Of a stretch of DNA of 64,000 nt, positions 1 to 64,000 are shown in pieces. Source of the stretch: Macrosoma leucophasiata (lineage: Eukaryota; Arthropoda; Insecta; Lepidoptera; Hedylidae); assembly GCA_036365455.1 (NCBI GenBank), contig JAWQUS010000002.1:806001-870000 (forward strand). The letters are read 5' to 3'. The stretch's first letter is position 1, and the number at the start of each line of letters is the position of its first letter. Both the position numbers and the translations under genes were made by a program. The notes beneath the pieces are model-generated. The model saw nothing but the letters and a program-made list of their open reading frames with translations. It was not told the DNA's origin and did no database searches.

Positions 1-87
1 TTTGCCTCATAAATATGTATGGACAATCCTACATATCTTCACTGAGGACGATTACCACATTCACCACTAATTACTTTTTGCCTCAAG

Positions 88-414
88 CAATTATTAATGC
101 TGCCATGCTTATGACAACTGTGTACGATCAGCACTAACCGCAGTGTAATGATTTCTATGTCTATTTATTTTTTCCTCAGAACTGCAAGGTTGTATCGTAA
201 CCATATTTTTATATTGTAAACAGGACTTATTCGCGTACTATTATAATCGAACGTCGAGTGTCGAGGTAAATACTTCGATAATATAGATATATAGAATACA
301 AATCGTGAAAGTGTAAAACAATGTATCGTAACCGTTCGTTGCAGTTCTGAGGAATAACAACGTAAAACAAATAATCACGTAAAAACTGTTGAACATTCTC
401 ATCGATAATTACTT
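88..414. repeat. Degenerate direct repeat, copy 1
   Basis: Three blocks recur in the same order near 1202-1355. They are a 'gacaactgtgta...ctaaccgcagtg' block (about 92-152), 'cagaactgcaaggt' (about 177-190) and 'aaaactgttgaac...atcgataatt' (about 380-410). This copy has about 160 extra bases between the second and third blocks. Within that extra stretch, 'ttgcagttctgaggaa' (about 337-352) is the reverse complement of 'ttcctcagaactgcaa', so the copy also contains an inverted repeat. The family is not recognised and no ORF is supported. Confidence 0.5.
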
Positions 415-487
415 AACTTTTAACACGCTCTTAAGGGTGCCTACCCTTAAGAGCGTAAGCTTAAGAAGTAAATACATGTGTTCAAGC

Positions 488-595
488 ATACCACTCGCCT
501 GCTACGTTTTTGGTCCATGTAATGGCATGTCCCTGTCCCGTATCCGAGCACATTACCAACTTTAGAGAGACACTGGGGCACTTTAGAAAAACCGG
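488..595 (-). repeat. Fragment of tRNA-headed SINE (family P), reverse
   Basis: The stretch matches the central part of the better-preserved reverse copy at 50783-51063, sharing 'tacgtttttgg.ccatgtaa' and 'cacattaccaac'. Only the body survives and the tRNA-like head is missing. It is an old, 5'-truncated copy. Confidence 0.5.
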
Positions 596-639
596 ACAAG
601 TGCGAGTTCGACTTGGTAAGGGTTCCGTACATACTTATA

Positions 640-1092
640 GGTTTTCCAGTAATCTATAGGCAAAGAACTATTTTCCACTTTTTATTCAAAATTTTAAGTT
701 CAGTAGTTTCGGTGATAGGGCGGGGGGAATGGTCTATTTTCGTCGTTTTTCTTAAATAACTTCAAATTTGTTTTTGCAAAAATTATAAAAAAATATATAT
801 CTGAGATGCTGACAACAACCTCTTTCATTTGATATGTCACACGACACAGTTTACGATTCTTTAAAAAAATTTATGATTTACCCCCCGAAAGTGGCCCCCC
901 CTGTTTAAAATTTATTATTTTACTTGACGTGTTCATCTTTGGGTCACCAATTTACATATATTCATCAAATTTCAACTCAATCGGTCGAGTAGTTTCGGAG
1001 CAAATTGGCTGTGACAGACGGACAGACAGACGCACGAGTGATCCTATAAGGGTTCCTTTTTTCCTTTTAAGGTACGGAACCCCTAAAAACGG
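640..1092 (+). repeat. LINE 3' tail (insect 'gacagacagac...acggaacccta' type)
   Basis: It ends in 'ggacagacagacgcacgagtg ... aagggttcc ... ggtacggaacccctaaaaa', a very common lepidopteran non-LTR 3' end, in plus orientation. Related tails lie at 45428-45700 (reverse) and 49965-50185 (forward). No reverse-transcriptase coding remains, and small ORFs here are chance. Confidence 0.6.
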
Positions 1093-1201
1093 AATTATCC
1101 TGATAGAACCTCTCCCGAAATAACCCAGGAGCCCAGTAGCCTTTAACACTACACTATTGAAGCAATGTAATACTAATGTTGCCATATTATAAAGTCGTTA
1201 C

Positions 1202-1355
1202 TCATTACTAATGTTGTCGTGTTTATAACAACTCTGTATGACACTTAACGCTAACCACAGAGTGATGATTGGTACTCCGAACAATTTCGCAGAACTGCAA
1301 GGTCTCGATACTAATCACTTGAAAACTGTTGAACGTATTATCGATAATTGCTTTG
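1202..1355. repeat. Degenerate direct repeat, copy 2
   Basis: This is the second copy of the sequence at 88-414, in the same orientation, without the 160-base insertion of copy 1. Shared words are 'acaactctgta', 'gctaaccacag', 'gcagaactgcaagg' and 'gaaaactgttgaac...atcgataattg'. The LINE tail at 640-1092 lies between the copies. Confidence 0.5.
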
Positions 1356-1805
1356 CAAACTCAAAATAACGTTCGCATATTTCCCGTACATTTGAAAACA
1401 AGTGTGATAAAAACCGCGAACAAGTTCGATGTAACCATTAAAATGTAATTTATTGCGGATTAGACTGGATCTAGAGAACATCCAGTGGGTGCCATTACGT
1501 GTGTAAAAATAATGAAGGAACGTTTCATATAATAACGCGGCGAACGGCCCATTTCGCGTTTCGTCACAGTATCGTTTTTAGATAGCGATAACCCGGCGAG
1601 TGTCGGACGCGAGTTCGGCGACTGATCGGTCTTCGCGAACGAACTAGGTCCTTAGTGCCCCCTACTAGACGAACTAGTTCGCAGATCTGTACCTAAGCTC
1701 CTAAGCCCGTTGAGAGATTATTTACTTCTTTACATATAGGTACGCGTTTCGTAGTCAGGTAATAAGGCAAATTTTAAAATATTATTTCACAAGTGAAACT
1801 AACTA
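1356..1805. other. Unassigned non-coding stretch
   Basis: I see no credible coding frame or repeat relative. About 1545-1700 is richer in CG dinucleotides than its surroundings, but it has no recognisable core promoter or splice pair. Confidence 0.4.
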
Positions 1806-2094
1806 CCTCTGTAGATAGTGATAACAAACCACTACTGCTACGCTGAAGTTGTGCGGGTTGTTTTTGAGTATGAAATCGATTTTTTTAGTTTAGGGGTAAG
1901 TGCTCTTGGGGTTTTTCAGAAGTGCCAGTTTGATAATATGCGTAAAGATATAAATACGTTCGCCACCTCTTAATGGGACAAAAACGTTACATGTGTGTGA
2001 ATGTACCAATACTTGAATGCTTAATATTTGAAAATTTACCTTCACCGAAAGAGAAGGCTTCTTCGGGTAAAACGGCGTGAAGTTACGTTATCAC
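1806..2094 (+). repeat. Highly diverged tRNA-headed SINE (family P)
   Basis: Landmarks occur in the correct order: 'ccactactgctacgctg' (head), 'agtttgataatatgcg', 'ttcgccacct' followed by 'gggacaaaaacgtta', and 'cttcgggtaaaacggcgtgaagttacgtt' at the end. These match 47168-47460. The heavy divergence makes this one of the oldest copies. Confidence 0.55.
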
Positions 2095-4240
2095 GTTCTT
2101 TCCTAAAAGAGCTAACTATTTTGAGCGCCCTCGATCGTGAACTACAATATGCGCAAGACTAATAGATGATTGATGACGTCCACATCCCGGCTGTGTAGAT
2201 ATTTTTCCCTCGTAAATTTGGGTCATCCCTTTTGCGTGTAAAAAATCACTTGATTATATTCAATCCATAACACATCGACTGAAATAGGGTAGGCGCCAAA
2301 ACTTGAGCAATGTATTTATATCATATTTAATACCATACTTCTTACAGGTTACCTTGTGTCTTTTGTACAAAACACAAGGAAACCTGTTGTCTTTTCGAAA
2401 AAAATACCGATATCGAAGCCTAAGAAGTACAATACGGTGGGTTGTTGAACAATTATAAAATGAGACTTCAGCAACAAACACACCTAACTTGACAATACAA
2501 TCACGGCATGTTCACACAATCAGAAATAACTGATGAATGAAAAATTTAAATTTGTTTATTTACGTTACACGCCCCTTCTTCGGTAACTGAGAGCTTTGAA
2601 GCATATTCGGTAACTGAGAGCTTTGAAGCATATTAACTTTATTTAGGCTGAGACACCTTTGCGCTCACCTATTGCCCGGTGAAGTAGACTAGTGCCATCT
2701 TGAGACGAGCCGCCTACACAGTCTATTAAAAAAACGTTTCTCCCTGGGTCTGTCGCTGTGGTCCTTCCTGATTGCAAGAATACCCAATATCACTTCTGAC
2801 CCAGAGATGGATCCTTAATCCCTGGTTTTTGGCAGTAATGACCCATTAAAAAGCCACCGGGGCAGTTACAAACAATCTTTATTGTACATTCAGGGATTTG
2901 CCTTTACGACCTCAACAGGCTCAAGTTTCCAAAACAGAACAAAACAGAACTCGCCCTATAAATGTTAGACGGCCGAGAAGCCCGACAAACTCTTTAATTT
3001 AATGGAGATTGCGTTTCAGACCTGAAAAGCTGTTACAAGGTCATGAATATATTAATGCAGGACCGTCCTAGGGTACGTAATTAATCCAAGTTGAGGTGAG
3101 ATGGCTGTCGCAACTCGGATATCTTTAAGCGCAAGGGATCGTCATTGTCTTGTTGTGACGTTCCTAAGCTAATTGGTCAGTCAGGGGTTGCGATTGTGAT
3201 GCGATACACGAGACAGGGATTTAGATATTTTAGAATATGTGATTTTATTATGCTAATGAGCCTTCTGCCCAATTAGATAAATATGACAACCTGTTGATAT
3301 CTCTTGTTAGCCTGTGACTGTGCATTGCCGTTTAGCAGTAGATAGACTTGTCATGCTGGTGTGTATCTAATGTGTCTATTGCATCAAGATCTCTGAAAGT
3401 TTGTTGACTAATACTTACCAGTATGCTAGCATATTAATACAAACGAATACGAACTGATTCATGAAAAGAATTGACCACATTCTCATCCAGGATTGCCGCT
3501 GTCCAGGAGTCCCGAGTTATGGGCAGTCCTCGAATCCCCCTAGATTCCGTTATTAATCGAAAACGAGTTTAAGTGGGTATTATCACAACTTAGATGCCTT
3601 TATGCTCATTGTCTTATTATTAAGTTCCTGAGCTGAACAGGGTTACTGCTGTTTGTAAATTTCCCAGACTTTTTCTATATTCATCCCTGACTTGACTTAA
3701 TAGTCAAGTTAACCTTGGTTTACTGTAACTTGTATTGCCATTTTTCAATTTCAAAATACTTTCCAGTTTTTCCCAGTTTCTTACACAGAATCAAAATTTT
3801 ACGGTATCTGAGGAAAATCCTTAACCATAATCCACACTCGACAATCATTCTAGGTCTTAACCGAATGAACAAGAGGGTACGATAAAAGCTTAGATAAAGC
3901 TATTACGATGGGATAATCACAGGGAAAGACGAGTTTGAAAGTTACATTTGTTCCATAATTTCCGAAGTACCAAAGGAAATATTTTATAGGCTTGTCACGT
4001 AAAATACAGTAGATATATCTGCAATGTTTTTTCATTGTTATACGTCTTAGGGGACGCGTGTTGTGACGGGAAAAAATGGACTAATATTTATGATAGACTG
4101 TCAATATTTGTCACATTATTTTGGTTCGATGGAGATATGATTTACAGATTCTATTATAACTTTTTATGTCGTCAAATAGCACAGACCAATCAGCCTTCCT
4201 TCAAATAGTAACGAGAAAGTAATATTAATTGAGATGGACC
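2095..4240. other. Unassigned non-coding stretch
   Basis: No coding sequence or known element is recognisable in these roughly 2.1 kb, apart from the 27-bp duplication at 2581-2634. Short ORFs lack domains and conserved-looking composition. I treat it as upstream flank or intron of the pasilla gene. Confidence 0.4.
2581..2634. repeat. Perfect 27-bp tandem duplication
   Basis: The unit beginning 'cggtaactgagagctttgaa' occurs twice back to back (2581-2607 and 2608-2634) without a mismatch. It is a recent slippage or repair duplication. Confidence 0.9.
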
Positions 4241-4246
4241 GACGAC

Positions 4247-4345
4247 CTAGAGAAAGTAGCGCTTCATTAGCTGAAGGCGGCCCAGTTGTAAGCATCTTTT
4301 GGGGAGGCTCTTGTTCAGCAGTGGACGTCTTTCGGTTAAATGATG
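4247..4345 (-). repeat. RTE-like LINE 3' UTR fragment, reverse
   Basis: Reverse-oriented words 'agcagtggacgtctttcggtt' and 'atgatgattatgaa' match the common lepidopteran 'catcatcat...ccgaaagacgtccactgctgg' 3' end. A better copy lies at 40605-40870 in forward orientation. Confidence 0.5.
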
Positions 4346-5133
4346 ATTATGAATAATAATGGACATTCTATTTTGTTCCATCGATGTCACAGCTTGTTTT
4401 CTTCTGAAAACCTTTAAAACGACTTCTAAATTGAACACCAATCAAGTTGCTGTTTACACATGTCTGTACTTAACCTTCTTGAATGCGTAGAAACTGCACC
4501 ACAAGGTTATTATTACATTCAATCTTCAATTAGTATATTATTTTGCAATATAATATGAATATCATGATTAAGTTAAACCAACATTTAATTTTAAACGTCT
4601 CTCATCCCTTTTAGTTTCTAACGAAAACTTTTCACAAAATTGCAATTTAGCATAAAAGTATCGTTACACAAGACCTGAGGTCGCCAGATAATACCGAATG
4701 TTGGCATAGAGAAAGTAGGAACGCTATCGCGTGGATATCCGCCAACCACTATTTGGAATTGGTAACAAACTGAAATAGGTCACAGTGGAATAAGAATGAG
4801 TGGAGAATAAAAATACTGTTTTCAACACGCTGATTATATGCCGGAAGACATCAGGAAGTTCATTATAATTTTTAATAAACTAGCCATGATCTATAGTTTC
4901 TTCAATTATAGCTTATATTGTAAGGTCGATATATCACGTCGCTGCGTTATGTTCGGTGATTGTATCGCTACTATCGATGAAATCGTGATTTTGTGTAACC
5001 TTCCTTATGGATTTGGCTATTATATGCAAAAATATTTTTTGAATCCTGGTACTGACGAAGATTTCGTTCTTTCAAACGAAACATCTTGCACGGCGGCTGT
5101 TGATTATTTCCAGTTTCAAATATTACAAAGCTG
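4346..5133. other. Unassigned non-coding stretch
   Basis: A 100-codon open frame at 4838-5140 encodes nothing recognisable (no motif, AT-driven composition), so I do not call it a gene. No other signal is seen. Confidence 0.4.
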
Positions 5134-5389
5134 TTCTTAGAAATTACTACTATTTATTAATATTATTTTATTTGATTTTTTGCAATAAACAATGCGAGTG
5201 AAAACAATTTTTTGTGGGACTTGAACCCGTGCCCATTGGGATCTCTAGCCCAGCCGCTATCCCAACTGTCCACCGAAGTCCACCGGTAAGTCGGTAGCTC
5301 AGTTAGGAGAGCGGCTGGAACAGATCCCAGTGCACACGGGTTCAAGTCCCGCCTGAAGTAAACTTTTTCTTTCCATTTTTCTTAGAAAT
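5134..5389. mobile_element. tRNA-like inverted-pair element with 11-bp flanking repeats
   Basis: Two tRNA-like sequences lie head to head. The minus-strand one spans about 5217-5280 and the plus-strand one about 5285-5360, leaving almost no loop. The plus copy has an A-box-like TAGCTCAGTTAGG, a B-box GGTTCAAGTCC and a T-arm closed by CGGG/CCCG. It is followed by a T-run ('actttttctttcc') exactly as in the other family members. Direct repeats TTCTTAGAAAT at 5134-5144 and 5379-5389 look like a target-site duplication. It is more diverged than the members at 20.7 and 35-37 kb, so an older insertion. It is not a functional tRNA gene by eye, because the anticodon arm does not fold normally. Confidence 0.7.
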
Positions 5390-5945
5390 GATGTCAATAT
5401 AATGGTCCTTGCTCAGTAATTTTATATTATTATTTAAATTGAATAATAATATGCAACTGAACATGAAGCCGTTATAAATGGATACGAGGCTCAAAAAATA
5501 CGCAACTTGTCTCAAAATACTTTCAACTTACAATTAGCAATAAAATCGGTATAGCTTCTGTATCAATACAATAAAGTCCAGTATTCTTGTTTATTCCTCT
5601 CCCCAACATTCAATTTACAATAAGATTTCGAGGCAAGAGTAATCCTCGGTGATTTAATGAAACTCCCAGATTTCTTTCGTGAATCAACGCCTGTTTTTTT
5701 TTATAGATTACGCCATTGTAGTGCGTTGAACTAAATTGTCTATTAAGACGCTGGCTATTGTGAAAATAGATTGATGAATGTGATTCACATCTGTACAAAT
5801 ATAAATACTTTCGTTTCGTTTATAAGTTGAAATGGATTAAGGAATTGATAAGTTCAAAAAGATCGTCGAACTATCTTGTAGTTTAGTTCCATCTGAAACT
5901 GAAGTTTACTAACACCTACCGAATTTGTAATAAATTTTATCGTAT
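5390..5945. other. Unassigned non-coding stretch
   Basis: No coding frame or repeat relative is recognised here. Confidence 0.4.
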
Positions 5946-6031
5946 CATCTCAGAATGCCAACTTCGCAAAATGCCAACCGCTCGCAAAAAGACAACTTCT
6001 CAAAATGCCAACTTCTCAAAACGCCAAATTC
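5946..6031. repeat. ~16-bp minisatellite
   Basis: About five imperfect units of the form 'caaaatgccaacttct' run head to tail, with variants 'cagaatgccaacttcg', 'caaaaagacaacttct' and 'caaaacgccaaattct'. The units carry different substitutions, so the array is not fresh. Confidence 0.8.
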
Positions 6032-6449
6032 TATAATGTTAGATATTGAAATCAACACTGAAAAATACTCAGAGCAATAGATGTAGCACACAGTCTAGCC
6101 GTCAATTTATAAAAGCCTGAATTTGAAAATAACATAGTCATTGATACGAGTAACAAAAGCAGCAAATACAAATGTCACCAAAACCTATTTATCGAATTTT
6201 AGTACTAGAACTTAATACATCGGAATGTAATCAGCGAGAACCTCTTAACTCTTAAGGTCAACATTCGTAATATTTTTATAATCGCTGTGTACAATGTAGA
6301 CTGTAGTGCTACTTCTTATGCAAGATAAAAACATAATGACACTATAATCTTCAAATACAAAATGTGGCAACGCTAAAAACTTTTCAATGGTTAGAGTTAG
6401 ACTGGGGAGACTGGTTTTATGTGTCACTCCGACAATACGTTTGATCGCT

Positions 6450-6615
6450 TTGAGCCAAGGCCGCACTTGAAGGCACTCGAGCGTCGAGGGGGGATCATCG
6501 CTTGACGCTGACGTCACCGTCGCGAGCTCTGTGACGTCAGTTCACTCATGCGTTAATGCGGTAATGCATTTAGCTCGGCTTCATCGTCAACTTTACTTGT
6601 AAATCAGTGTTCATG
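6450..6615. promoter_or_regulatory. Candidate promoter-like segment with paired CRE sites
   Basis: Two perfect palindromic TGACGTCA cAMP-response elements lie at 6509-6516 and 6532-6539, 23 bp apart start to start (about two helical turns). The local sequence is CG-richer than its surroundings. 'atcagtgtt' at about 6603 resembles an insect initiator. A pasilla-like gene could use an upstream promoter here, but no first exon can be proven and orientation is unknown. Calling this a promoter is inference. Confidence 0.3.
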
Positions 6616-6956
6616 TAAATTTCATGTTTACGCTGATTTTTTCCTTCCGTTTATGCTGAGCGAAGTAATTTTCGTTTTTATCGTTTTATTGCTACTCGTT
6701 TCGAACTAACGGATTGTGTGTGAGTGTCACTTCGTCACGTTTGAACGCAGGCGCAGCCTTGGCAGTGTCAAGGGTGGAGATCATGGACGTTAACTTCATT
6801 GTTGACACACACGTTCTGTGACTTCAGCACGTGCGCTATCGCGATAACATATCTTGGAGGACTACATCTTTGATTTTGTGTAACACGCACTGAGCTGATT
6901 GTAGAACAAGAACAGAAATATATTTTGTGACTTTATTTTATTAAATTTATTATATT

Positions 6957-7110
6957 TTAACCCCCTTATTCATAAACGTACATTAGATACGTTTTAGCTA
7001 TAGAATGCTTTGTCTTTGTCAGTTGCATTGTCAAATGTGCAGGTTAGAAAAAGACAAAGGAGAGATTAGCAACACTTTAGCTAAAATACGTTTTTTAATA
7101 AGGGGGTACT
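6957..7110. mobile_element. ~147-bp TIR MITE (family M), copy 1
   Basis: The ends are inverted repeats ('cccccttattcataaacgta' at left, the complement of '...acgttttttaataaggggg' at right). The left flank is TTAA (6957-6960); the right flank has decayed. The body 'gctttgtctttgtcagttgcattgtcaaatgtgcag' is shared with the copies at 48407-48561 and 49357-49490. It is non-coding and non-autonomous. Confidence 0.75.
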
Positions 7111-8005
7111 TTATCCGTATGGGCTATTCAGTCTTTCCCAGATTGCCTGTCTGTTAATATGATAAGTATTGGTGTGCAAGCACTAATATAATTGAATTTA
7201 CTATTCAAATTTAATATCAAAAGAATAACAGCTTTCTATTATAATCAAAGATAATTCGTCTAAAATTGACGTAACGGAGTTAGATACAGAGCAGAGATGC
7301 AAATGCATCATCATGGCGTTGAATGCACGAGTAACGACGCAGTAAATTGCTCGCTCGTGTTGTATCTAGGGTCAGACATGTTTGCATTTTATGCTCCTGT
7401 CTGGCAACGAGAAATAAAAATTTTGCGCTTATGAAATGATGGTTGTAAAATAATGCTGATGTTGATTTGTACAAAAGCAGAAGGTCTTTTATTGTTGAGA
7501 TGAAAATCCTCATAGACACGTAACGTCTGAATCGTAGGGTCAGGCTTTAAATCTCTGAAACCTTCCGAATACGTTTTAAGTTGCTTTTTACCGTAGGTAC
7601 CTACTAATGTTGGCTTTCTCATATCTTGAGGTTGAGAGAGATGGAGGGCCAAAGTATTCACTCCGCACCTCATTAATAACACATGACCGGTTCTCGCTTA
7701 GCGACAACACAGGCTTACTTACACATTCCAAGGATTTCGTGCCTCAAAGGTGGTCCTTGGGAAAAACCCTCAACAAGGCAATGACTTGAATCTATTGTAG
7801 ACACTGACAGCCCTGACTAACTGACAACTAGTTACACCCATATCCTCGTTATGGCCGGCCGGTAACAGCGCACGGAACTCGGCGAAGCGTCCGAGTCTTT
7901 AGCGACTCATGATTTGCCTTGTTATGTGATCACTATCATCATTTTGGCGAGGCATCTCCGAAGTCCTTACTCGCTGATGTGTTGTGGAAACATTGTGGTA
8001 TGTTT
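7111..8005. other. Unassigned non-coding stretch
   Basis: No recognised element or gene is present. Overlapping short ORFs on both strands around 7280-7790 have no domain signature. Confidence 0.4.
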
Positions 8006-8007
8006 TA

Positions 8008-8272
8008 TTGTGATGAAGGCAAACAAGCATGCTGTTCACTGATGAGGGGCGCCGGAGCCTATAGACATCCATACACGTTGACGCCCCTGAGGCCTAAGTT
8101 GTTTTGCTTCTGTGATAAAAATTCTGAAATCATACATCACCAACTACCATCTGCTTGGAACACAATAGTGCTAAATACTATCATTGGACGGCAGATATAT
8201 TAAAGTGAATGGTACCAACTCTTTAAAGCTCCGGCATTAGAACTCTACCGCCAGTAGAAGTTTCGGAGTTAC
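8008..8272 (-). repeat. Family A retroposon, diverged reverse copy
   Basis: The order of landmarks matches the reverse form of family A: 'gcaaacaagcatgc.gttcac', 'gcctatagacatcc', 'cctgaggcctaag', 'ggaacacaatagtgctaa', 'actctaccgccagta'. It is strongly diverged and there is no coding. Confidence 0.65.
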
Positions 8273-8334
8273 AATGAACGGGTTGAAATTAATTTATTCA
8301 AAGTACATCATGGTTTTGTTCACTTAGGTACTAA

Positions 8335-9614
8335 TAGGTTGGGGAAAAAGTCTTTTCGCATTATAGTATGTATGAACTTGTAATAAAATCTCTTTGGTAG
8401 TATTTGTATCTGGCTGGTTTTGGCATCATTGAAAGTTAACATTTTAAAGAATATAATTCCAAATTCAAATTAGGCAAATGTGTGATTTTCATTTGTTTTT
8501 CGTACTGTCAAGATGAGTGAATCTAAATAAGAAATTCGATACATTTTAAAATTTTACTACAAAAAAGGTAATAATGCAACGCAAGCAGCGAAAAAAATTT
8601 GCGATGTTTATGGACCTAGTGCAGTGTCTGTGAGAGTAGCACAAATTTGGTTTAAGCGTTTTCAATCCGGAAATTTTGATGTCAAAGATGCACCTCGCTC
8701 TGGTCGCCCTATTACGGATAAAATGGATGCCATTTTTGAAAAAGTGGAGCAAGATCGACATATCAGTAGTTACGACGTAGCTGAAGAACTGAGAATTGAT
8801 CACAAAACAGTTTTGGCGCATTTGAAAAAAACTGGGTACAAAATAAAGCTCGATATTTGGGTACCTCACGAGCTCACTGAAAGAAACCTAATGAACCGTG
8901 TACTCATTTGTGATTCTTTATTACGACGTAATGAAACCGAATCATTTTTGAAGAAGCTGATAACTGGTGATGAAAAGTGGATCACGTACGACAAGAACGT
9001 GCGAAAAAGGTCGTGGTCAAAGGCCGGTCAGGCTTCACAGACTGTGGCGAAACCCGGGTTAACTCGCAATAAGGTGATGTTGTGTGTGTGGTGGGATTGG
9101 AAGGGCATTATTCTATATGAGCTATTACCACCAGGCAGGACTATCGATTCTGAACTCTACTGCGAACAACTGATGAGATTAAAGCAAGAAGTTGAGAGAA
9201 AGCGGCCGGAATTGATCAACAGAAGGGGTGTGGTGTTTCATCATGATAACGCTAGACCTCACACATCTATAGCCACTCAGCAAAAATTAAGAGAGTTTGG
9301 CTGGGAGGTGTTAATGCATCCGCCGTATAGTCCTGACCTTGCACCTTCAGATTTCCACCTGTTTCGGTCTCTTCAGAATTCTTTATGCAATGTTAGGTTA
9401 ACATCACGAGAGGACTGCCAAATCCACTTGTCGCGGTATTTTGATGAGAAGTCCCAAAATTTTTATAGCAATGGGATCATGTCCCTACCTACAAGATGGT
9501 AAAAGGTTATCGAACAAAATGGTACATACATACTTTAGTAAAATTTAAATAAACTATATTAAAAAATGTTGTGAATTATCTTAAAAAATGCGAAGAAACT
9601 TTTTCCCCAACCTA
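8335..9614 (+). mobile_element. mariner-family DNA transposon, full length, inactive
   Basis: The 1,276-bp element (8337-9612) has TIRs starting GGTTGGGGAAAAAGT at left and the complementary ACTTTTTCCCCAACC at right (about 28 bp with a few mismatches). It sits between TA dinucleotides (8335-8336 and 9613-9614), the Tc1/mariner target duplication. It carries a nearly complete transposase reading frame in plus orientation, broken by two stops. Length and TA target are as expected for mariner. It lies upstream of the first visible pasilla exon, in sense orientation. Confidence 0.95.
8513..9538 (+). pseudogene. mariner transposase with two premature stops
   Basis: The frame opens with ATG at 8513 and can be followed for 341 codons to TAG at 9536-9538, a normal mariner transposase length. 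Codon 6 (8528-8530) and the codon at 9500-9502 are TAA. Everything between is open, so the longest open stretch runs about 8531-9499. The N-terminal half shows a paired helix-turn-helix DNA-binding region. The catalytic triad is present: Asp about 153 in TGDEKW, Asp about 245 in HHDNARPH, Asp about 280 in PSDFHLF, giving the D,D34D spacing of mariner. There are no frameshifts. Both stops could each arise from CAA by one C-to-T change. The cut-and-paste enzyme would not be made full length. Confidence 0.95.
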
Positions 9615-11670
9615 ATATTTACTTACTCGGTGGCTTATTGATTACTTCTGCAAATGCATGATGAGAGCATCAGACACAGTAAGTGAACTGGATAATTGCC
9701 GATTGGAAAGTCAATAGACTTACCTTTTACATGGGACTAATGCAAGGCGAGTACATGCTACTCGTACTCAGGGATAAATATGGACATAAAGTTACGTTTA
9801 GCGTCAAGGTATTTGTATACTCGTAGATGAGATTATGCAAAAAATTTGCTTAAAGCTTTAAAATAAATAAACTCGAGAATATTTTCACATTTAATTTCAA
9901 AGACTCGACATATTTAACGTGGCTGAATATGAAACGCCAGTGTAAAGGCACTTGGAGAAAAGTTCGCACATTTTTGGTTCGCTCAGTTGTGTGCCGGCAT
10001 AAAATATGTTTTAACTAAAACTTGTTTGTACACATTCGCCGCATTACGGTATACTGGTATGCTTTGATTGTAACTCTTTAAGTTTATGTCATTATACGTT
10101 TTAGGGGCAAAGTGTACTCCTAGAACTAGGTCGTACAGTTGCATAATACCACACATTATCATACGAAATCTAAATTGCCACGAACCCTCATATGTTCTAA
10201 ATGGTCGAGGCAAATTAGTGTTTGCTTGCAAATTTTACAAATTATATACTTACATTAGGAAGGTGTTCTGAAACAGATCGAAGTCGTATTGATCAAAATT
10301 ACTCCTTACAATATAAAAACTTGAATAGTTTTATTTAATGTTGTAGAATTTTTGAAGCTTGTCGTCTTGAATCTTATAATTCGGAATATTTCTATTCATT
10401 ATATTGAAGGAATAAGAGACAGTTCCAAAAAATTGGTCGTATGTCGTATGTCGTATTAGCAATGTTCATTTACTAACATAAAAAGCTTATTTGGAACAGC
10501 CATCGCACCTTGTGCGAGCAGGTGGCGCTATACGTGACATCAGGGTTGCAGAAGGCTGTAACAATGGCAGGTGAACAGTGCACAGCGCGCTCCATTTGAA
10601 ATGAGGTCAAATGAGACGCCAGTGGGATGCTAGTCAATTGAAACATATTGAATGTGGGCGTCAGTTCCTTTCCATCCTTATTCCCACACATTCACAATTA
10701 TGGACTAACAATAAATCGTTTGAATTCGTTTGCATCGCCACCGTTTGTCGGATGAGTTAAAAGGATTCTGAAGGAGGTTAATCTAACGCCTACGTTAAAT
10801 CTCAAATTCCCGTCGATTCCAATTTAAAGTTCATTTGATATTGAAGATGTTTGTTTACTCCATTAAAGTCATGAAATATTGATTCGTTTTCGGTTAGCTA
10901 TTGACAGCAACTTTAACCGTATAAATTGAACATAAATAACCATCACAAATCGTTATGATCTTTATGAAACCCGTAGTTAAATACGAAATTTTATGCAACT
11001 CTTTCTCTGAGAGGTCGACGTATATTGTGTACTGTAATATCGTTCAATTGTAAAATTAATGCAGTAAAATTATAAATATTTTAATCAAATCAATAAACAA
11101 AAGTTATAGCGCATAAATTGGATTGCTCAGTGACCTGCAGGATTCATCCGCATGAAAATGTGTCATAACCAAATCACATTTGAAAGGGTTAAACGGGCTG
11201 ACTTTACATTCCACGAGGCACCCGTATGCCGTATAAAAAATATTCAGTGCTTTGACATACGGCCTCTTTTGTTAGCGAACACATTTTTGTAAAGCTTGTC
11301 CTACTTTACAGGGAGAGACAATAATGTGGGTATCTACATTCATATTTCTCTATTTCGAGTCTGTATTGACGTTGGATATTTCGTAAGCAGTTATAAATTG
11401 GGAACGCTAGTTTTGTATTCAAATAAAGAATATGCGGTTTTTGCGCAAGCATTTATAAACCTCGATCAGTTATTCATATGAACAGTACTCGTATTCAATA
11501 AATCAATAAACTACGCTTGTGTGTTCATCTTGTCAGTTCTACTTCTATGTGCGATTTGTCCTTGTTTCCAAACAAGAGACTCATGATATTCTGTTTTCAG
11601 CATCTGTGATCTATTTTTTTTGCTCATGCTTATGTATGACCCTGTAATAATTATCAGAGACAGAGACACG
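9615..11670. other. Unassigned non-coding stretch
   Basis: About 2 kb lie between the mariner and the next family A copy. I recognise no gene, exon or repeat relative in it. There is only a short internal repetition ('gtcgtatgtcgtatgtcgtat', about 10437-10457). Confidence 0.4.
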
Positions 11671-11677
11671 AACAACA

Positions 11678-11968
11678 TTTTTTTTAATGTAATGGTCGTG
11701 GCAAACACCCATTCAGTTCACATTGATGTTAAGTGATGACTGCAGCCTATAGACACCCACACAAAGACCAAGGTCGAAATGCAGATGCGTTACCACTCCT
11801 GAGGCCTAAGGTTTTATGCCTCTGTGCCGGAAATTGCAGGGCCGTGCATTACCACCTGATCGGAACACGATAGTGTTGAACACTACCATTTAGCGGCAAG
11901 TATATTAGGTGATGCGGTGGTGCCTACGCCCACGAGCTCCGTCACTGGAGCTCTACCAACAGTAAAAA
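11678..11968 (-). repeat. Family A retroposon, full-length reverse copy
   Basis: It reads from the reversed A-tail ('tttttttaatgtaat') through 'cagttcacattgatgttaag', 'ctgcagcctatagacaccc', 'ccggaaattgcagggccg' and 'cggaacacgatagtgttgaa' to the fixed 5' end 'ggagctctaccaacagtaaa'. About 290 bp. It faces the partial forward copy at 11985-12091. Confidence 0.8.
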
Positions 11969-11984
11969 AACAACATAGAACTAG

Positions 11985-12091
11985 AGCATGGCAACGCTTC
12001 TGTATTTTGACCTAAGATTGTTGTGTAGATTGTCTGTAGGCTGCAGTATTCACTTTCTATGTTTGCCACCATCGTTGCATAAAAAAAAATC
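11985..12091 (+). repeat. Family A retroposon, 3' fragment
   Basis: 'cgcttctgtattttgacc ... gtctgtaggctgcagt ... tgtttgccaccatcgttgcataaaaaaaa' is the 3' third of family A with its A-tail. It forms an inverted pair with the copy immediately to its left. Confidence 0.7.
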
Positions 12092-13996
12092 CATTTCTTT
12101 ATTTTAAGAAACGTTTAAAAAGAAATTAACAAAAACAACATGAAGGTTTAAAGATATTAAATACCAAACAATTCGCGCTGCTGTTGCAGTACGAATAGTT
12201 TGTTGTTTGTTAACCTAATTCCTACAACCCTGACTTGAGAGAATGAACAAAGTATCAGCTCTATTGAGCCAGCGATGCGATGCTAACTATTATTAATCTT
12301 CATTAGATCAACACCTGGGCGAGCAGAGGTTTAATTACTCGGCCAATTGTGTTTAATGCCCCAACTTCAAATTGGTTATCGCCGCCAAATCAAACAATGG
12401 CGCCGATTGGGAACTGGTTTACCTAAATTTAAGTGTCTCTACAATTAAATTCAGAATTATGAACCAGAAAGTTATTTTTAAATCGTAAGCTCAGACGTTC
12501 GTGAACCAATTGAGTGTTTTACTTTTGTAAAATTGTAAATAGTACTACGCGAGCAATTGCTGAGAATACTTTTATTTTTTTCTTAATTTACAAAACCACG
12601 ATATACATCATCATATTTTATTAGCGATTTTAAGATTCTTATAGAGGTAGGAACAATGTATTTCGAGCTGTAGTTATCAGAACACAAAAATAGAAACAAT
12701 ATCGACTTTCTTTTTCTATTAACTTGTTTATTGTCTTGACAATTTAGATTTTGGAATTAGATTGCAGAAGCAAGGTCTGTCTGATAAGGTGACTTCGACT
12801 TTTAAAATTCAAATTAGCTGCTCGTTTATGCTGCAGACTCGTGTCATTTATGACAACTTCATCGTTTAGTTCCAACTATTCGTTAGTTTGTATCTACTGT
12901 GTTAAACTAGGTCGTTGTAATTCCATTCGTTAGTTTTTATTCAACTTCGTTTTCTATCTTATTGAAGGTTTATTTACTTAATGAATTTCCAATTTCTTGT
13001 CTATCATCGAGTCTTATTCGATGTTTTTAAAGTAGGATAGAGATATTTCTTGTTATCATATTGAAGAAATATTACTGTTACAGCAATATGTTTAATTGGT
13101 TCGTATAGTTTCAGAAGTAGTTGCTTCGATTAGCGAGATCGATAGGTTGTTATAGTATCGAAATTGATTTCAAGGCTCTTTGGGTTAGTGAATCAATTCT
13201 CATCAATCATATATCTATTGTCTATCGTCGCTCTCCTTTCTATGAGTAGATAGTTAGACTTCTATCTCTAATTTATAATGCATGTCAAATGTGTTCATAA
13301 ATAAACTATAACGTTGTCTACGATGTGAAGCTAAGTGCTATATTGTTTCCTGCGACCTGTGGTTCGAGTCGTCGGTAACTGTAATGTCTGACAATTGTCA
13401 GCCGCAACGCTTGTGACAATTCTACTGCACAGAATAACGCATTCGAATTAAAACAATCTACATTCTTGGCATTCAACAATTTACAAATCACAACTGTAAC
13501 ATGTCACATACAGCCAGTAACTCATACGTTGGTGCTACAAATAAATGCATCGGCCAATATTTGATCATAATCAGCATTGGCCCGTGTTTACACTAACCAA
13601 TCAAACACATTACTGTAAAGGCTACGTCATCGCACCATCATTACGATCGACATCAGCACAGTATTTCGATGGTGTGGTCTTTTACTCACATGGAACATGC
13701 ACTTCACACTGGTATCATTGCGTTATTTCTGAACTAGCGACCAAAAGTGTGAGCGGTATATGCTTTTGCTCCCTATTCAAACATTTGTAAACTTACTCTG
13801 GTTTTATTGGTTCTCGATCCTTGAATTTCTAATCACGAAATCCATTTTCATGATTCCGGAGCACTGTGTTTTATAAATGCGTTTTCTGTTATCATCGCTT
13901 TTACATTTTCTAAATGCAATCATTGAGTTGGAATTTATAAGGCTCGGTGCTCCAGATTCTGATGTGCTGTTAGTGATGTGTGATCCATGTTCGCAG
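12092..13996. other. ps: Upstream intron of pasilla (no element recognised)
   Basis: This is AT-rich sequence leading into the acceptor of the KH1a exon. No additional exon encoding the pasilla N-terminus is recognisable. The 81-codon frame at 13545-13790 has no domain. The last bases before the exon ('gatccatgttcgcag') provide only a short pyrimidine tract. Confidence 0.5.
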
Positions 13997-14143
13997 CAGT
14001 GGAGCCCACGTACCACTTCAAGGTGCTGGTGCCGTCGATGGTGGCGGGCGCTATCATCGGCAAGGGGGGCGAGACCATTGCCCAGTTGCAAAAAGACACG
14101 GGCGCCAGGGTCAAGATGTCCAAATCGCACGACTTCTATCCAG
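13997..14143 (+). CDS. ps: pasilla/NOVA coding exon: first half of KH1
   Basis: The translated exon reads [20 protein letters not shown] and continues through GKGGET to SKSHDFYPG. That is the beta1-alpha1-GXXG-alpha2-beta2 part of a type I KH RNA-binding domain, and it closely resembles Drosophila Pasilla and vertebrate NOVA KH1. The GKGG loop that grips YCAY RNA is intact. The 3' border is a strong donor (CCAG|gtaagc at 14143/14144). The 5' border is a CAGCAG tandem acceptor, so the exon starts at 13997 or 14000; both keep frame. Using 13997 the exon is 147 nt with phase 1 at both ends. An ATG at 13987 lies before the acceptor and I do not take it as the start. The gene product is a nuclear regulator of alternative splicing. 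The coding part upstream is outside the window or unrecognised. Confidence 0.95.
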
Positions 14144-15237
14144 GTAAGCTATTTTTTTTTCCGCGATTTTGTCTGCGTGGATTTTTTTTTTTTTATTGAA
14201 ATTGTGTGTTATATACTAAAGCTATTCAGAATTGGAATTAAATATATGTATACTATAACAGAGAACTGATTTAGCCAAATCCAAACTAGGTTTATCGTTT
14301 GTTTGTCCTATTAACTTATCAGATAATTGTCCTACAAACATCCAAACTCGGTTTTTAGTCATCATCATGATTCACTTTTACTGTGGAACCTACTCTAAAA
14401 TTCCTACTACAGATTACAGCAGCTCCAGAGCTAGCATATCTTGAGAGCATATTGAGACCTCTAGCTAGTAAGTAACTAAATAATGTCTATAGGGCGCAAT
14501 AATTTCTTACCATCAATATGAACTTGTCAATTTCAAAACACAAAACAGTAGCACTACTACACAGGCCTATCTTTGCTACTTGGTGGAAAGCATCCCTTTT
14601 CACTTGAGAATCCAAGATGTTGGTATATCTCTTAGGTAGTCTCTCATCAATGTGTGGATCCGCCTAAGCCTAAGCTAAGTAGTGACGAACAAAAGGCGTC
14701 GGACCGCGATTCAATCCCGACGCAACTGGGTCAATGCTTTACTTTTCTGAAATATTACAGCGGCATGGAAATACCTCCGGGAGCCGAATATTCCTTTGTT
14801 GTCGTTTAATGAGAAAATGCTCAGAGTACATTAATGGACACTATCTTTTTAATAAGCGAAATGTCAACGCTTCATTCTTCGCCGTTTAATGAAGGAAAGA
14901 ACGGGTGAATAAAACCAACTTCACCCTTAAAGTGTACATGAATATACATCATACACATTTGCCTAATTTGAGTCCCATTTAATAGGAAATTACTTTATAA
15001 GTATTGACATTAATTGTACATATTTATAAACTACATACAATATTTCCACTGGGAATCTTCTTAGTTGAGCACCCGCATTGTCACTTGCTGATTGACACGA
15101 AGATCAGCACGTAGTCCAGACAACAGTCGGCAAAGTCCCCGCTGAGAGAGGACTATTATATTCAGATCTCCAAGGTTATGTGGCCAATACACCGTCTAGC
15201 TTCGCTACTGGAGCACAGTTATCAAGGTTTACTAAAT
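14144..15237. other. Intronic stretch without recognised element
   Basis: T-runs follow the donor site (14151-14195). The remainder shows no coding or repeat signature. 'gcgtcggaccgcgattcaatcccgacgcaactgggtcaa' near 14696-14734 looks like a worn SINE head but is too short to assign. Confidence 0.35.
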
Positions 15238-15605
15238 ACTAGCTGACCCGGCAAACTTAGTATTGCCTCACAATGAAATAATGTGTCAAAGGTTTGATAG
15301 ATACGGATTATTTGTACAGGAAAATGAAATTAAATGTAGAGATTCCCGTGGGAATGAGTGATTTTCGCCCAGTAAAAAGTAAATGTTGGCTAGGATTAGT
15401 ATCTATACACCACAAAAAGTTTCATTCGAATCCGTCCAGTATCTTCGGAGATTAGCCTGGACAAAGGGACAAACAGACAGACAAAAAAATTAAAAATCAT
15501 TGAAAAGTGTTCTAATACTATTTTAACATCGCCCACAATTGGTTTTTCGTAAATATATACAATGTACAGACACGCGGATTTTACTGTTTTATTATATGTA
15601 TAGAT
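15238..15605 (+). repeat. RTE-like LINE 3' tail
   Basis: It begins 'ctagctgacccggcaaactt' and runs to 'aagtttcattcgaatccgtcc...ggacaaagggacaaacagacagacaaaaa', the usual 3' region of RTE-like LINEs in Lepidoptera. No coding remains. Confidence 0.55.
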
Positions 15606-16156
15606 CTAAGATTGTTTATTTGCGAATCTCTGTGAATATATCTAAGAAAGCTTGATGGTGTTTAAAGTTCCTGAATCAGGTTACCTATCAGACTAGGAAC
15701 CTATCAGAGAACCATCCCTAGTTCTTCAGCATTTTGATTCCATGGGTGCGGTTTTTTTGACAGTGAAGATAAAAATTCATCGTTTTGATACACACATGTC
15801 CCTATTGTCATCTTTATTTTTGCTTCTGATGTTGTATAAACCAAACAATAGACATTTTCTCTATATGTTTAGCGATTGTTAAGTAAATGTGATAATGACG
15901 AACCGCGTATTTACACATAAATTATATTGAACACTAAATTCAAAAGCATCAATTGCGTAAAAGACGCGACGAGACAGTAAATTCGCAATAAAACCCGCAA
16001 TACGCCGGGATAAATAAAGAGAAGGGTTCGCTCAAGAATTTGGGTACGGAAGTGTCTGATATAAAATTTTATGTTGCGAACCGGTGAGCGTTTACTTACG
16101 ACAACCTGCCAGCGGTGACATTTATCAGCCACCTTATCCTCTGGATAATGAGGGGC

Positions 16157-16431
16157 AGATGGGAAACACTTCACGACGGATTGTCGGTATCTCGGCTACG
16201 GATGAAAATGAAAAGTCTGTTTTTTTCCTAAGTGAAACATAGAGCTTTGGTTGGTTAGTAGCCGTAGGAAACCTTTCGGACCAAGATATACTTCGTAGGA
16301 TTCTTACGTGAAAGGATTCCTGTGCGAGTATTAATAAATTTGTAGCAAAATAAATCTACTTTACGTTTTATAAACGCGAAAATGGAAAACACTTCACGAT
16401 AGTCGGTATCTCGCCAAGGGATGTGAATGTT
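16157..16431. repeat. Short spaced direct repeat
   Basis: 'aacacttcacga..gtcggtatctcg' occurs at about 16157-16205 and again at 16383-16431 with matching flanks, in the same orientation and about 226 bp apart. Origin unknown. Confidence 0.55.
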
Positions 16432-17150
16432 ACATTGATATTCCACTTGAATTTTTAATTATTTTCGACAAACAGTGACTATCGTACACGACACGACACT
16501 GAGCACCCGGAGATCGGAAGGCTTACATATGGATCATCATGTTCCAAAAAGGACAGAGTGATCCATGACGATGCGTCCTTATCTGTCACTCTTATAAACT
16601 TTGTACATGAGAGTTAAGAACTTAAAAGGGAGTGTTTATCACACGTGGAGCAGTTCGGGCGCTCCTGCTCATATAACCGGTTGTTTGGGCAGGATATGGC
16701 CGACGAAACATCGCCATTACACTGCCACTTATAATTATGAATGGTTTATACCTTAACTTTCCGGAAGAAATGGCTTTAACGATAGTGCAAACCATGTTAC
16801 TGTCTTACAATTCGATTCCGTATATAACGCGTACAGATAGACAAACAAAAGTATGTTTGCATCCCTGATCTCTCCACAAAATTCGTTCGACAACAGAATG
16901 TCGCATTCGTCCGCGCTTACGTCACGATTTTTTTTTGTTTCAAGCCCAGGTGTGTCAAGGTCCGATAATTTACACATTCATTTTGCTAGTTAGATCGTAC
17001 GCGTTTTTTTTCTCTATCGCAACTTCTAAGGAGGTCTTAATGGAATGATATCATCGCGTTTATGTTTGACCCGCTTTTTGGTTTATCTGATGGAAGTGCT
17101 TTGGTGGCTTCGTTATTTTAGGACATTGTTGACATAGATCTAGGTCCACT

Positions 17151-17379
17151 CAGGTATTTATTTATTTATTTATTTATTTAAATTTTATGCACACAAAAGG
17201 TACATAAGGTGGACTTAATGCTACAAGGCATTATCAACCAGCCAACCTTTGGGTTGAGTTGAAAACGTAAGATAGGTGCTGATAAAAAGAAATGTAGTAA
17301 TACGAAACTACATTTGATATATTTATACATACAGCGTGCTATAAATATAAGAATATAGCAATCATACAAAACAGGTATT
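17151..17379 (-). mobile_element. Short LINE-tail insertion with 8-bp target duplication
   Basis: The insert 17159-17371 starts with (ATTT)n and contains 'ggcattatcaaccagccaac' and 'ctttgggttgagttgaaaac', in the style of the reverse LINE tail at 23649-23830. CAGGTATT flanks both sides (17151-17158 and 17372-17379), consistent with target-primed integration into the older tandem repeat. Confidence 0.65.
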
Positions 17380-17705
17380 CCTGAGACGTATTGACTATTT
17401 TGGACAATACGCTTGATAGAACTGACTTGGCGACGTCGTTATTTTAGGACACTGCTGACTTAGATCTAGGTCTTCTTAGGTATATTCCTAAGACGTATTA
17501 TTTGGACAGTTGGAGAACTGCTGCGGCGACTTCGTTATTATTTTAGGACATTAATTACTTTGACCTATGCTCATCTGAGATACTCCTAACTTCTACATTT
17601 TATATTGGCCTTTTTGGGCAATGGGCTTCATAGAACCACCTCGATGATTTATTTTGGGACATACTACCTGATCCTAGGTACTGCTAACTAGTGTTGCCCA
17701 AAATC

Positions 17706-17880
17706 GGTCTTGGTCTTGCAGTCTTGGTCTTGTTCTTGCATTTTTGCAAGACCAAGACCAAGAGCAAGACTGCCTAATTTTAGCAAGACCAAGAACAAGA
17801 CTGACGGTGCAAGATTTGAGCAAGACCACACTGGCAGTGTGGTCTTGCTCATTCTTGCAAAAATGCAAGAACAAGACCAG
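17706..17880. repeat. CAAGACC/GGTCTTG foldback cluster
   Basis: It is built almost entirely from GGTCTTG and its complement CAAGACC. A near-perfect hairpin lies at about 17717-17772 (loop TTTTT). A 13-bp perfect stem with a 3-nt loop lies at about 17820-17848 (gcaagaccacact-ggc-agtgtggtcttgc). A third small hairpin is centred on 'ttgcaaaaatgcaa' at about 17861. Non-coding; element class not recognised. Confidence 0.7.
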
Positions 17881-18090
17881 ACATTAACAAATAACGAGCT
17901 TTATGGACAATTATATTGATAGAACTGCTACGGCGACTTTTTTTAAGACACGAATGACTTTTACTTAATATCACTTCGGTACCATCTCATTGGCATTTTT
18001 GGCCAATTGGTTCAAGAATACTGCCTCGGTAACTTTGTTATTTTAGGACGCATCTGATTAAGACCCCAATAGGGTTCTTAATAGGAAAAT

Positions 18091-18750
18091 AAATAGTTCC
18101 AATCGTACTCGTATATCTAGTGTGTTGTTTGTACCTGCCAAGACTGACCAAGTCTTTGGGATTGGCATGCATGTGTGAAGAGAGTGAAGAATGTAGAACA
18201 GTCTCGGAAAGTGCGTAAGGACCGAGATATTTGGCACTCCATGCTCTCTACTTAAGCTAACCTCTTATTGAGTTAGGTTGGCGACCGGGATTTGGCGTTA
18301 TACTCAGTGGCATTTAAGTATTGCGCGCACTGTACGTCTGTGCACTTCACTATAGAGGTCAGCTCGCGAACTATGCCACGCGATCATGGGACTAAGGCTG
18401 GGTTGTGTGGTCATCTTACTTCTATCTTAAACAAATTTGTTATAGTACCGGTTAGGTAAAAAAATGCGTTGCACCATCTGAAAATTGTTTAAGGACGTCA
18501 TAACTTTAACTGGCAACCGTGGGCCGAGCTGCGCTGGTTAATGTTAAAGTTAACCTCAAAACTATCAGATGATAAGGGAATCTGTCAACCCTGATAGCTT
18601 TACCTGTGCCAAAATATACGTTGGTCCGGCGCATTTGGCAGACACTGCTAAAATAAATGTTACTGTTATTGTTAAATTTGGCTAAAAACATAACTAACGA
18701 ATGTTTTGGTGTAAGTACCTGAAAATCGTTCCTAGCGAATGATGGGGTTT
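18091..18750. other. Intronic stretch without recognised element
   Basis: No coding or repeat signature identified. Confidence 0.35.
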
Positions 18751-18751
18751 T

Positions 18752-19022
18752 GTTTTAATGTGGAAGTTAAACAAGCATGCAGTTCACATTGAGGTTGAAG
18801 TGATGATTGCAGCCTATAGACCAAGACAAAGACCCAGGTCAAAATGTAGATTCGTTACCTGAGGTGTTATGCCTCTGTGCCGGTAATTACAGGGCCGTAC
18901 ATTACCACCTAACCGGAACACGATAGTGCCGAACACTACCATTTAGCGGCAAGTATATTAGATAATGCGGTGGTACCTACGCCCGCGAGCTCTGTCACTA
19001 GATCTCTACCACCAGTGGAGAC
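18752..19022 (-). repeat. Family A retroposon, reverse copy
   Basis: Matches family A along its length ('caagcatgcagttcacattg', 'gcctctgtgccggtaattac', 'cggaacacgatagtgccgaa', 'atctctaccaccagtgg'). A short internal deletion removes part of the 'cactcctgaggcct' block. Confidence 0.8.
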
Positions 19023-20264
19023 CATATTTTGCTCTACCACCAGTTTGACATATTTTGCATTTATAGGCATGCCCTTTCGGAGAAAACACACAAGTTACGC
19101 TATATATAATAGAACATGTTCACATCTGTTACAAAAAACACTAACAATGGCGTAGCGATCCATCAAGCGATATTAATTTCTGCGTCCACATTTCCTGCGA
19201 CGCGAGGATGTATAAATTTGGGTTATCGCCCAACAGGATAGCTATCTATCTATCTATGTGCCAGGGAAAAGACCTCTCGCACGCACCGCCACCTTATCCG
19301 GTTGTAATAAAAGCTATATTCGATCGTTTTTGTGTAAGCGACCAGTAATTTGATTATACGTGCAGTTTGGCAATAGCGTCCACGTTTTAAATGCTCGTTT
19401 TATTTTTATCTTCTATGCAGATGATGAATGTATGGCGCGCCACATGTTGATTGTATTGGTAAAAAACTATTACGATGACAAAACGTTCGTATTTTGTTTC
19501 GTAAATATCCAGGACGCTGAGCAAAACATCTATGTTTAAATAGAATTTAACGTCAATGAAGAAAAATGAAATAACAAATTTCATTTTAAGAGCTTTAGTG
19601 TAGAATGGATAGGGATGGTTAAAGTCTTAAGTACCCCAAAATGTGACAATTCTTACTTAGCGTTTAGTGTTTTCCTAAATAAAACTTGATATGGCTGATT
19701 CAAGGCCCTGCCCATTGCCAAATATAATATTTGGAAACAGTAGAAATCGTCAAAAACTTGCAACACAAAGATGTATTTTTTTATAAAAGAATGGTCACCT
19801 AATTTTTTTCATATTATGCTGTCGAATTTTGCAGCATCCAATTTCGATCAATTGTAATAGAAAATGATGTTTCCAAGATACTGTCTATAAGCTCACAGCT
19901 TTACTTTAGCCCTATTTCACTCTGGGGAGAACTCCTCTATTAACAAAATGACACTGTAGATATTTAATACAACATTGATATAAAACAAACTACAAAGAAA
20001 ACGGAGACGGTTACTTGTAAAACGTTTCCACTGTTCGAACAATCACTTGGGAATATAGTTCAAAACATTTAAACATTCTTATACTCTTAAGTTGAAGATG
20101 ACAGTGAGTCGTCAAGAAATAAGTCCCTCGTCCGTCGTCCCCAAACAATGGAAACGTAAACTTCATGGAAAGAGAACAACTAGGTTATTCTGAAAGAAAA
20201 AAACTCACTTCAACTAAGTGAGAATGTTTCTCGGTCCCGCCTTATCGTATGGCATTTGCATGCG
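19023..20264. other. Intronic stretch without recognised element
   Basis: Only a short (TATC)n run (about 19241-19256) stands out. No exon or element is recognised. Confidence 0.35.
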
Positions 20265-20414
20265 CTAAAGTAGGTACGAACTCACCTCACTCAGTTGCAG
20301 TGAGTTTTGTGTTAGGCTGCCAATTGGACGACAGCGGATGGCGGAGCGGAGCGACGGTGGCATGCGCGACTTGTTAAAAAAGGCGATAATCTGATTCTTT
20401 CTAAGATCTATCCC

Positions 20415-20712
20415 TTTCATCGTCATCATCATAATTTCAGTCGAATGACGTCCTCCAAAGAAACTCACAACGAACACTCCTGAGCTGCCTTTATCCAGCA
20501 ATTGCCCGCGGTATTCACTAGGTCGTCGGTCAATCCAGTGGCGGACAGTCATCGGTTCTTCGAACTATTGACCCTTCCCAGTGCCACTTGAATGTCACTA
20601 TTCGAGGCTATGTCGTATTGTCGCCTCATTTCTGACGCGATCTCGCAGGGGAATTCCGAGCATAGCTCATTCCATTATTCTCTGCGTTTCCTTGAACTTT
20701 TGTGATTCATAG
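20415..20712 (-). pseudogene. RTE-like LINE ORF, C-terminal fragment
   Basis: The reverse strand reads ...KFKETQRIME*AMLGIPLRDRVRNEATIR..., followed by decayed sequence around 'TGRWTRR..'-like positions. This is the C-terminal tail found after the reverse transcriptase in RTE-like LINEs of Lepidoptera. An in-frame TGA and frameshifts disable it. It ends at lower coordinates in a 'catcatcatcataatttcag...gacgtcc' 3' UTR block (20418-20456). It is 5'-truncated immediately beside the tRNA-like element that begins at 20715. Confidence 0.6.
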
Positions 20713-20714
20713 TG

Positions 20715-21228
20715 AACGACCATGTTTCAAAGAAAAATGGAAAGAAAAATTTGACTTCAGGCGAGACTCGAACTCGCGGCCTACTGGGAATCTAGTCCAG
20801 CCGCTCTTCCAATTGAGCTACTGAAGTCCTACCCGATTTGTCAAATCTTTCCTTCACATTTATTGCATTGCTTTATGGTAGCAGCAGCGATGCAAGCGAT
20901 GCATACCAACCATGCAAGTTAGGCAACCGATATAATAGACTTTGCAGTTTATTGAATATCGTAAAGAAGTCGCTTTTACCCTTAATAATTGTTTTATATT
21001 ATACCTGCTGCTGCTACCATAAATCAATGCAATAAATGTGAAGGAAAGATTTGACAAATCGGGCAGGACTACAGTAGCTCAATTGGAAGAGCGGCTGGAC
21101 TAGATTCCCAGTAGGCCGCGAGTTCGAGTCTCGCCTGAAGTCAAATTTTTCTTTCCATTTTTCTTTAAAATAAAATATATTTCACAAGCATGTGTTAATG
21201 AGAAATAATATAAAACGACCATGTTTCA
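20715..21228. mobile_element. tRNA-like inverted-pair element with 15-bp target duplication
   Basis: The element (20730-21213) carries a minus-strand tRNA-like sequence (about 20753-20828) and a plus-strand one (about 21067-21143), each with about 110-180 bp of its own upstream unit sequence facing inward. The arms run through 'gcaatgcaataaatgtgaag' and 'ctgctgctgctaccat', with about 117 bp of unpaired spacer. Plus tRNA-like: acceptor arm ACTACAG/CTGAAGT (one mismatch), D arm GCTC/GAGC, T arm GCGAG/CTCGC with TTCGAGT loop, followed by ATTTTT. AACGACCATGTTTCA occurs at 20715-20729 and again at 21214-21228, a 15-bp duplication typical of LINE-type integration. Confidence 0.8.
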
Positions 21229-21626
21229 GTTCAACACTGGCTAAACATATAGGTCAAAGACCTTCGTCTTGGGACGCTGCGGAAAATTGGAAGAGAAGAT
21301 GTATCTTAGCCTCCCGAATGCTTGAATATTGTCTTAATCTGTGTCGCCACCCGCTGTCGTCCAGTTTACGGCCTTACAGAATAGTTAAGCGGAACTCGCC
21401 GCGGGCGCGAGTTTACAAAGTCCGTATATACCTAAGTGGGCGTAGGCTTGTCACGTCTGTCACTGTCCAGCACAATGCCTTTCTAAGTACACCCTCACTC
21501 GACGACCCACGAAAGATTAATATAGGTATATTAAAAGCTATATGTGCCTCGCTGATTCACCCGAGCTTTGAAATTGTCACCTGGCTTAAGTCGTATTATC
21601 GCAGTGCCCGAACGCACGTCCACTGA
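21192..21626 (+). other. Unrecognised 144-codon open frame
   Basis: This is the longest open frame in the window not explained by a transposon. The product would be basic (many Arg/Lys/Ser). It has no signal peptide, membrane segment, zinc-binding pattern or family motif that I recognise. Its start lies inside the tail of the tRNA-like element, which argues against an old conserved gene. Probably a chance frame; recorded only for completeness. Confidence 0.12.
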
Positions 21627-21699
21627 TTTTATGCACAGCCAATGCTCCTAGGGATTATAGCTTCATGTTATTTATATAATATCCGAGGATATTACCTAA

Positions 21700-21868
21700 T
21701 CCACCCTAATATGAATGTGATGTCCGTCTGTTACGCTTTCGGACCAAATAACTGAGTCAATTTTAAATTTTACAGACATAATTTGAGTCCCGAGAAAGGA
21801 AATAGGTTACTTTTTTTGCAGTACCGAAGATCACGCGGATGAAGTCGCGGGAAACAACTAGTAATAAA
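21700..21868 (+). repeat. RTE-like LINE 3' tail
   Basis: 'ccaccctaatatgaatgtgatgtccgtctgttacgctttc ... cacgcggatgaagtcgcgggaaacaactagtaat' is the end of the lepidopteran '...gaagtcgcgggcaacagctagt' tail in forward orientation. Confidence 0.65.
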
Positions 21869-21934
21869 TAAAAAATTGTCACTCTAATTAAACTCAACAA
21901 TGAACAGTTTAGGCACCTTTTTAGAATTCAATTC

Positions 21935-22120
21935 CCTGCCCTCCTGGCCCTGTAAATTCCGGCAAAGAGCCATAACACCATAGGCCTCAGGAGTGGTAAC
22001 GCATCTGCATTTTGACCTTGGTCTTCGTGTAGGTGTCTGTAGGCTGCAATCATCACTTAACATCAATGTGAACTGCAAGCTTGTTTGCCACTTCCATTTC
22101 ATAAAAATAAAAAAAAACAT
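21935..22120 (+). repeat. Family A retroposon, 5'-truncated forward copy
   Basis: It begins within 'ggccctgtaaattccggc' and ends 'gcttgtttgccacttccatttcataaaaataaaaaaaa'. The 5' third is missing. Confidence 0.8.
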
Positions 22121-22524
22121 CGAAAATTACACTGGCTACCAGTACAACAAACCCTTGCTGTATTCGCAGTGCCCCGGCTACTGCGAATATCATCTACGCG
22201 AACCAATTACTAAACTTGTTTGATTAATATGAGAGACTGAAGAACTTCCTACGATAAGTAATTTGTTCAAACCAACATCATGTGTATATCTATAGAAAAA
22301 CCCCATTACAGCAAGACGAAGAATCTTTGGATAATTCTTTCTTTTAAAAATTATAAGAAAACAAGGAAAACGTGCCCCAAATTACATGCTCATGTATATG
22401 TAAAAAAGCGGTCGTCATTTGTTTAGGGGAAGTTTATTCGCGACAGAGTAATATATTACCCACGTAATATACATTGGAGAGCAAGTTAGATTAGTGGAAA
22501 CGGTAATTTCGTTTGATGTAATGT

Positions 22525-22848
22525 AATATTAGAAATATATTTCACAAGCATGTGTTAATGCGAAATAATATAAAACAATTATTAAGGGTAAAAGCGACTT
22601 CTTTACGATATTTAATAAACTGCAAAGTTTATTATAATATATCGATTGCCTAACTAGCATAGTGTGGCAATAGATGGCGCTACTGCCACCATAAGGCAAT
22701 GCAATAAATATGAAGGAAACATTTGACAAATCGGGCAGGACTTCGGTAGCTCAGTTGGAAGAGCGGCTGGACTAGATTCCCAGTGGCCGCGAGTTCGAGT
22801 CTCGCCTGTATTCAATTTTTTCTTTCCATTTTCTTTAAAAAATATTAG
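22525..22848 (+). mobile_element. tRNA-like element, monomer, with 8-bp target duplication
   Basis: A single 308-bp unit (22533-22840) is flanked by AATATTAG (22525-22532 and 22841-22848). It begins 'aaatatatttcacaagcatg' and has the tRNA-like sequence at about 22739-22812. It ends in a T-rich/short A tail ('attttttctttccattttctttaaaa'). The tRNA-like part is thus close to the 3' end, unlike an ordinary SINE, where it forms the 5' head. The acceptor 3' strand has drifted ('ctgtattc' instead of 'ctgaagtc'). This copy shows what one complete unit is. Confidence 0.75.
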
Positions 22849-22903
22849 GTATATTTCTATCCGGATCCATTATGTCCATTCTGTAATTAGATGTTAATTT
22901 CTT

Positions 22904-23203
22904 CTTTTTTTATGCAACAAAGGTGGCATGGCATATAAGCATACAATTCACATGGATGTTAAGTGATGACTGCAGCCTATAGAGATCTACACAAATACTA
23001 GAGGTTAATTGCAGATGCGTTGCCACCCCTAAGACCTTAGTTCTTATGTCTCTGTGATAGTTATTACGGGGCCATACATTACCATTTAACCGGAACACGA
23101 TAGTGCTGAACATTTGAACATTTGCTGGCAGATAGATTAGATAATGCGGTGGGATCTACGCTCTCGAGTCTCTACACTATAACTCTACCACCAGTAAAAA
23201 GTT
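22904..23203 (-). repeat. Family A retroposon, reverse copy (subtype with 'gtgatagttattacgg')
   Basis: Runs from the reversed tail 'tttttttatgcaac' to 'aactctaccaccagtaaaaa'. It carries 'tctctgtgatagttattacggggcc', a subtype marker shared with the copies near 24.8, 33.2, 34.7, 37.8 and 58.4 kb. A 9-base doubling ('gaacatttgaacattt') is present. Confidence 0.8.
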
Positions 23204-23340
23204 ATCATCAGTAAATACAAAGACAGTCAGTCCCTCATCACGGACGTATTAAATATACGTAGTAAGACTTTTCGTTACGGTTAGGAGTTAGGAGGAGAGG
23301 TTAGGAGTTCGGTAATGTATGAATGACAATTTGCAAACAT

Positions 23341-23648
23341 AGAGCAACTCGGCCCACCGGTCGCGGCGGACCGGAGGGGAGTAGCCATAGCGTTTATTAC
23401 CGATGCAAACAGTCTGTAATTTTTTGCGAGGGGGTAAAACGTGTGACAGACACTCACACTACAAAAATCGTCTATTACTATGAAACTCACACCTTGATTT
23501 CAACAAAATACATAAACCATTTCACGCACACATTTAAATATCTGGGCGACAGGGATAGAACCATTTGGTCTTGCACTTTGACAAAGGGGAAAGCCGGCAT
23601 ATGGCTACTCCCCTCCGGTCCGCTGCGGCCGGTGGCCCGTGTTGCTCT
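23341..23648. mobile_element. GC-ended TIR element (family G), copy 1
   Basis: A 308-bp element with about 45-bp inverted ends: 'agagcaactcggcccaccgg...ggaccggaggggagtagcc' at left and the complementary 'ggctactcccctccggtcc...ccggtggcccgtgttgctct' at right. The second copy is at 33945-34250. The interior is AT-rich and has no transposase. The inward strands encode no domain, so it is probably a MITE. Confidence 0.75.
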
Positions 23649-23830
23649 GTTTATTTATTTATTTATTTTATTTTATTTTTATACTTTATTGTACACCAAT
23701 ACATTAAAGAGACAAAAAAATAGAAGAAATAGACGATACCAAAGGCGGTCTTATCACAAAACTGCAATCTCTTCCAGACAACCTTTGGGTTTAGGAAACT
23801 GTGTAAATTAGAATATTAGGGGTGTACTAA
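23649..23830 (-). repeat. LINE 3' tail, reverse
   Basis: It starts with (TTTA)n and (TTTTA)n, then 'actttattgtacaccaatacattaaag' and 'accaaaggcggtcttatcacaaaactgcaatctcttccagac', a common CR1/Jockey-type tail in Lepidoptera. It abuts the family G element directly. Confidence 0.6.
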
Positions 23831-24034
23831 TGCAAGTAAATTTAAAATTATAGTTTACAAAGAAAAAAAATAATTAAAATAATATAAATAATAATAGGTA
23901 ACTTTTAGGTGATCAGGACTGAACTCGACAAGGGAAAGATCTGGGCGACGTAATGATCACGTTTACATCACATCATACACAAAAAACCACTGTTACGTCT
24001 CATCCTCCTTGCCTATCTCTTGGAGAAATATTAA

Positions 24035-24460
24035 CCGTGAAGTTGATTTCATATCACGACGCTGTCGCTGTCACAGCTATCTGGAACACGCTGCCCGCCT
24101 ACGTTACAAAAACTCCGAGTTAACTGACATTCATATTTATCTACTCATTCTAAGCAACCTTTTCATGAAAATTAAATTATTTTTCTTTGCCTTGAAATTT
24201 TCTATGTTATCATCATTATTCAGATTTTTGCTACTTTCGTGTTCTCATATCTAAGTATGTCGTTTGTAATCTATGTCAATTTTTACCATTAATGGCATTC
24301 TGGTCGCATTCGGATACATTTTCTAAAATTAATAATAAATGTATAGCTGTATATGTCTCTTTTATGATCGTTTTCGATTGAAATATTTATTTCAAAATGA
24401 GTGTATCTATGTCTATATCTATGGGATTAAAAAATAAATAGACCTTACCTTAATAAATAC
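24035..24460 (+). pseudogene. Non-LTR LINE, C-terminal ORF remnant and tail
   Basis: The forward frame around 24048-24115 reads SYHDAVAVTAIWNTLPAYV, the 'WN.LP' block that ends many CR1/Jockey-type ORF2 proteins. A stop follows within a few codons. The remaining A/T-rich 3' UTR ends near 'aaaaaataaatag'. Only the extreme 3' end of the LINE survives. Confidence 0.5.
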
Positions 24461-24595
24461 ATAATATGAACAAGTAGGGCTCGTAGAACGTTATACTTCG
24501 CTGCGTAGCTAGGTGCTACGACGTTGCGGACCTGAAGACCCTGCATCTATTTACTCTATGAAACATTAGAGTTACGGAGAATAGAATGACAACTG

Positions 24596-25065
24596 ACTCA
24601 GTAGTCTACTGTAGCTGGCCACTACTGCTACGCTGGGGTCCTGGGTTCGATGCCCGGGTCGGGGTCTGTCAGAGATAAATGTTTAAAATGTCTGGTTCGA
24701 TTGGACTTTTTCCATTTTTTGGAAGTTTCCCTGTACCTATTGTATGGCCTCGTAATAACTATCACAGAGACATTATAACTAAGGTCTCAGGGGTGGCAAC
24801 GCATCTGTATTTTGACCTCTGGTCCTTGTGTAGATGTCTATAGGCTGCAGTCATCACTTAACATCAATGTGAACTGCAAGTTTGTTAGCCATCTAAATAA
24901 CATAAAAAACCTCGTAATTTGGTAATGTGCCGGCGATGTCAACAGGCTTGCCACTCGCCACCTGTTACGTGGTCCAAAAAGTTTGCGTGTTTGCTTGAGT
25001 GCATGCATTTACCCCTGCCAACCTTCGGGGATTACAGGCGTGAAGTAACGTCGTAGAATGACCAT
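24596..25065 (+). repeat. tRNA-headed SINE (family P), split by a family A insertion
   Basis: Head: 'ccactactgctacgctgggg' and 'cctgggttcgatgcccggg' (B-box-like). The body reaches 'ggaagtttccctgtacc' at about 24739. The rest of the SINE ('ggtaatgtgccggcgatgtc...cttcggggattacaggcgtgaagtaacgt') resumes at about 24920. The interruption is a family A copy. Confidence 0.75.
24742..24908 (+). repeat. Family A retroposon nested in SINE P
   Basis: 'tatggcctcgtaataactatcacagagac ... ggtctcaggggtggcaac ... aagtttgttagccatctaaataacataaaaa'. It is 5'-truncated with an A-tail and sits between two halves of one SINE, direct proof that family A moved after SINE P. Confidence 0.8.
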
Positions 25066-25217
25066 AAAATATTTAACTACTTTTAAGAAAAGTCTTAGTA
25101 TAACATTTGCTTATTGTGATATTATAAAGTCTTTCTTATGTCGAACTCGGCACCAATACAACTTCTTTTTTCGTACATTAGAAGTGAAATAAAGACGTTT
25201 CACTGCCATGAAAAGAG

Positions 25218-25490
25218 AATAGCGTGGGCGAGGTCATTTCAGTAGGAATGCCTGCAGATAATGGTGCGGCGGTGGGCTGTCCGCGTCGCGTCGCCCGCAT
25301 CCGCCCGTCCGCGGCACACAATGCACCTCCACGTTGACGCTTATTCACCCTACTTGACGTCTAATCAATACATACTAGGAACTTCTTGATTACTTGTCTT
25401 AAAATGAAATTTCATCTGTCAATTAGAAATAACTTAAAAATAATGAAGCGACCGCTCTGTATTCTAACAAGTTCTATTTATTTTTTTAAA
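25218..25490. repeat. GC-rich duplicated intronic segment, copy 1
   Basis: The core 25218-25366 ('aatagcgtgggcgaggtcat...ggcacacaatgcacctccac...gacgtctaatc') recurs at 25636 with only a few substitutions in about 150 bp. Sequence further right (to about 25490) is also homologous but much more diverged. A small frame starting at ATG 25260 is open in both copies. The substitutions in the copies that fall in it are nearly all amino-acid changing, so I do not regard it as coding. Conserved regulatory element or recent conversion are the alternatives. Confidence 0.6.
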
Positions 25491-25635
25491 TATTTGACTC
25501 GCTTCGCTTTTGATCTACGAGGCGGTGGTCCTTATTTCGCTATTAGACATCTACGTTACGCAAGAGTCAGAAAAACCAAATAGTACCAGAAAAATTGATA
25601 AAGACTACAACGTATTTACTTATTACTTCAATAGT

Positions 25636-25897
25636 AATAGCGTGGGCTAGGTCATTTCAGTAGGAATGCCTGCAGATAATGGTGCGGCGGTGGGCTGTCC
25701 GCGTCGCGTCGTCCGCATCCGCCCGTCCGCGGCACACAATGCACCTCCACGTTGACGCTTATACACCCCACTTGACGTCTAATCGATAGATATTAGTTAC
25801 TTCTTGTTTCTTGTATTAAAACAACATTTTGAAATAATCAAGTTTTTTTAAATAGAGCGATCGATTTGTATTCTAATAAATTCAATTAAATTTTTAA
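25636..25897. repeat. GC-rich duplicated intronic segment, copy 2
   Basis: Direct duplicate of 25218-25490 at an offset of 418 bp. The core 25636-25784 is nearly identical to copy 1; its right flank is only patchily alignable. A repeat with T-run (25893-25980) is inserted at its right end, after which weak similarity to copy 1 seems to resume ('cttcgaagcggtg' versus 'ctacgaggcggtg'). Confidence 0.6.
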
Positions 25898-25980
25898 CCG
25901 AACCTTTTTTTTTTCAAAAAGGAGAAGGTTCTCAATTTGACCCGGATGTTTTTTTTTTTTTTTTGTGGGCCACTTTTTTA
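25893..25980 (+). repeat. Lepidopteran 'accgaac...ggagaaggttctcaatt...(T)n' repeat
   Basis: 'ttcaaaaaggagaaggttctcaatttgacccgg' followed by a 15-16 T run matches the beginning of the repeat at 52483. It is a short interspersed fragment, very common in Lepidoptera. Confidence 0.6.
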
Positions 25981-26118
25981 AACACTTGACAACGCCACGT
26001 CTTTGTTCTTCGAAGCGGTGTGCTCTTATTACCACGGAATAGATAAATAAAGATGGAATGGTAATGTGGGCGTGGCAAGCGCTCGACAACTATGCGTGTA
26101 CACACATAGTTCGGCAGA

Positions 26119-26170
26119 ACCCTAACTAGCATAGTATGGCAAATGTTTCTTTCCATTTTTCTTCTATCCA
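26119..26170 (+). repeat. Deleted remnant of the tRNA-like unit
   Basis: 'cctaactagcatagtatggca' joins directly to 'tttctttccatttttctt'. Both are unit sequences, but the tRNA-like part between them is missing. Shows the family is older than the recent array. Confidence 0.55.
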
Positions 26171-26501
26171 ACAACCTGTCGTCAATAAAATTAAAAATCT
26201 TCATACGTATTTGACAATATCCATTCAGAGTCGGTATTATTCTCGACAAAAATGCAATGTTTGGAGAAGCGCCAAATAAAACACAATAACGTTAAATAAG
26301 CTGAAGAGTCGAATGCATTGCAGCTAAAGTTTATAACTCCAAAATAAAGTTAGGTTCTAATGATAGTTTAAATATTTGCGACAATCGCGTGATACTGTAT
26401 TGTGGTTTGTACCAAATCCATAACTTAGTTCTGAAAAGGAGTCAACTGTTAACTTATGCTTTTTATTGTGTTTTTAAGCGACTAAATTATAAATTATAAA
26501 C

Positions 26502-26775
26502 TGCCTCGGTAGCCTAGTGGTAGCAGGCCACTACTACTACGCGGAGGTCCTGGGGTCGATTCCCGAGTCGGGAGTTATCGGAGATAATGGTGTAAAGTCC
26601 TTTATGTCTGGTTCTGTTGGGATTTTACCATTTTCTGGAAACTTCTCAGTACCTCGAAGTTTGGTAATGTGCCCGGAGATGTCAACAGGCTCGCCATCTG
26701 TTACATGGGCAAAACGTTACCTCTGCCTATCCCTTCGGGGATTACAGGCGTGAAGTTACGTTTTTTAAATTATAA
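26502..26775 (+). repeat. tRNA-headed SINE (family P), full copy
   Basis: Head: 'gcctcggtagcctagtggtagcaggcc' (A-box-like) and 'ggtcgattcccgag' (B-box-like). The body is 'ggtaatgtgcccggagatgtcaacaggc' and the end 'cttcggggattacaggcgtgaagttacgttttttaaa'. Best-preserved plus-strand copies are this one and 47168-47460. Confidence 0.8.
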
Positions 26776-26825
26776 ATAAGTAACGAGTGCTGGAGTTTCC
26801 ACCGCCCACTGGAGGAACTTCTTAC

Positions 26826-27104
26826 TGGTGGTAGAGCTCCACTGATGGAGTTCGCGGGCGTAGGCACCACCGCATTACCTAATATACTTGCCGCTAAATG
26901 GTAGTGTTCAGCACTATCGTGTTCCGGTCAGGTGGTAATGTACGGCCCTGTAATTTCCGGCACAGAGGCATAACACCTAATGCATCAGGAGTGGCAGCGC
27001 ATCTGCATTTTGACCTCTGGTCATTGTGTGGGTGTCTATAGGCTGCAGTCATCACTTAACATCAATGTGAACTGCATGCTTGTTTGCCACTTTTATTACA
27101 TAGA
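26826..27104 (+). repeat. Family A retroposon, full-length forward copy (reference)
   Basis: Starts 'actggtggtagagctccact', contains 'ggcaccaccgcattacctaatatacttgccgctaaatgg', 'gtgttccggtcaggtggtaatgtacggcc' and 'ggctgcagtcatcacttaac', and ends 'gcttgtttgccacttttattacatagaag'. About 280 bp with a fixed 5' end in many copies. The consensus 5' end can fold (GAGCTCC/GGAGCTC stem within GGTGGT/ACCACC). No Pol III boxes and no coding seen. Confidence 0.85.
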
Positions 27105-27229
27105 AGAAAAAGGAAGATCTTTCTTCCACTGGAAGAGAATACTTCCACTAGCGCAGTCAGTCAACCGAACAATGGCGGTCAAACCATTCCAATGAGGTGG
27201 TGGTAAGTGCAATATCGCAAGCGCGAGGG

Positions 27230-27342
27230 TGGCGATAGTGGCATATTTTCCCCAAAATGACTCACAACCCTATTGTGAGCATCGATTGGGAAAGCATTTG
27301 TCCAGCTTTGAAGGTTTTTCGGTTGAAGTGATGATGATGATG
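27230..27342 (-). repeat. RTE-like LINE 3' UTR fragment, reverse
   Basis: 'gcatttgtccagc' followed by 'ttcggttgaagtgatgatgatgatg' is the reverse of the 'catcatcat...gctggacaaa' tail, as at 4247 and 40605. Confidence 0.45.
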
Positions 27343-27537
27343 TATTTGTGCTGATATACGATTAAAGCGTCTAGCGACAGTAGCCCGCCGGCGGGTTGCT
27401 AAACTAGGCAATCTGCGTAAACAAATGTCTTGAAATCGTTTAACGTTAGCGATACCATAGCATTTGTTTTAACTTTGCAACAATGTAGTTGTAAATATAT
27501 ATTTTTGTTCTTATCAACAATTGAGTCAATCTCTATT

Positions 27538-27607
27538 ATGGTGTGACGAATACGATATTCCCCGTAGTTACACTAGTGTAACGGGTTACACACGGGGAAC
27601 GCACCAT
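27538..27607. repeat. Nested 70-bp palindrome at the SINE 3' end
   Basis: Outer arms ATGGTGTG/CGCACCAT (imperfect), middle arms TTCCCCGT/ACGGGGAA, centre GTTACACTAGTGTAAC (perfect 16-bp palindrome). It adjoins the tail of the reverse SINE at 27608-27832 and may be its 3' end or a separate small foldback. Confidence 0.6.
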
Positions 27608-27832
27608 ATTTTTACATAAAATAAATAAATAAAATACGCTTACACTCACAGCCCCACAGTAGGTATAAACCTGTGTCGTGGGTGCCGTTGTACACATACA
27701 ACATATACACAAACACCCAGACCCGAAACAAATATCTTTAGGCCATACAAATATTTGTTCCGGTGCGGGGATCGAACCCGCGACCCTTCGATTCAAACGG
27801 TCATCTCACACCGCTAGACTAACCGGGTCGTC
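27608..27832 (-). repeat. tRNA-derived SINE (family D), reverse
   Basis: The minus strand begins near 27832 with a tRNA-like head ('acccggttagtctagcggtg', B-box 'gggttcgatcccc' at about 27771-27783). It continues 'gcaccggaacaaatatttgtatggcc' and ends in (TTTA)n ('tattttatttatttatttta', about 27616-27638). A head-only relative lies at 50472-50542. Confidence 0.8.
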
Positions 27833-28029
27833 AAACCATACAATCTTTTGCGCTTCTAACAACGAGGCAGTGAATAAATATGTAGGATTTTTTTCTCTTA
27901 CTTTGAAGCTTGCTTGCGATTCCCGATGAAAGTCGACCCAAATGTCGAATAACACTGACGCAGTGACTAGTGACCAATACCCTGCCACGGTAGTAAGTAG
28001 GAACACTAAATCTGAGGGAACCGCTTGTA

Positions 28030-29290
28030 TCCACAAATCAAATCCTCTTAATGCACCTAATTAATTGTACAACTGAATAATTTATCTTACAACTGTAAAT
28101 TAATTAACATTAAACAACTAAATTAAACATGTTATGCAACAAAAAATGTATAGAATGACGCGAGCTATTTATTATAACGTGACCTATTCACGTAGATCTT
28201 ATAGGCCTATTACACTACACGATCTGTCGTGACCTAACAATCGCGCGCCCTGTCCCTCTAGTAGGGTGCTTATTAAATTACGCTTGAAATCGTTCCCTGT
28301 GTGACTCATTGTGAGTCTAAATAATATGAACGTAAATACAATATATCGTATAACTTATTTTTCTTAAACGCAGAGCACTACTCGATTGTCTTGTTTAGGG
28401 ATCCTAACTCCCTATTTCTTATAACAACACCCGGTTGCTATATACTGTGTCCAAGAAATCGTGTAGTCTAAAAGGCTTTTCATAGTTGGGTAGGATGAAT
28501 CCTTGAGCGGGTGGTTAATATCTAACAGCTGAGCTGTAAGTTTGTGAACAACTCCAAAATGTATGTCATCGTTATGATTGTTATAGGCATTGCGTGAAAA
28601 TCAGATGAGTAGTGAACGTAGTAGAATATACTATTACATAATATATTGTGAAGATTGTAAGTGTGTAGGTTTAAATACATGTAGCGGCACACTCAAAACA
28701 ATCTTCTATGATGTAGCTAATAAATTAATTTTACAACTGTAAATCAATTAACATGAAACTACTAAATCAAACATGTAAAGCTACAAAAAAAAATACGTTA
28801 TAATAAATAGCTCACGTTAGAATGACCTATTCATGTTGGCCTCAAAGGCATTTTACACAACACGATTTCACGGGCCCAATCTAATAAGAAACAGAAAGGC
28901 AGGGAGCTAAGTCGCGGCGGCGTAAGCGCGGCGATTAAATATCTAGTATTTTTATCTGAGTTTTGGTGTATTGCTGTAAAATACCTATTGTGGTTTAAAA
29001 AACGACGTTCACGTGCCAACTGAGAGTGAGTGGAATAGGACACAATTTGTGATAGTACGTAGTGTGATAAGTGGCACCCTCGGGCAACCTGTCTCCCTTA
29101 GAGACAGGTTGCCCGAGAAGCAGGTTACGATAAATCGTATAGTGTAATAGGCTTTTTAAAGTTGAGCGTCCTTGAGCGGGTGATTAATATCAAACAGCGG
29201 GGCCGTAGGCGTGTGACGAATCCGGTTGGTGAGCCACTCAAAAATGCGATCATATTTATTACACTGTGTGTGAAAATTAACTAAATGCAT
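28030..29290. repeat. Two tandem copies of a ~650-bp element with long TIRs
   Basis: Left outer blocks (28075-28140 and 28730-28795: 'ttacaactgtaaat.aattaacat') and right outer blocks (28500-28530 and 29169-29196: 'ccttgagcgggtg.ttaatatc') repeat in order. Inside each copy is an inverted pair 'ggcctattacacta.acgat' / 'atcgt.tagt..aa.aggct' (28203-28222 with 28458-28478; 28843-28865 with 29133-29155). Looks like an ancient TIR transposon duplicated in tandem. No transposase. Confidence 0.55.
29079..29117. repeat. Perfect 17-bp hairpin
   Basis: CTCGGGCAACCTGTCTC (29079-29095), loop CCTTA, GAGACAGGTTGCCCGAG (29101-29117). Lies within the right inner end of the second element of 28030-29290. No T-run follows on either strand, so I do not call it a terminator. 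Confidence 0.9.
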
Positions 29291-29348
29291 CACTTAATTT
29301 TACATTTTTTACCAGTAAATACAGGAAAATCCAAAAGGTCAAAATGAT

Positions 29349-31545
29349 CAAATTCAAATTCAAATTATTTATTGCGTTATGTCATATGGGTACATAGGTG
29401 GTATTGTACAATGACACCCTGTTAGGGTATAGCAACATAAGAGGGGAAGCTTATGTAATAAGGGGAAAGTTAAATATTATCATTTATTTAGATTAAACAA
29501 TATCATTTGAAGGTGTTGCTCAAATAATCCTGAATATTATAGTAACATTTATCGATGAGTAATTGTTTGATATTTTTAATGAATGTGTTGTAGTTTGTTT
29601 CGTTTTTTAATGGTGTTGGTAATTTATTATATATTTTTATGCTCATAACAAAAGGACTTGACGAATGGCTGGCTAGACGGGAGGTAGGGAGCATTAGTCT
29701 ATTTTGGTGTCGTAGTAGGTGATTTGTAGGGATGTCTGCGCGTCTTGTATAAAAGGCTGGATAGGTTTTAACAAATTTACATGTTTCTAGAATATATATG
29801 GAAGGTAATGTTAGCATTTTTAGCTCTTTAAAATGGGGTACACAACTGGTTTCTTGTTTTATGTTAGCTAATATTCGGATTAATTTTTTTTGCAATGTAA
29901 AGAGTGTAGGCATGTCCGTACTATTTCCCCACATAATTATCCCGTAAGTAAACCATGAGTAGGCATATGCGTAGTAAGTTGCTAGTGATGATTTAAGATC
30001 TGTTGTTCTTTTTATTTCCCATAGGGCATAAATAAATTTCGAAATTTTATTTCTAATATGTTGTATGTGTTGTTTCCAATTTATATGTGTATCTATTACT
30101 AAGCCAAGCAAGGTGAATGAATTTACTATTTCTAAATTAAATGAATTGTAGTTATATTTTATTGATAAAGGTGCTTTTTGGCGAGGGTGAAAAGTGATAA
30201 TTTTGGTTTTAGTGTAGTTAATTTCAAGGCTGTGGTTGTTCATCCAGGAAGTAATGTTGTCTAATATTGAATCCAGTTTTTGTTTTATATTTATGTTATT
30301 TTCACATGAGGTTAATATTGATACGTCATCTGCAAATAAAACGCATGTATCTTGAATAACTTTAGGTAAATCATTGATGTAAATGAGGAAAAGCAAACAC
30401 CCTATTACACTGCCTTGTGGTATTGAAGCATTTACTATTTGGTTATCTGATTGAACTTTAGTTATTTCATGATTTTTATTATTGTAAAATTCGATTTCAA
30501 CTATCTGTTGCCTATTATTTAAATATGATTTGAGCCAATTATAACTATTTCCACGTATTCCTATGTCATGTAGTTTATTTAATAATATATCATGTTGTAC
30601 TTTTTCATATGCTTTTGTCATATCTAACAGAATTCCGACGCCATATTTTTTATTGTTAATTGTATTTAATGCTTCCTGTATGTATTTATATACTGCGAGT
30701 ATTGTAGACCTTTTTTTGCGGAAACCGTTCTGGTTTTCATCGAATATATTATATTTTTCACAATAATTATATATACGCTTACACATAGCCGCTTCAAACA
30801 GTTTTGAGATAGTGGGTAGGAGCGCTATGGGTCTATAGTTGTATGGGTTAGTTTTTCCTCCCTTTTTATATATGGGCTTTATTAAAGTAGTTTTTAATAT
30901 TTCTGGGAATGCGCCCTCTTCGAATGATTTATTAATTAGCAAGCATAATGGTAAGGTAAGTTCCTCAGAGCATTGGCGGATTAAGCTAGGGGGGATCCCA
31001 TCTATACCGTGACTGGTTTTATTTTTTAAGTTTTTTATTAGTTTGTTAATTTCTTGGTAGTCTACTGGGGACAAGTACATTGTGTTTTCTATGTAAGAGG
31101 TATTAGTGTAGATTTTGTTTATCGCAGTAGATGTGGATTTGCTTCCAATGGATATAAAATGGTTATTGAAGGTGTTGGCTACTACGTCAGGTTTGATAAT
31201 TGGTGAGTTATTTAATATCAATTCTATGTTATTTTGATTTAATTCTCTCTTTTTGTTTGTACGCTCATTTATTATTTTCCATGCAGTTTTAATTTTATTT
31301 TTTGACGTATTTATTCTAGTTTTATAATTAAGTTTTTTAGCACATAATATGGTAGATTTTAATATTTTCGAGTAGGTTTTATAATGTTTCTTTAAAGTTT
31401 TGTTATTGGATTTTTGACTCAATATTTTTAGCATTCTTTTATGATAAAATGAAGATGCATTAGCGCCACTGAGAACTAAATTGTTTTGCTTCTGTAATAG
31501 ATAATATAAAACCATACAATATCTAACATAGATGTTATATGTCAT
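29349..31545 (-). mobile_element. Non-LTR LINE, 5'-truncated, minus strand
   Basis: An open reverse-transcriptase frame (29503-31545) is followed by a short 3' UTR ending in the repeated 'aatttgaatttgaatttga' (plus-strand 29349-29370), a tail type of CR1/Jockey-like LINEs. The apurinic endonuclease domain that should precede the RT is absent, so the copy is truncated at its 5' end, just before a family A piece starting at 31552. It is antisense to pasilla. Confidence 0.85.
29503..31545 (-). CDS. LINE reverse transcriptase (ORF2 lacking endonuclease)
   Basis: 680 codons without a stop. After a basic linker (residues about 45-100) comes a complete RT: HGIDGIPPSLI (about 179), YRPIALLPTISKLFE (about 237), LLDMTKAYEKV with the first catalytic Asp about 308, ASIPQGSVIGCLLFLIYIND (about 373-392), and the FADD box with Asp 406-407. 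The thumb and C-terminal region follow ('HINWKQHI', 'LYALWEI'-like). The endonuclease half is missing and the annotated first Met is simply the first in the open stretch. The reading frame is intact, implying a fairly recent insertion, but this copy cannot move by itself. CR1/Jockey-like; exact clade not determined. Confidence 0.85.
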   Translation of the reverse strand: MTYNIYVRYCMVLYYLLQKQNNLVLSGANASSFYHKRMLKILSQKSNNKTLKKHYKTYSKILKSTILCAKKLNYKTRINTSKNKIKTAWKIINERTNKKRELNQNNIELILNNSPIIKPDVVANTFNNHFISIGSKSTSTAINKIYTNTSYIENTMYLSPVDYQEINKLIKNLKNKTSHGIDGIPPSLIRQCSEELTLPLCLLINKSFEEGAFPEILKTTLIKPIYKKGGKTNPYNYRPIALLPTISKLFEAAMCKRIYNYCEKYNIFDENQNGFRKKRSTILAVYKYIQEALNTINNKKYGVGILLDMTKAYEKVQHDILLNKLHDIGIRGNSYNWLKSYLNNRQQIVEIEFYNNKNHEITKVQSDNQIVNASIPQGSVIGCLLFLIYINDLPKVIQDTCVLFADDVSILTSCENNINIKQKLDSILDNITSWMNNHSLEINYTKTKIITFHPRQKAPLSIKYNYNSFNLEIVNSFTLLGLVIDTHINWKQHIQHIRNKISKFIYALWEIKRTTDLKSSLATYYAYAYSWFTYGIIMWGNSTDMPTLFTLQKKLIRILANIKQETSCVPHFKELKMLTLPSIYILETCKFVKTYPAFYTRRADIPTNHLLRHQNRLMLPTSRLASHSSSPFVMSIKIYNKLPTPLKNETNYNTFIKNIKQLLIDKCYYNIQDYLSNTFK

Positions 31546-31551
31546 GCGTTT

Positions 31552-31793
31552 TTACTGATTGTAGAGTTCCAGTGTTGGAGTTTTCAGGGTGTGCGCTTTA
31601 CGGCATTGCCGCTGAGGTAGTCTTCAGCGCTATCGTGTTCCGGTCAGGTGGTAATGATCGGCCGTGTAATTTCCGGCACAAAGGTATAATGGCTCCATTG
31701 AAATCTCTGGTTTCATGTAGATGTTTATAGGCAACAGTATTACTTACCATCAACCTAAACTGTGTGCTTGTTTGCCACTTCATGCCATAAAAA
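31552..31793 (+). repeat. Family A retroposon, forward copy with internal deletion
   Basis: 'actgattgtagagttccagtg ... cgctatcgtgttccggtcaggtggtaatgatcggcc ... tgtgcttgtttgccacttcatgccataaaaaaaa'. Some blocks of the first half and middle are missing. Confidence 0.75.
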
Positions 31794-31807
31794 AAATATA
31801 TATGTAT

Positions 31808-32010
31808 ACTAGCTGTCCCTGCAAACTTCGCGTGAAATTGTGGATTTTACTATATCCCTTCAATTTCTTCATATTTTCTTACCTTTCAAACCTTCCCTGG
31901 ACTTGCGAAAATCATTCAAAACCAAAATTAGCCAAATTGATCCAGCCGTTCTCGAATTTTAGCGAGACTAGCGAACAGCAATTGATTTTTATATATGTAG
32001 ATAGACGTGT
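31808..32010 (+). repeat. LINE 3' tail ('actagctgtccc...gaacagcaattgattt' type)
   Basis: Shares long blocks with 42050-42217: 'cccttcaatttcttcatatt', 'aaaccttccctggactt', 'gatccagccgttctcga', 'cgaacagcaattgattttta'. Both are RTE-like tails. Confidence 0.7.
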
Positions 32011-32707
32011 AACAGGATTAAATGTACAACCCGAAACTAGATTACTCAGAATCGATTTTAGGCATTTTTAATATAGGTAGTATTTTGTCCCGAAATTAAT
32101 TACAATTAAGGAAATTATGGTCACCCATTTGGCGAACAGTCAATACAAACGAAAATGAGAGTACTTAACGTCTATCCTAAATAAAATGCTAGTCTCAAAA
32201 AGTATATTAAAACTCGTTGAGACGTGCATTTTATTATTAATAATAATTTAAGAAATAAATTAGTGAAAATGAATCTTATTTCTAGCGTGTGTTAAATGTA
32301 GGTGGAGGTAAGTATGCATAGGGTGCGCATACCGTTCGTACAAATTGAAGACAACTTATTTCTTAAATAAAAAATATTAAATACGTAAACTTGTAATTTC
32401 AGTTCATGTATTATGAATTTAACTCGATTTTCTAATCGGGGTGTTAGAGAGTGTGCGTTATTCCCGTTACATGTTGTATAGATTACAAGCTTCTTAATTT
32501 AACATCTCTCAAAACAAATGGAGAGAAGCGCGGAACAAGAAATAGTTTTTTTTAGACAGAAAATAATTCATACAGTTAAGTTAGCAAAAAAAATTGTACA
32601 GTAAACATGTCGGACAATCCCATAAGTGATTACATCACTCGCCTCATGTTTGACGACCAGTGGTCCTTGAGCGAACGGCTTTATCGTTATAACAGACCAG
32701 GTACTTT
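32011..32707. other. Intronic stretch without recognised element
   Basis: AT-rich. 'gaggtaagtatg' at about 32303-32314 is a good donor-like word but has no pyrimidine tract or AG before it that would make a splice unit. Confidence 0.35.
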
Positions 32708-32853
32708 CTAAGTGCGAGATTCACAGACCGCACTACGACTTTACTTTGAGCAAAGTATGCTTAGAACTGTCAGAAATGTATGGGTTTTGACAGTTCGAAG
32801 CGTACTTTGCTCGAAAGTAAAGTCGTAGTGCGGTCTGTGAATCTCGCCCTAAG
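32708..32853. mobile_element. Foldback MITE (family F), complete
   Basis: Nearly the whole 146 bp is palindromic. The arms of about 64 bp run from 'ctaagtgcgagattcacaga' to 'aactgtca' and back ('tgacagtt ... ctgtgaatctcgccctaag'), around a loop of about 16 bases. A second copy with a shortened left arm is at 51113-51231. Confidence 0.85.
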
Positions 32854-33102
32854 TCAGTATGAAAAAAATCTATGAGACGGTTCAATGTAAAAATCTGTTT
32901 TGTCTAATCTGTCTGTTGCTAGCCACAGCCGTCCTGTGGAGAAGAATGTAAGTAGATGCCCACCTATGAACATATCTGGAAGTACCTACACTGCCGTGCC
33001 CTAAGATGTACTGCTAGACATTCTTTTCTTGAAGCGATTCGCACAATTTTTACTACCTGATCCAACTTCGTTGAAAGCTTGAAGCCTGCATTTTCAATCA
33101 CC

Positions 33103-33318
33103 TTTTTTATATGTAAAGAAGGTGGCAAACACGCGTGCAGGTCACATTGATGTTAAATAATGACTGCAGCCTAGATGCGTGATAGTTATTACGGGGCCAT
33201 ACATTTCCATTTAACCGGAACAGGATAGTGCTGAACACTACCATTTAGATTATACCAGATAGAGTTAATGCGGTGGTGCCTACGCTCCGTCACTACTACC
33301 TCTAGCTCTACTACCAGT
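33103..33318 (-). repeat. Family A retroposon, reverse, internally deleted
   Basis: Tail 'ttttttatatgtaaag', then 'ggtcacattgatgttaaa', a direct jump to 'gatgcgtgatagttattacgg', and the 5' end 'agctctactaccagtaa'. About 45 bases of the middle are missing. It stands just upstream of another reverse copy. Confidence 0.75.
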
Positions 33319-33364
33319 AAGGGCTCTACCACTTAGAGAAAATGGTAAAAATATTCCTCTACAT

Positions 33365-33657
33365 TTTTTTTTTTTTATGTAATAAAATTGGCAAACAAGC
33401 ATGCAGTTCACATTGATGTTAAGTGATGACTGCAGCCTATAGACAACCACACAATGACCAAAGGTCAAAATGCAGATGCGCTGCCACTCCTGAGACATTA
33501 GGTGTTATGCCTCTGTGCCGGAAATTACGGGGCCGTACATTACCACCTGACCGGAACACGATAGTGATGAACACTACCATTTAGCGGCAAGTATATTAGG
33601 TAATGCGATGGTGCCTACGCCCGCGAGCTCCGTCACTGGAGCTCTACCACCAGTAAA
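33365..33657 (-). repeat. Family A retroposon, full reverse copy
   Basis: Complete copy with T-run tail and 5' end 'ggagctctaccaccagtaaa'. It shares diagnostic variants with 51288-51568 ('gacaaccacacaatgacc', 'gagacattaggtg', 'gatagtgatgaac'), so the two belong to one young subfamily. Confidence 0.85.
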
Positions 33658-33944
33658 ACATGACATGAACATGAGTGAAAAACCAAAGATTTCAATGTAA
33701 ATGCTCTCGTCCGTGGATTTTATTAAGCGTTCATTATGAGTAATATCTGATATTTAAATGTTCAATTAATGCACTTAATAAACTGCAATATAATGCTAAT
33801 TTATATTCAAATAGCCGTTAGCTTAAAACCTAAGAGTCGCGTGTTAATTTAAATGTAAAACAGAAAAAAAATAACGCGTTACATGGTAATATGGTAATGT
33901 TTAATGTACATTGTTATATTATAAAATGCATTTTAAAAACGCAT

Positions 33945-34250
33945 AGAGCAACACGGGCCACCGGCCGCCGCGGCGGACCGGAGTGGAGTAGCCATAGCGC
34001 TTATTACCGCAAAACACTCTGTAAATTTTTTGCGGGGGAACTACGTGTGATTCACAGACACACTATAAAAATCGTCTATTACTACGAAACTCACTTTGTC
34101 TTTAACAAAATACATAAACAATTTCACGCACACATTTAAACATCTGACCGACAGGCGTAGGACCATTTGGGCTTGTACTTTGACAGAGGGGAAAACCTGC
34201 ATATGGCTACTCCCCTGCGGTTCGCCGCAGCCGGTGGCCCGTGTTGCTCT
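33945..34250. mobile_element. GC-ended TIR element (family G), copy 2
   Basis: Ends 'agagcaacacgggccaccgg' and 'ccggtggcccgtgttgctct' are perfect complements over 20 bp and continue imperfectly to about 45 bp. The interior matches copy 1 at 23341-23648. Non-autonomous. Confidence 0.8.
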
Positions 34251-34574
34251 ATGTAAAAACGAAAGCAAAAACCTTGAGTTTAAAGTTTGAATGTTCAGAT
34301 AGTTTGGATGTATTTTAATTTAGATCTATTGTTACCACCTCGTAACACGCTATCGCCATGGATACGGGCTATACAACTACGGCCAATGCAGTATCTTTTG
34401 CCCAATCTCATAGTTGTTTAATCGCAAATAAAGCGACGCGACGAAATCAGTGCTATTCAATTGCGATGGATATGCAATGTTACCGCAATAGTCTCGATAA
34501 GGCTCTCCTCGGATCAGCACGAAAGTGGTATTTATTTCAATTGTTTTTGTTTCAATACTGGAGTGTTTTTATTT

Positions 34575-34975
34575 AATGAAGGTGGCAAATAAGCGTGCAG
34601 TTCACATTGATGTTAAGAGATGACTGCAGTCTATAGACACCCACACAAAGACCGAGGTCAAAATGCAGATGCGTTACCACTCCTGAGGCCTTAGGTGTTA
34701 TGTCTCTGTGATAGTTATTACGGGGCCATGCAGTAAGAAGTTACCACTGTATCACCTTATCTATCGCCCGCCAAATGGTAGTGCTTAACACTATCGTAAT
34801 TAAGTGGTGAAGTATAGTCTCGTATTTTTTGTCACAGTGGCAAAACAACTTAGGCCCCAGGAGTGGCAACACATCTGCATTAGAGTTCTGGTGTTTGTGT
34901 AGATGTCTACAATTTGCAGTATTATCTTACTATCTATGTTATTGCGCTTCTGTTTGTTACCATCATTCCAAATCC
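34575..34975. repeat. Inverted pair of family A fragments
   Basis: A reverse tail-side fragment (34575-34733, 'cagttcacattgatgttaag...tgatagttattacggggcc') abuts a forward, more diverged fragment (34740-34975, 'cgccaaatggtagtgcttaac...aggccccaggagtggcaac...gtttgttacc'). Confidence 0.65.
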
Positions 34976-35201
34976 AAAAAATCTTGTTAGATAATATGTG
35001 GAGTTATGGAACATCATTCCCAATGGATATCAGTAGAGTTAACCTAAATTAAACTGGACTCAAAAAAAGATATCGCACCCTAAAGATACGGATCAGAGAT
35101 AAGGCAAAGCAATTTGTTCTAGGGCATATCGGACAATCTGAACTTGTGGAAATAGTTTGGTCTAGGCTAATCTTGTTTCTCCGAATATAGGATTAGTTGA
35201 A

Positions 35202-37573
35202 ATGTTAAAGAAATTGTTTGATATTATTTCGCATCAACACATGCTTGTGAAATATATTTTATTTTTAAAGAAAAATGGAAAGAAAAATTTGACTTCAGGC
35301 GAGGCTCGAACTCGCGACCTACTGGGAATCTAGTCCAGCCGCTCTTCCAATTGAGCTACTGAAGCCCTGCCCGATTTGTCAAATCTTTCCTTCACATCTA
35401 TTGCATTGCTTTATGGTAGCAGTAGCGCCATCTATTACCAACTATGCTAGTTAGGCAACCGATATAATAGACTTTTCAGTTTATTGAATATCGTAAAGAA
35501 GTCGCTTTTACCCTTAATAATTGTTTGATATTATTTCGCATCAACACATGCTTGTGAAATATATTTTATTTTTAAAGAAAAATGGAAAGAAAAATTTGAC
35601 TTCAGGCGAGGCTCGAACTCGCGACCTACTGGGAATCTAGTCCAGCCGCTCTTCCAATTGAGCTACTGAAGCCCTGCCCGATTTGTCAAATCTTTCCTTC
35701 ACATCTATTGCATTGCTTTATGGTAGCAGTAGCGCCATCTATTACCAACTATGCTAGTTAGGCAACCGATATAATAGACTTTTCAGTTTATTGAATATCG
35801 TAAAGAAGTCGCTTTTACCCTTAATAATTGTTTGATATTATTTCGCATCAACACATGCTTGTGAAATATATTTTATTTTTAAAGAAAAATGGAAAGAAAA
35901 ATTTGACTTCAGGCGAGGCTCGAACTCGCGACCTACTGGGAATCTAGTCCAGCCGCTCTTCCAATTGAGCTACTGAAGCCCTGCCCGATTTGTCAAATCT
36001 TTCCTTCACATCTATTGCATTGCTTTATGGTAGCAGTAGCGCCATCTATTACCAACTATGCTAGTTAGGCAACCGATATAATAGACTTTTCAGTTTATTG
36101 AATATCGTAAAGAAAAGTCTATTATATCGGTTGCCTAACTAGCATAGTTGGTAATAGATGGCGCTACTGCTACCATAAAGCAATGCAATAGATGTGAAAG
36201 AAAGATTTGACAAATCGGGCAGGGCTTCAGTAGCTCAATTGGAAGAGCGGCTGGACTAGATTCCCAGTAGGTCGCGAGTTCGAGCCTCGCCTGAAGTCAA
36301 ATTTTTCTTTCCATTTTTCTTTAAAAATAAAATATATTTCACAAGCATGTGTTGATGCGAAATAATATCAAACAATTATTAAGGGTAAAAGCGACTTCTT
36401 TACGATATTCAATAAACTGAAAAGTCTATTATATCGGTTGCCTAACTAGCATAGTTGGTAATAGATGGCGCTACTGCTACCATAAAGCAATGCAATAGAT
36501 GTGAAGGAAAGATTTGACAAATCGGGCAGGGCTTCAGTAGCTCAATTGGAAGAGCGGCTGGACTAGATTCCCAGTAGGTCGCGAGTTCGAGCCTCGCCTG
36601 AAGTCAAATTTTTCTTTCCATTTTTCTTTAAAAATAAAATATATTTCACAAGCATGTGTTGATGCGAAATAATATCAAACAATTATTAAGGGTAAAAGCG
36701 ACTTCTTTACGATATTCAATAAACTGAAAAGTCTATTATATCGGTTGCCTAACTAGCATAGTTGGTAATAGATGGCGCTACTGCTACCATAAAGCAATGC
36801 AATAGATGTGAAGGAAAGATTTGACAAATCGGGCAGGGCTTCAGTAGCTCAATTGGAAGAGCGGCTGGACTAGATTCCCAGTAGGTCGCGAGTTCGAGCC
36901 TCGCCTGAAGTCAAATTTTTCTTTCCATTTTTCTTTAAAAATAAAATATATTTCACAAGCATGTGTTGATGCGAAATAATATCAAACAATTATTAAGGGT
37001 AAAAGCGACTTCTTTACGATATTCAATAAACTGAAAAGTCTATTATATCGGTTGCCTAACTAGCATAGTTGGTAATAGATGGCGCTACTGCTACCATAAA
37101 GCAATGCAATAGATGTGAAGGAAAGATTTGACAAATCGGGCAGGGCTTCAGTAGCTCAATTGGAAGAGCGGCTGGACTAGATTCCCAGTGGGTCGCGAGT
37201 TCGAGCCTCGCCTGAAGTCAAATTTTTCTTTCCATTTTTCTTTAAAAATAAAATATATTTCACAAGCATGTGTTGATGCGAAATAATATCAAACAATTAT
37301 TAAGGGTAAAAGCGACTTCTTTACGATATTCAATAAACTGAAAAGTCTATTATATCGGTTGCCTAACTAGCATAGTTGGTAATAGATGGCGCTACTGCTA
37401 CCATAAAGCAATGCAATAGATGTGAAGGAAAGATTTGACAAATCGGGCAGGGCTTCAGTAGCTCAATTGGAAGAGCGGCTGGACTAGATTCCCAGTAGGT
37501 CGCGAGTTCGAGCCTCGCCTGAAGTCAAATTTTTCTTTCCATTTTTCTTTAAAAATAAAATATGTTAAAGAAA
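35202..37573. mobile_element. Palindromic tandem array of tRNA-like units, with 12-bp flanking duplication
   Basis: Eight units of about 307 bp: three on the minus strand (35214-36112) and then, after a switch at about 36113, five on the plus strand (36115-37561). tRNA-like parts: minus 35291-35365, 35598-35672, 35905-35979; plus 36224-36298, 36531-36605, 36838-36912, 37145-37219, 37452-37526. Units are almost identical (for example 'gtaggtcgcgag' versus 'gtgggtcgcgag' in the fourth plus unit), so amplification is recent. The arms close on a 26-base loop ('ttcagtttattgaatatcgt...'). ATGTTAAAGAAA stands at both outer borders (35202-35213 and 37562-37573), as if the 2,348-bp array or its founder had been inserted once. 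Confidence 0.85.
36224..36306 (+). other. tRNA-like sequence with Pol III signals (type unit)
   Basis: Acceptor GCTTCAG/CTGAAGT (G-T then six pairs), TA at 8-9, D arm GCTC-AATTGGAA-GAGC, T arm GCGAG-TTCGAGC-CTCGC, then C and AAATTTTT (T5 at 36302-36306). The A-box TAGCTCAATTGG and B-box AGTTCGAGCCT are close to consensus. The anticodon arm is abnormal: the best stem CTGGA/CCCAG has an A-C mismatch at the loop and one extra base before it, giving loop CTAGATT. So it is tRNA-derived, possibly transcribed by RNA polymerase III, but unlikely to be a working tRNA. Seven other units in this array carry the same sequence. Confidence 0.7.
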
Positions 37574-37681
37574 GATTTTTTAATATATCTTACGGACCAG
37601 TACTGAAACGTCACTAAGTGGGACTTAAAAAGTCTTTTGTCCCTTAAAAATACGAACGCCAGAGAGCTTATATTAGAAGAT

Positions 37682-37946
37682 TGCTTAAAATTACTGGTGG
37701 TAGAGATCCAAGTGTAGGAGCTCGAGGGCGTAGGCACCACCGCATGACCTAACCTATCTTCCGCTAAATGGTGCAATGTTCGGCACTACGTAATAACTAT
37801 CACAGAGACATGACACCTTAGATCTCAGGGAAGGCAACGCCTCTGCATTTCGACCTCTGGTTTTTATGAAGATGTCTATAGGCTGCAGTAATTACTTAAC
37901 ATCAATGTGAGCTGCAAGATTAATTGCCACCTTCCTTGCAAAGTGA
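37682..37946 (+). repeat. Family A retroposon, forward copy
   Basis: 'actggtggtagagatccaag...ggcaccaccgcatgacctaacc...cgtaataactatcacagagac...ggctgcagtaattacttaac...gccaccttcc'. A segment in the middle is deleted. Confidence 0.8.
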
Positions 37947-38520
37947 CATTTCAGAATTTGGCCATTAGACTGTATCTTTCCTCAGACAACTGCTAATAAC
38001 ATTACAAAGTTAATTAAAACAATCATATCATTAATGTACAAAGACAGTGCCTCACTATGTTAAGAATAAAAGTGTAAAACTACTGAACAATTTTTAATGC
38101 AAAAATATATTTAAAAGAAATGTATTTGGTAGGTATTTAACCCAGCAACACATTTAGAAAACTATTTGTTAGAGTCTTTGCAAGAAGTTACCAAGTAACT
38201 AGACTCGAGCGTTAAGAAGAAATTATGCAATCTATAGAATCTGAATGCGCCAAGACTGCTTTATCCATCACCACGTAAATCACGCCTAGTGATGTCACCC
38301 GCGAGGATTATATCACAATCTATTATTAACGCTGCTCGATCTTACCCTTGAAGGTCAGGATCAATAGTACCTAACGTAGTCTTGGCCAGTTCTTTATTTC
38401 TTGTGTTTAAATGTCCTAATTTCCTGCCTTCACTTCGTTGTATTTAAATGTCCTAATTTCGTGGTTCGTTTGATTCAACTTTTGTCACAAATCTTTGTGA
38501 GTATGTTATACGTAACTGTG
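37947..38520. other. Intronic stretch without recognised element
   Basis: Nothing recognised apart from a short direct repeat 'atttaaatgtcctaatttc' style pair (about 38407-38421 and 38443-38461). Confidence 0.35.
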
Positions 38521-38524
38521 TATT

Positions 38525-39090
38525 TTTATGTGGTGAAGATGGTAAACCAGCATGCAATTCACATGAATGGTAAGTGAATACTGCAGCTCATAGATATCTA
38601 TACAATCAAGAGTCCCAGATGACGATGCGTTGTCACTGGCCATCTCAGAAGCCTGAGTTGTTTTCATTGTAGGTACAAATATTTGGCTACAGACCACTAT
38701 TTGGAGGCAAATAAGGCCTCCGTGGTTTAATGTGAGCATTGAACTTATAATACTGCCTGACTGGTAAGATTGGGTATCGGGAAGTAACCATTAAGATGTT
38801 TCCAATACCGAATACTCCCAATGGCACCACTAGAGTTTGATAATTTACCCAAAATAGTGTCGAACAAATGGGACTCAAAACATCATCCCAAGTGAATTGT
38901 AGTTTTATATAGAGTTCGCGTTTATTGCGCTTCCACGTCTGAAGCCTAAGTTATTGTTATTACAGGACCATATATTACCTACCACCTATTCCGAACACAA
39001 TAAGAGCAGTAAACTTCTATGTGTATAGATTACCAGATTGATGCGTAGGTGCTAACGCCCTCAAGCTCCGGCAATGGAACAACCACCAGT
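38525..39090 (-). repeat. Old family A copy, reverse, split by a ~240-bp insertion
   Basis: The tail side (38525-38680: 'catgcaattcacatgaatgg', 'gatgcgttgtcactggcc') and the 5' side (38925-39090: 'ggaccatatattacc.accacct', 'ggtgctaacgccctcaagctc', 'accaccagtaaa') belong to one copy. 38681-38924 between them is unrelated and unidentified. Confidence 0.55.
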
Positions 39091-39214
39091 AAACAGCCAA
39101 TTAAAAACAAAAACATAGTGGAGACCCTAACGCGAAGTTTTATTTTACGTCATAGTTCATCATCTAGTTTTAGAACTTGGTACTGTCTAAGCCAGTGTCA
39201 GAATATGAAATCCT

Positions 39215-40353
39215 ACTACTATTATAAAGGCGAAAGTTTGTAAGTATGGATGTATGGATGTTTGTTACTCTTTCACGTAAAAACTACTGAATGGATTTGA
39301 ATGAAACTTTACCACAATATAGCTTATACATCAGAATAACACATAGGCTATAGCTTATACATCAGAATAACACATAGGCTACAATTTTTGAGGTTTTTAA
39401 TGTGAGGTCGTAGAAAAAACACATTTTTTGCGCTTACATTGCAAACGCTGACTGAATCCTACAAGATAGATCAAAACAATTTACTACAGTATTGTACAAC
39501 TTAAAAAGGTCTACAAAAAAGTCCGTGATGGTATATGTTTATCTCTTAGGAATAACCCACAATAACCATTTTTTATCCTTTACTTTGTACGAGAAATAAT
39601 GGCTTATTTACGAAGCGATTTTAAGCAATACAGTATTAATCCTTATCCAATTAAGTATCTTAAATACATTGTGCATTTAATAAAGATCAATATGGCTTTT
39701 TACAGCATGTAAATTAAATAAATATTTTCGAAGATATCACAGATTTAAAATGCAGAGTCATAGCAATTTCGGCGATAAATACCGGCAGCGGCGCCAGGCG
39801 AACGGGGCGTGGGGGGAGCGGGGTAGGTGCGGTGGGGAAGAAGTGGCTCATCGCCGAGTGCGCGACCCGAACGCGGGCAGACGTGTGAGGGCAGACGTCG
39901 TAGACGGTTGTGTCCGTTTTGCGAATTTTCAAGGCACTAGCGATTTGATAAAAACGTATGGTCGCCTACTTTAAGTAAGGCCTAAGGTTAGTTATTGCCA
40001 GGTTTCTTTTTGGTTAGGAGTTACACGTACAAAAAGATACTTCATTTTTACGAATTACTTCATTGATAATTCAATTACTATATAGATAGGTTACTTACAG
40101 TTAATTATAACAAATTATATAAATAGGTCAGCTCTATGTGGCTTGCTCACGTGTTTCCAAAGCGAAGAATCTGCATGTTTATGCTGAAGGAAAAAGATCG
40201 TTAAATGTAGTTTATAGGAGCATACTGCAGTAGCTACCTATAGGCCTATGATTAGGGCTCTGCAGTGCTTAGTTACCGTATTTCTTACTTATTACTAGAC
40301 TAGACGGGACGAACCTGAAGTCCACGCGAACGAAGTCGCGGGCAAAAGCTAGT
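39215..40353 (+). repeat. RTE-like LINE 3' region with internal foreign segment
   Basis: It opens 'tactattataaaggcgaaagtttgtaagtatggatg...gtttgttactctttcacg' and closes 'tccacgcgaacgaagtcgcgggcaaaagctagt', the canonical beginning and end of this lepidopteran tail, here about 1.1 kb apart instead of a few hundred bases. The excess includes a GC-rich block (39770-39915). A perfect 31-bp tandem doubling lies at 39319-39380 ('atagcttatacatcagaata...'). Confidence 0.6.
39770..39915. other. GC-rich island inside the intron
   Basis: A purine-biased, CG-rich block ('gcggcgccaggcgaacgggg...gggcagacgtgtgagggcagacg') stands out against AT-rich surroundings. Both strands are open for about 70 codons but show no domain. 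Candidate regulatory element or a captured fragment; no function can be assigned. Confidence 0.4.
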
Positions 40354-40604
40354 GTTTTAATATATCATCCCGTACAATCCCTATTGTCAAACAGAAACGT
40401 AGCAAGTATTTGTTTGTAACACTTGGACGTGTAATATTCAACGGTTGTTAATGATCTTTACTTACTAAATAATATGCAAGGTGTTAATTAATCAACTCGA
40501 AAAAATCAAGGATATCTTCGATTCAGGACGCCGAACATAGTCGAAGAGTTGTACAGTTTTTATTCCTTTGCTTATAAAATTGTGCAATCAGACTCATGAT
40601 CAAT

Positions 40605-40870
40605 AAGTTACGTCATCATCATCACTTTAGCCGAAAGACGTCCACTGCTGGACAAAAGTCTTCCACAAAGATGTTCACATTAGGGAGGAATATGCCATAC
40701 CGTGCTTGGCAAGCGGATAAGCAATTACAGTGGCGGTAGTTTTATTGCTGACCCATCATTGCATTCACTATCCTATTGGAATGGTTTGATCATCATAGTT
40801 CGATTAACTAACTGCAGTAGCGGAAACAGAATTCTCCTCCACAAGTGAGCAGTGGGTCGCTTTATTTCTT
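40605..40870 (+). repeat. RTE-like LINE 3' UTR, forward
   Basis: 'tcatcatcatcactttagccgaaagacgtccactgctgga' is the standard lepidopteran form of this tail. It continues 'gccataccgtgcttggcaagcgg' and 'agtggcggtagttttattgc', a context seen again at 43420-43545. Confidence 0.65.
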
Positions 40871-42049
40871 TTTAAACATTTCAGGTTCACTATCGGCGAT
40901 TTCATTTTTGCCAATAAAGTTATAATACATGACTAAACATCTACGTTTTACCGTTCTCAAATTTATTAAAAACGTTTTCTTGTATTTATTTTGTCACTTC
41001 TTTTTAATACTAGTTATCCATAATTTATCCAATACCTATATATTTTATTGACTAGTGATATAACTCCGATAGCGAAACTCAAGGGCATCAACTAATATAT
41101 TATTATCTGCCACTAAATGTCTAACCCATCTAAATGTTACCGTGTTACAGTAAATACCAAACAATACTAAGACATTTTAGACAAATTAACAATAACATAA
41201 AAATAAACTGTTTAACTGATTTGGTAGGGTTTATCTTACTGGTTAAACAAATACATATTGATATGGTCATAACACAACAGGCAAACGGACTGCAGAACAC
41301 TTCATCATTCACCATCAGTCTGCTACTTTCACGAAATAAAGTACGTAATTCATTTAAGTGCTTACTAGGGTGTTTAACATGCAGAGTCATAAAACCTAAA
41401 AGGGTCGCGTATTCGACTACGGGAGCTTCTTTATTTAGTTCATAAGGAAGTGCAAATAAAGTCACTTTGTATTTAATAAATTTGAAAGTTGATTTATCAC
41501 CAGTTTCACCCAAATCGTCAGTTGGCATATTTTAAGTGCCGGCAAGCGCCAATGCGGGCTTATTTAAATAGTCTAGTGCCTACGCAGTTAATGTTACGGT
41601 TCAAAAAACTATGTCAATCTATTCTATACTAGTTTGCATAAATTTATGTTCTGTCTGTTCGTGGTTTTATTTAGTGTTATTTATTCGCGTACTGTTCGTG
41701 GATATAACTTTAACAACTTCTCGAACACGATAGATATTAAACCAGCACACTTTTAAGATAGTTGTCGTGTATCTATAAAAATCGTAATTGACTCGATAAA
41801 CGCATGATGATCAATCAAATCTTCACAACTTCGGAATGTTACTAGTTACTACTTATCGTTATATAACATCACAAGAAATAATAATATGTTGAACGAGAAC
41901 ATAATGTTTACATTTGTCACATTATGTAATGGATAAGATTTTATAATAATACTCACACTCATGTATTGTAGGTCAAAAAAGATTCCAACCATTTGATAGT
42001 CCCAAAGTTCCAACTATGACACGAAGCAGAAAGTCACGGACTATTTGTA
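40871..42049. other. Intronic stretch without recognised element
   Basis: Open frames on both strands at 41134-41528 overlap each other antisense and carry no motif; I do not call a gene. Confidence 0.35.
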
Positions 42050-42217
42050 TGGGAAAATGAAATTATGGGTTTTACTATTTCCCTTCAATTTCTTCATATT
42101 TTCTTACCTTTTAAACCTTCCCTGGACTTCCAAAAATCATTCAATAAAAATTTGCCAAATCGATCCAGCCGTTCTCGAGTTTTAGCGAAACTAACGAACA
42201 GCAATTGATTTTTATAT
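42050..42217 (+). repeat. LINE 3' tail, forward (paralogue of 31808-32010)
   Basis: Near-identical blocks to the copy at 31.8 kb, ending 'cgaacagcaattgatttttatata'. Immediately followed by a second, different RTE-like tail. Confidence 0.7.
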
Positions 42218-42222
42218 AATAC

Positions 42223-42409
42223 TAGCTGTTGCCCGCGGCTTCGTCCGCGTGGATGTCGTTTTATAATCCTGAATTTTCTTTGCTATAAACCTCACGGATC
42301 CCGAGACCTTTCCAACGAATGCAAAACCGTGGAAATTGGTTCATGCGTTCTGGAGTTATAGCGTCAGGAAGGAAAATCCGACTTATTTTTATATTATAGA
42401 TATACATTG
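42223..42409 (+). repeat. RTE-like LINE tail ('actagctgttgcccgcggcttcgtccgcg')
   Basis: Begins with the hallmark 'actagctgttgcccgcggct', continues 'ctcacggatcccgagacctttccaacgaatgcaaaaccgtgg', and ends 'cgacttatttttatattatag'. Very typical of Lepidoptera. Confidence 0.75.
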
Positions 42410-42659
42410 TACTTACATATAACATTTCTAGCTTAAACATTCTGGAATATTTCGTGATAAAAATTACGAATTGGCCAATAGAATCCTATTTACAATTACA
42501 GGAATCACTTATATCTTCCAATCAGATATTTAGAAATCTATACAACACAAGACATTGAGCACATTGGCATTTAGCATGTATATTAAAAATAAACGAAATA
42601 TAAATAGCAAATTCGCGAAACAATGTCACGCTGAAAGAATCGGAACAATAGTAGGAAAA

Positions 42660-43285
42660 TAGTGAACGCCTGTCACAAATCCATCATAGCCGAAGTCTAG
42701 CGCCACGGCACTTGGCGTGGTCGTGGCGACCTTGACCCAAAATACAACATCTTGACACTGTGACACCGACAAGTGTAATGCTTTTTTTGTGATTGTTGTC
42801 GGGGACCGAAATATGCTCCCAGTTGAAACAGTGGCACATTACCTAATCTGCCTGCCTCTGAATCGTTTTGTTCAAAGACTGAAATATGTTCAGTAGAAGC
42901 ATCGGCACATTGTCCATTAAATCGTATCTACTGCTGAATGTATTCAAAGCTACTGCTGTCCAGTTAGTATAAATTTTTGGGTTTGTTTGGCTAATTTTTG
43001 TTTTCATAATGGAGTATTGATTCAAAAAAGCAGACGCCTGTCACTAATCCATCATAGTCGAAGTCTAGCACCACGACACTTGGCGTGGTCGTGGTGACCT
43101 TGACCCAAAATAAAAGATTATTGACACCGTGACACCGACAAGTGTAATGCTTTTTTGTAGCATTTGTTGTTCGCCCGTGATTGTCGTCGGGTACTTAAAT
43201 ATGCTGCTGCACAGTGAGACACCGGCGCATTATCTAATGAGTGTGCCGCTGAATGATTGTTAAATGTTTAACATGTTCTGGTGGC
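42660..43285. repeat. Tandem duplication of a ~360-bp intronic segment
   Basis: Copy 1 from about 42660, copy 2 from about 43022. Shared blocks: 'acgcctgtcac.aatccatcatag', 'gaagtctagc.ccacg.cacttggcgtggtcgtgg', 'gaccttgacccaaaata', 'gtgacaccgacaagtgtaatgctttttt', 'gattgt.gtcgggga'. Each has a 9-bp stem/10-nt loop hairpin (about 42709-42737 and 43070-43098) whose pairs differ between copies in a structure-preserving way. No coding. Confidence 0.7.
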
Positions 43286-43419
43286 AATATATGGCTTATC
43301 CAGATTATCTTAGCCTTCGGGATTAGCAACGCTTCTGCCTTCACTCAGGCATATTTTTGTATGTACTGTGCAATTTTGTAACTGCACTGTATGCTTTTTA
43401 GCATTTTTTATCAATTTAA

Positions 43420-43545
43420 ATTCATATCAGCTGAAATATGTCCACAGCTAGACCAAAGTTTCAAAAGCGAGATATGCCATGATCGCCACGCTTGACCTAC
43501 GGATTGGCGATCGCAGTGCCGGTAGTTTTATCGTAAGATGCTACT
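43420..43545 (+). repeat. Worn RTE-like LINE 3' UTR
   Basis: 'atatcagctgaaatatgtccacagctagac...gagatatgccatgatcgccacgcttg...gcagtgccggtagttttatcg' parallels 40605-40750. Confidence 0.5.
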
Positions 43546-45427
43546 TTAAATTAATGAAAGCGAATTGCAAAGATAAATGTGGAACTTACCCTTGTAGATT
43601 TTAACTACCGCGTAAATTTCGTACATTGATATTATATGTATGTTCACGCCAAGTCCCTTACATTGAGGGTACGTTGATCCTGAAGTATAAACGAGATGCA
43701 ATTCCATCCTGAAAACAGATTTATTTTTCCATTCTCTTTCCATTATTTCTTAAAGTATACCTTCGCTTAGAAACTGTCCCGATGTCCGAACTAGATAACG
43801 GTAGTAAGGTTTGTCGTGCTTACACAATAGACGTCAGAACTCTCAAAACGTGACGTCCTCGTCCCGTGTCTGAAACGGATGCCGTCACAAACAGCGTTTC
43901 AATTGAAAAAACTGTTTCTATCGCTGCCGTCCATCTTATTTCGTAATCATTGCTCGTTAATACGTTGAATTGTTTCATGTGCAATTATTGTTATTACATG
44001 TTGTGCGCCCAATTGACCTCGGCTAATGTAGCCTTATTTACGTCTAACTTGTGACCCAGTTCACTACGATTCAAAACACTGGTGTGCATTCAATTATAAT
44101 TCGTTTTTCATTTCCATAACGGAGCACACTAAGAATGAAACTTCAAACATATCTTAAATAACTAACCGTGTTTCTTCTTATATTGGTCACTATATTGTTC
44201 TCTACCCACGGACGCGCCGGTTACGAAAAAGTTAGATTCGACGATGATTTCCAGTAGATAATTAACCTATTTAACATCAGTGTCTAATTTGTTTATGAGT
44301 ATAACATAATCAATAGGACGAGAAATGAAGCTCGCATCTGTAATAAGAAAATTGAAGGAAGGAACAAGCATCGAGAATTTATTGTATTTTCCTCCTTCCT
44401 ACGCTATCTCGCTTAATAAATCTGTTCTCTCTCTCCTTATATTACGCGCTAATGCTCTCAGATTTATGTAAGTAGGAGATGATTCAGCTAACTGGGACCC
44501 AGAGTTAATAAGTACTTGGGTACGTGAGTTGCATGAAATTATTTCGCGCAATGCAGTCATGCTAACTTTTGCCTTTGCCGGCGCTCCATTTAATCTAAGC
44601 CTTAAAAAATAGATTTGCTTAGCGAGCAATCTTTTGATTAGTGCTGCTAGTGATGCCAGCTAATTAAAAACTATTTCAAGAGACGCTCGTAAGGAACGTT
44701 GTTATATGTGACCTCAATCTCACAATAGGTCAAACAAGAATATAGATATATAACCGGTTTCGCCTTTGAACGTTCCGTCGCAAATCGCTAATTATGCGTA
44801 CACAGAATCGTCAGATACCGTTTCGTTTTGTTCGGATGCCACATTGTTTTCGTTTTCAATCTTGATATTTAATGTCCGAGGTATAAAGCGACACATGCGA
44901 AGTTCTACAATAACTCAATAGCGTGCATAATTGGATAAAAGTGATAATCTGCCTTTGTCACGGCGGCCTTGTAGACGTACTCAACTATTAGCCGACCTAT
45001 TGTGGCCGTGTCCCCATCGCTGGCAACGTCGGCACCGAACGTCGCTCTCGTATCCAGTCGGCTAATAGGCTTGGATTTCTTTGTTCAAACGTTGGAGCAA
45101 ATCACGACTGGCGACTGTTTGATCAAGCCTTTATATCTAGCGCGGCTCTAGCGTTGGACTAATACCAAATGATAATGACCCGGTTGCAGGCAAAAAGGAG
45201 CTAAAATTATCGAGTGCAAGTATTGAAGCTGTTGCAGTGAAGGTCAAGGGAGCGGCGGGACCGGTTGTGAGGCATGTGTGGCTGCGTACTGGATGTTGCA
45301 TAACACCTCCTTTATGTGATCGATATGATCGGATCGCAGTCGGTGGAACTGGTTTCTAAATGGTGGCACCTTACCTTACTTCTATCAATGTCAAGGTCGG
45401 CTTCCTTGTTGCGTAGTTACTTCTTAA
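43546..45427. other. Intronic stretch without recognised repeat
   Basis: About 1.9 kb with no element or exon identified. It includes an inverted repeat CTATTAGCCGAC (about 44986-44997) / GTCGGCTAATAG (about 45058-45069) separated by 60 bp, in a locally GC-richer part. Confidence 0.4.
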
Positions 45428-45700
45428 AGTTCCGTATCTCTTAAAGAAAAAAGGGAGTCTTATAGAATCACTCGTGTATGTCTGTCTGCCCGTCTGTTAC
45501 AGTCAATTTGCTACAAACCCCTGGGCCTATTGACTTAAAATTTGATACTTAAATGCTGTGTGCAGTGACCCCAAACATGGACGTACAAAGTAAATAAACG
45601 CGTATTACCGGTTTTGTAAGTTGCTGTGGATTTTTTTTTAAATATTTTCAATTTTGATAGCAAGTAATTCGGTGAATTTAATCAGGAACGAAAGAAAACT
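45428..45700 (-). repeat. LINE 3' tail, reverse ('gacagacagac' type)
   Basis: 'agttccgtatctcttaaagaaaaaagggag ... cactcgtgtatgtctgtctgcccgtctgttacagtcaatttgctac ... ctattgacttaaaatttgat' is the reverse of the tail at 640-1092. Confidence 0.6.
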
Positions 45701-46003
45701 CAAAATAAAGTTTTAAGTATCGTTGGCTGTTTGTTTTGTGGTTATGTCACGAGGAAATGAATATTTACGTACTTGGGGAAAGAAAGCATGTGAGTTTCAG
45801 TCCCCAAAGTCGAAGTTCTCCACAGGGAGAAATATACTGTGCGTTAGATTTGTTTATTTGCGTCCGACTCTTTTATTTGTTACCCGTAATTGGGCAAAAC
45901 TTCCATAATGGCAAACTAACTGCTTTTGCAATTATGTCCAATTACGGGTTCGAGTTTCGGGATAAAATTGGTTCTACAATCTCAGTTTTAAAATTGTATT
46001 AAT

Positions 46004-46397
46004 TACAGTAGGGCCTCGATAGTCCGTACCCAAGCTAGTCCGAACAGAGGAGTTTGGACTAGCTTGGGTAATCCGAACGGTCCTCTGCCCTGCGCGTCTT
46101 ATGCCACGCGCATATTTTAGTGCCAAGTTAAACTTTTTGGGCAAATTTGACCGCTTCGCGCGCCATGTCAACATTCAAGAAAAGAAAGCACGTGACGCTT
46201 ATAATTTCACAGAAGTGCGAGATTTTCTTATGTAGGTATATGTAAAGCATCATTCTGTATCAGTTTTGTGTGATTAAAACATATTTTCTGTTACAAAAAC
46301 TATTGTTTTATTGCTTATATACCTTTATAATGCCTACATACTATAATCCGAACAGGGTATACATTTCGGGCGTTCGGATTATCGAGGCCCTACTGTA
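46004..46397 (+). mobile_element. pogo/Tigger-like element, internally deleted
   Basis: 390 bp (46006-46395) between TA dinucleotides. The TIRs CAGTAGGGCCTCGATA and TATCGAGGCCCTACTG are as in CENP-B-related pogo elements (left copy 'atagtccg', right copy 'cggattatcg'). The interior keeps the beginning of the transposase gene and then jumps to the 3' side. Non-autonomous. Confidence 0.8.
46165..46245 (+). pseudogene. N-terminal stub of pogo/CENP-B-like transposase
   Basis: ATG at 46165 opens MSTFKKRKHVTLIISQKCEI and ends at a TAA after 26 codons. The 'KRKHVTL....K.EI' pattern is the start of the first helix-turn-helix (CENP-B/Tigger N-terminal DNA-binding) domain. The rest, including the DDE domain, is gone. 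It encodes no functional enzyme, but marks the orientation and parentage of the element. Confidence 0.65.
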
Positions 46398-47167
46398 TTT
46401 ACAATCTAGATATCGACTCTTTTTAAAGTCGTTCAACTAGTATCATCTTCATTCCTCGTGTTTTGTCTATAACCTATTTATGAATTTGTCACTCAATCCC
46501 TTCTTAGTTAAGTAAAATATACGTACACATACATTATGTGATTATGTCTTCTGATTATCCGTGCGAAGTGGGTAGAGATACAAATAGTAACAATTGTTTA
46601 CGCAAATCTAATTTCTAATACAGCAATATAATAATTATTAACCTAACCTATTTCATTTATATCTCGCAAATTCGAGTAAGATAAACCAGTTGGCATAACG
46701 CGTCCTTCGGCCAAATGCAATTCTAGAATGTAAATGACAACAGACAGGTCATCTGTTAGTCCGACGTCCGCACCATCTGTATTCGCTATTTGTAAATGTG
46801 TGTAAATAGCGACTTTGTGTCGTGTTTAAATGTTAACAAAACTGTATCCATTCATGTTTTGTTTTTGGATTTTGGATAACGTTAAGAATTTGTGTTTAAC
46901 GTTAAAAAATATTTGTAGGATCTCTAAGTCCACTTTCTGGAAATTACCAGTTCGATCACTTTATGTAAACGTAGTGAGTCAGGAGGGGAAATAAGAACTT
47001 AAAGTCATATTTAGATACCTAATACTCAGGAATTATTTTCTTGTGTGTGTGTATACATGACGAAACAGAATAACGCCATCAAGCTGGTCTTATCTCCCAT
47101 TCAAAATTCTAATGATTTGGAAATTAGGTAAGCACGTGGCAGCTTTTTAAAATATTAGAACTTACAA
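46398..47167. other. Intronic stretch without recognised element
   Basis: No element or exon identified. Confidence 0.35.
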
Positions 47168-47460
47168 CTGCCTCATTAGCGTAGTGGTAGCAGGCCACTA
47201 CTATTACGCTGGAGGTCCTGGGTTCGATTCCCGGGTCGGGGATTTATCTCTGCTTCTATTGGGATTTTTCAATTTTCAGGAAGTTTCCCAGTACCCCGGA
47301 GTTTGGTAATGTGCCCGGAGATGGCAACAGGTTCGCCACCTGTTACATGGGCCAAAAACGTAAACGGCGAGTCGTGGGTGTTTGCATGTATGATTGAATA
47401 TATGCATGTACCTCTGCCTACCCCTTCGGGGATTACAGGCGTGAAGTTACGTTTTTTTTT
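47168..47460 (+). repeat. tRNA-headed SINE (family P), full copy
   Basis: Head 'cctcattagcgtagtggtagc' and 'ctgggttcgattcccgggtc' (good B-box). Body 'ggtaatgtgcccggagatgg...gttacatgggccaaaaacg'. End 'cttcggggattacaggcgtgaagttacgttttttttt'. Confidence 0.85.
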
Positions 47461-47579
47461 AGAACTTACATATATTTTAGGTCTTACAAGGCGGCTTTAT
47501 ATAGACAGTTCAGATTTGTTGGAGACACTGAAAAAGTTGCTCGGTACCAATAAGATGCGCCGAATACATTTTTTAAAAT

Positions 47580-47915
47580 TGAACATGGCAAACGAGCTTG
47601 CAATTCACATCGATGTGAAGTGATGACTGCAGCCTATAAACATTACACAATAACAAGAGGTCACAATGCTTTGTTTGTTTTTGACTTGGTAAGTGGTGCT
47701 AAACAAATAAATACAATGCTGATTCTGATTCTTTCAGATGCGTTGCCATCACTGAGACCTTACCTAGTTGTTTTCTCTGTGGGAGTTATTACGGGGGCCA
47801 ACATATATCTAGGAATCTCCTGTTGGGATCCCCTATTATAATTTTTTTGATGTCCAAAGGCTGCAGTAATCACTCAACATCAACGTGGACCGTGCCCGTC
47901 TGATATTTTACTAGA
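47580..47915. repeat. Inverted family A fragments with a 66-base insert
   Basis: The reverse fragment (47580-47810) matches family A except for an insert between 'gaggtcacaatgc' and 'agatgcgttgcc' (about 47670-47736). The forward fragment (about 47860-47915, 'ggctgcagtaatcactcaacatcaacgtgg') faces it. The insert is bounded by the direct repeat ACAATGCT and by chance looks like a small intron (gtaagt...tctttcag). Confidence 0.6.
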
Positions 47916-48406
47916 AGATATAGGAAAGTGATGGATCACCATCGATAGCGAACGCCACTGTATGTATCGGCCACGCACTTCCCACAGTTTATTTTTAACA
48001 TCAGACTTTCCTAAAGATTATGCGGAGTCCACTATACATCAGTTATGTTTATTAATCTCATTTAATACCGGACAAACAAACCTATTGGTTCTCTTTTATA
48101 TAACATTACACATGGATACATATTCAAATATATTTTCCCTTTAAACTAGTAAGTAGTAGTCTACTACCACTAAATATAAAAATAAAATAGATATACATTT
48201 TCTTCACAAAAACACCGTTAACATATTGCTGTTGAGTTGAGACTTCACTGAACTTCAGAAGCGCATATTTCATTTTAAAATTGTTATTTTGTATCAATTA
48301 TTGAAAATACACTGTTTGTTAGTTTTTTATTCATATTTCAACAATTCTTATGAATCAGCTTGGTTCCGAGTCATTATTGTACACTGTAATTTTTCAAACC
48401 AAGATT
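47916..48406. other. Intronic stretch without recognised element
   Basis: No gene or repeat recognised. Confidence 0.35.
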
Positions 48407-48561
48407 TTAACCACCTTATTCATGAACGTATTTTAGCTTAAGTGTTGCTAATCTCTCCTTTGTCTTTTTCTATCCTGCACATTTGACAGTGCAACTGAAG
48501 AAAGACAAAGCATTCTATAGCTAAAACATATCTAATGTATGTTTATGAATAAGGAGGTTAA
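48407..48561. mobile_element. ~147-bp TIR MITE (family M), copy 2, TTAA duplication intact
   Basis: 48411-48557 between TTAA (48407-48410) and TTAA (48558-48561). Ends CCACCTTATTCATGAACGTA... and ...TACATAAGG-like complement ('tatgtttatgaataaggagg'). Inverted relative to copies 1 and 3 ('ctcctttgtctttttctatcctgcac'). The TTAA target suggests piggyBac-like mobilisation. Confidence 0.8.
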
Positions 48562-48949
48562 TGTTTATTTTGTTTTCTTAGTATTTCTGTTAGCTACACT
48601 ATTAAACTATTTCCACGAATTTACTACATCTGCAACCGCACAATTACATTATTTCTGACGACGTGGTAAACGAAATCACTATCGAAAATTGATTTTTTAC
48701 TATAAAAATATTAATATATGTGTGAATTCATCGCCAATCGCCAGTAGAGATCTATAAAGCCCCGACTCTATAAATGCCTCAATGACAATCATATCAGTTG
48801 CGTATTCAAATTTAAACAATAACATTAACATTTAACACACGACACACATTAATTACAGTGATCATTCAAAATTTAATTTCCGAACACAAAATGAGGACCG
48901 GTTACGTTTAATGTTATTTAAATTTACTTATACCTATATTTTTTTTGTA

Positions 48950-49187
48950 CATAATGGAAGTGACAAACAAGCATTCAGTTCACATCGATGTTAAGTGATG
49001 ACTACAGCCTATAGACACCCAAACAAAGACCAAGGTCAAAATACAGATGCCTTGCCACTCCTGAGGCCTAAGGTGTAATGGCTCTGTGCCGGAAATTACA
49101 GGGCCGTACATTACCACCTGACCGGAACACGATAGTGTTGAACACTACCATTTAGCGGCAAGTATATTATGTAATGCGGTGGTGTTG
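48950..49187 (-). repeat. Family A retroposon, reverse copy lacking the 5' end
   Basis: From the T-run tail and 'cattcagttcacatcgatg' to 'gcggcaagtatattatgtaatgcggtggtg', then an abrupt switch to unrelated sequence. Confidence 0.8.
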
Positions 49188-49356
49188 CGCGTTTGTATGG
49201 AATTTAGGCCGAGTGTCCGCTGTTTGTCTTAGGAAGACCGGCCGTTTCCCTGATTGTACAAAAGATTTACTCCGTGAAAATCTTTGTACTTAAATTCCTA
49301 CACGTAAGAAAGATTTAAAGCCTCGAAAGTTTAACGCATCTGCGTTTACACTTCTT

Positions 49357-49490
49357 CCCCCTTATTCATAAACGTACCTACATTTGATAATGCTTTGTCT
49401 TTGTCAGTTGCATTGTCAAATGTGCAGGATAGAAAAAGACAAAGGAGAGATTAGCAACACTTTAGCTAAAATACGTTTATGGATAAGGAA
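49357..49490. mobile_element. TIR MITE (family M), copy 3
   Basis: 'cccccttattcataaacgta...ctttgtctttgtcagttgcattgtcaaatgtgcagg...gctaaaatacgtttatggataagga'. About a dozen bases of the left interior are deleted. No clear TTAA remains. Confidence 0.7.
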
Positions 49491-49844
49491 CTAGTCTTTA
49501 TGTAGTTGTCTTTGACTTAAATATTCACTTGGATCAATGGGAACTGCAATCTGTTTGTCACTTTGATTAGGCACATAACAAATAATGAGTTACAAGCTAC
49601 AAATATGCTCACAACTTAACATTGTTTTGGTCTGCCTTTATGCGCACTCTATCGAATGCCTTACAAAATTCTACAATGTTTGTAATTTCTAATGCGACCT
49701 TGAGGCATGCGTAATGTAACGATGTTTTATCAATGCGATCTTTGCACTGTTTGTACGTAATAATGTTCTATTAAAATACTATTGTTTACTGCCGTTTATG
49801 TGTTTATAAGTTGCTATTAATGGTGGCAAATAATCGTTTACTGG

Positions 49845-50185
49845 TGATAGAGCTACTGTGACAGAGTTCAAAGGCGTAGACACCACCGATCTCATTTAAA
49901 TGCCGTTAATTGATTGTAACCTTTTAAGCCATTTTCACAACATTCAAGTGCGTATCGGGCCACGCGCAGTGTCGGGTTCCGTAGCTGAAGACTACGAATA
50001 ATTTAATGAAAAAAAAATATTTTTTTTCTATCACTTTGTCGGCGTGATTAAGATGTATAGTTGTGCGAAATTTCAAGTCTCTAGTACCAATAGTTTTTGC
50101 GCTAAACCGCGGACGGACAGACAGACAGACAGACGGACATGGCGAAACTATAAGGGTGCCTTGTTTACTACGCAACCCTAAAAAG
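49845..50185 (+). repeat. Family A 5' fragment followed by a LINE 3' tail
   Basis: 49845-49900 'actggtgatagagctactgtgacagagtt...gtagacaccaccg' is the family A 5' end. 49965-50185 is a LINE tail: 'gcggacggacagacagacagacagacggacatgg', then 'ataagggtgccttgtttactacgcaaccctaaaaa'. Confidence 0.6.
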
Positions 50186-50367
50186 GGATATATAAAAAAC
50201 ATAACTTCATGGTGGGCAACGTTTCCATGTGGGCAGTGCTTGGAGAATGCGATAGGTATGTAGGCGAATACACCCAACCATGCCAGTTATGTTTTTGCGT
50301 CACGATATCATATGTATTACAATAGAGGGCGTTCCTACCTGTTCGTTATAAATAAAACACATATTTT

Positions 50368-50542
50368 ACTGGTAGTAGAGCTCCACTGTAGGAACTCAAG
50401 GGCTTAGGCACCACCCTATGAGGTAATCTATCTGCCACCAATCTATCTGCCTCCAAATAGTAGTGATCAGCACGATGCGGGTATCGAACCCGCGTCCCTT
50501 CGAATCAAACGGTCGTCTCACATCACTTGACTAACCGAGTTC
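50368..50542. repeat. Family A 5' fragment joined to a reverse SINE D head
   Basis: Forward family A 5' end (50368-50475, 'ttactggtagtagagctccactg...ggcaccaccctatgagg', with a small doubling of 'ccaatctatctgcc') runs directly into a reverse tRNA-like SINE head (50472-50542, 'gcgggtatcgaacccgcgtcccttcg...actaaccgagtt'). Confidence 0.65.
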
Positions 50543-50782
50543 TGTGAGATAAAGGGTATTTGTTTATGTTTATATTTAGTAAAAAGAAGTGATAAAACAG
50601 CAATTACATTTCACGGTCGGGTCCCTCTCATTAGAGCCATCGGACTCTATTTCGTATTACATTGTTTTAATTTGAGCCAAAGCTCGCGAAATGCGAGGGT
50701 CTTTAATTGAGTAAGCGTTCACAAAGTTTTCTTTCCGTTCACTTTTCTTTGATGATGGATTCATTTTAAATTAAGTAAAAAG

Positions 50783-51063
50783 AAACGTCACTTCACGCCT
50801 GTAACCCCCGAAGGGGTAGGTCAATCATACATGCAAACATCCACGATTCGCCGGTTACGTTTTTGGCCCATGTAACAGGTGGCGAGCCTGTTGACATCTC
50901 CGGGCACATTACCAAACTTCGAGGTACTGGGAAATTTCCAGAAAATGGAAATATCCCAATAGAACCAGCGATAAGGACTTGACACCATTATCCCTACTCG
51001 GGAATCGAACCCAGGACCTTAGCGTAGTAGTAGTGGCCTGCTACCACTAGGCTACCGAAGCAG
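50783..51063 (-). repeat. tRNA-headed SINE (family P), full reverse copy
   Basis: Reverse order: 'cttcacgcctgtaacccccgaagggg' (3' end), 'ggtggcgagcctgttgacatctccgggcacattacc', 'ctcgggaatcgaacccaggacc' (B-box complement), 'gcctgctaccactaggctaccgaagc' (A-box complement). Confidence 0.8.
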
Positions 51064-51112
51064 TTGAAATTAAAAGATCACATTTTATTTAGATAGCTGA
51101 CGCGATGTTGGT

Positions 51113-51231
51113 GTGGTGAGTACTTTGAGCAAAGTATGCTAAGAACTGTCAGTACAGTATGGGTTTTGACAGTTCAAAGCGTACTTTGCTCAAAGTAAAC
51201 TCGTAGTGCGGTCTGTGAATCTCACCCTAAG
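51113..51231. mobile_element. Foldback MITE (family F), left arm shortened
   Basis: The right arm 'tgacagttcaaagcgtactttgctcaaagtaaactcgtagtgcggtctgtgaatctcacc' is complete. The left arm jumps from 'ggtgag' to 'tactttgagc', missing about 25 bases present at 32708-32853. Confidence 0.75.
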
Positions 51232-51287
51232 GGTAAGGTTGAGGCATTAACGGCTATAGTTTTTTTTGGACAATACAATCAGGTATT

Positions 51288-51568
51288 TTTTTTTTATGTA
51301 ATAAAAGTGGCAAACAAGCATGCAGTTCACATTGATGTTAAGTGATGACTGCAGCCTATAGACAACCACACAATGACCAGAGGTCAAAATGCAGATGCGC
51401 TGCCACTCTTGAGACATTAGGTGTTATGCCTCTGTGCCGGAAATTATTTACCACCTGACCGGAACACGATAGTGATGAACACTACCATTTAGCGGCAAGT
51501 ATATTAGGTAATGCGGTGGTGCCTACGCCCGCGAGCTCCGTCACTGGAGCTCTACTACCAGTAAAAAT
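51288..51568 (-). repeat. Family A retroposon, full reverse copy (young subfamily)
   Basis: Differs from 33365-33657 at few sites over about 280 bp, apart from a short deletion ('gaaattatttaccacc'). Ends 'ggagctctactaccagtaaaa'. Confidence 0.85.
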
Positions 51569-51689
51569 TATTAACCGGTATTACATAACAAGTGTAAACG
51601 TTGACACTCGTAAAAGTAATAACATACTGTGTCGCGAGAATCAGCGCCCTCCTCCGCACATATACAGACAGAGGTATCTCTTTTCTAGA

Positions 51690-51868
51690 TAAAAAAAAAT
51701 GAATCCCTAAACTCGGGAACGGCTGGACTGATTTCGCTAGTTCTTTTTGTGTTGTGTTTATAATTGTCCGGGGAAAGTTCTTATGAAAGAAATAGATAGT
51801 TGGCAATAAAAAAATATCCACACAATTACTTCTATGGCGGTATGTAGTTCGCCGGGATAGCTAGTCAC
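51690..51868 (+). repeat. RTE-like LINE tail, worn
   Basis: 'cctaaactcgggaacggctggactgatttcgctagttc ... ttgtccggggaaagttcttatgaaag ... ccgggatagctagt'. Confidence 0.55.
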
Positions 51869-52482
51869 CAACAAAATGAATTGTTCTTTAAAAATGTGGA
51901 ACTTGTGTTGCATAAAAAATAATCATGTAAGTGTCTGACGTTTTCTGTGTACTAAATGTTATCCGCCACCATGTTTGCATAACACGATGGTTCATCTTGA
52001 TAACGCAGACCTTCGATGACCTTGTTTCTGATAACAATTACCTAACAAACGGGGACTCTGTTGGCCTATATCACGGAGTGAAGTAACAATTTGTAATATT
52101 TGGAGTTGGCTTGAAGCGTAAACAGAAAGGTGGAAATTGTAGAGATAAAGCTCCATGTGTCTGTTTGTTTGTTTGCGAAAAAATCAAACATTGTTGGTTT
52201 CTAATAGTTAGTTTTTTAATACACGATTGTGTTCCAACGATAAATTGGCATGCTTATGAGATTTACATGTTTTAATATCGAAACACATTATCTAAACAAC
52301 TTTTAATTTTGATCAACCTTTTTTCATACAAATATTTGTATGAAAAAAAGCAATACTTACGCACCACAGCCGCAGTCTGGCCGAGGGCAAAGGTCTTGGT
52401 CATTTAAATATGTAAATGATTACTGGGAATATCTAAATATCTATCATTATCGATGCATGCATGCGTGTGTTTATATTTTTAA

Positions 52483-52860
52483 CCGACTTCGAAAAACGGA
52501 GGAGGTTCTCAATTCGTCCGGACCTTTTTTTTTTTTTTATGTATGTTCCCCGATAATTCGAAAACGCCTGTACCGATTTCGATAATTTTGGTTTCGTTTG
52601 AAAGGCTGTGCCTCCCAGTTGGTCCCATTGTAACCATGTCAAGATGTGATGATGAGATCCTGGAGAAATCGAGGGAACTCTTCAAATTTCATAGCACACT
52701 TGAAAGATTTTCGAATTTTTTCATAATAATAATGTTCCGTGCCTTGTGGCCGTATACCTCACAGGTGGGCTCATTGTCACCATGACAAGATGTGATGATG
52801 GGATCCTGGAGAAATCGAGGGAACTACTCAAATTTCATCATCATCACACTTGAAAGGAGA
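52483..52860 (+). repeat. Lepidopteran 'accgacttcgaaaaacggaggagg' repeat with internal doubling
   Basis: Starts 'aaccgacttcgaaaaacgg', has an 11-13 T run, then 'cgaaaacgcctgtaccgatttcg'. The segment 'catgtcaagatgtgatgatgagatcctggagaaatcg' (about 52634-52670) is repeated at about 52779-52816 in the same order. Confidence 0.65.
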
Positions 52861-53175
52861 TGATGATGAAGGTGATGATGATGAAGGTGATGATGATGAA
52901 GGTGATGATGATGGAGGTGATGATGGTGGAGGTGATGATGTTGATAGAGGTGGTAATGATGAGAGGTGATGATGACCGTGGTAATGATGGTGGTGATGAT
53001 AGTAGGTAATGATGATGGTGATGACGGTGGAGGTGAAAATGATAGAGGTGATGATGAAGATGACTATGATGGAGGGGATGATGATGGAGGAGATGATGAT
53101 CAAGGTGATAATGATGAAGGTGATGATGTAGATGATGATGGAGGTGACGATGATTAAAGTGATGATGATAATATC
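52850..53175. repeat. (GATGAT/GGTGAT)n low-complexity tract
   Basis: An imperfect GAT-rich repeat grown from the end of the preceding element. It is open on both strands only because of its composition (Asp/Gly or Ser/His/Pro runs); no protein is implied. Confidence 0.85.
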
Positions 53176-53507
53176 ACTACACTTTAAATTAGCCTTTTGC
53201 TTGACTGCCTTAAAACCAGCTACTGGAATAGATAGTTTTCGAAACTGCTATTAGAGTTCAATAGCGGTTCGTTGCCGCTTTAGAAAAGCCGCTATTATAA
53301 ACCTCTAGAACTGATGATAGTACTTTTTAGATAGTACTTTCGTTGTTGACATACCTACCTACTTTTACTGTAATACTTAATATTAATTACACCACTGAAA
53401 AGCAAAAAATAAATAATTTTAAATTAAAAAAAAACCGCCTTCAAAAAAAAATTCAAAACTGAATAGACAAAAACACTAAAAAGCGAAAAATAAACTCAAT
53501 TACTTTA

Positions 53508-54825
53508 ATATGATGATTTCGTCAAGGCAGATCTGCTGGTGATCTTCTAGTATATCTCACGCACTATTGGTCTCACGCCTTGGACAAGAGTGGGGAGGCA
53601 TTGGCTGTAAGCCTGGATATTGCTAAGGCCTTTGACCGGGTCTGGCACGGGGCACTTCTCGCGAAATTGCCATCTTACGGTCTTCCCGAGGGGCTATGCA
53701 ACTGGACAGCCAGTTTTCTGTCTGAGCGTTTTATACAGGTCTTAGTTGACGGTCAACGCTCAGACAGACTACCTATCAACGCTGGTGTGCCGCAAGGCTC
53801 TGTGCTATCTCCCACGCTTTTTCTTCTGCATATCAATGAAATGTTGGAGCAAAACTCCAATTTTCATTGCTATGCGGATGATAGCACGGGAGATGCACAC
53901 TATACAAGCCGTGCAAATGCCTCTCGGACACTTATCGAAGAAAGCAGGACTAGACTTGTGTCTGAAGTCGAGCACTCTCTGGAGCGGGTCTCAGATTGGG
54001 GTCGACTCAATTTAGTGCAGTTCAACCCCTCGAAGACACAAGTCTGCGCGTTCACCGCTAAAAAAACCCCATTCATTGTAGCACCACAGTTCCAGGGCAC
54101 TCCGCTTGCCATTGGTAAGAGTATCGGTATCCTGGGCGTTGACATATCGAACGAAGTGCAATTTGGGAGTCACATTGAGTGTAAGACCAAGTTGGCATCC
54201 AAAAAGTTGGGGGTGCTTAACAAAGCGAGGCAGTATTTCACATCGGGGCAGCTACTACAGCTTTATAAGGCCCAAGTGCGGCCCCATCTGGAATACTGCT
54301 CTCATTTGTGGGCGGGATCCCCCAAGTACCAGCTTGGTCCACTTGACTCCCTACAAAAACGCGCCGTTCGTATTGTTAACGATCCGGGACTTACAGACAG
54401 GCTCGAACATCTGAGCCTGCGCAGAGATATTGGTAGTCTGTGCGTGTTATACCGTCTCTACAATGGTGAGTGCTCTGTCGAACTGTTCGACATGGTACCA
54501 CCGTCTCTTTTTCTACACCGTACTACCCGCCAAAGAGAGAAGTTTCACCCTCACCGACTGGACACCTGGCAGTGCTCAACGGTGCGGTTTTCTCGTTCGT
54601 TTCTGCCCAGAACGTGTAAATTGTGGAACGAACTTCCCTCTGAGGTGTTCCCTCGGTGCTACAATATGGGGTTCTTCAAAAATGGCGTCAAAAGAGTCCT
54701 TCAGGGCTGGCAGCGCGTTGGCAACTCCCCTGGTGTTGCAAATGTCCATAGGCGACGGTGACCACTTACCATCAGGTGGCCCGTCTGCTTGTCTGTCAAC
54801 TTAATGACATAAAAAAAAAAATATG
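53508..54825 (+). mobile_element. Non-LTR LINE (CR1/Jockey-like), 5'-truncated, with ATATG target duplication
   Basis: Insert 53513-54820 between ATATG (53508-53512) and ATATG (54821-54825). Contains the RT C-terminal half, a 3' UTR 'accacttaccatcaggtggcccgtctgcttgtctgtcaac' and the end 'cataaaaaaaaaaa'. It is in sense orientation with pasilla, about 0.5 kb before the KH1b exon. Confidence 0.85.
53513..54761 (+). CDS. LINE reverse transcriptase, N-terminally truncated
   Basis: The open frame can be read from the insertion border (RQGRSAGDLL at about 53523) through ALAVSLDIAKAFDRVWHGAL (first catalytic Asp), AGVPQGSVLSPTLFLLHIN and the CYADDS box (Asp about 100-101 from the TTG at 53580), to the thumb and the C-terminal 'TCKLWNELPSEVFP' block, with a stop after the last Arg at 54759-54761. 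No stops or frameshifts in about 410 codons, so a young copy. Endonuclease and first RT motifs are missing. It has no start codon of its own and is not expected to be functional. Confidence 0.85.
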
Positions 54826-55070
54826 GGCTACGTACCTACCTACTCATAGGTTTGAAGTCGGTGCCAAGCCAATAGTGCGGCCCGCGCGTTAGGACTAATG
54901 TTGTGGTGTTACAGTACCTACTATGTTAAGCTATCAAATACGGCTATTTGAAGCGCACTATTGCTTTGGCACCGACTTCAAACCTATGAGTAGGTAAGTA
55001 CGTAGCCCATATTAAAGTAATTGAGTTTATTTTTCGCTTTTTAGTGTTTTTGTCTATTCCGTTTTGAATT

Positions 55071-55279
55071 TTTTTTTTAATGTAATAGAAGCAATAAAAG
55101 CAAATGATAAAGTTCACTTTGATGATGATTCAATAATGCAGCCTAATTCTCTATCTACGCGAGACCCAAAGATCTAAATGTAAACACGTCACTCCTAAGG
55201 CTTCAGACGTTTTCGTTCCGTGCCTGAAAAGGGCCATAATAATGACGCCTTCGCCACTAAAGTTCTGCCACCAGTAAAA
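55071..55279 (-). repeat. Old family A copy ending beside the pasilla acceptor
   Basis: Reverse landmarks, diverged: 'tttttttttaatgtaatag', 'aagttcactttgatgatg', 'aatgcagcct', 'cactcctaaggcttcag', 'ttctgccaccagtaaaa'. Its 5' end is 53 bases from the exon start at 55333. Confidence 0.6.
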
Positions 55280-55332
55280 ACTGTTGCGAATTTTTGTGCC
55301 GATTACTTATCTTCTCCTCTCGTTTGCTTCAG

Positions 55333-55487
55333 GTACAACAGAGCGCGCTTGCCTGATAACCGGCTCGGTGGAAGGCATCATGGTTGTGCTGGACTTCATC
55401 ATGGAGAAGATAAAGGAGAAACCAGAGCTGGTCAAACCATTCCCGGAAGGTGTCGACACTAAAATGCCACAAGACAGAGATAAACAG
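55333..55487 (+). CDS. ps: pasilla/NOVA coding exon: second half of KH1 plus linker
   Basis: After acceptor 'cgtttgcttcag' the exon continues the split Gly codon and reads TTERACLITGSVEGIMVVLD, then FIMEKIKEKPEL, the beta3-alpha3 part that completes KH1. It then gives a linker ending PQDRDKQ. The donor is CAG|gttagt (55487/55488). 155 nt, entering in phase 1 and leaving in phase 0. The sequence follows directly on ...SHDFYPG of the 13997-14143 exon, giving a gap-free KH1. In the family the next exon begins KH2 ('IKILVPN'-like); it is not in the window. Annotated as internal coding exon of the splicing regulator. Confidence 0.95.
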
Positions 55488-56690
55488 GTTAGTCATTATC
55501 AAATACTGTGTCAAAATGTAGTTTATCAGAGACGGTAGGCATCTATCGGAACATTTAGAAATGACCGATGTTATAATAATAAGCTTTGAAAAAACTACAC
55601 TTTTTTAAAAGCTCAGCTTAATGTTTATTTACAACATGTGTGTGTTTGAGTATTAACAAATACTTAAAAATATTAAAAACTAGGTAAAACCTATTAATAC
55701 GTACTTGGTACCTATAAATCACTCAAATCTGCATGTTTTTGAAGAAATCTTTCGGTATCGTCTCCGATAGATATAGACGATGTCTTTCTTAATTATATTC
55801 TGTGTAAAATGTACCCTGAAAGTCCATAATTCCTGACAAAATTTATTTGCGACGTGTTAACCTGCTATGCGTAAACCATTTAGGTACAATTATTTTTCTT
55901 TACGTCTTCCGCTAATGACACACGACAGTTTCTCAAGAAAATATTAGAATAATCTTCAACTTAATCCCGTAGCTCCCGAGAAAAGTCCATTTGGTCCTTC
56001 GAGCCGGATCCCTAAGGAATAGTCCTTTAAATTAGAGACAGTACGCTCCTGTGACACTAATTACGGTGCCACATAAACAATTAACATGGATACTCAGCTG
56101 CCCTTTAGCGACAGATAAATTACGCAGTAGTAACAAAATTATAGCAAATTATTGGACCCAATTGAAATTAAACTCGACAAATAACAGCCGTACATTTTCA
56201 TGAATATTACGTTCGGCTTCCCCTTTTATGTTACGCTTACGACTCCTCGGCACTTTGTTTGTAGATCATTGGTCTAAAATTGGATGTGGGTTTACTTTGT
56301 TTCTCATCAGGGTATATTATTTTGCTTGTAACCGAAAATAATCTGCCATGTTCAGTTTTAATATGACATTATGACCAAAATGTATTCTTTAACCGCCTCT
56401 GGGTTTACGTGGGTGGGACAACGGGAAATTATCTTTTGGCTGGCTTTCTCTGAGCCACAATTAAATCTTTTTGAATTTTATAAACTATACCTACTTCTGT
56501 TTTGCTCGTAAAAATGGTTTTTCAGCGCTGAGCGGCGATTTTGTAAGGGTACTTCTGAGAAATAAAATAACCTTTTCTAAAAACTTGCCTTGCCTGCTTG
56601 ATATAGGAAGCCGAAATAAACTGCTAGGGATACACGGATATTATTCAGTAATTTGGTTGATTGAGGAAACTTTGTTTTTATTATAAATTG
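55488..56690. other. Start of next pasilla intron, no element recognised
   Basis: No KH2 exon and no repeat relative seen in these 1.2 kb. Confidence 0.4.
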
Positions 56691-56694
56691 GTAG

Positions 56695-56970
56695 AACTGC
56701 AGCGACGGAGGTCGCGGGCGTAGGCACCACCGCATTACCTAATATACATGCCGCTAAATGGTAGTGTTCAGCACTATCGTGTTCCGGTCAGGTGGTAATG
56801 TACGGCCCTATAATTTCCGGCACAGAGGCATAACACCTTAGGCCTCAGGAGTGGTAACGCATCTGCATTTTGACCTTGGTCTTTGTGTGGGTGTTTATAG
56901 GCTGCAGTTATCACTTAACATCAACGTGAACTGCATGCTTGTTTGCCACTTCCATTACATAAAAAAAATG
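56695..56970 (+). repeat. Family A retroposon, full-length forward copy
   Basis: 'gtagaactgcagcgacggag...ggcaccaccgcattacctaatatacatgccgc...gtgttccggtcaggtggtaatgtacggcc...gcatgcttgtttgccacttccattacataaaaaaaa'. Close to consensus. Confidence 0.85.
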
Positions 56971-58404
56971 CCATCACGTTTCAAAGTTATCTATATCCAT
57001 TTTTCACTGACTGGCGAATAATCTTTTTAAGGTGGATTTCGCAAACATTTACACAAAGTTTAACTTGAAATGCCACTGAAATGTTCATGTGTATTCTCTG
57101 CTCAAGCTTAAACTGCATGTTAAATGGTTTATGTAACAACAGGGAATTTTCTAAACTCAATCAAATGTAATTTTTATTACAACCGCTTAAAAGGTGTCTG
57201 TGTGGTCAAACGGCCAGTTCCCTGACAGCACGTCGCTCAGAACTGAAAAATCTCGGCTCAGTAACATTCCAACTACAAATTAAACTTTTACCAAACTAAC
57301 AATTTTAACAAAAGCATTCGTTTTTTACCTTTGTGAAATCAACTCTTAAGTTTTCTAAGACGTATAGGTTTGCTATTTTAACTATTTAAACCTAAATAGT
57401 AACAAAACTATTAATGCATTAATGATGTTAAGCAATAGTGCATCAATTGTAGTATGTACGAATGTATCTTCCAATTAATTTTAGCTGTACAGAAACAGCG
57501 GATTTATAATTCAGCTAGCGTATCGTCAGCCTTTCGCTCGTTAGCCTACAAACGGTGCAGTCCTTTTCTGTTCTTCCTTAATGTTTTATCAACTGCGCAT
57601 CTGCAGCCTGCGAAAATTCTGAGTCACGTGTTGGATGCTAATCGTTGCATCACGACATGGCATTGCTCTCTGTGATCATAGGAACGTTATTCACTTCAGA
57701 CACATGGATGGATGGAAAATTATCAATATTTCATGGGAATAAAGCAATTTTTATTCTTATCTCGCTAAAACTATAACTAAAATGTTTTTTTTTAATCTAC
57801 CCGACTAGTCTGCCAGACTTCAAGGTACCATTAGTTAATTTTGCGTTAATTTGAACGCTACGCAGGTTGCATATAATTTTTGAAACTGATTGAACAAATA
57901 TCACCTTTGTCTGCCCTGGACTACGGAAGCTGAAAAGCGACTGAAACTTCGGGTTGATTTTAAAACTCATTTTAGTTTAATGAGATAAATCCGTAAGAAT
58001 AGTTTTATTTCTAAGATTACTGTAGCCCGCAAACAGCTAAGAAAACATCTCCACAATATTTTTTTTGTGATTTTCCGCAATAAATGTTATGTTAATAGTA
58101 AAATTTTTCGAACAACGATTGCTGAATGAATTTAGCGAGTCAAGTCTCTAATGCAACTAGCGCGAACATTCCACATCCTCTGTGTTTGTGTTATAACAAC
58201 GCCCCATTTGGGGAGCAAAGTTAACGAAATAAATATAAATTAAAGTTTGTAGAGAGAGCCAGAAATGCACGGAGTTTATTTTTGTGTGTTTCTTGGTATT
58301 ACGCCGTATACCGGTGATTTGGAGGATAGGTAGGGGAATGGGAGGTAGTGGGAAATCAGTGTTAATCGGTATAAGCACTTAACGTTTCAACTAGTGCGCA
58401 TCAG
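56971..58404. other. Intronic stretch without recognised element
   Basis: No gene seen. 57617-57654 ('attctgagtca...cgttgcatcacga') resembles the sequence on either side of the gypsy insertion (see findings). Confidence 0.4.
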
Positions 58405-58577
58405 CGCACTGTATGGCCCCGTAATAACTATCACAGAGACGTAACAACTTAGGTCTCAGGGGTGGCAACGCATCTCCGTTTTGACCTCTGGTTTTTGTGT
58501 CGATGTGTATAAGCTGCAGTCATCACTCAACATCAATGTGAGCTGAATACTTTTTGCCACATTCCTTAAGTAAAAAA
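58405..58577 (+). repeat. Family A retroposon, 5'-truncated forward copy
   Basis: 'gtatggccccgtaataactatcacagagac...ggtctcaggggtggcaac...cagtcatcactcaacatcaatg...gccacattccttaagtaaaaaaa'. Confidence 0.8.
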
Positions 58578-58618
58578 AGCAATCGTCTGCCCGTGGAAAC
58601 GCTGATTCTGAGTCAATG

Positions 58619-58804
58619 TGTGGGGTGGTGTGTGTTGGAAGTAAAAGCCAGAAAACTCTTGAAACACTTATTTATTTTTAGCTGCATTTAACACATCCTT
58701 CACTTTCCGCCATCTTCCTATTATATCTCCCTCTTTCATTCACTCATCTCATCTCTCGCTCGCTCATCCTTACGTTCCGTCCCTTGCATCCGACAATTCC
58801 CACA
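58619..58804 (-). repeat. 3' LTR of the gypsy element
   Basis: 186 bp, TGTGGGG...CCCACA on the plus strand. Identical to the 5' LTR by visual comparison. Short for a Ty3/gypsy LTR. Confidence 0.95.
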
Positions 58805-59553
58805 ATTCGGCCTTCCTGCTCCTTGTCTGTCCCCAGACAACTTTCACTCTGACTCTAATTAATAACAAAACTATATAAAACAACATCACACATTCACACC
58901 TTCAATATACAGCTTCAGCTTACTTTAATAAACACATGACATCTTAAGTTAACACATTTTACACGTTTACCTATCAAACTAGTCTTAGGCTATACACCCT
59001 ACAAATCCAACTATAAGCTTTTAGTAACTTACAACTTTAGAATTAAAACTCCTTAGGAAAATTTCAATTACACGCTAATAAGACCAACATAACATTAACA
59101 TCGAACATCTTGAACCTCTCAAGTGAAATTTTACATTTCAAATAACATCTAACAAATCTAGCTAGAAAACAAACCAAAATATTTAAAGTAAAGTGTAAAT
59201 ATTTTAATTAAGTACACAACAACTTACAATATACCTACTAAACTTAATTAATCTTATCTTAAAACAACTCATAGACCAGAAACTAAAATAATGAAAATAG
59301 AGTGCAACTACTTTTAGGTAAGTATACAACTTTAGGAATGCCTACTGCGCTTAAATAGCATCTTTCTTTAAAAAAAACAAACACACAACAGAAACAAAAC
59401 CTTTGAAATACAAATTAACAATTTTGTTTGTTACAACTTTAGGTTACAATTCCCTTCATATGCATAACTGTTACAACAAAGAATAAGTTCAAAATTGCTT
59501 TGACAACTGCTTGCCTGAAAAAAAAAGAAATAGGTATTAAACAAATAAATATG

Positions 59554-62500
59554 TTAATCATCATAGCGGTCACTGTGCTTAGGCCACCTCTTCATATAAT
59601 CAGCAGACGTGGTTGTTTTATTTGGGCCTTCAGTAGAATGATCAACTTTCTCAACTTCATACCTATCCTTCCCCTTGCACTGTGTTACTTCATAAGGGCC
59701 TAAGTATTTGGGACGCAACTTTAAACCAGGGCCATATTGTGTCCTTTTTATAGCAACATGGTCTCCTAAATTATATTGTAAACTCTCTTTTCTCTTTTTG
59801 TTGTAGGTCCTCATATTCTCCTCTTGTATTTTCATAATCTGCTGTCTAGCCTTAAGTCTACTTTCCTCTCTGTCTTCTGAGTACTGTTTGGCATCTTCTT
59901 CTTGTAATACTTCAATAATTCTTAAGTCTTCTGGACATCTCATTTTGGTACCCATGAGTAACTCGAAGGGTGTAGTATTTATACTACGCTGGAATGTACT
60001 GTTCAGAGCTCTCTGAACCTTGCTTACGTAACGGTACCATACCCCATTGTTCTCTATACACAGCTTAGTCAAAGCGGGTATAATGATTCTATGGACTCTT
60101 TCTACTTGGCCGTTGCCACGAGGAACTCCAGTAGTTATCTTAATGTGTTGAATATTCTCTTCTTCACAATATTCCTGAAACTCCCGGCTGGTAAACGCAG
60201 TACCTCTGTCTGAAATTATTCTCCTTGGATTACCAAAGGTCTGTTGATGTATTCGCAATTTATTAAGTGTTTCTGAACTCGAAGTCGTCTTCGTAGGGAA
60301 CAACCACACAAATTTTGTGAAGGAATCTATAATTGTAAGTATATGATTATACTGTTTCTTTGTTTCTGTCAGTGGCCCCAAATGATCTAGATGTAAAGTG
60401 TCAAAAGGTAAGCTCTCTTTATTAATCGGGTTTAGAAACCCTTCTTGTTTTCCCTCCTTTCTGGCTGCTAACAGGCATGGAATACAGCTTCTTAAGAAAT
60501 CATCCAATTTCTTATCAACATCTTTGATATAGTAGTCCGTTGAGAGTAAATCTTTCATTTTGACTTTGCCGAAGTGGCCATTACTATGTACTCTCTTAAT
60601 CGTCTCTCTCTCTAGTGTTTTGGGAACTACTAGCTGCTTCTGGACACCTTTATACAACACATCATCTTCTAACCAAAAATCTTCATAAGAGCTCCTCTTT
60701 AAAATTTCTTTAATGGCTCTCAAAGCGTCATCATCATCTTGTGCCTTTTTAAAATTATTTTTCAGTGTTGTAGTAACTGCGACATAAGGAATTCTGCTCA
60801 GTGCGTCTGTATGCCTCATCTTAATGCCAGCTCTGTGCTCTATTTCAAAATCATATTCGTTCAACATCAACACCCATCGTGCTACTTTTGCAGTTAAGTC
60901 CTTCTTCTTTAGAGTCAACTCAAAAGCTTTGCAGTCTGTAACAATCTTAAAATGAATGCCGTAGAGATAGTGCCTGTATTTCTTTACGCCTTCAACTATA
61001 GCTAGAGCCTCCAGTTCATAACTACAATACCGGCTTTGAGCATCGTTCGTTCTCCTGCTCATGTAATGCACTGGATGCAGGCCTGAGTCAGGATGATACT
61101 GCATTAAAATGGCTGCAAATGCTAAACTGGATGCATCTGTATGCAATTCTGTTCGTAGTTGAGGATTAAATATCTTCAACACTGGTTCGCTCATTAATCT
61201 AGACTTCAGATTCAAAAATGCACTTCTCTCTTCTTTTTCAAATATAAACTCCTTATTCTTCTTTAATAAATCCGTCAAGGGCTTAGCTATCAATGCATAA
61301 TTTTCTATATACTTTCTAAAGTACCCTGTTAATCCAACGAAACTGTGCAATTCTTTTAAAGTTCTTGGTTGAGGATAATCAGCCACTACTTTTATCTTAT
61401 CTGTACTCGGTCTAATTTCTCCATTTTCTATGATGTGACCTAAATATTCTATCTTTTTATGAAGTAAGTTCGCTTTCTTCCAATTGATTGACAATCCAAA
61501 TTTTGATGCTACTTCTAATACTTGCTGAAGTCTTTCTAGTCCTTGTTCCTCAGTTTGAGCTGGAATTACAATATCATCAATAAAAATCATCATACTTCCT
61601 TTAGAAATCAAATCCCTGAAAACAATGCTGACATAACGCATAAAAGCCTTCGGACAAATTGATAAACCAAAAGGTGCACGTAAAAACTCGAATTGCCCAT
61701 GATGTGTCACAAACGATGTGTACCGTATAGAATCTTCACTAATGCTTAAATGGAAAAACCCATTCTTCAAATCAAGAACGCTAAATACCTTCGCTCCCAG
61801 CAATTTATCTATCAAGTCATCTATAATTGGCAGTGGGAATTCGTCCTTCACTATCTTTGCATTCAGTCGCCTGTAATCTACACACACTCTAACTGACCCA
61901 TCCTTTTTACGAACCAACACTACTGGGCTTGAATAATCAGAATAGCTTACCCGTATAATTCCGTCTCGTAACCACTCTTCAACCTGATTCTCTACCAGCT
62001 GTTGTTCTGCCAGTGCCAGCCGTCGAGGTCGCTGCGCCACAGGTACGTCATCTTTCAGTACAATCTTAAGCTCCATTGGCACCTCATGAGTCTTCATCGG
62101 CTGGTAACCTTCTATACGTCTTATCACCTCTTCTTTAACATCCTGGTTGCGAACATGATCTAAAAAAACATTTACACACCCCGTAAAACAATCAACCCTA
62201 CCTAACCAGTCACAGTTGTCAGGTAAAAACCTTATAGATCCATCCCTAAATAAAACAGTGCATAATTTAAGGAAATCGCTACCCAAAATTGCCTCATACG
62301 GCATTGCTTCAACAGGTACTAAGTGAAAAACAACATTTTCATACAACTTGCAGTTAATTTCGATATTTAAATGTACTTTGCCAAGTGAAAAGACTTTAGT
62401 TTGTCCGAGACCGGTTAAAACAATCGGATCATTACACAAAACATTTTTATTTCGGAAACTACTTTGAAAAGCTATCATTGAAAGTAAATTTACCTCTGAT

Positions 62501-63591
62501 CCAGTGTCAACTAAAGCCTTAATCGACTTATCACAAATCTTAATTGATATTAAATTATTCTCACAACTATCTTGACATATAACCTCACTTTGTACACTTG
62601 ACACATTACTGTCACCTGTCAAATCCGCGTTTCGTTCCTGCTCCAACGTTGTCACGCACAAAGTCTCTGATGACACCAACATTTTATTATTTTCACACCG
62701 CGTTTCGTTCGTCGAATAATCTTGAGACGGCGTCACGGTTGCCTCGTCTTTACCACGTGACCCGAACATTGCCGACCGGGGCCGAACCGCACCCGAACTC
62801 TTATCACCGCCGGATCCGCTCGTATTCACAACAACTTGTTTCTGAGTACAATGGCGACTTATATGCCCGTAGGAATTACACTTGAAGCATTTTACACCAT
62901 TTGGACACGCTGATGCCACATGACTCCCTTCTCCACAATTATAGCACCGTCCTTGACCCGTACTCCGCCTGGAACCGCCACTTTGATATGTAGCATTCTG
63001 TGCTTGTTTTGGTTTAGAATGTTGCTTCGTCTTATCATTCTTAACTTTTTCGTAAATCAGTATCTTGTCTTTCAAGGCCGCGTACGTCGTAACACCATAC
63101 AACATGATTTTATATGGGTCGTCGTCTTTCTCGATCCCATCGATGATGTATTGTATTGCTACATAATCGGGAAACTTGGCGCGCTTGCCCAATTCCTTCA
63201 TGATGAGCATATATTGGGTATATGTTTCGTCTTTGCGTTTTCGCCGTGTCGACATAATCTCATGCATTTCTTTTGCGTTAATTATGTCAGGGAATTCTCT
63301 AAGAAGGGCGGCTTTCAAATCTTCGTATGTCTTAAATGTTTTTTCAGACCTGAGCCATAGTTCTGCAGTCCCGGTGAGGGATCTACGTGCCACTATTAAT
63401 TTTTGTGTGGTACTCCACTGGAAAATATCGGCGTTGTCGTCGATGTCCTGCGCCCACTTCACCGAGGAATATGTTTTATCATCCCCGCTGAACTTCGCTA
63501 TGACCCCATCCAAACAAAACTTGGCCGCCATGCCATCCATACCATGAAGCATGCTGCCACTTCCACTTCTATCGTCTTTTTCTAAAGCCAT
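59554..63591 (-). CDS. Gag-Pol polyprotein of Ty3/gypsy retrotransposon
   Basis: 1,345 codons in one frame from ATG at 63591, with no frameshift between gag and pol. Domain order: Gag about 30-185; two CCHC zinc knuckles (C216/C219/H224/C229 and C235/C238/H243/C248); aspartic protease with DTGS at 362-365; reverse transcriptase with LDLKNG (Asp607) and FIDD (Asp672-673); RNase H with Asp819, Glu859, Asp886, Asp929; integrase zinc finger H1002/H1006/C1036/C1039 and core Asp1069, Asp1128, Glu1164 (D,D35E). All catalytic residues expected for the family are present. The product would assemble particles, copy the RNA and integrate it. Order RT-RNaseH-IN places it in Ty3/gypsy rather than copia. 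No chromodomain or envelope seen. Confidence 0.95.
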   Translation of the reverse strand: MALEKDDRSGSGSMLHGMDGMAAKFCLDGVIAKFSGDDKTYSSVKWAQDIDDNADIFQWSTTQKLIVARRSLTGTAELWLRSEKTFKTYEDLKAALLREFPDIINAKEMHEIMSTRRKRKDETYTQYMLIMKELGKRAKFPDYVAIQYIIDGIEKDDDPYKIMLYGVTTYAALKDKILIYEKVKNDKTKQHSKPKQAQNATYQSGGSRRSTGQGRCYNCGEGSHVASACPNGVKCFKCNSYGHISRHCTQKQVVVNTSGSGGDKSSGAVRPRSAMFGSRGKDEATVTPSQDYSTNETRCENNKMLVSSETLCVTTLEQERNADLTGDSNVSSVQSEVICQDSCENNLISIKICDKSIKALVDTGSEVNLLSMIAFQSSFRNKNVLCNDPIVLTGLGQTKVFSLGKVHLNIEINCKLYENVVFHLVPVEAMPYEAILGSDFLKLCTVLFRDGSIRFLPDNCDWLGRVDCFTGCVNVFLDHVRNQDVKEEVIRRIEGYQPMKTHEVPMELKIVLKDDVPVAQRPRRLALAEQQLVENQVEEWLRDGIIRVSYSDYSSPVVLVRKKDGSVRVCVDYRRLNAKIVKDEFPLPIIDDLIDKLLGAKVFSVLDLKNGFFHLSISEDSIRYTSFVTHHGQFEFLRAPFGLSICPKAFMRYVSIVFRDLISKGSMMIFIDDIVIPAQTEEQGLERLQQVLEVASKFGLSINWKKANLLHKKIEYLGHIIENGEIRPSTDKIKVVADYPQPRTLKELHSFVGLTGYFRKYIENYALIAKPLTDLLKKNKEFIFEKEERSAFLNLKSRLMSEPVLKIFNPQLRTELHTDASSLAFAAILMQYHPDSGLHPVHYMSRRTNDAQSRYCSYELEALAIVEGVKKYRHYLYGIHFKIVTDCKAFELTLKKKDLTAKVARWVLMLNEYDFEIEHRAGIKMRHTDALSRIPYVAVTTTLKNNFKKAQDDDDALRAIKEILKRSSYEDFWLEDDVLYKGVQKQLVVPKTLERETIKRVHSNGHFGKVKMKDLLSTDYYIKDVDKKLDDFLRSCIPCLLAARKEGKQEGFLNPINKESLPFDTLHLDHLGPLTETKKQYNHILTIIDSFTKFVWLFPTKTTSSSETLNKLRIHQQTFGNPRRIISDRGTAFTSREFQEYCEEENIQHIKITTGVPRGNGQVERVHRIIIPALTKLCIENNGVWYRYVSKVQRALNSTFQRSINTTPFELLMGTKMRCPEDLRIIEVLQEEDAKQYSEDREESRLKARQQIMKIQEENMRTYNKKRKESLQYNLGDHVAIKRTQYGPGLKLRPKYLGPYEVTQCKGKDRYEVEKVDHSTEGPNKTTTSADYMKRWPKHSDRYDD

Positions 63592-63761
63592 CCTTGATTC
63601 TGTCGTTTAATAATCGTCTTATGGTCGTCTTATAATCCCTTTTCACCTTGATTTTCGTCTTATTTTCGTCTTATCGTCGTCCTATCTTCACAACATGCCG
63701 CCATCGGCGCACACGTCTCGTCGTAGTAATATTTCGCCACACTTTTTACTTCACAAACACC

Positions 63762-63779
63762 ATCCCGGACGAGCCCCCA
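63762..63779 (-). other. Primer-binding site, tRNA-Pro type
   Basis: The minus strand reads TGGGGGCTCGTCCGGGAT, complementary to a tRNA-Pro 3' end including CCA. It begins four bases inside the 5' LTR border. Confidence 0.85.
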
Positions 63780-63783
63780 AAGT

Positions 63784-63969
63784 TGTGGGGTGGTGTGTGT
63801 TGGAAGTAAAAGCCAGAAAACTCTTGAAACACTTATTTATTTTTAGCTGCATTTAACACATCCTTCACTTTCCGCCATCTTCCTATTATATCTCCCTCTT
63901 TCATTCACTCATCTCATCTCTCGCTCGCTCATCCTTACGTTCCGTCCCTTGCATCCGACAATTCCCACA
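63784..63969 (-). repeat. 5' LTR of the gypsy element
   Basis: 186 bp, identical by eye to 58619-58804. Beyond it only 31 bases of the window remain. Confidence 0.95.
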
Positions 63970-64000
63970 TGTGCATTGAATGTTAACCGTTGCATCACGA

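Follow-up and report, generated by a model that had tools for sequence, protein, structure and literature searches.

Within the window, by which we mean the whole 64,000-nucleotide stretch of the Macrosoma leucophasiata genome analysed here (contig JAWQUS010000002.1, positions 806,001 to 870,000), lies an array of 7.7 near-identical tRNA-like units of 307 bp, arranged as a minus arm and a plus arm that meet head to head (Table 1). An earlier note on this DNA, made from the sequence alone, had described near-identical units of ~307 bp, three on the minus strand and then five on the plus strand, and both the unit alignment and the folds found by ARAGORN bear this out. Its count of eight units is right for the tRNA-like folds, of which there are eight, but the eighth unit is cut at position 222, which brings the array to 7.7 units. 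The 26-base loop that had been placed between the arms does not exist: the arms abut, with a 3-nt overlap at their junction, and the 20 bases that separate the perfect arms belong to the unit itself. Two single-base differences (36199 and 37190) are all that separate the units in about 2.35 kb, and a third mismatch, at 37564, lies already within the right-hand duplication rather than in a unit. No frame of at least 120 aa overlaps 35202-37573, and thus the array contains no ORF for a reverse transcriptase (RT) and GIY-YIG endonuclease and would be non-autonomous at most.

The 12-mer ATGTTAAAGAAA stands at both outer borders of the array in exact copies, as the earlier note had it, and this is beyond chance. 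Among 1806 mismatched flank pairings of the family, only one shared 12 or more letters, and for 4000 random position pairs in the window the longest common word was of 9 letters once, of 13 letters once and otherwise of at most 8.

Table 1. Members of the 307-bp family in the window and their parts, with window positions; unit positions are numbered 1-307
Feature	Position	Strand	Basis
Left target-site duplication copy ATGTTAAAGAAA, 12 nt	35202..35213	.	border comparison and mismatched-flank control
Minus arm of 2.9 units, ending on the unit at 264 on the outside (site B) and at 285 on the inside	35214..36114	-	unit alignment
Plus arm of 4.7 units, ending on the unit at 1 on the inside and at 222 on the outside (site A)	36112..37561	+	unit alignment
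Right target-site duplication copy ATGTTAAAGAAA	37562..37573	.	border comparison
Reference 307-bp unit, positions 1-307	36419..36725	+	
A-to-B start-site segment of reference unit, counterpart of the PLE 'tail'	36640..36682	+	
tRNA-like fold of reference unit	36530..36606	+	ARAGORN; Rfam RF00005
Sister tRNA-like folds	35290-35366, 35597-35673, 35904-35980	-	ARAGORN; Rfam RF00005
Sister tRNA-like folds	36223-36299, 36837-36913, 37144-37220, 37451-37527	+	ARAGORN; Rfam RF00005
tRNA-like part within long extra stem (GAAGGAAAGATTTGAC / GTCAAATTTTTCTTTC)	36500..36620	+	
T5 run directly 3' of tRNA-like part, Pol III terminator-like	36609..36613	+	
Left duplication of second insertion AACGACCATGTTTCA	20715..20729	.	
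Second insertion: minus arm ends at A (210), plus arm ends at B (260)	20730..21213	.	
Right duplication of second insertion	21214..21228	.	
Third insertion, one orientation only, roughly a full turn across unit joint	22533..22840	+	

The tRNA-like fold claimed for each unit was recovered by ARAGORN in all eight cases and scores 47-49 bits each time under the covariance model Rfam RF00005, a result that the default Rfam filters miss. The tRNA-like part takes up unit positions ~111-188, shortly ahead of the 3' ends A and B that are described below, and contains a putative A box TAGCTCAATTGG and B box GTTCGAGCC, both picked out by eye against the consensus. The predicted fold of 36500-36625 reaches -50.9 kcal/mol (z -4.96); the segment between A and B has by itself an unremarkable fold (z -0.53 and -1.12). 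The run of five T's next to the tRNA-like part reads TTTTTC in 45 of 50 loci and sits 20-70 nt ahead of sites A and B. Since a Pol III transcript should terminate at this run, before either site, the template of the element is probably not a Pol III RNA begun at the tRNA-like part. Our guess is that the tRNA-like part is an RNA structure (or promoter) set beside the start site, and it may serve as a structure that the enzyme recognises, be a relic, or aid in processing. A hammerhead or other ribozyme in the unit was also considered and was rejected on an Rfam scan and the missing core pattern: up to E 10, positions 36300-37100 yielded nothing but the tRNA and a chance-level match to RAGATH-7 (13.8 bits, cut-off 111.8), and none of the 28 matches to the core CTGANGA in the window falls within the array or its two window relatives.

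Copies of the unit in the window and across the genome

Two further insertions of the unit lie in the window. The inverted pair that had been noticed at 20715-21228 is indeed one, and it is bordered by a duplication of 15 nt (12-15 if AAC is counted as element). The third insertion is flanked by an 8-nt repeat, AATATTAG (22525-22532 and 22841-22848), which is weak and was left out of the duplication counts. An older head-to-head tRNA-like pair at 5214-5384, 72% alike, has a plus side that ends in the same CTTTTTCTTTCCATTTTTCTT and is perhaps an ancient relative of the family; no target duplication was found around it. At 26121-26163 there is a short unit remnant, in which a piece like positions 23-37 (by eye) is followed by one like positions 187-210 that ends near A. 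The window also houses other residents: an LTR retrotransposon (58619-63969) with 186-bp ends that are 100% identical and an uninterrupted frame of 1350 aa, which is probably a recent insertion; a mariner-type transposase frame of 323 aa with no stops (8531-9502); a LINE frame with a relative in the moth Phthorimaea (58% identity over 51% of the query, among 120 relatives listed); and two hairpins (54851-54982 and 17711-17772) that score below the cut-off as miRNA precursors on both strands and are perhaps MITE-like palindromes.

To follow the family beyond the window we scanned the whole assembly, which comprises 616 Mb in 61 contigs. The unit query gave 115 matches, grouped into 40 loci (40 scored of 155 candidates), and from this query and a second one with the tail we put the candidate copies genome-wide at 155-190. 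A query with the first 111 bases of the unit found no match and is uninformative, as the same bases do match with the unit query; an exact-pattern search of viral contigs and genome contigs returned 0 matches. Judged by aligned length divided by 307, 39 of 50 loci hold 1-3 units, six hold more and five less, and divergence from the family majority runs from 0.7 to 16% per locus. The locus L014 (C19:4296778-4302949) is a larger palindromic array of the same unit, with 20.6 units. Palindromic arrays are hard to assemble, but that the one in the window is an artefact of assembly seems scarcely credible for an assembly of so few contigs in which independent palindromic arrays (L014, L009) and short inverted insertions with duplications occur elsewhere.

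Borders were examined for 43 insertions, namely 39 of the 40 loci (one of which, L030, holds two) and the three in the window, whose array is itself locus number forty. A target duplication of 12-15 nt accompanies 28 of the 43 (12 nt in 11 cases, 13 nt in 11, 14 nt in three and 15 nt in three), and the remaining 15 have none of 12 nt or longer. A narrow border search found an exact repeat of 12-15 nt in 22 insertions, to be read against the control of one in 1806 given above. It overlooked the duplication of the window array because the local alignment overran the arm end; direct border comparison and a wide search found it. The wide search added six insertions (W35, L012, L018, L026, L029 and L044), with a poor control in which a word of at least 12 letters appeared in 78 of 1804 pairings, mostly, we think, words internal to the unit; such words at L024 and L047 were removed by eye. 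Two duplications of the family, at L014 (a GTAT repeat) and L074 (a CTA repeat), are simple sequence, and shorter border words were not counted as duplications (10 nt at the locus edge of L030a, and 9, 10 and 7 nt at L054, L062 and L073). The 28 duplications are 73.8% A+T, as compared to 61.9% in the window.

A search with joined flanks turned up paralogous empty sites for five of 33 insertions (L010, L015, L018, L041 and L074), after a self-match at L028 had been removed. For L010, L015, L018 and L074 at least one paralogue has the duplicated word once and exactly; at L041 the empty site differs in two of the 14 letters of the word, and the alignment at L015 has a 30-nt gap some 30 nt to the left of it. 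As L010 is an array of 5.8 units and L015, L041 and L074 are head to head, it follows that multi-unit and inverted molecules were inserted as such. The earlier label of a satellite does not suit a family whose copies are dispersed and have duplications and empty sites.

Two end positions, A and B

Head-to-head copies account for 20 of the 28 insertions with a duplication and single-oriented ones for the other eight. With end positions read from 45-nt anchored alignments, which are accurate to a few bases, the outer end of one arm lies in all 20 head-to-head copies at unit position 260-271 (site B, median 263.5) and that of the other at 210-226 in 16 (site A), the other four being at 176, 188, 188 and 204 (median of the 20, 221). 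On the circular unit the resultant length is 0.961 for A, 0.999 for B and 0.118 for the inner ends, although sorting each pair of ends into a lower and a higher itself concentrates both somewhat, and the inner-end value was computed with 275 for the plus arm of the window array, where the true position is 1. In 13 of the 20 it is the left-hand end that lies at B. Single-oriented copies with a duplication end at B in six of eight cases (263-267) and at A in two (219 and 222).

Copies without a duplication were placed by local alignment. Five of the seven with a single orientation end at 261-267, the exceptions being L042 (288) and the copy at 22.5 kb in the window (229). In the eight inverted ones the outer ends are less orderly (L011 256/155, L013 257/271, L016 304/265, L021 267/267, L023 305/228, L030a 275/231, L034 246/263 and L045 82/264). 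The tail query brought in nine further loci, of which eight were analysed and C7:16265341 was left out; five of the eight have a duplication of 12-17 nt, all five are inverted, and four of these have both an A and a B end (the B-side end of L071 is at 235, and the right duplication copy of L076 is at 1701). The B arm of L054, which has a border repeat of 9 nt only, consists of just 38 bases between A and B, and that of L070 of 47 bases, as if synthesis begun at B had halted at the strand begun at A on the same RNA.

Fixed starts combined with free stops point to reverse transcription. Had circular or concatemeric extrachromosomal DNA integrated, or a satellite expanded, that step would not be needed, and units that are circularly permuted and stand in tandem arrays could be accounted for; the ends would then be expected anywhere on the circle, whereas in the 20 insertions only the inner ends scatter and the outer ones do not, and there are in addition duplications of 12-15 nt and empty sites, all of which makes such an origin very improbable. 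Somewhat less improbable, though still a poor prospect, is the twin priming of a tRNA SINE by LINE machinery, in which both target strands would serve a LINE enzyme as primers, at arbitrary sites, on a multimeric SINE RNA. Inverted structures and duplications of 12-15 nt are also compatible with LINEs, frames of a LINE-type RT are present in the window, and at 20.7 kb one arm ends at 251 and the other starts at 262, a distance of 11 nt that twin priming on a multimer would allow. Yet the second start should scatter under twin priming and both are fixed in the 20 inverted insertions with a duplication, no poly(A) or simple-repeat tail was seen in the insertion ends inspected, and a passage of PMC12016303 puts twin priming in human data at 0.02% for germline Alu and at 18-22% for L1, where the family has 20 inverted insertions of 28. 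The LINE machinery that the earlier note named for target duplications of this size gives way, in our reading, to that of Penelope-like elements (PLEs). Their signature is a fixed outer end on each strand, the two lying ~42 nt apart, and the resident PLEs of this genome show it as well.

Resident Penelope-like elements and the origin of the array

The biochemical precedent comes from the PLE PAc of Anolis. According to passages of PMC11167929, its protein, predicted to be a dimer, cleaves the two target strands in vitro and extends each of them; it begins at two adjacent internal start sites on the RNA, the tail of genomic copies corresponds to the RNA from one of these sites to the other, and PLE loci have a tandem layout. 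PLEs of the host itself were sought with a generic PLE-type query, and 150 places were scored of 1436 candidates. Frames of 818-854 aa occur at 20 of the 150, with a tandem spacing of 2636 or 2611 bp in some, and 21 neighbouring pairs on opposite strands (counted by eye) all have the minus copy on the left and the plus copy on the right, as in the array of the window. One palindromic PLE array, at C30:17485509-17501588, has four minus and then three plus units at a spacing of 2636 bp, six of the seven in 848-aa frames. In the 837-aa frame of L080 Pfam confirms the RT domain alone, the GIY-YIG-like end being recognised by eye; a Pfam search for GIY-YIG found no PLE, its one match being SLX1-like by eye. 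An Rfam search up to E 10 of the PLE stretch L080 matched no hammerhead, so the hammerhead may not be a general feature of PLEs in this genome.

We read ten PLE end pairs, chosen as neighbouring minus and plus places. In the 848-aa family all eight pairs have a duplication of 12-16 nt and one A and one B end each (in the pair L091/L092 the A end is followed by a run of A), and in the other family (L081/L082 and L083/L084) A and B ends and a duplication were read by eye. The B end is GTTTAAAACAATT in the 848-aa family, ATATAAAACAATT in the majority of the 307-bp family and ATATCAAACAATT in the window array; the first two have the motif TAAAACAATTA in common, from which the B site of the window array, TCAAACAATTA, is one base off. 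A 20-mer from the PLE B end fits the majority-letter unit best exactly at B, with 15 of 20 letters against 12 for the runner-up, although the motif is short and 15 of 20 is attained somewhere in 27 of 2000 shuffles of the unit's letters. No further convincing homology between unit and PLE was found in a comparison confined to the surroundings of the start sites.

Two fixed starts ~42 nt apart, one per strand, as published for PLEs, lead us to a PLE-type reading, and the same anatomy in the PLEs of the host, together with the B motif that their main family shares with the majority of the 307-bp family, leads us to an ORF-less element of that type. We therefore regard the array in the window as the likely insertion of a small ORF-less retroelement that uses a PLE-type mechanism, and put the probability of this, as judged from genome sequence, at roughly 0.85. 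The best reading is thus that it is not a LINE product, an ordinary SINE, a hammerhead retrozyme or a satellite. For such an insertion autonomous PLEs of the host would provide the PLE protein in trans, and this protein would cut the two target strands about 12-13 nt apart. Reverse transcription would begin at A (~221) on one strand and at B (~264) on the other, and if the RNA template is multimeric or circular, each strand would run through several 307-nt units before it stops. A short microhomology would then serve to join the two cDNAs head to head, and once the stagger is filled in the target duplication would be left.

When the units of an array are compared with one another, minority letters number 0 of 1772 at L010, 5 of 6354 at L014 and 5 of 1069 at L009, and in less uniform arrays 38 of 984 (L012), 39 of 583 (L013) and 172 of 872 (L021); inserts of more than 600 bp have 417 in 19580 when pooled, a figure that includes the effects of age and misalignment. 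The window array was scored in this count with 23 differing letters where direct comparison gives two, we think by alignment beyond the arm ends. Near-uniform units could possibly come from a circular template, a uniform tandem donor or later homogenisation. The last of these enters into a different history, in which an inverted founder of the PLE type (as at 20715-21228) was inserted and its arms grew later by unequal exchange or replication slippage. Such growth would keep the PLE mechanism for the founder, and so overlaps with our main explanation, and the near-identity of units at L014, L010, L009 and the window array fits local homogenisation. We consider it unlikely nonetheless, given that the arms, which measure 0.9 and 1.45 kb in the window and 2.6 and 3.7 kb at L014, are of similar magnitude to a single PLE unit (2.6 kb), that the PLEs of the host make the same multi-unit arrays, and that variants specific to the L014 array and common to both of its arms (nine positions) fit the copying of one template. 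The inverted concatemeric insertion with a target duplication that the earlier note proposed is upheld, and of the two histories that it offered, a single event for the whole array is in our estimate rather probable.

A more specific scenario, which we consider less likely than not, is that the element is SINE-like, has a Pol III promoter of the tRNA type and parasitises the reverse transcriptase of PLEs instead of that of LINEs. The tRNA-like hairpin next to the start site would in that event be the recognition structure, and homogeneous arrays would derive from repeated rounds of copying on a circular RNA made without a hammerhead, for example by tRNA-type processing and ligation.

With its two fixed start sites, a small tandem element without an ORF here gives a pointer to the machinery behind it, and the twenty natural inverted insertions mirror the in vitro result with one PLE in which both target strands are extended at two internal sites. 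Palindromic tRNA-like arrays in genome assemblies can thus be read as PLE products and not as satellites, and the 307-bp unit offers a compact, naturally occurring template on which the requirements of a PLE enzyme can be tested.

Comparison with known systems

Lepidopteran tRNA SINEs (HaSE1/2, PxSE and Metulj) resemble the 307-bp element, as far as passages of PMC3272025, PMC8010984 and PMC4016481 describe them, in a tRNA-like part with A and B boxes, a length of ~300 bp and target duplications. By the same descriptions they are unlike it in that here the tRNA part stands at the 3' start site, no simple-repeat tail was seen in the ends inspected, multimers are inverted and there are two starts. 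HaSE2 was considered because of its length (306 bp in the monarch member) and rejected on its described anatomy, which differs from that of the 307-bp element. A reading as a SINE is likewise not retained, as the tRNA-like part lies beside the 3' start site and does not form the 5' head. Helenus, a TRIM with tRNA-like LTRs, also has a tRNA-like part inside a repeated end, but according to passages of PMC10886601 it differs in its LTR mechanism, its 4-5-bp duplications and its PBS and PPT.

With the non-LTR retrozymes of animals the family has in common, from passages of PMC7229834, tandem monomers of ~300 bp without an ORF, duplications of more than 4 bp when present and no LTR signals. The unit differs in having no type I hammerhead, and for that reason we do not file the family as a retrozyme. 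For the retrozyme repeats themselves, a passage in the review PMC7761336 states that no motif hints at an autonomous partner machinery.

The closest likeness is to the PLEs. Penelope of Adineta vaga, as portrayed in passages of PMC3846280, has pLTRs that are inverted head to head and target duplications of 8-10 bp, and one of its ends may bear a 31-bp tail; with it and with PAc the 307-bp element has in common, on the same partial basis (PMC3846280, PMC11167929), tandem or partial-tandem units, inverted ends, short duplications, two start sites and AT-rich targets. The optional tail at one end of PLEs is ~30-40 nt long in these sources, and the A-B segment of the 307-bp unit ~42 nt. Unlike PLEs, the unit is only 307 bp long and has a tRNA-like fold and neither an RT-endonuclease ORF nor, as far as was found, a hammerhead. 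Short nonautonomous Penelope elements exist in heliconiine butterflies, as mentioned in a passage of PMC6685494, and resemble the 307-bp element as lepidopteran non-autonomous PLEs, a likeness by name only. Full-text literature searches, whose coverage leaves out most subscription papers, showed among the papers listed no title that describes an ORF-less PLE bearing a tRNA.
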